A stretch of 22,746 nt of DNA. Origin: a virus. The stretch covers positions 1-22,746 of IMG/VR virus record IMGVR_UViG_3300035701_000316. The stretch is one strand, 5' to 3'. Shown here in pieces: positions 1-22,746 of the stretch. The translations under genes and the position numbers were made by a program. Numbering within the stretch: position 1 is the stretch's first letter; each line of letters begins with the position of its first letter. The notes under the pieces were generated by a model that was given only the letters and a program-made list of their open reading frames with translations, was not told where the DNA came from and searched no databases.

Positions 1-79
1 TGCGCCCACCGGGGAGCCAACTTGAAACCAACCTATCTGACCTACCGATGAGGAGTTCGGCTAGACCTTGAAAATCCAT
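1..79 (-). CDS. Probable phage primase/helicase, N-terminal fragment (cut by window edge)
   Basis: An ATG at 79-77 follows directly on the TAA stop of the nuclease gene (TAAATG) and stays open for 26 codons to the left edge. The visible peptide begins MDFQGLAELLIGRSDRLVSS and continues WLPGGR. The motif 'a..ll...d.l....LPGGr' followed by the edge is what I expect at the N-terminus of phage primase or primase-helicase proteins, just before their zinc-binding/TOPRIM part; none of those domains is in the window. Position after a helicase and a nuclease in the same leftward operon fits a replication role. The function is inferred from a very short peptide, so only the existence of a coupled downstream gene is reasonably firm. 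Confidence 0.55.
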   Translation of the reverse strand, partial: MDFQGLAELLIGRSDRLVSSWLPGGR

Positions 80-490
80 TTAGAGTCCGGGAGTGAGGAG
101 TTGCTTTGCATCTTCTTCGCTACGAATAACACCAGCGATGCCGCCTGCGTCATTAACTGCGGATATAAAATTTTGCTGTTCGGGAGTGACCCTGCCTGTC
201 TCTGTTTTTATTTCAACTGCTGTGAATCTTGCGAACTTTTTTCCAACCATCTCCTGAGTGATTGTGAAGGGTTGCCATCCTATCAGATCCGATGACCCAA
301 CACCAAGACCAAATTTAATTGGAACAGATTTTCTTAAAATCAGATCCCCCGGCAGTAGTGTGATGGTTGTCGGAGCCCTAATATGTTGTGGTGTGCCTGT
401 CCATGCCATGCCTACGTTGTTTCTCAGGACTCGAGCCCCAAGTCTTGTTATGAAAACTTGGAGGCGGCGCATGAGGTTCGCTTCGCTCAT
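80..490 (-). CDS. VRR-NUC domain nuclease
   Basis: 136 aa, close to the usual size of stand-alone phage VRR-NUC proteins. The core reads FGLGVGSSDLIGW (the first acidic residue of the PD-(D/E)XK fold) and then FTAVEIKTETGRVTPEQQNF, with the E-x-K catalytic pair, a glutamine-rich helix and the terminal 'aGgiagvirs.eda' strand typical of the family. VRR-NUC enzymes are structure-specific endonucleases, as in FAN1 and small phage versions acting on branched DNA. The ATG overlaps the helicase stop by 4 bases (ATGA, 487-490), so the two are probably translationally coupled, and the small nuclease and SF2 helicase may act together on replication or recombination intermediates. The family call is by motif; the substrate is inferred. 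Confidence 0.85.
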   Translation of the reverse strand: MSEANLMRRLQVFITRLGARVLRNNVGMAWTGTPQHIRAPTTITLLPGDLILRKSVPIKFGLGVGSSDLIGWQPFTITQEMVGKKFARFTAVEIKTETGRVTPEQQNFISAVNDAGGIAGVIRSEEDAKQLLTPGL

Positions 491-1875
491 CGATACCCCA
501 ATCTTTTAGCTTGACGGAATTTAATTAAATTCGATGCCCACTTCTCCGGATAGTCATACCTGCGCTCACGGCCTAGGGCCACAAGTTCTTCGTAGGTTTG
601 CGCTTGGCCTTGCTCTTGTTTTTTCCTGCGCTTGATCGCTTCGACATCGACTTCTTCGAGGTCGCCTTCTTTGAAATCGACTTCACGGCTTTGGATCTGA
701 TAGACGAACCCGCAGTATTTACAGGCTGTGGCCCCGGCGAAGGTGGCGGCGAAGCACTTCGGGCAGATCTTGACGTTGACCGTGGCCTCTGCGTCTCCTT
801 TCTTTTTAACTCTGCCTTCAAGACTCCACTCCCGCTCCTGATCTGGAAGTCCATGCCGTTGCGTGTTTCCAGCGTGATCGAGGATAATGGCAAATTCCTT
901 GCCCGGGCTAGGCCGGAGCGAGCGTCCAATCTGTTGCAAGTGCAATCCAAGCGACTGTGTAGGACGCAGTAGGATTGCAACTTCGATAGCAGGGAGGTCG
1001 AACCCTTCTCCGAATAGCTCGACATTACACAGGATAAGAGTCTCGCCAGTTTCAAATTTTTGTATGGCTTTATCCCGTTCTTGCGAGTCAGTTGTTCCGT
1101 CAACATGAGAAGCCGTAATTCCAGCCTCATTGAATTGAGCGGCGACATGCTTGGAGTGTTCGACTGAGACGCAGAACACAACAGCCCTTCGGCCCCGGGC
1201 GTGTTTAAGATAGTGTTTAATCGCATCGCCAGTAATTGATGGGCGGTCTGCCACGGAATTAAGTTCGGATTTAACATAGTCTCCCATCCTAATGTGAAGC
1301 CCTGAAATGTCGATACCGCCCGGGGCGAACAGGCGATACTTACTTAGAAATCCATTCTCTATCAGCCACTCAACCTTTGGCCCGAGGATCAGGCGATTGA
1401 AAAACTTCTTCAATCCCTTGCCATCGAGACGCTCGGGCGTGGCGGTCAGGCCGATATGAAAAGCATCGGGATAGGCGGCGAAGATCTTAGACCAACTGCC
1501 TGCGGCAATGTGGTGAGCCTCATCCCATACGACCAGCTTCGGCCTTCTGGTTCTATTGATTCTATTCGCCAGTGTTTGAACGCTTCCTATCTGTATGCAG
1601 TGCCGAAGATCCTCCTGAAATCCATTGGCAATGACGCCGTGGCGGATGCCCACGTTCGAGAATGCCTTGACGGACTGTTTAATAAGCTCTCTACGATGGA
1701 CTAGGAACCACGAATCCATGCCCTTTGATGCCGCAGTGCCGAGCATCGAGGCGGTCAGAGCAGTTTTGCCTGAGCCAGTTGGCGACTGGATCAAGATAGA
1801 CCTGTGGCCCTGCATCATTAAAGTGCGGGTCTGATCAATGATGTCGGTCTGATACTGGCGGAGCTGGAAACTCAT
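487..1875 (-). CDS. SF2 DEAD/DEAH-box helicase with C-terminal zinc ribbon
   Basis: 462 aa from the ATG at 1875. An in-frame extension reaches 1971, but the ATG at 1875 overlaps the upstream stop as ATGA (1872-1875), and the helicase Q-motif-like segment QLRQYQ begins right after it. Visible motifs: Walker A SPTGSGKT (residues 31-38), motif Ia VHRREL (59-64), DEAH (118-121), motif III LTATPERLDG, and motif VI QQIGRSLRPSP. After the second RecA lobe comes a four-cysteine zinc ribbon (C371, C374, C385, C388) and a basic, lysine/arginine-rich tail. This resembles phage and Rad25/UvsW-like SF2 DNA helicases or translocases. Pairing with a VRR-NUC gene and a probable primase start suggests a role in replication or fork processing. 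The superfamily is certain; the exact DNA substrate is unknown. Confidence 0.92.
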   Translation of the reverse strand: MSFQLRQYQTDIIDQTRTLMMQGHRSILIQSPTGSGKTALTASMLGTAASKGMDSWFLVHRRELIKQSVKAFSNVGIRHGVIANGFQEDLRHCIQIGSVQTLANRINRTRRPKLVVWDEAHHIAAGSWSKIFAAYPDAFHIGLTATPERLDGKGLKKFFNRLILGPKVEWLIENGFLSKYRLFAPGGIDISGLHIRMGDYVKSELNSVADRPSITGDAIKHYLKHARGRRAVVFCVSVEHSKHVAAQFNEAGITASHVDGTTDSQERDKAIQKFETGETLILCNVELFGEGFDLPAIEVAILLRPTQSLGLHLQQIGRSLRPSPGKEFAIILDHAGNTQRHGLPDQEREWSLEGRVKKKGDAEATVNVKICPKCFAATFAGATACKYCGFVYQIQSREVDFKEGDLEEVDVEAIKRRKKQEQGQAQTYEELVALGRERRYDYPEKWASNLIKFRQAKRLGYR

Positions 1876-2081
1876 TCTGGAACCGGATGATGAGTGAGCG
1901 CCTGCTTGGTTCCGCAGACAACACAAGCCTCGTGATTGGCGTTGACTCTTTCGTAGCGTGGATGCCTGCACGTTTTAAACGTGGACATAAGGTAGCCGCC
2001 TATCGCCACGTTCGGGCAGGCTTTGTCTGCCTTCCGATGGCTGTCCTCGTAATGCTTACACCAACCGCAGATTTCGCTCAT
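1872..2081 (-). CDS. Small zinc-knuckle protein, unknown function
   Basis: 69 aa, rich in cysteine and histidine. It has C5-x2-C8, H15 and C22 at the front, C38 in the middle, and C53-x2-C56 followed by H64-H65 at the end. This spacing suggests two small zinc-binding knuckles. It overlaps both neighbours by 4 bases (ATGA at 2078-2081 and 1872-1875), so it is locked into the operon between the regulator and the helicase. An AGGG-type ribosome binding site lies just upstream of the ATG. Such proteins often bind nucleic acid or protein partners, but I do not recognise a named family and assign no function. Confidence 0.75.
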   Translation of the reverse strand: MSEICGWCKHYEDSHRKADKACPNVAIGGYLMSTFKTCRHPRYERVNANHEACVVCGTKQALTHHPVPE

Positions 2082-2323
2082 TTTTTCACCCTTTTCTTAA
2101 TGTCCCTGCCTGACTTTATAGTTACATTGCGACCAAACATAAGGTCGTTTGCGGACAGGCGGCCCTTGGCGATCCGGATTATTTTCATGGCGGAAGCAAA
2201 GGGTATGGCCCCTCCCTTATTCCACTGGCTCACGGCGCTAGGCGTGATGCCGATGGCCCGGGCCGTGGCTCGAGTGCCGCCAAACAATTTCAGGACAAGA
2301 GCGATGGGTTTAATGTGTTTCAC
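2078..2323 (-). CDS. Cro/YdaS-like helix-turn-helix regulator
   Basis: 81 aa from a GTG at 2323 with GAGG five bases upstream. The open frame continues to an ATG at 2422, but that ATG lies upstream of the predicted leftward promoter (-10 at 2358-2363), so the longer form would not be on this transcript and its N-terminus looks non-natural. The helix-turn-helix is TRATARAIGITPSAVSQWNK, followed by GGAIPF, the signature of YdaS/Cro-type phage repressors ('a.alGvt..avsqW..gg.iP'). The C-terminus is basic. It is the first gene of the leftward operon and sits beside a divergent promoter region with a dyad, so it probably controls the early switch by binding there. The operator assignment is inferred. 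Confidence 0.85.
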   Translation of the reverse strand: MKHIKPIALVLKLFGGTRATARAIGITPSAVSQWNKGGAIPFASAMKIIRIAKGRLSANDLMFGRNVTIKSGRDIKKRVKK

Positions 2324-2357
2324 GATAGCCTCAAGAGGGTGTGTAGAACTGATGAAC

Positions 2358-2386
2358 AGAATACAGGGAGGGCCAAAGATAGTCAA
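2358..2386 (-). promoter_or_regulatory. Leftward sigma70-like promoter for the regulator-helicase operon
   Basis: Read on the minus strand: -35 TTGACT (2386-2381), 17-base spacer, -10 TATTCT (2363-2358). This matches 5/6 and 4/6 of the consensus. Predicted transcription starts near 2350, about 27 bases before the GTG at 2323. It supports the shorter regulator start. Confidence 0.6.
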
Positions 2387-2394
2387 GAATATTG

Positions 2395-2423
2395 TTGCAA
2401 GGTGTTTAGTAAATTGATACACT
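2395..2423 (+). promoter_or_regulatory. Rightward sigma70-like promoter for the recombination operon
   Basis: -35 TTGCAA (2395-2400), 17-base spacer, -10 TACACT (2418-2423), each 4/6 of the consensus. Transcription would start near 2430, giving a leader of about 33 bases that contains the GGAGG ribosome binding site at 2453-2457 of the exonuclease gene. Confidence 0.5.
2402..2422. promoter_or_regulatory. Candidate operator dyad between the rightward -35 and -10
   Basis: A 21-base imperfect palindrome with outer arms GTGT (2402-2405) and ACAC (2419-2422), extended inward by a further matching T/A pair. It fills the spacer and -10 of the rightward promoter, where a bound Cro/YdaS-type dimer would block RNA polymerase. 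Only the dyad and its position are seen; binding is inferred. Confidence 0.4.
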
Positions 2424-2462
2424 CATCGGGTCGTAACAAGGCGACAAAATTTGGAGGTAGGT

Positions 2463-3341
2463 ATGAAGATCGAAAGAATCAGCACAGAGACGGATGAGCA
2501 GTGGCTCGAGCTACGGCAGAAGGATATCACCTCGACAGAGATTTCGTCTCTGTTTGGTTGCTCTCCTTACATGACTCCGTTCGAGCTGTGGCAACGCAAG
2601 CACAAGAATCTAAGGCTCGAACTCGAGCCCAACGAGCGGATGAATTGGGGCCTGCGGTTGCAGGACGCCATCGCCGTAGGCTTGAAGGAAGAACATGGTT
2701 GGGAGATGCGCCGGATCAATCAATACTTCCGGCTCCCCGAGGAGAGGCTCGGATCGAGCTTCGATTATAAGGGAGCGGTGGCGGCTGACGAGCAGGCTCC
2801 GTGGTTCCTCGTTGAAATTAAAAACGTGGACGGTCTGGTTTTTCGTGATAGCTGGCCCGGAGGTGAAGCTCCTCTCCATATAGAGATCCAGCTCCAGCAT
2901 CAGCTTCTCGTTTCTGGACTGACCAAAGGCTACATTGCCGCCTTGGTCGGCGGTAACAAGATGCACTTGATCGAGCGCAAGGCGGATCCTGTCGTGCATG
3001 AGCAGATTTTAAAACGCTCGGCTGACTTCTGGAAAAGCATCGATGATAATGTCGAGCCCTCGCCGGATTGGGTTGCTGACTCCGACTTCATCATGGAGCT
3101 TTACAAGCGGTCAGCGCCGGGGAAATCCATCGATGCGAGCCCCGAAGTGATGGAGTTGGCGGTGAAACATCGTGGTTATCTGGAGCAGGAAGGGCTCTCG
3201 GAAGGTTTCAAGAAAGGCATCAAGGCTCAGATCGTAACGCTGATCGGAGACGCAGAGAAAGTGAAAGGGCCGGGGTTCACCATCTCGGCAAAGCAGAAAG
3301 AAAACGGCACTCGTGATTTCAGAATTTCTTGGTCAAAATAG
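2463..3341 (+). CDS. YqaJ-type phage recombination exonuclease
   Basis: 292 aa from the ATG at 2463, which has GGAGGT a few bases upstream; an upstream in-frame TTG at 2451 is inside that ribosome binding site and was not used. The fold is the PD-(D/E)XK exonuclease of the YqaJ/lambda-Exo type: the N-terminal 'W..lR...iT.teis.l.g.sp' motif near residues 14-36, the catalytic D101 in SSFDYKG, E118-x-K120 in LVEIKN, and the glutamine motif IQLQHQLLVSG near 142-152. Such enzymes degrade the 5' strand of duplex DNA and hand the 3' single strand to an annealing protein. RecT lies two genes downstream in the same operon, which completes the pair. Family call is firm. Confidence 0.92.
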   Translation: MKIERISTETDEQWLELRQKDITSTEISSLFGCSPYMTPFELWQRKHKNLRLELEPNERMNWGLRLQDAIAVGLKEEHGWEMRRINQYFRLPEERLGSSFDYKGAVAADEQAPWFLVEIKNVDGLVFRDSWPGGEAPLHIEIQLQHQLLVSGLTKGYIAALVGGNKMHLIERKADPVVHEQILKRSADFWKSIDDNVEPSPDWVADSDFIMELYKRSAPGKSIDASPEVMELAVKHRGYLEQEGLSEGFKKGIKAQIVTLIGDAEKVKGPGFTISAKQKENGTRDFRISWSK

Positions 3342-3350
3342 GAGGACGAT

Positions 3351-3635
3351 ATGGCAGTAGTAGAAGAAACAGAATTCAAAGGCAACAAAATGATCTCGCT
3401 CAAAACTGGCCCGGGCTCGGACTATCCGTTCGGATTCGGCAGGAAGAAGGCGGAGTTGATCATGCAATGCATTCCACAGATTAAGGAGTTCGCAGAGACA
3501 GGAAACATCACTCCGACAGTTACTCATGCGGCCCCGAGTGGCGTGAACGAAGGAGAAAACAGACAGCACTTTCCACCTCCTGATAGCTCACTGCCATCAG
3601 GCCCTCCAGTCAGCACTGACGATATCCCCTTTTAG
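3351..3635 (+). CDS. Small protein with SSB-like DDIPF C-terminal tip
   Basis: 94 aa with a strong AGGAGG ribosome binding site, nine bases after the exonuclease stop. The first 50 residues look folded (KMISLKTGPGSDYPFGFGRK, then a helix ending CIPQIKEFAE). From about residue 55 the chain is proline/serine-rich and probably disordered, and it ends in STDDIPF. That ending closely matches the acidic-aromatic tip of bacterial SSB (DDDIPF) that recruits repair proteins. There is no visible OB fold and the protein is much shorter than SSB. It sits between the exonuclease and RecT, so it may tether recombination partners. The name of the N-terminal family is unknown to me; the tail similarity is direct observation, its role is inference. 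Confidence 0.8.
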   Translation: MAVVEETEFKGNKMISLKTGPGSDYPFGFGRKKAELIMQCIPQIKEFAETGNITPTVTHAAPSGVNEGENRQHFPPPDSSLPSGPPVSTDDIPF

Positions 3636-3644
3636 GAGCCGACC

Positions 3645-4424
3645 ATGACAACATCAACAGCAATCAAACCTCTCGAAGAAATCTCGCAAGCTCTCACTCG
3701 CATGGAGCCTGCATTCAAGCAGGCCCTTCCCTCGCACGTTCCAGTCGAGAAACTGCGGCGTGTCCTGATCACGGCTATCAGCCAGAATCCCGACCTCCAG
3801 ATTGCAGACAGACCCTCGCTCTACAACGCCTGCATGAAGGCGGCTCAGGCTGGCCTGATCCCTGACGGCAAAGAGGCGGCTCTCGTCATGTTCAAGAACC
3901 AAGTTCAATACATGCCGATGGTCGCTGGCATCTTGAAACTGGTTCGCAACAGTGGCGAGCTGTCCACCATCACCAGCCAGATCGTTCACAAAAACGATGC
4001 CTTCGATTTCTATGTCGATGGCGATGGAGAACACCTCCTGCACAGGCCCCTCACTTTCGGGGATCGTGGGGAAAAGATCGGTGTATATGCCTTGGCGAAA
4101 ACCAAGGATGGGGCCGTCTATATCGAGGTGATGACGACAGCTCAAGTGATGGCGATCAAAGGCGTGAGCAGGGCTCAGAACGGGCCGTGGGCAGGGCCGT
4201 TTGCCGAGGAGATGTGGCGCAAGTCAGCCATCCGCCGCCTGAGCAAGCGCCTGCCGATGTCCACGGATCTCGAGCGGGTAGTCCACGCTGACGATGAGAT
4301 GTATGATCTCAAACAAGCGGTGGTGGCTGAACCAACACCACTTGTCAGCGAGCGCCTGCGGGAAGTGGTAAGCCCCACAGTAGAGATCCCCACCGTGATC
4401 GATGAAAAGAACGTGCCTGTATGA
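3645..4424 (+). CDS. recT: RecT family single-strand annealing protein
   Basis: 259 aa, the usual RecT length, with AGGAG upstream of the ATG. The conserved RecT core is clear: 'l..ai..nP.L..a...S...A...AaqlGL.Pdg..a..v...n.vq.mpm..Gil.l.r.sG....i.....v...D.F....G', here around residues 45-115, followed by GVYALAKTKDGAVY and the typical 'vs.aqngPW..f..EMwrKsAirRLsKrlP' stretch near 172-205. RecT anneals complementary single strands after exonuclease resection. The C-terminal 50 residues are polar and probably flexible. Its stop overlaps the next small ORF by 4 bases. Confidence 0.95.
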   Translation: MTTSTAIKPLEEISQALTRMEPAFKQALPSHVPVEKLRRVLITAISQNPDLQIADRPSLYNACMKAAQAGLIPDGKEAALVMFKNQVQYMPMVAGILKLVRNSGELSTITSQIVHKNDAFDFYVDGDGEHLLHRPLTFGDRGEKIGVYALAKTKDGAVYIEVMTTAQVMAIKGVSRAQNGPWAGPFAEEMWRKSAIRRLSKRLPMSTDLERVVHADDEMYDLKQAVVAEPTPLVSERLREVVSPTVEIPTVIDEKNVPV

Positions 4425-4522
4425 CCCGGGCTTTAGTCGCCGTGATCATCGCACTGCTCACCTTCGAGATAGGACTCGAGGTGGGCAGGCGGCTCGAAAG
4501 GGAAGTCCATGTTGCTAGATGA
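4421..4522 (+). CDS. Small putative single-pass membrane protein (33 aa)
   Basis: This ORF starts in an ATGA overlap with the RecT stop (4421-4424). It encodes MTRALVAVIIALLTFEIGLE and a short basic end, so one hydrophobic segment is likely. It fills the otherwise unused space between recT and the next ORF. It is short and has no family I know; it could be non-coding. The ATGA junction is its main support. Confidence 0.4.
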   Translation: MTRALVAVIIALLTFEIGLEVGRRLEREVHVAR

Positions 4523-4697
4523 TGGCCCACTCCCGCTCGCAGTTCGCAAGGTGGTATTCCGCAGGATGGCCTACATGGTGGGCGAGCATCCGTGGGCCGG
4601 GGCAGGCTTCAAGCATGAGCGGGATGCTTGGATTTATTTCAGAGACTACACTAATTCTATGGAGCCGAAGAATGAAACGCCTGAACTTGGAAGGTAA
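4509..4697 (+). CDS. Hypothetical small protein (62 aa)
   Basis: ATG at 4509 preceded by AAGGGA. It overlaps the 33-aa ORF by 14 bases and the next ORF by 26. The peptide has natural-looking composition, with a central segment RMAYMVGEHPWAGAGFKHER and an aromatic helix after it. The alternative frame across this region (from 4519) gives a tryptophan/serine-rich sequence with poor protein character, so I treat that as a shadow upstream of 4672. No family recognised. Confidence 0.5.
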   Translation: MLLDDGPLPLAVRKVVFRRMAYMVGEHPWAGAGFKHERDAWIYFRDYTNSMEPKNETPELGR

Positions 4698-4905
4698 CGA
4701 CATTACAGAAACACAGGTGGCGTGGGACGAAAGCGACAGGGTTGATCTATCTGGTTTCGAATACGACAAACTGCTTGCCAGACTCGAGGCGGCGGCGATG
4801 ACTGTTCAAAATCTCAAGGAACTTTTTGAAGCGTTGAAGAAAAAAATTAACGATGACAAAGGCGGGATCGTGGTGGTCGATCACATTGATCCGAGGAGAA
4901 ACTAA
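4672..4905 (+). CDS. Hypothetical helical protein (77 aa)
   Basis: I start it at the ATG at 4672, with GGAG eight bases upstream. The longer open frame to 4519 adds 51 residues that look like a shadow of the neighbouring ORF. The protein is acidic at the front and has a long helical middle (LLARLEAAAMTVQNLKELFE), then a lysine stretch and a terminal 'VVVDHIDPRR'. No family recognised. The stop overlaps the next start by 1 base (TAATG), so it is probably coupled. Confidence 0.6.
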   Translation: MKRLNLEGNDITETQVAWDESDRVDLSGFEYDKLLARLEAAAMTVQNLKELFEALKKKINDDKGGIVVVDHIDPRRN

Positions 4906-5141
4906 TGGATCTGTTCAAGGTCGAACGAGCCCTGCGCTATGCGTTGGGATGTTCCTTGGGGAAAAATTTGAAGCCGAAGTTCCATCGTGGCGATGAGAAC
5001 AGCAACGATGTAGAGGCTGTCGAAACCCTTTACGAGTTGAGGATCCATTTAGGAATTAAAAACGAATTGCCGCCTGCAACCGTGGCTGTAACGTCAACGA
5101 TAGAGGATTGGTCAGGCTCAAAGAAAGCGCCCCAATATTGA
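4905..5141 (+). CDS. Hypothetical protein (78 aa), last gene of the rightward operon
   Basis: The ATG at 4905 shares its A with the previous stop (TAATG), and GAGGAG is just upstream. The N-terminal 50 residues look like a compact helical protein (MDLFKVERALRYALGCSLGK, then 'VEAVETLYELRIHLGI'). The last 28 codons overlap the 3' end of the leftward spanin-like gene (5056-5141), so the C-terminal tail (ATVAVTSTIEDWSGS...) may be an unconstrained extension. I see no hairpin terminator after the stop. No family recognised. Confidence 0.6.
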   Translation: MDLFKVERALRYALGCSLGKNLKPKFHRGDENSNDVEAVETLYELRIHLGIKNELPPATVAVTSTIEDWSGSKKAPQY

Positions 5142-5586
5142 TTCCTCCTCCGGTCTGCCACTGAGATACGTCAGCATAATCAATGACCGAGGATGACGCC
5201 ACCACGTTCCAGAATGGAGCTGGCTTGACTGTCACCTCGGTTTTTTGTGACAGCTTCACCGTCAGGTCTGTGATCTGCTGAGTCAGTTTAGCGATCTGTT
5301 CTGTGGATTGTTTTGCGGATTGCTCGATGGACTTGCTGGTGCGCCGAGTAACGTATGCCGTCTGACCATTCGATAATACCACAGGCTCAATTGTCTCAAG
5401 AGATTCCGACTCCTTCTTGAGTGATTCTGTTTCTGTTCTTTGGATTGCCAATGAATCTGAAAGCGTCTTTTTTTCATTGGTCAATTGCTCCACTTGCTTA
5501 GAGTAGGTGACTTTGATCGAGGCTAGGCTTGCCAATGCCGCCAGCAACAGGACGATCATGACGTAGTGCTTGTTATCGAGGTTCAT
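5056..5586 (-). CDS. Spanin-like membrane-anchored coiled-coil protein
   Basis: 176 aa, last gene of the late block. An N-terminal membrane segment (YVMIVLLLAALASLASI, residues 8-24) is followed by two heptad-like stretches (about 28-65 and 85-115) rich in glutamate, lysine, serine and glutamine. The final 50 residues are strand-like (GGGINIGALSLSLT ... LQPRLQAAIRF) and end in phenylalanine. The order inner-membrane anchor, periplasmic coiled coil, outer-facing end, plus a position directly after the transglycosylase, fits an Rz-type spanin that joins the inner and outer membranes at lysis. There is no lipobox and I found no embedded Rz1 partner. It starts in an ATGA overlap (5583-5586) with TAGGAG upstream. 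It could instead be a structural or unrelated membrane protein. Confidence 0.65.
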   Translation of the reverse strand: MNLDNKHYVMIVLLLAALASLASIKVTYSKQVEQLTNEKKTLSDSLAIQRTETESLKKESESLETIEPVVLSNGQTAYVTRRTSKSIEQSAKQSTEQIAKLTQQITDLTVKLSQKTEVTVKPAPFWNVVASSSVIDYADVSQWQTGGGINIGALSLSLTNPLSLTLQPRLQAAIRF

Positions 5587-6164
5587 TTTTTAACTCCTAT
5601 TTTCTCGCCCTTGCGATGTTTCCTGTGAAAAATTGCTCGCCTAGAAATCATTACCTTGGCGGCATACTCCCTAGCTTTGACTCCTCCGCCGTTGTAACGC
5701 CTGACCGCTTCCCAAACATTACCCTTTGATGCTTGAAGTTTAATCCAGAACTCAGCCACGCCAAAGGCGCATTGCGTATCAACCGAATCCCAAGGCCCGA
5801 GTCGAACCTTTCTGTCTAACCAAAACTTATACAGCATCTCTCGATACTGCTCACGAGTCTGGTAAAATCCTAGACTTCGGCGCTTCCCTAGTCCATCGTC
5901 AGCATAAGGATTGAAGCCGGATTCCCTGTGGGCCATGCTCAATAGGGTATCTACCTGAGAAGATAGGCCCAACTTCTTCGCATATTTTTCTGTGCCGTGG
6001 ACAACTTCGGATAGGAAGGCAGGCTGAACTGATGGGTCTGCTTTAAAATAAAAATATAGCAGAGCCTTCTCTTGTGATGAAGGGGCGCTTTGCAACGCCC
6101 CTGTCATCAGAAAGAGAAAGATGCTATTTAAGTAGAACGGCGATCTGTTCTTCAATTCGCTCAC
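5583..6164 (-). CDS. Secreted lytic transglycosylase (SLT-like endolysin)
   Basis: 193 aa from a GTG at 6164. The N-terminus carries a hydrophobic secretion or signal-anchor segment (FYLNSIFLFLMTGALQSA, near residues 10-27). The catalytic part has the goose-lysozyme/SLT pattern: MAHRESGFNPYADDG with the likely catalytic glutamate in HRESGFNP, then SLGFYQTREQY, and RRYNGGGVKAREYA near the end. The tail is very basic. It would cleave the glycan strands of peptidoglycan in the periplasm. The start is uncertain: a GTG (6164) overlaps the upstream gene by 41 bases without a clear ribosome binding site, and an ATG at residue 20 would cut the signal. The function is well supported. Confidence 0.88.
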   Translation of the reverse strand: MSELKNRSPFYLNSIFLFLMTGALQSAPSSQEKALLYFYFKADPSVQPAFLSEVVHGTEKYAKKLGLSSQVDTLLSMAHRESGFNPYADDGLGKRRSLGFYQTREQYREMLYKFWLDRKVRLGPWDSVDTQCAFGVAEFWIKLQASKGNVWEAVRRYNGGGVKAREYAAKVMISRRAIFHRKHRKGEKIGVKK

Positions 6165-6570
6165 GATTAGAAGTCACGAGAGCTTTGCAGGCACTCACGC
6201 TAGAAGCGTGGTGTCCAGCTTTCTCGGCTTCGGCAATCGCTGATCCGGCATTGATTAACATATCCTGCGCTTTCTTCAATTCAGAAACATTCATCCAGCC
6301 TTCCTCGGTCTGTGCGATGCTCATGGCTTCGTTGAACCATACCCATGCTTTAGTGAAATGAAACAAAGCATTAGCTCGGGCCATGCGGTAGTTCTTCTGG
6401 CTTACTGCGAGACGATAGTTCTCCTGCTGTGCCAAGATCGCACTGGCGCAACAGTCCTTGTCAGCTTGGGTCGGCTCAAAGTAAATAGCCGTTTCGCCTG
6501 ATCCGGCAGTGGGTGTCACATCAGCAAACCCAAGTCCCGCCAACATCATCATCAGAACAAACAATCTCAT
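6124..6570 (-). CDS. Hypothetical secreted helical protein in the lysis block
   Basis: 148 aa. A classic signal peptide is seen (MRLFVLMMMLAGLGFA, then DVTP). The mature part is almost all helix, with a CC pair near residue 40 and repeated polar/alanine helices (AQQENYRLAVSQKNYRMARA; 'SAIAEAEKAGHHASSVSACK'). It starts in an ATGA overlap (6567-6570) with the membrane protein upstream and overlaps the transglycosylase by 41 bases. The position suggests a periplasmic lysis accessory, but I recognise no family. Confidence 0.7.
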   Translation of the reverse strand: MRLFVLMMMLAGLGFADVTPTAGSGETAIYFEPTQADKDCCASAILAQQENYRLAVSQKNYRMARANALFHFTKAWVWFNEAMSIAQTEEGWMNVSELKKAQDMLINAGSAIAEAEKAGHHASSVSACKALVTSNRERIEEQIAVLLK

Positions 6571-6947
6571 TTCATTTCTCCTTGCGGCGGATTTTTTGAT
6601 TCACCACGGATTCGAGCCGCAATCGCTTCCATGATCAGCTTGGCCTGCTGTGGCGCACAATACCACATCCATGCGAGTAGGCAATTTCCGCCAGCGCCGT
6701 AGCACAAGTTGATCGAGCCGGGAGTTTCATGCTCAGAAAGAAGCGTGGTTCCAATCAGGGCGAATAGGGTGACGGTGCTTCCGAATACCCATAGGCCAGC
6801 TCTGGTGAGCATCTGCGTGGTGATCATGCGCCAGATGGCCCAATGCAGGCAGGCATACCAAGGATCCGAGCCAAGCACAGGAGCATGACGCAGGCGCTCC
6901 TGCTCCAGCTCCTCCTCGGTATCAATGTCTTTCTTCTGGATCATCAT
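6567..6947 (-). CDS. Hypothetical membrane protein in the lysis block
   Basis: 126 aa. After a charged N-terminal 25 residues there are aromatic helices, one clear membrane segment (LWVFGSTVTLFALIGTTLL, about 53-71) and a second shorter hydrophobic one (CLLAWMWYCAP, about 88-98), then a charged tail. The first ATG overlaps the DUF5675 stop by 1 base (TGATG). A second holin or an antiholin is possible given the neighbours; size and topology allow it but there is no diagnostic motif. Confidence 0.7.
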   Translation of the reverse strand: MMIQKKDIDTEEELEQERLRHAPVLGSDPWYACLHWAIWRMITTQMLTRAGLWVFGSTVTLFALIGTTLLSEHETPGSINLCYGAGGNCLLAWMWYCAPQQAKLIMEAIAARIRGESKNPPQGEMK

Positions 6948-7369
6948 CAGCAGTTGGATATCGTGATGTGGACATCCTCGCCTGCTTTGATGGCAGGGAT
7001 CAGCTTCTCTTTAAGTTTTGCCAGAGCGACACGAGAAGTCCCGATCATGTCTCCGTTGTGGGTTTCGCCCACAAGCAGGCATCCTTCAGTGTCGGCGCTC
7101 GTATTACCAGAATGGATCCTGATCGACTCAAAACCCGGGACATCTTCAAGGCTCAGGGTGTCAGGGCCAAAGCGTGAGCTATTAACCAGACCTATTTTGT
7201 AGCGACCAGAGGGGATCGCCGTCTCGCCTTTGATCTTCCACTCAGCCACAGGGCCGCCAGTTTCCCTGACGACATCCTCGCATGTGAAACAGAAGTGGGA
7301 TCCGTCAATAGACAGGTCGCCAATGGTCGATTGCTTTGTCGATGAATTGCGTTGCAGTGTTAGTTCCAT
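6947..7369 (-). CDS. DUF5675 family protein
   Basis: 140 aa. I chose the ATG at 7369 because it overlaps the upstream stop as TAATG and the family begins directly there (MELTLQRNSS); an ATG six codons upstream is possible. The conserved DUF5675 pattern is clear: 'stiGdLsidg..fcfT.Ed..R', 'WKIKGETAIPSGRYKI', 'SRFG', and VPGFESIRIHSGNT followed by ADTEGCLLVG. The S-G-N-T and G-C-L-L-V-G motifs, with histidine and cysteine, recall the L,D-transpeptidase-like active-site layout, but activity is not established. It lies between two membrane proteins in the lysis cassette, so a cell-wall role is reasonable inference. Confidence 0.85.
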   Translation of the reverse strand: MELTLQRNSSTKQSTIGDLSIDGSHFCFTCEDVVRETGGPVAEWKIKGETAIPSGRYKIGLVNSSRFGPDTLSLEDVPGFESIRIHSGNTSADTEGCLLVGETHNGDMIGTSRVALAKLKEKLIPAIKAGEDVHITISNC

Positions 7370-7551
7370 TACTGAACTATCCTCCATCCGTTTGCTTTAA
7401 AAATCATGTAGGTCAAGCCAGCCAATATGAAGGCGGCGATGCCCCAAAAACTCCATCGGCCCATCTGCATGAACTTATCATCCAGCCATTCTTTAATGGC
7501 TTCTTTGATCAGAGTTTTCTGATGTTCGTCAGATTTGCGTCTGTCTTTCAC
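7369..7551 (-). CDS. Small holin-like membrane protein
   Basis: 60 aa from a GTG at 7551 that overlaps the upstream stop as GTGA; a second GTG directly upstream (7554) is too close to the GAGGG ribosome binding site. The first 32 residues are charged and helical (KTLIKEAIKEWLDDKFMQMG), followed by one membrane segment (WSFWGIAAFILAGLTYMIF) and a short tail. This resembles single-pass, holin-like proteins common at the head of phage lysis cassettes. The holin role is inferred from topology and from the lysis genes downstream. Confidence 0.65.
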   Translation of the reverse strand: MKDRRKSDEHQKTLIKEAIKEWLDDKFMQMGRWSFWGIAAFILAGLTYMIFKANGWRIVQ

Positions 7552-7781
7552 CACACCCTCGCCGGAGCTGGAGGATCAAGCGTTGTATCGAATGCCCACT
7601 TTTGCAAAATAACCTGACGTTCCATGTCGATGCAGTAAATACCGAGAGCTGTCGGGATCGAGGCGCATGTAGCTCTGCACAACGATTCCAAGATTTCTGG
7701 ATCGTAATCAACTATGGCTATATCGATAAATTGCTTTTGAGATTCGCTGTTAACAAAAAGTTTTTTAATTGTTATAGCCAT
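7548..7781 (-). CDS. Hypothetical small protein (77 aa)
   Basis: The ATG at 7781 is preceded by AGAGGA. The protein is mildly acidic with three cysteines (LCRATCAS, IYCIDM) and ends in a proline-containing tail. It lies between the tail fibre and the holin-like gene; its stop overlaps the holin-like start. A tail-fibre accessory or lysis accessory would fit the position. No family recognised. Confidence 0.65.
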   Translation of the reverse strand: MAITIKKLFVNSESQKQFIDIAIVDYDPEILESLCRATCASIPTALGIYCIDMERQVILQKWAFDTTLDPPAPARVW

Positions 7782-7790
7782 GATTTCCTC

Positions 7791-9500
7791 TTAGCTTGGG
7801 ATGGCATAGACAAGGATCTTGCCAGTGAACGTGCCTGCCGAGGTCAGCAGTTGGAACGAGGTGATGTTTGCCGCTCCATCATAATAGCCAGCTCCCGTTG
7901 TCCCTTGAAGATTTGCGCCAGTTAAATACGATGAACGATGTGTCAGGTTTCCGATTGTGCTATCGGCAATTTTGGGAGTGAAATCAAATGAACCAGCGAT
8001 AGACGATCCGACAGCTACAAGGTCAGCGCCACTCAAACGAATTTCCGTTGCGGCGTTGGCTCCGTTCCCGGCAACGGGGCCTGCTCCTGTGCTTTCTGTA
8101 ACAGTTACCCACTTATAGAGTGCGCCTGCATCCGCATTGAATCGAAGGTCGAGACGGCCTGCGGCTGTGTTTTGATTCGCCTGAAATTCTACTGAGTATT
8201 TCTGTCCAGCCACCAGAGCAATGTTGCCAGTGTTGGCGACAGCCGTGACATTCGTTACCGAAACCAATTTGCGAACTGCTGTGTCCTGCAAGATGACATA
8301 GTTCGTGCCGTCATAGACGACTTGCACGATGTCGTTGGCAGAGAACAGGCCAGCAGGCGGATCCTGCAAAACACCAAAGGCGGAGATCTTGAGAGGCTTG
8401 GCTCCGCCAGCGTTCACGTTGAGAGTGCAGGCCCCAGTGTTGGCAACGTCCGCTTTAAAGACAAAGATATTCCCTGTAATCGTGAAGTTCACCCGCTTGA
8501 TCCCGTTGCCAGTGTCGTAGGTCGTGCCTGCGCTGGCCCCTGAGACACCATAGCTGACCATGCTATCCTGAGCATAGATGCTCGAGATGATCACAAACTG
8601 ATCGAGGGCGAGGTTGTATTGGACGGTGATGTATTCGCCCAAGGAATAATCTCGCAGAGAGTTGGCGATGTAGAGCGTAGCTCCCGTAGCTGGATCAGCT
8701 CCCTTTTTCCTAAGCAGTTTAGCAGGCAATCCATTGACGGCAAGTGACGATAAGGCTGACGAGGAAAATGCGGCCTTGAAGGTGTAGGTTGCTCCGTCTA
8801 GGTAAGCAGTAGGAGCCACATATCCTGCGGCGGCGATGTTGACGCCAGAGAGAACATGGTTTGGAGAAACGCCTGAGTCGGTGGCATAGACGATCTCTTT
8901 TGTGCCAAGCGCCGTTCTCGAGGCAAGGCTAGTTGTCAAGCCGAGGATGGTATTCCAAAAAGCAGATACTAGAGTCGAGGGAGCCGCACTTGCTACGGAG
9001 ATAATATCTCCGAGGGAGTTCCAGCCGAAGTATTTGTTTGCCCTCTGACTCACGGTTGGAAGTGTAGAATTTAATGAAGTCGGAGCTTCGGTCAAAGGGA
9101 GCTTGACGGATCTGTTAAGGGTGTCGTTCATCTGTTGGAGCAACATCGTCAAGCGGTCAAAGGCATCCTCAATTGTTTTAGGGTAGAACAATCCTTGGTT
9201 ATTCAGGACAGCAGGCTGTGTGAACGCCATACCTCGCACGATTGATAATGTGGAAGTTGCTGGCAAGATGGCAGGGATCGATACGCCGATGATCTGTGTG
9301 ATCGAGCCGCCAGTGTCAGAGCCAACTCCGGTGACGGTGTAATCGACATTAAGCACTAGGGCTGTGAACAGTCCAGTGGCAGAGCTGTAAGAGACGACAG
9401 CCAGATCAGACTCAGCGAAAACCTTGAAGCCATACGACCAAGTGATCGTGACTCCATTGCCTACATAATCGTTTCGTGCGATTGGGTTCGAAATTGACAC
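7791..9500 (-). CDS. Tail fibre / receptor-binding protein
   Basis: 569 aa from a GTG at 9500 with GGAGGA upstream. The N-terminal 150 residues match the virion-attachment domain of T7-type tail fibres ('sn..ardqy.gnG.t.tw.y.F.v....dl.V', then 'R.......PavFnnq..l..kt.E.A.DrltmllQq'). Two related segments follow: residues about 238-303 (TFKAAFSSSALSSLAVNG ... FVIIS) and about 340-402 (VFKADVANTGACTLNVNAGG ... YVILQ), each the strand-rich 'l.vng...k.l...g..l..g.....gd.v.v.yd...y.il' type common in fibres. The last 160 residues are glycine/threonine/serine-rich beta structure, ending FTGKILVYAIPS, the probable receptor-binding tip. I see no C-type lectin/DGR variable repeat. Confidence 0.85.
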   Translation of the reverse strand: MSISNPIARNDYVGNGVTITWSYGFKVFAESDLAVVSYSSATGLFTALVLNVDYTVTGVGSDTGGSITQIIGVSIPAILPATSTLSIVRGMAFTQPAVLNNQGLFYPKTIEDAFDRLTMLLQQMNDTLNRSVKLPLTEAPTSLNSTLPTVSQRANKYFGWNSLGDIISVASAAPSTLVSAFWNTILGLTTSLASRTALGTKEIVYATDSGVSPNHVLSGVNIAAAGYVAPTAYLDGATYTFKAAFSSSALSSLAVNGLPAKLLRKKGADPATGATLYIANSLRDYSLGEYITVQYNLALDQFVIISSIYAQDSMVSYGVSGASAGTTYDTGNGIKRVNFTITGNIFVFKADVANTGACTLNVNAGGAKPLKISAFGVLQDPPAGLFSANDIVQVVYDGTNYVILQDTAVRKLVSVTNVTAVANTGNIALVAGQKYSVEFQANQNTAAGRLDLRFNADAGALYKWVTVTESTGAGPVAGNGANAATEIRLSGADLVAVGSSIAGSFDFTPKIADSTIGNLTHRSSYLTGANLQGTTGAGYYDGAANITSFQLLTSAGTFTGKILVYAIPS

Positions 9501-9512
9501 AGTTCCTCCGTT

Positions 9513-9549
9513 TGCGAATATTATAGTAGATTCTCCCTACATGGGGAAC
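9513..9549 (-). promoter_or_regulatory. Possible promoter before the tail fibre gene
   Basis: In the 49-base gap after the giant gene, the minus strand has a perfect TATAAT (9525-9520). A -35 at the right distance (TTCCCC, 9548-9543) matches the consensus in only 3 of 6 bases. The start would be near 9513, just before the GGAGGA ribosome binding site. This is the largest gap in the late block, so a secondary promoter for fibre and lysis genes is possible but weak. Confidence 0.3.
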
Positions 9550-12500
9550 CTATTTTCCAGTCATTAAACCCCTTGCAAAGTCGATAGGGCCTGCGGGTCG
9601 GGCCTTTCCAGAGGCCACATCCATTGAATAGCCAATGGGTTTTGCGGCAAATGCCAACGGAACCCTAAGCACATAGCCCATTAAAGTCAGGACATCTTTC
9701 ATGGACTCTTTTTTGCTTCCTGTTCCGATGTAAGCCTTGTATAGATCTCCCGGGGTATGGACTACCCTCTCCAACATGGCGATAGCAGGAGATGTCGAAA
9801 TGTTGTCATCGAATGTTTTGTTATTGAACCTAGCCACTCCAGCCCTAAGCACAGGCCCCAAGAAAGGAACGATGGAGGTCGCCGCATCGAATTGTGATGC
9901 GAAGAACCAAGACATAACCTCGTCCATGTAGCCATCGTTGTCATCGTCATCGAGGCCCTTGCCGAGAGCCAACTGTCTGAGCATTCCGCCCATCACCGCA
10001 GGGAGAGTGAACGCCATCATTCCAGCAAACACCGCCCTCCCTATCCCTTTTTTAAAGCCTTTGTCTGTGATCGATGTCGCAAACTCAGTTCCTAAAGTAT
10101 TGGCCTGCTGGTTGTAGTAAGAGTAGAACATTTGGAAAAGCTGGATGTATGACTTCTGAACCTCGAGGGAGGAAATGTCAATCGGCCTGAAACCTCCCTG
10201 CGTCTGACGAACTGTGGCGTCAGCTTGTCGGATAGCTTCTTCTTCAGAGATTCCTGATTGGGTGGCGATGGCCTGATCGTATGCCCCTGTCCAAGTTATG
10301 ACGTTCACCATATTCTGAAAACTACGTTGGAAAAAATAACCATGCCGATCAGAGAAAGTCCTAACCTTGTCCAAGCCACTCTTTTCGAAAACTATTTCGT
10401 TGATATCGTTTTGAATATCAATTATTTGCTTTTCGAGTTCAAGGGACATAAAGCTAGACTTGTTCGTTATCTCCTCAACGAATGCTTTGGGGCCAGATCT
10501 ATATTTCCAAAGGGCATCTCTCAGATGAGAAGGTTTTACCCTAATTAGAGACGCAGACAATCCAGTGATCTGCATAGCTCCGTTGACAATATTTCCAACC
10601 ATGATCTGTTCTCCGGCAGACTTCCTGATCTGTCTCCAGAAGTTATCTAACATGGCTCCATCTGGCCCTTTGATCGGGATGGTAGTGATTTGAAGAACGG
10701 ATCGTTGCAACCAAGGAACCAGCATGTTGCTGGCGGCAGTGGGGTCGAGGGCATCTAAAGTGCTTCTGAAATCTTTATCCCAAAGGATCTTGGCTACATC
10801 GTTGGTGTGAGGAGCTATATGGATGAAGCGGAGAACTTTGTCCATGTGCGAGGAAGCCTGTCGGATATCTAGGATCAGAGGTCGGGCATATCCTTCGCTA
10901 CGATTTTTTGTGAACCCTTTAGCAGGAGTCGGAAACATGAAGCTGTTTTCTTGACCTTCCAACTGCTCTTTTTCAGTTCTGATCCTAGCGTCAGGATTAA
11001 CAAAAGGATCTGCCATAGCAGGATAGTAACCACCTTTGTATCTTCCGAAAGGGGTATCGAATTCCTCGGATGTAACCTCATCGTAGAATTTTCCATACAT
11101 CTTTTTGTGAGCCTTCTGCGACTCAGGCTTCAATTCTTCCATCAAATCCCAAACACCTTGAGCAAAGTCATAATCAACTTTAGTTAGCATCCCCTCTTTT
11201 TGCATACGCTTCTCGAAAGCATCCCACCTAGAAGTATCTAAAACTCCATTCTCGTCCAGAGTTCCCCACTTATATCCACGCAACAGCTTAGAGAAATTAC
11301 TAGGATTACCACGGTGGAGAATAGCTCCTAAGAGATATCCCTTGTCAGCAAATTTGGCATTCGGGCCAAGCTCGGGGGCAAGAATGACATCGTAGGACAT
11401 CCCCGGAGCAACCGCCTTAGCCAGTTCGTTGAACTTCTCCAAGTATTTAACTTTTTCTACGCCGAATTTTACCGTGGCGTCATTTATGACATTCCACATA
11501 TAAGTGTGGAAAGGCCCTCTTGGGTTTTTTTGATCCATTCTTTCAGCCCAACTCTCGACCCTTCTTCCCCTAGACCTTAATCCTAGTAGGCCCATCTTAT
11601 TTTTTTCGCCAGATGTTGCGAATCCAGCGAACTCGTTCTCCTTCAAGCCTCCGGGGATGGAGTCCATAGCCACTGTCAAATCATCGATGGCTTCCTGCCG
11701 CTCTATCATCTTGCCATTTACTTCGATGAATTTCTCGTGCTTCGAAAGCTCCCAAATGGCTGTAACCGCCTCAGTCATTTCCATGAATTTGTTAAAAGGA
11801 ACATCGTTGTAGTTTGCCGAATCACTAATAGCCGAATCTACCATAGCCAGAATGGTCTGATATTTTTCTACATCATACTCTTTAATCGGAGCCAAATAGC
11901 TTTCGGAAGTTTTTCCTTTTTTAGCCAAACCGAATTCAGCTAAGACGGCCCGGGCCGCATTAACGTAATTCATTTCACGTTTTGGCGCAAGTTTCGAGTC
12001 CGGCCCCAAAACCTTTTCGAATAAATCAAAAGCTCGGGAGATGTATTCCTTGGCTTCGATGGCCCTGCGAAACAGCTCAAAGTTCATCCGCTCACGTTCT
12101 TTTGCGACAAAGGCTCCATCGAGATCTCCTTTGGTGAACAACACACCAGACTCTTTGGCCTGCCTTCTCTCCGAAATTTTGTAAATGTTTGGTTTTATGT
12201 CGCCAACATTCTGTTCCCCGATAGCCCCCAAGCTGGCCTGAGTTATGCTTGCCTGCGGCGCAGGGCGGCGAGCGATCCTACGGATGCCTGCCTTGACCAC
12301 AGGTAGGCTGTTCTTGAACAGGATGTCAGATTCCAGTTTTAACTTATACGCCTGTCTGTCGTTCAGGTGGGCCTTGATCGCCTCGTTGGAAGCATCTTCC
12401 CCCTCGGCAATATCAGGGAACTGGATAAGCATACGGCGATAGGTCATGTCGTCAATAAGCTGTTCTTTCTCGGTGGCGTTAGAGATAGCCGCCATAAGCT

Positions 12501-15500
12501 CACTGCCGGATTCAAAGCCAAGCACTCCAGCGATGACATCAGGGTGCATTCCGTTGGCCTCGGAGGTGACTCCTTTGGGAAGTCCAGCCCTTGAAGCGGA
12601 AGGAATGTCGGATGTTTTAAGTTTTAGCGGAGTATCTGGAGTCTGGTTGTGTTGGAGTTTTTCTATGGTCTGATAAATAGGCATAGCTTCAACCTCGGCT
12701 CTGGCCCCGGCCTCTACCCCTACCCTCTTTGCGGCATATAATTTCTTCTGCTCACGGCTATACTTCTTCAAGAATTTAGTCGTGATCTGTTCGTCAGCCG
12801 CTTCGCTGGCATCGGTTACAGCTTTTTTATATTTCTGATATTCGACATCGGACATTTGGGCCGATGCCGCATCTTTAAATATAGGCCCGAGCGACTGAGC
12901 TTCCCTCGCTCTAGTGGCGGCATCCTTTCCGCTAGTCATCCTGTCGAAGATATCTCTTATCTTCGGATCCATTTGAGTCTTAGGGATTCCTGCATAAACG
13001 CTCGTGAACCAAGCCTTGAACTTGGCAAAAACTGAACGGAGATTTTCAGTTGGGGCCACACCTTCCATCAGGTAGGTTTCGTAGGCGTTAGCAAATCTCT
13101 CCAGCATCTCATCGGTTGGAGTTCCGCCTTCCTTAACTCCAAACCACTCCCTAATATCATAATGAAGCTGTTTTATCTCGGGAGCGGCGTTCGGCGCAGT
13201 GGCTAGGCGCTCTATGACCTCGTAGAAGTAATGCCCCGATTCGTGGAGAATCGTTGTGAGGTTTTTTGATTTGAAAAGTTCGACAAGGGCTAAGTGGCCC
13301 TCGATAGTGATCTGCCCGTTTCTATCTACGTCTCCGGAACGATAGGATTGTCTAAGGACTTTTTGTCCTCCTGTCCCTTCTCGCTCGATGTCTCCGAGGG
13401 CTGAGTCGATGAGTCCGGAGGCTTTGCCCCTAAGATTATTAGCGATTTCAGCATCGGATGATTTTCCTCCAATGGAACCTTCCCCTTGTAAGCCATAGTC
13501 GTTCTCTCCCTTAGAAACAAAAGACGAAAAAATATCCGAAGAACTAATCAGAAATTGTTCTCCGAGAGCGGAGTCTATCATAGGCCCAAGCTCATCGGCG
13601 GTTGTTATTTTAGGATCAACCAAAAGCATCATCTTGTTGTCGATGGTGGTGTGACCCTCGACCAGATTACTTTCTCCTTTTTTCAGTTTAGAAAGTTCGC
13701 CAAAAATCTTGGTGATCGTTTCGCTGTTCGAGCCATCGGGAAGATGGACGGTGATCATTTCGGTGGGAGAAGATCCGCCGAATTTGGTTGGGCTAGTAAC
13801 AAGAACACTGTCTTGCGACAAAGAGAATCCAGCTATACTAGCCACTTGAACAAGTTTGTGGGGCTCTGTCCCTTCCGGAAGCTCAATAGAGAAAGATGGA
13901 TTCGTTACGCCTAGATATCCTCCGAGATGCTCAACTACGTTACCCTCTACTCCGGCAGAGGCGAGTATCTTAGGAATCATTTCTTTAGCAACGCTTAAAC
14001 TTACGTCCGTCTTTTGCTTGATGGACAAAGCGTTCCAGCGTTCTGTTAGTGCTAGGTCGTTTGGATCTGGAGCAACCTCAAGAGTTACTTTTCCGGAAAG
14101 AACTCCTTGTTGTCCTCCGTCAACGCCTCGATTGTCCGTTGATCCAACAGATTGTCCAAGTCGTCTAGCCTCCTTTTCTCGAAGGAGCTTTGCTCTTTTG
14201 GCGACATCTTCTCTTTGAATTCCTCTGATTTTCCCTTCGGCATCTCTGACCTCCTTTAATTTATATACCTCGTCCGCTAACCTTGTTGCCACCTGTTCTA
14301 CACTTTCTCCATCTTTAGTGTAACGCACAGCGTTAAGTTCTTCTACACTTATCTTTCTAGGAACCTTGCCGTTATTGTCCCAAATTGTGAGTCTGACATG
14401 AGGGCGTTCCTTCGCCATCCTGAGAATGGTTTCTTGGGCCTTGATGTGATCCTCGAGCAAAACATCGACTGGGACGTATCTTCCGCCAGTTTTGGGGTTC
14501 AGAAAGCGCAAGGCGGCCCTGCGAGCGGCCTCCTTAGCATCGAGATACACATATTTAACAACGGATTCCCTGTATTTCGCTTGGTCAATAAGAGCCATTG
14601 ACTTGTCAAAATCAGCAAAAGTTCCGTCTATAACTGTGTTGGCTCCTTCTATTCCGTCTTTTGGAATAGATCCTTTTCCGGAGCCGCCGCCGCCAGCCAA
14701 GAAAACAACCGGGGCGTTCCCATCACGGATCAAAAGCCTTTCAGCATACATCTTGGTTATAATCGCCCTAGCTACTTTTTGGGTGGCTAGGGTATAGAGA
14801 GTTTTCCCATTTGCGCTTGCGGCGTATTCAGGCATAAGCTGTCGAGCTAAATCGACATCTAAGACCTTTCCTCCATCTGTTCCGTCAAGTGCTGAATAAA
14901 GCTCTACTATATTAGGTTGAGCGGCTATCTCGCCAAACCTCGTTTCAGCCTCCGTTTCATGCGGAAGGAGATTTCCCATCGGCACATAATCAATGGACTT
15001 TACAGGCCGAGGTTTACCTGTTAATCTTTCTAATAGGGAGGCAACACTTATGTCAGTAGAAAATGATTTTGATTTCGCTTCATTTCCAGCCGGAACAGTT
15101 TTGTTGGATATCGAGGGCAAGCCAGTCGCCAAATTTCCTGATGGCTCGGCTTGGGCATTCCTGCCCGGCAAAGTTGAATTCCCCTCGGGCGAGACTGGCA
15201 AGGGTTCCCCTGCCACTCCGGACGAATTCATGGAAATGATGTTCGAAGCCGAGGATCGCAGGAGAGATGAGGCTCTGGCCTCGGAATAAATTTCCCTTTG
15301 AAGATCTTCAAGTTCTTGCTTGATCGGATTTACTTCGTGAAGCGACCTAGCCCGAGTATATAATTCATGCCCAACGCTTTTAGATAAAACAAATTCCGGA
15401 ACAGAAAGCTGGATTTCTCCAGTCACTCCATTTTCCATTTTAACATTTATTAAAATATCTGAGTAACCGTCAAGGCTAGGCTTTAAGAACCTGTCTTTGA

Positions 15501-17826
15501 CTCTCAAGACGTTTTCTTTTCCGTATATTTTTTCGACAACTTTTACTACATTGCGAGCATCCTCGATGCTATCAGTGACAATAGTTCCCCTAACAAGATC
15601 TTTCATCGCTCTAGGATCTTTGTCATTCTCAGAAATGTGCTTTTCGATTGTTCTGATCTCGGCTTTAAGTCCGGTCTTTCTGACGTATGTATTGGTAGCG
15701 TCAGCTATGGCTTTGATTTTTGAATCGAACTCCGGTTTGCTCGCCTGCGCTTTCTCGATAAAAGGCTTGAGAGATTTTTTGGCTTTAGCTATTTCGGAAG
15801 CGCCAAAACGATCCACCAATCCTTCCATAGTGGCTACGGCTGGCTTGCGATATTTTTTTATCGCCGCAAGTGCTTTCTCAATAACCTGAGATGAAAGAAC
15901 ATGCTCGACAATGCTTGGAACAAGTTGTTTTTTTATCGGTTGCTCAAAGGGGAGATCTTCACGCTTTGGCCCAAGCTCGCTCGCCTGAAACAGAGCCTTC
16001 GGGCTAGGGGCCTGACCCTCTCCGGCGTTCTGAATGATTAGAGGTAGATTTTGGAGAATAGTTTGAGGTTCCACCTTAGCGAAGCCAGCGATGTTCTCAA
16101 CGACATTCCTAATGGATCTAGCGATAGGCTTTGCGAATTCAGGTATCTCGCCTGTGCCTTTGATCATATTTAACAATTTTTGTTCTTGAGCCACCATCGG
16201 GTTTTCCGAGTTGGCGGCTTCAACAGCCTTAGCCTCGGCAACGGCGGCGGCGACCTGTTGCTTCAAGTCTGCCTGAACCTTCTCGTCAGCCTCTACTTCC
16301 TCAACGGTTTTTTCCTGTTCTTGAAATCTGAAAGAATCTTTCAGCTTTTCAAATTCAGGAGTTCCGGAAAAGTTATCCAAAATAACAGCAGTTGGGATGA
16401 TAACCTCGCCTGTCTCTCTGCCAAGTTCATATTCCTTGGCTATGCCCAATTTCTGAACCACCTCTGCTGTGTTGGGAACCAAAGACTCGAAAACATCGGT
16501 TTTAAAAACCATGTTTTCGATAGTGGTTCCTTTTAGATTTGTTTGGGCAAATGTTTTTGTAGAGCCCGGAAGTTTCTCCTGAGCCTTCAATTCATCAAAC
16601 TTGCTCCCGATATCGGTAAGTGTTTTTTTTGAATTTTCAGCTACCTGTTTAATTCTTTCCATACGGCTTGCGGCTATTCCAACAGATCCAGCCGCATTTA
16701 TAGTCCCGCCTGATACGGCTCCTGCGGCGGCGGCGTTGAAGGCTCTCTCCCAAGCGCCATTCATAGCATTAGGGTCAACGCCAGTAAGGTAATCCGCCAT
16801 ATCCTGAGAAAACTGAGTGAGCCCTTCTCCAGTCGCCTCAACTCCAGTATTGTAAGCTACTGATTTGGCGAAAGATTTTACGACTTCTCCAGCCGCATCC
16901 CTCCCTACCTGTTTAACTAAAGCCTCTCCCCAATGCTTTAAAGGCATAACCAATTCTAAAGATTCGAATCCGGCTTCAAATGCTCCGTTAAGATTTGCCG
17001 CAAGCCTACGAGCTTCCGGAGAAGCTCCCGAGTCGGCGGATTCATCGTAATGCTGACCAGAGGTAGTTAATCCAATCCCGGCAAGAGCTGGAGTGCCAAG
17101 TCCAGAAAAGGCCGCACCTAAAAGTGCAATACTTAATGGCGCAGACTCAACGGCATCCAATACAAAATTTCCTCCCGCTCCAATTAGATCTCCTTTTTTT
17201 ATATCTGCCCAACCGGATCCCCAAGCCGAAGGGTTGATGACCTCTTGTTCAAATTTAAGTTGTTCCCTGAGCGAATCTCTGTATCTGGTAAGCTCTGCGC
17301 TTGGATGAAATTCCGGAGCTTCAATTCTTCCCGGGATGCCCATTTTGTCGAACACCAAATTCGATAAATCAACGGCGCTTCCTCCGAGGGTAGCTAGTCC
17401 TTCCGGAAGATATGAAGGCATTAGCTCAAGCCCTGTAATCACCCCGTTGTGAAGCCTGCTCTGGAGATTCTCCATTTTGCTGTGTTTTTTAGGAACATCG
17501 TCAAAGTTGGTAAGATTTATTACTTCTTTCCTGTGGATAGATGCGTTATTAACGTCCTCCAAATACTGAGCAACTTTAGGGTTTTCAGAAAGTAATTTCT
17601 TGTAATCAATAGAATCCTGAGCAACTTTCTGTTCAACCTCCGGAATATTTCTGGAAACTATTTCAGGATCGACTCCGGAGGCTTGGGAAAGCTCCATCGA
17701 TTTAGCGTGAGTCTCTGGAGTTGTTTGAGATGCCCCAAACATAGATGCTCTTAACGCAGACTCGTTTTGAGTTTGCATCTGATCAAATGCTTTTGTGTAG
17801 CTTTCAGGGAATTCTTCATTTTGCAT
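9550..17826 (-). CDS. Giant polyvalent internal virion (ejection) protein
   Basis: About 2758 aa from the ATG at 17826, which gives an 11-base overlap with the upstream gene; an in-frame ATG (17853) and GTG (17862) lie further upstream. The N-terminus has the 'sq.sGvdpeiv.rNi.eve.k' motif of podovirus internal proteins, then glycine/alanine-rich hydrophobic stretches (about 220-250 and 355-382). Next, by motif: a RelA/SpoT-like domain (about 700-830; KDLVRGTIV, GYSDILINV, GEIQLSVPEF, HELY); a Ser/Gly/Pro-rich linker; a zeta-toxin-like P-loop kinase (about 945-1200; GGGGSGKGS near 1043); a strand-rich segment with FSLSQDSVLV; and a zincin-like site HESGH (about 1528-1532). The last 600 residues are helical with two hydrophobic segments (about 2593-2620 and 2648-2663) around an acidic DDDDNDG loop. 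The position matches T7 gp16: it probably enters the cell with the DNA. Domain calls are by motif; roles are inferred. Confidence 0.9.
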   Translation of the reverse strand: MQNEEFPESYTKAFDQMQTQNESALRASMFGASQTTPETHAKSMELSQASGVDPEIVSRNIPEVEQKVAQDSIDYKKLLSENPKVAQYLEDVNNASIHRKEVINLTNFDDVPKKHSKMENLQSRLHNGVITGLELMPSYLPEGLATLGGSAVDLSNLVFDKMGIPGRIEAPEFHPSAELTRYRDSLREQLKFEQEVINPSAWGSGWADIKKGDLIGAGGNFVLDAVESAPLSIALLGAAFSGLGTPALAGIGLTTSGQHYDESADSGASPEARRLAANLNGAFEAGFESLELVMPLKHWGEALVKQVGRDAAGEVVKSFAKSVAYNTGVEATGEGLTQFSQDMADYLTGVDPNAMNGAWERAFNAAAAGAVSGGTINAAGSVGIAASRMERIKQVAENSKKTLTDIGSKFDELKAQEKLPGSTKTFAQTNLKGTTIENMVFKTDVFESLVPNTAEVVQKLGIAKEYELGRETGEVIIPTAVILDNFSGTPEFEKLKDSFRFQEQEKTVEEVEADEKVQADLKQQVAAAVAEAKAVEAANSENPMVAQEQKLLNMIKGTGEIPEFAKPIARSIRNVVENIAGFAKVEPQTILQNLPLIIQNAGEGQAPSPKALFQASELGPKREDLPFEQPIKKQLVPSIVEHVLSSQVIEKALAAIKKYRKPAVATMEGLVDRFGASEIAKAKKSLKPFIEKAQASKPEFDSKIKAIADATNTYVRKTGLKAEIRTIEKHISENDKDPRAMKDLVRGTIVTDSIEDARNVVKVVEKIYGKENVLRVKDRFLKPSLDGYSDILINVKMENGVTGEIQLSVPEFVLSKSVGHELYTRARSLHEVNPIKQELEDLQREIYSEARASSLLRSSASNIISMNSSGVAGEPLPVSPEGNSTLPGRNAQAEPSGNLATGLPSISNKTVPAGNEAKSKSFSTDISVASLLERLTGKPRPVKSIDYVPMGNLLPHETEAETRFGEIAAQPNIVELYSALDGTDGGKVLDVDLARQLMPEYAASANGKTLYTLATQKVARAIITKMYAERLLIRDGNAPVVFLAGGGGSGKGSIPKDGIEGANTVIDGTFADFDKSMALIDQAKYRESVVKYVYLDAKEAARRAALRFLNPKTGGRYVPVDVLLEDHIKAQETILRMAKERPHVRLTIWDNNGKVPRKISVEELNAVRYTKDGESVEQVATRLADEVYKLKEVRDAEGKIRGIQREDVAKRAKLLREKEARRLGQSVGSTDNRGVDGGQQGVLSGKVTLEVAPDPNDLALTERWNALSIKQKTDVSLSVAKEMIPKILASAGVEGNVVEHLGGYLGVTNPSFSIELPEGTEPHKLVQVASIAGFSLSQDSVLVTSPTKFGGSSPTEMITVHLPDGSNSETITKIFGELSKLKKGESNLVEGHTTIDNKMMLLVDPKITTADELGPMIDSALGEQFLISSSDIFSSFVSKGENDYGLQGEGSIGGKSSDAEIANNLRGKASGLIDSALGDIEREGTGGQKVLRQSYRSGDVDRNGQITIEGHLALVELFKSKNLTTILHESGHYFYEVIERLATAPNAAPEIKQLHYDIREWFGVKEGGTPTDEMLERFANAYETYLMEGVAPTENLRSVFAKFKAWFTSVYAGIPKTQMDPKIRDIFDRMTSGKDAATRAREAQSLGPIFKDAASAQMSDVEYQKYKKAVTDASEAADEQITTKFLKKYSREQKKLYAAKRVGVEAGARAEVEAMPIYQTIEKLQHNQTPDTPLKLKTSDIPSASRAGLPKGVTSEANGMHPDVIAGVLGFESGSELMAAISNATEKEQLIDDMTYRRMLIQFPDIAEGEDASNEAIKAHLNDRQAYKLKLESDILFKNSLPVVKAGIRRIARRPAPQASITQASLGAIGEQNVGDIKPNIYKISERRQAKESGVLFTKGDLDGAFVAKERERMNFELFRRAIEAKEYISRAFDLFEKVLGPDSKLAPKREMNYVNAARAVLAEFGLAKKGKTSESYLAPIKEYDVEKYQTILAMVDSAISDSANYNDVPFNKFMEMTEAVTAIWELSKHEKFIEVNGKMIERQEAIDDLTVAMDSIPGGLKENEFAGFATSGEKNKMGLLGLRSRGRRVESWAERMDQKNPRGPFHTYMWNVINDATVKFGVEKVKYLEKFNELAKAVAPGMSYDVILAPELGPNAKFADKGYLLGAILHRGNPSNFSKLLRGYKWGTLDENGVLDTSRWDAFEKRMQKEGMLTKVDYDFAQGVWDLMEELKPESQKAHKKMYGKFYDEVTSEEFDTPFGRYKGGYYPAMADPFVNPDARIRTEKEQLEGQENSFMFPTPAKGFTKNRSEGYARPLILDIRQASSHMDKVLRFIHIAPHTNDVAKILWDKDFRSTLDALDPTAASNMLVPWLQRSVLQITTIPIKGPDGAMLDNFWRQIRKSAGEQIMVGNIVNGAMQITGLSASLIRVKPSHLRDALWKYRSGPKAFVEEITNKSSFMSLELEKQIIDIQNDINEIVFEKSGLDKVRTFSDRHGYFFQRSFQNMVNVITWTGAYDQAIATQSGISEEEAIRQADATVRQTQGGFRPIDISSLEVQKSYIQLFQMFYSYYNQQANTLGTEFATSITDKGFKKGIGRAVFAGMMAFTLPAVMGGMLRQLALGKGLDDDDNDGYMDEVMSWFFASQFDAATSIVPFLGPVLRAGVARFNNKTFDDNISTSPAIAMLERVVHTPGDLYKAYIGTGSKKESMKDVLTLMGYVLRVPLAFAAKPIGYSMDVASGKARPAGPIDFARGLMTGK
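14999..15027 (+). promoter_or_regulatory. Possible promoter for the antisense ORF inside the giant gene
   Basis: -35 TTTACA (14999-15004, 5/6), 17-base spacer, -10 TAATCT (15022-15027, 3/6 but with the key T, A and final T) preceded by TG one base upstream, an extended -10 feature. Start would be near 15034, directly before GGGAGG. Weak alone; noted because it precedes a good ribosome binding site and ORF. Confidence 0.25.
15050..15289 (+). CDS. Candidate nested antisense gene (79 aa) within the giant gene
   Basis: The ORF opens at an ATG with a near-ideal GGGAGG eight bases upstream (15036-15041) and runs to TAA at 15289. It encodes an acidic protein with ordinary composition: MSVENDFDFASFPAGTVLLD, then 'iegkpVAKFPDGSAWAFLPGKVEF', a glycine/serine turn, and an amphipathic C-terminal helix (EFMEMMFEAEDRRRDEALAS). 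On the opposite strand this stretch encodes only the low-complexity Ser/Gly/Pro linker between the RelA/SpoT-like and zeta-like domains, so overprinting costs little. The codon third positions of both genes face each other. No family recognised. It could be a shadow ORF; the ribosome binding site and natural composition argue for a real gene. Confidence 0.4.
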   Translation: MSVENDFDFASFPAGTVLLDIEGKPVAKFPDGSAWAFLPGKVEFPSGETGKGSPATPDEFMEMMFEAEDRRRDEALASE

Positions 17827-19468
17827 TTTGTAATCCGTAGAAGATCTCAACATTTGCGTCACTAGGGATCATGTTTTTTGACTCTAGGAACTTTCTGACT
17901 CTCGAAACATCCGCTCTAGGAATCTCAGACAGAGGAATAACATCCTCGAATGTTTTTTTGCCACTGGCTTTTTGAATCGCCATAGTTTCAGCAATCTTTT
18001 GGATATCGGTGGACGAGGCTATTCGGCCTCCGTTTGAGTCCTCGAAATATTTAATGTGCCTTTGAACATCTCTTTCAAAATCTCCGAGGGCTGGAGTATA
18101 TCCTCCCTCCCGTATTTGTTTAGACGAAAGTTCGCTAGGAACAATTCCTGATTTTTGAGCAGTTTTCATAATAATTTCATCGAAGCTCTGGTCTGCGGCT
18201 GACTTTCTGGATGATGCAGGATTATTAACTGCATCGATAGCATTTTTTCTGCGAGCAGTGGCGGCGTTTCTTTGGGACAAATTTAATTTAGTCCAGTAAC
18301 CGTCAAACTCCTCATTGCCCATAGTAGCCAAAGTTTCTGTTGGAATCTGTTTCAGTTCAAACCAAGCCGCATCGTTGGGTTTTTTAGGAACATTGAGTCG
18401 GGCCACGATCAATTCCTTTTGTTCGGGAGTGGCATATACCCATTTCGACAAGTCGATGCTTTTGTCCGGAGATATGTTCTGCGGAGTCATTTTCACAGTA
18501 TTAACCATATCATCGTAGCCTCCGGCAGATATGGCTTTTACATCTCGAGCCCTTTCGTCATATTTGTGACTAAGTTCCGCCGCAACTCGCTCACGAACCA
18601 CCAAGTCCTTTATTTCTTTAACTGCGTCTCGGGTCTGATATTCTTCTGGATATTTTTCAAATAATTTATCAGCTTCGGCAGAGACTTGTCTGCGTATGTC
18701 GCCTTCTTTGACAGCGCCTTCAAGACTTTTCCTATCGACAGGAAGAATGAACGGAAGTTTTTCATCGTAATATTGTTTGGCTGAACTGAATTGATCTTTA
18801 TTTAAACGGTCAGTGACCACGCCAGAATAAATCTTGCTGACGATTGACGATGACACATCTATTTTTTCGTTCTCGGTTAATCCTTTGCGTTCACCGAATT
18901 CGTCCACCTTTTGATAAATAGAGGAAACGAATTCCTGCACACGACTCGGCCTTCCGTCCATGATTGCGGCGTTGGAAAGATTTTTTACCCAACTGTCAAA
19001 TACAGAGTCAGCGTGTTTCTCTCCCTCAACGGCGGCGTGATGCATCACACGCCTATACATATCGCCACTGGCATCCTTCATTTTCTGGTTAGCCATTTGC
19101 CTTTGAACACTTGTCGTTAAACCGTTGGTCAATTCGCTGGCGGTTTTTTCGAATCCAGAAACAATTTGTTCCGGCTGACTCATGGCGTTAAGCCCACGTT
19201 GGCTCAGGGCTCCCCCGGGAGCGTCCATTATGTCTGTTGATAATTTTGTTATTTGGGATTCGTAATCCATGACAGCGATCTGATCAGCCTTCTGCTTCTG
19301 ATGCTCGATCTCCTTCATCATAGAATCGTTGAGGGCCAGTTGTGATTGTGTGACCTGTCCGGCGCTTTGGCCTCCGCCGAGAGCCGAAAGCGGAACGTCT
19401 CCGCTAACTCTTACGTTAGGGAGGCCCTGTTCTTGAACTCTGTTTTCCGCTAAAGGAACGATAGCCAT
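17816..19468 (-). CDS. Internal virion protein (gp15 position)
   Basis: 550 aa, starting one base after the stop of the gp14-like gene (TAAAATG). It is almost wholly helical and polar, with no membrane segment or signal peptide. The order of segments is typical of podovirus internal/ejection proteins: a short flexible N-terminus (SGDVPLSALGGGQSAGQVTQ), long helices with MMHH-type polar repeats, FILPVDRKSLEGAVKEGDIR near residues 228-247, and 'YDDMVNTVKMTPQNISPDKS' near 318-337. It lies between a gp14-like gene and the giant gp16-position gene, as T7 gp15 does. No enzymatic motif is seen. It probably forms part of the ejected channel or core; the assignment rests on length, composition and order. 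Confidence 0.7.
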   Translation of the reverse strand: MAIVPLAENRVQEQGLPNVRVSGDVPLSALGGGQSAGQVTQSQLALNDSMMKEIEHQKQKADQIAVMDYESQITKLSTDIMDAPGGALSQRGLNAMSQPEQIVSGFEKTASELTNGLTTSVQRQMANQKMKDASGDMYRRVMHHAAVEGEKHADSVFDSWVKNLSNAAIMDGRPSRVQEFVSSIYQKVDEFGERKGLTENEKIDVSSSIVSKIYSGVVTDRLNKDQFSSAKQYYDEKLPFILPVDRKSLEGAVKEGDIRRQVSAEADKLFEKYPEEYQTRDAVKEIKDLVVRERVAAELSHKYDERARDVKAISAGGYDDMVNTVKMTPQNISPDKSIDLSKWVYATPEQKELIVARLNVPKKPNDAAWFELKQIPTETLATMGNEEFDGYWTKLNLSQRNAATARRKNAIDAVNNPASSRKSAADQSFDEIIMKTAQKSGIVPSELSSKQIREGGYTPALGDFERDVQRHIKYFEDSNGGRIASSTDIQKIAETMAIQKASGKKTFEDVIPLSEIPRADVSRVRKFLESKNMIPSDANVEIFYGLQNAK

Positions 19469-19469
19469 T

Positions 19470-20075
19470 TTATTTTCCTAAGCTAAGGCCGTAGTTTTTT
19501 GGATATATTTTTTCAATAGATGTGTTGAAGTCAGAACTTTCTGGCGGAGATTTGTATATATCTTTTTTGTATTCAGAATAAAACTTCCCCGAGTCCAACA
19601 GTCTGCCAGTGGCCCTGAGTCCACCAGACAATAATGTGTTTCTGGAATCTTGATCGCCAGAAATTTTTGAAATCTCTCCAGAAAATCTATCGTTAGCGGC
19701 TTTCGATTTCAATCCCAAAGCCTCACGATAGGCATTTATTCTGATGGTTGCGGCGTCCTCTGCTCCAATCCTTCCGGCCTCGACCTGAGCATCTAGCCCT
19801 GATCCGCTATCCACAAAAATACCTTGGGCGGCAAGGGCGGCTCTCTGAGCCCCGATGAGCTTCTGTGTAGCCGCATCACTGCGGCTGGCAGTTTTTTCTC
19901 CACGAGTGATAGCGTCCTCGGCTTGAAGTTCAGCCATCCTTGCATTCTGTTCTCCAGCTCTCTTGGCGATATCGCCTCGAGTTCTAAGAGCCTGAGCTTG
20001 ATCGAATGCGCTGGACATATCAATGAAGGCGCTTCCTGCGCTAACTCCAGACATAAGTGCATTTGCGTTTGACAT
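19470..20075 (-). CDS. Internal virion protein, T7 gp14-like
   Basis: 201 aa from the ATG at 20075, which overlaps the nozzle stop by one base (TGATG) and has GAGG upstream; a GTG one codon earlier is less likely. The N-terminus is small-residue rich (GVSAGSAFIDMSSAF), followed by a long alanine/arginine helix. The conserved core of gp14-family proteins is visible as 'GaQRAaLAAqGI.vdSGSglda', followed by 'E.grigaeDaatIR.NAyReAlG'. In T7 the gp14 protein enters the outer membrane during DNA ejection. Gene order (nozzle, gp14, gp15, gp16) matches the T7 virion cluster. Confidence 0.82.
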   Translation of the reverse strand: MSNANALMSGVSAGSAFIDMSSAFDQAQALRTRGDIAKRAGEQNARMAELQAEDAITRGEKTASRSDAATQKLIGAQRAALAAQGIFVDSGSGLDAQVEAGRIGAEDAATIRINAYREALGLKSKAANDRFSGEISKISGDQDSRNTLLSGGLRATGRLLDSGKFYSEYKKDIYKSPPESSDFNTSIEKIYPKNYGLSLGK

Positions 20076-22746
20076 CACTGCCTCGTAGGAATGAAGCCGC
20101 CCGGGGCTACTGCTAGAACTGACATGGGCAACGGGTCGGTTTGGCGTATCAGAATTCTACCATTGGAATTCCATTCTGTCCTCAAATTGACGTAGGCCGT
20201 TCCTGTCGTTAAATCAGGGTTACTGCCGTAAGTCTCTTGATTTCTAGTCTTTAACTCAAAAAGACCCTCGGTAGGATCGCTTCCTGTGGGGATTTCAGGC
20301 CCGTAGAATCCGCCTCTCGTGTCCTCAAGAGCAATGGTGACTCTCTCCACGTTCTTAGCCTTATCGATCATCGTCTCTCCTTGAGTGATGTCGATATTCA
20401 GCGTCTCGATGTCTGTTATATAAGGAAGCCCGACTTGGATTACAGCCGCAGGAAAGTCTAGGTTAATCGTTCCGTTGACGACCTTGACAACTGGATATTT
20501 CGGGTTGTTAGGGCTGGCTACCACGGCTCCGTCAGCTAAAACGCTGACGTTCTCTCCTTCGAGATGCCAGAATCCAACGAACTTTTTAACCAGTCTTTTC
20601 CAGCTCGAAAACCTCAACGGGGCAGTAACCAAACTTTGCATCGAGACAGGCACATCTCTGTCGGGAACGGCTACAAATTCACCTGACAAAGTAGATAAAA
20701 AAGTGATGGTCATGGTCAATTCAAAACCAGACGAATCGGTTATTTGTATAACATCGCCTATGTTGAATCTTCTCAAAGGAGGTAAAGGAAACTGGAGCCC
20801 AATGAAACGCATCTGCAAAGGAACTCCAGCCAACCATGTCGGTGAATTTATTGCGATGATATTTCCCGGAGGATCTGCGTTCACAACTAGGGCAGAATTT
20901 ATCACATCGACCTGAGCGGCAGGGTCACTGTTTCTGTTATCAATCGTCAGCAGGCAATCGGAAAAAACTGCATCATCGATGGTGTCATCTGAAACGATTC
21001 GAGTGTTCAGTCTTTCGGAAAAAAAGTGAGTGGATCCGTTTATGACCCTCTCGACCACGACATAGATCGCATCTTCTTCACCTTCGGGGATCGAACAAAT
21101 ATGTCTGACAAACCCATCGGTATCATGGCGATGCCAAGCCCAAATCTGCTGTTCACGAATATAGGTCAGGGCAATAACATTGCCGTTGTCTAGGACGCAC
21201 CATACGATGCTCTGCGGGATCTGTTGCCATGCCCACTCGACAATAGTTCTTCCGACAAAAAGATGCGAAGCATAAATTGTCAGATCGTTTCCACGATAAC
21301 TGTCGCTTTGGAATTCAAAAGCAAGACTCCTGACGATAGATCCACGATTTTGAATGTAGAGCGCATCGCCACCTACCACAAGAGGAGGAACTATACTGGA
21401 ACCATTCTGGCTATATTGCTTCGGATTTACAGCAGTTGGGGTCAGGGTTCCGTTGGAGTTCCCTTCAATTGAATTCTCTGATCCAGTAGTGAACACGATT
21501 AGCTTTCCTATGTTTATCATGTTCTGGATTTTGTTCACCTGATTTGCTGTCATATCGAACTGCAAGGCATCGTCATCATTCAACTGCCTGCTGGACACAA
21601 AGTTGTTTTGCAAACCTATTCTTGACCCAAAAATTCTTTCGGGATTGGCAATTGTATTTCCAAACAACAGACGTTGCTGAAAGAATGTTACACAGGTCGG
21701 ATAGTTATTTGTTCCTGTAAAATTGTTACTCACGGCTGGAGGTTGCTGATTTGTAACAGCTTGACCAACATCCAAGAAGGTAGTTCTTGTAACTCCAAGC
21801 AATAGATAATATCCAGAACCTCGAGGAGTTTCTTTATACACATTATATTCTGTCGCTCCCAAGGCCGGAGTGAACCCCAATTGGTTCCAATTTGTAGAAG
21901 TTACTGGATCAACGCCAAGTGTGGTGGCAACGGCAGTGGGCAGTGATTCCTCCCCTGTGATGTCGTTGATCGCCGTCATCACAAACCGATACGGGATTAG
22001 GCCGGGAGTGAAACTACTCGCCACAACTCCAGTTGGGGGAGCCTGCGTGGGAGCAAAAGTCATGGTCGTGAACGTCCAGTTGGTATCGTTGATTCTTTTT
22101 ATTTCGGTGGGTTGCTGGAAGTATGGGTTCACTCCATCCTGTGCGCCTACAACAATCATCGAATTTGCGTTCTGGACGAACTTGAGATTTTTCTCATTGA
22201 GAGATGTTAAAAGTATTCCTGTGGCGAGTGTTTCATAAATGCAGGCCGATTTACCGCCAAAAAGATAGGTGGAGAAATTAGTTGAATCAAAAGTTGTTCC
22301 GTCCATGTTTTGTAACGTGAAGGTCGATACGCCTGTAACCACAACTCTTAAATCTCTAAAGTTGAGTTCTTCCATTCCGACACAACCGCTTATGAAAACT
22401 TCCTGACCAGTTACTATTCCGTGAGGGGCGGAAGTTGTGACTATGGCTGGATTTGATTTGGAGACAGTCAGAATGTCCAATATGGAAGTTGAAACATAGG
22501 CCCCGTTTTTTATGACACGCATACATGCGCCTGCCGCAAAGAAAGGGGCTTTCCTAGTTCTGAACTCTAGGACGTAGGAATTGCTTTGGTCAACGATGAA
22601 CGGAATAGTGCGTATCGCAGGCCCGAATGTCGGGGATCCATCTACAAAAATCTCCCCTACCAACTTAGTTCCCGGCCTGTTTTGAACTCCGCCGTGGCGC
22701 ATGACTAAAGCATTGCGACAAGTTTTGAGCCCAAACTCATACTTGA
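20075..22746 (-). CDS. Tail nozzle / tail tubular protein B (T7 gp12-like), partial
   Basis: The frame is open to the right edge: upstream of the ATG at 22702 it continues in frame as KYEFGLKTCRNALV, so the start lies outside the window and about 890 codons are present. The junction GLKTCRNALVMRHGGVQNRP and 'GT' is a signature of the N-terminus of podovirus nozzle proteins ('y..GL.tcrN..v..hGGv.nRpGT'). It is followed by IPFIVDQSNSYVLEF and a domain with SAPHGIVTGQEVFISGCVGM, 'lNfrdl.V', which is typical of this family. Then come a fibronectin-like segment (TGVVASSFTPGLIPYRFVMT) and propeller-like strands with QRLLFGN and ERIFGSR. It forms the distal end of the short tail. Family assignment is strong. 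Confidence 0.88.
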   Translation of the reverse strand, partial: KYEFGLKTCRNALVMRHGGVQNRPGTKLVGEIFVDGSPTFGPAIRTIPFIVDQSNSYVLEFRTRKAPFFAAGACMRVIKNGAYVSTSILDILTVSKSNPAIVTTSAPHGIVTGQEVFISGCVGMEELNFRDLRVVVTGVSTFTLQNMDGTTFDSTNFSTYLFGGKSACIYETLATGILLTSLNEKNLKFVQNANSMIVVGAQDGVNPYFQQPTEIKRINDTNWTFTTMTFAPTQAPPTGVVASSFTPGLIPYRFVMTAINDITGEESLPTAVATTLGVDPVTSTNWNQLGFTPALGATEYNVYKETPRGSGYYLLLGVTRTTFLDVGQAVTNQQPPAVSNNFTGTNNYPTCVTFFQQRLLFGNTIANPERIFGSRIGLQNNFVSSRQLNDDDALQFDMTANQVNKIQNMINIGKLIVFTTGSENSIEGNSNGTLTPTAVNPKQYSQNGSSIVPPLVVGGDALYIQNRGSIVRSLAFEFQSDSYRGNDLTIYASHLFVGRTIVEWAWQQIPQSIVWCVLDNGNVIALTYIREQQIWAWHRHDTDGFVRHICSIPEGEEDAIYVVVERVINGSTHFFSERLNTRIVSDDTIDDAVFSDCLLTIDNRNSDPAAQVDVINSALVVNADPPGNIIAINSPTWLAGVPLQMRFIGLQFPLPPLRRFNIGDVIQITDSSGFELTMTITFLSTLSGEFVAVPDRDVPVSMQSLVTAPLRFSSWKRLVKKFVGFWHLEGENVSVLADGAVVASPNNPKYPVVKVVNGTINLDFPAAVIQVGLPYITDIETLNIDITQGETMIDKAKNVERVTIALEDTRGGFYGPEIPTGSDPTEGLFELKTRNQETYGSNPDLTTGTAYVNLRTEWNSNGRILIRQTDPLPMSVLAVAPGGFIPTRQ

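What the first reader, a model, noticed from the sequence alone, without database searches (positions are those of the whole stretch)
9550..17826. One virion protein of about 2,760 residues combining ppGpp-synthetase-like, zeta-kinase-like and zincin-like domains
Seen: RelA/SpoT-type motifs, a GGGGSGKGS Walker A with zeta-like surroundings, and an HESGH site in one uninterrupted frame. Established: multi-domain 'polyvalent proteins' of phages and conjugative elements carry such effector and peptidase domains and are delivered with the DNA. Inference: this protein sits at the T7 gp16 position, so it may both form the ejection channel and bring a package of host-modifying enzymes into the cell in the first moments of infection. 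The zincin could cut the polypeptide to release the domains.
Basis: partly seen in the sequence, partly recalled or inferred. Interest (0 to 1): 0.72.

Follow-up and report, generated by a model that had tools for sequence, protein, structure and literature searches.

The report
Giant phage protein carrying bacterial toxins
A short-tailed phage has a roughly 2,760-residue protein that carries an alarmone-making enzyme domain and a cell-wall-precursor kinase domain in a slot where its relatives carry other host-attacking enzymes; it is a new combination within a known class of 'polyvalent' phage proteins.

Summary
From the N-terminus it carries LPD22, an RSH-type alarmone-synthetase (SYNTH) domain nearest the T6SS toxin Tas1/Apk1, a divergent Zeta-type P-loop kinase, a conserved unknown domain ('dom4'), an HESGH...E zincin-like motif and a roughly 1,200-aa helical C-terminal carrier. 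The gene lies between gp12/gp14/endolysin-like genes and a tail-fibre gene, the place of T7 gene 16. At least 465 IMG/VR stretches and about 40 phage records share the carrier. At the cargo position they hold ADP-ribosyltransferase, GNAT, PBECR nuclease, ParB, LPD23 or nothing; none of 95 relatives examined has SYNTH or Zeta. This fits the class 'polyvalent proteins' (PMC5512222), which already lists RelA/SpoT, zeta and MPTase domains separately; the SYNTH+Zeta pairing was not seen elsewhere here. Not supported: homology to T7 gp16 (profile probability <2%). Untested: presence in virions, enzyme activities, zincin self-cleavage. The zincin fold is inconclusive: motif invariant in 13 phages, but the model gave no zincin match.

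The parts
9550..17826 (-). whole gene, 2,758 aa from ATG 17826 (alternative GTG 17862 gives 2,770 aa; residue numbers here use the 2,770-aa form)
   Evidence: weak GGA upstream of ATG 17826
15973..17826 (-). N-terminal head, residues 13-630, detectable in 45 of 95 relatives; hydrophobic stretch 233-265
17494..17748 (-). LPD22 (large polyvalent protein associated domain 22), residues 39-123
   Evidence: Pfam 44.1 bits, cut-off 28.6; present in most isolate relatives
15313..15795 (-). RSH-type alarmone synthetase (SYNTH) domain, residues about 690-850; kept active-site residues D755, R758, K794, Y800, E816, Q818
15025..15270 (-). low-complexity polar linker between SYNTH and Zeta, residues 865-946 (candidate cleavage region, inference)
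14365..14910 (-). Zeta-type P-loop kinase, residues 985-1166: DLARQLMPEY (14824-14853) upstream of Walker A (14668-14694), VIDGT (14620-14634)
   Evidence: Pfam 42.3 bits; aligns with Zeta_1 toxin 6eph through the part upstream of Walker A (E=0.02, weak)
13384..14094 (-). 'dom4', residues 1257-1493, unknown; also found in L003, L006, L024 and next to the SYNTH domain in L221
13078..13245 (-). zincin-like motif: H1540-E-S-G-H1544 and E1588 (third-ligand candidate), E1595
9553..13290 (-). conserved carrier, residues about 1525-2770, all-helical in the model
   Evidence: PHROG 9880 E=2e-278; 80 IMG/VR loci kept of 465; model pLDDT 82
17816..19468 (-). neighbour: PHROG 1044 'endolysin', place of the structural lysozyme of relatives
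19470..20078 (-). neighbour: PHROG 418 internal virion protein (gp14-like)
20075..22744 (-). neighbour: PHROG 376 tail protein (gp12-like)
7791..9500 (-). neighbour: tail fibre N-terminal domain (PHROG 1640)

Best explanation
The gene encodes a phage polyvalent protein: a virion-borne carrier with a swappable effector slot. The constant part (LPD22 head, zincin-like segment, long helical C-terminal region) is probably built into the virion with the internal/ejection proteins and delivered with the DNA. The slot in this phage holds two growth-arresting enzymes: a Tas1-like pyrophosphokinase, expected to make (p)ppGpp or (p)ppApp or otherwise consume ATP, and a Zeta-like kinase, expected to phosphorylate UDP-activated amino sugars and so stall peptidoglycan synthesis. 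In the first minutes of infection they would put the cell into a stringent, non-growing state and free nucleotides and envelope capacity for the phage, or blunt host defence. The zincin, part of the constant carrier, most likely processes the polypeptide so that cargo domains separate at their linkers. Shown: domain order, homologies, conserved catalytic residues, gene place, cargo swapping. Inferred: packaging, delivery, activity, timing, cleavage.
For: Domains and residues. Gene order: and relatives. Carrier shared by at least 465 IMG/VR stretches and about 40 phage records. Cargo differs at the same position: ART-PolyVal, GNAT, PBECR1/3/5, ddrB-ParB, LPD23, DUFs or almost nothing, slot length 78-1,567 aa. 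The SYNTH domain groups with those of other giant phage proteins (100/96 support); one of them, L221, is dom4-SYNTH-ART-LPD38. The class and the proposed roles of RelA/SpoT, zeta and MPTase in it are published (PMC5512222). Related exported alarmone synthetases are toxic in the cytoplasm (PMC12691689).
Against: No virion proteomics or biochemistry for this protein or, as far as found, a close relative. Zeta is divergent: no tblastn hit in phages or plasmids, its Pfam match covers only profile positions 95-190, and the PDB hit is weak. The zincin fold was not recovered: the modelled region has helices but no sheet, and no PDB match; L1587 replaces a His found in 64 of 65 aligned proteins. The cargo region modelled without relatives gave no usable fold (pLDDT 38).
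Confidence: 0.7

Rival explanations
1. A T7 gp16-type ejection protein whose main job is to form the DNA channel, with the enzyme-like domains as degenerate or structural relics.
For: Same gene place as T7 gene 16; long helical C-terminal region with a hydrophobic stretch 2606-2628; carrier conserved while cargo varies.
Against: No profile similarity to T7 gp16 or gp15; no solved structure matched; catalytic residues of SYNTH are kept in a diverse family, unlike a relic.
Confidence: 0.12
2. The cargo is not injected but made late in the infected cell, as a superinfection-exclusion or inter-phage/plasmid competition toxin.
For: Late-type gene block; SYNTH domains also sit beside portal genes in PHB04-type phages, near a small HD hydrolase that may serve as immunity.
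Against: No immunity-like gene in this window, though it is only a 22.7-kb fragment; the carrier shares its place with internal virion proteins in the relatives examined.
Confidence: 0.13
3. The Zeta-like segment is only a generic P-loop NTPase and the HESGH only a helix motif, so the protein is a SYNTH-bearing polyvalent protein without kinase toxin or peptidase.
For: Zeta similarity by single sequence is partial; the zincin has no Pfam or PDB match.
Against: Zeta_toxin is 20 bits over its curated cut-off; HExxH plus two Glu invariant in 13 phages collected without using the motif; MPTase is the commonest domain of polyvalent proteins (PMC5512222).
Confidence: 0.2

Closest known systems
Polyvalent proteins of phages (Iyer et al. 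2017, PMC5512222), e.g. P1 DdrB, N4-like virion RNAP
   Same: Large multi-domain protein in a late/virion gene block; LPD22; MPTase-like motif; effector domains that swap between relatives; RelA/SpoT and zeta both listed there
   Different: RelA/SpoT and zeta in one protein was not met in the passages read or in the 95 relatives examined here; that paper places zeta in conjugative elements and MuF fusions
Bordetella phage BPP-1 Bbp10 (NP_958679) and homologues
   Same: Carrier with the zincin-like motif, LPD22 head, same gene place
   Different: Cargo is a PBECR1 nuclease-type domain; 24% identity, in the carrier
Tas1/Apk1, T6SS (p)ppApp synthetase of Pseudomonas aeruginosa (6ox6), and exported alarmone synthetases (PMC12691689)
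   Same: SYNTH domain with matching active-site residues; nearest solved structure
   Different: Delivered by secretion systems, not a phage; product of the window's domain unknown
Zeta_1 toxin (6eph; Neisseria, from own knowledge)
   Same: P-loop kinase with a conserved D..(K/R)..P segment upstream of Walker A
   Different: Similarity weak (E=0.02); no antitoxin gene seen here
T7 gp16
   Same: Gene place before the tail-fibre gene
   Different: No detectable sequence similarity; no SLT domain found in this protein

Membership tests
Phage polyvalent protein | several unrelated effector domains and LPD domains in one polypeptide | tested here: met
   LPD22, SYNTH, Zeta, zincin-like motif in one frame
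Phage polyvalent protein | virion/late gene neighbourhood | tested here: met
   relatives
Phage polyvalent protein | architectural mosaicism between orthologues | tested here: met
Phage polyvalent protein | transferred with the DNA during invasion | not testable with these tools
   needs virion proteomics and an injection assay
RSH-superfamily alarmone synthetase (SYNTH) | profile similarity to solved RSH synthetases | tested here: met
   Tas1 3e-19, YwaC 3e-13 and 18 others
RSH-superfamily alarmone synthetase (SYNTH) | catalytic Asp and Glu, G-Y motif, basic residues kept | tested here: met
   K733, D755, E816, Y835 (alignment K44, D66, E127, Y146) invariant in 54 rows and not part of the search pattern; G-Y was part of the pattern
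RSH-superfamily alarmone synthetase (SYNTH) | Pfam PF04607 gathering cut-off | tested here: not met
   17.1 vs 27 bits; 22.8 bits; homologue L221 reaches 26.6
RSH-superfamily alarmone synthetase (SYNTH) | pyrophosphokinase activity, product identity | not testable with these tools
   assay needed
Zeta toxin kinase | Pfam PF06414 cut-off | tested here: met
   42.3 vs 22.3 bits, profile positions 95-190 only
Zeta toxin kinase | Walker A and acidic substrate/catalytic segment | tested here: inconclusive
   Walker A present; the D..R segment lies upstream of it, as in the weak alignment to 6eph
Zincin-like MPTase of polyvalent proteins | HExxH plus Glu in the following helix | tested here: met
Zincin-like MPTase of polyvalent proteins | three-stranded sheet and zincin fold | tested here: inconclusive
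   no strands modelled, first 35 residues low confidence, no PDB match
T7 gp16 ejection protein | sequence/profile homology | tested here: not met
   hhalign probability 0.5-1.7%
T7 gp16 ejection protein | gene position | tested here: met

The most novel reading that the evidence does not exclude
A podovirus ejection-protein carrier with a modular slot delivers, in one polypeptide, an alarmone (possibly (p)ppApp) synthetase and a cell-wall-precursor kinase, kept harmless until the carrier's own zincin releases them inside the new host: an injected, self-activating growth-arrest package.
Probability: 0.25. Interest if true: 0.72.

Novelty: new member of a known kind. Interest (0 to 1): 0.45.

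Why it matters
If true, phages bring alarmone synthesis and cell-wall arrest into the host before any phage gene is expressed, using the same enzyme families that bacteria use in T6SS and toxin-antitoxin warfare. The carrier family (at least 465 IMG/VR stretches) has a length-variable cargo slot whose two edges can be mapped, so it is a practical place to look for unknown phage effectors: whatever lies between the LPD22 head and the zincin is a candidate. The carrier has cultured members in Pseudomonas, Caulobacter, Vibrio and other phages in which packaging and cleavage can be tested directly.

Tried and rejected
Structure of the cargo region 643-1241 without an alignment: pLDDT 38, not used. 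Whole-protein, Zeta and SYNTH single-sequence scans of viral contigs found nothing. Zeta motif scan of viral contigs: none. A first genome scan for the SYNTH motif used a pattern with too short a gap (detected, corrected). Alignments A4 and A5 were too diverse for a genome scan. T7 gp16/gp15 homology: rejected. Zeta in 30 relatives' records: none. NCBIfam: nothing. A GC3 step at residue about 1514 (0.41 to 0.51, 0 of 500 shuffles) looked like a cargo boundary, but the neighbouring gp14/gp15-like genes share the low value and the fibre gene the high one, so it marks a mosaic junction of the genome, not the cargo specifically.

Full report
1. Observation. The record is a 22,746-base IMG/VR virus record, probably a fragment. 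The claimed frame exists on the minus strand, 17862 (GTG) or 17826 (ATG) to 9550, without a stop. ATG 17826 is favoured: the upstream gene ends at 17816 and this start has a GGA upstream. Residue numbers below use the 2,770-aa form (P0001).

2. Domains. Pfam gives LPD22 (39-123, 44 bits, cut-off 28.6) and Zeta_toxin (1073-1166, 42 bits, cut-off 22.3) above cut-off and RelA_SpoT (738-819, 17 bits, cut-off 27) below it. The RelA call was therefore tested further. phmmer against solved structures finds Tas1 (6ox6) at E=6e-7. A motif from the domain (K-x-R-F-x-K-P-x3-G-Y-x-D), checked on known copies first, found 87 genome stretches, largely Vibrio/Photobacterium, and 36 viral stretches. A profile of 54 of these domains matches Tas1 (3e-19), YwaC (3e-13), RelP, Rel and RelA structures. 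Residues K733, D755, E816 and Y835 (alignment K44, D66, E127, Y146) are invariant although they were not in the search pattern. In the tree, the window's domain falls with those of other giant phage proteins (L221, L203, L202, L220, L198; support 100/96) and apart from the Vibrio type and the portal-adjacent type; nearest is L221, 42% identity, whose protein reads dom4-SYNTH-ART-LPD38. The Zeta part has Walker A at 1057-1065 and a DLARQLMPEY segment upstream of it at 1004-1013, an order also seen in the (weak) alignment to the Zeta_1 toxin 6eph. It has no tblastn relative in 50,697 phage or 72,556 plasmid records, so it is a divergent copy. The HESGH at 1540-1544 with E1588 and E1595 is invariant in 13 phage proteins collected by plain tblastn; 64 of 65 in a second set, which is biased because its search pattern included the motif.

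3. Surroundings. Upstream are a gp12-like tail protein, a gp14-like internal virion protein and a PHROG 1044 'endolysin'; downstream is a tail-fibre N-terminal domain. Relatives keep this order. The left part of the window holds VRR-NUC, helicase, YqaJ exonuclease, RecT, SLT and DUF5675 genes, and no recognisable alarmone hydrolase or Zeta antitoxin.

4. Relatives and cargo swapping. tblastn found 44 phage records; in most the match is confined to residues about 1500-2770. Profile search gave at least 465 IMG/VR stretches, 80 kept. Head, dom4 and carrier were mapped in 95 relatives; SYNTH and Zeta were found in none, dom4 in three. In 59 cases with a complete 5' end the stretch from residue 520 to the zincin is 78 to 1,567 aa long and holds ART-PolyVal in 28, and GNAT, PBECR3/5, RES, PARP, AdoMet lyase and DUFs in a few. 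Among isolates and named genomes: ART (L003, L004, L006, L015), GNAT and/or PBECR5 (L007, L013, L014), PBECR1 (BPP-1, L008), LPD23 (L011), ddrB-ParB (L018, L019), nothing recognised (L005, L012, L016). This is the strongest evidence that residues about 630-1240 are cargo.

5. Carrier. A model of 1490-2689 from 65 sequences has mean pLDDT 82 and is helical. The PDB gives no match at E<=0.001; the viral library gives 71, headed by large phage proteins, several annotated as polyvalent. T7 gp16 and gp15 show no profile similarity. So position, not demonstrable descent, links it to T7 gp16. The zincin helices are modelled but no sheet, and the first 35 residues are low confidence, so the fold is inconclusive.

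6. Mechanism. Best reading: virion carrier with effector cargo delivered with the DNA; SYNTH and Zeta arrest growth; the constant zincin processes the chain at the linkers (865-946, about 1228-1256, about 1460-1500). Published precedents: P1 DdrB is processed to 76 kDa before packaging while N4 vRNAP is packaged whole; both roles of MPTase are discussed in PMC5512222. Apk1 makes (p)ppApp, and exported synthetases are toxic when kept in the cytoplasm (PMC12691689). Shown here: sequence, homology, conservation, gene place, swapping. Inferred: everything that happens in the virion or the cell.

7. Novelty. The class is known, and RelA/SpoT, zeta and MPTase are each already listed in it. What appears new is their joint presence in this podovirus carrier and the mapped slot. 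Absence elsewhere is limited to the relatives and databases examined. Verdict: new member of a known kind, interest 0.45.

Noticed in passing
L009 7365-8846 and 9052-9630 (Bordetella phage PHB04); L102 2874-4253; L103 3-1208 and 1423-2019: A SYNTH-domain gene lies directly after or near the portal gene, with a small HD hydrolase gene close by; by look a synthetase-plus-hydrolase (immunity) pair in phages.
   Followed up: partly
L202 1463-13039 (-), L203 3-8981 (-), L216 1-7761 (+), L210 5997-12656 (+), L221 1-5205 (+): Other giant phage proteins (1,700-3,900 aa) carry the same SYNTH family with InPase, ParB, MuF, 2H-like, ART or LPD38 domains but not the window's carrier.
   Followed up: partly
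L105 3851-4639, L107-L193: Many Vibrio/Photobacterium genomes encode a short SYNTH protein, apparently with a signal peptide, like the exported alarmone synthetases of PMC12691689.
   Followed up: no
window 13102-13104 (residue 1587): The window has Leu where 64 of 65 aligned relatives have His, directly before the invariant Glu of the zincin-like motif.
   Followed up: no
L056 4605-8465: One relative lacks the HExxH motif in the aligned place; may be a natural inactive copy or a fragment.
   Followed up: no
window 13384-14094 (residues 1257-1493): dom4, a conserved domain of unknown function, lies after Zeta here but directly before SYNTH in L221.
   Followed up: partly
window, residue about 1514 of the gene (near 13323): Third-position GC steps from 0.41 to 0.51 inside the gene; flanking genes continue each level, suggesting a genome mosaic junction inside the coding sequence.
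   Followed up: yes
GenBank names of relatives (L003, L006, L008, L015, L017-L019): Relatives are often annotated 'crystallin beta/gamma motif-containing protein', 'lysin' or 'lysis protein', names that none of the evidence here supports.
   Followed up: no
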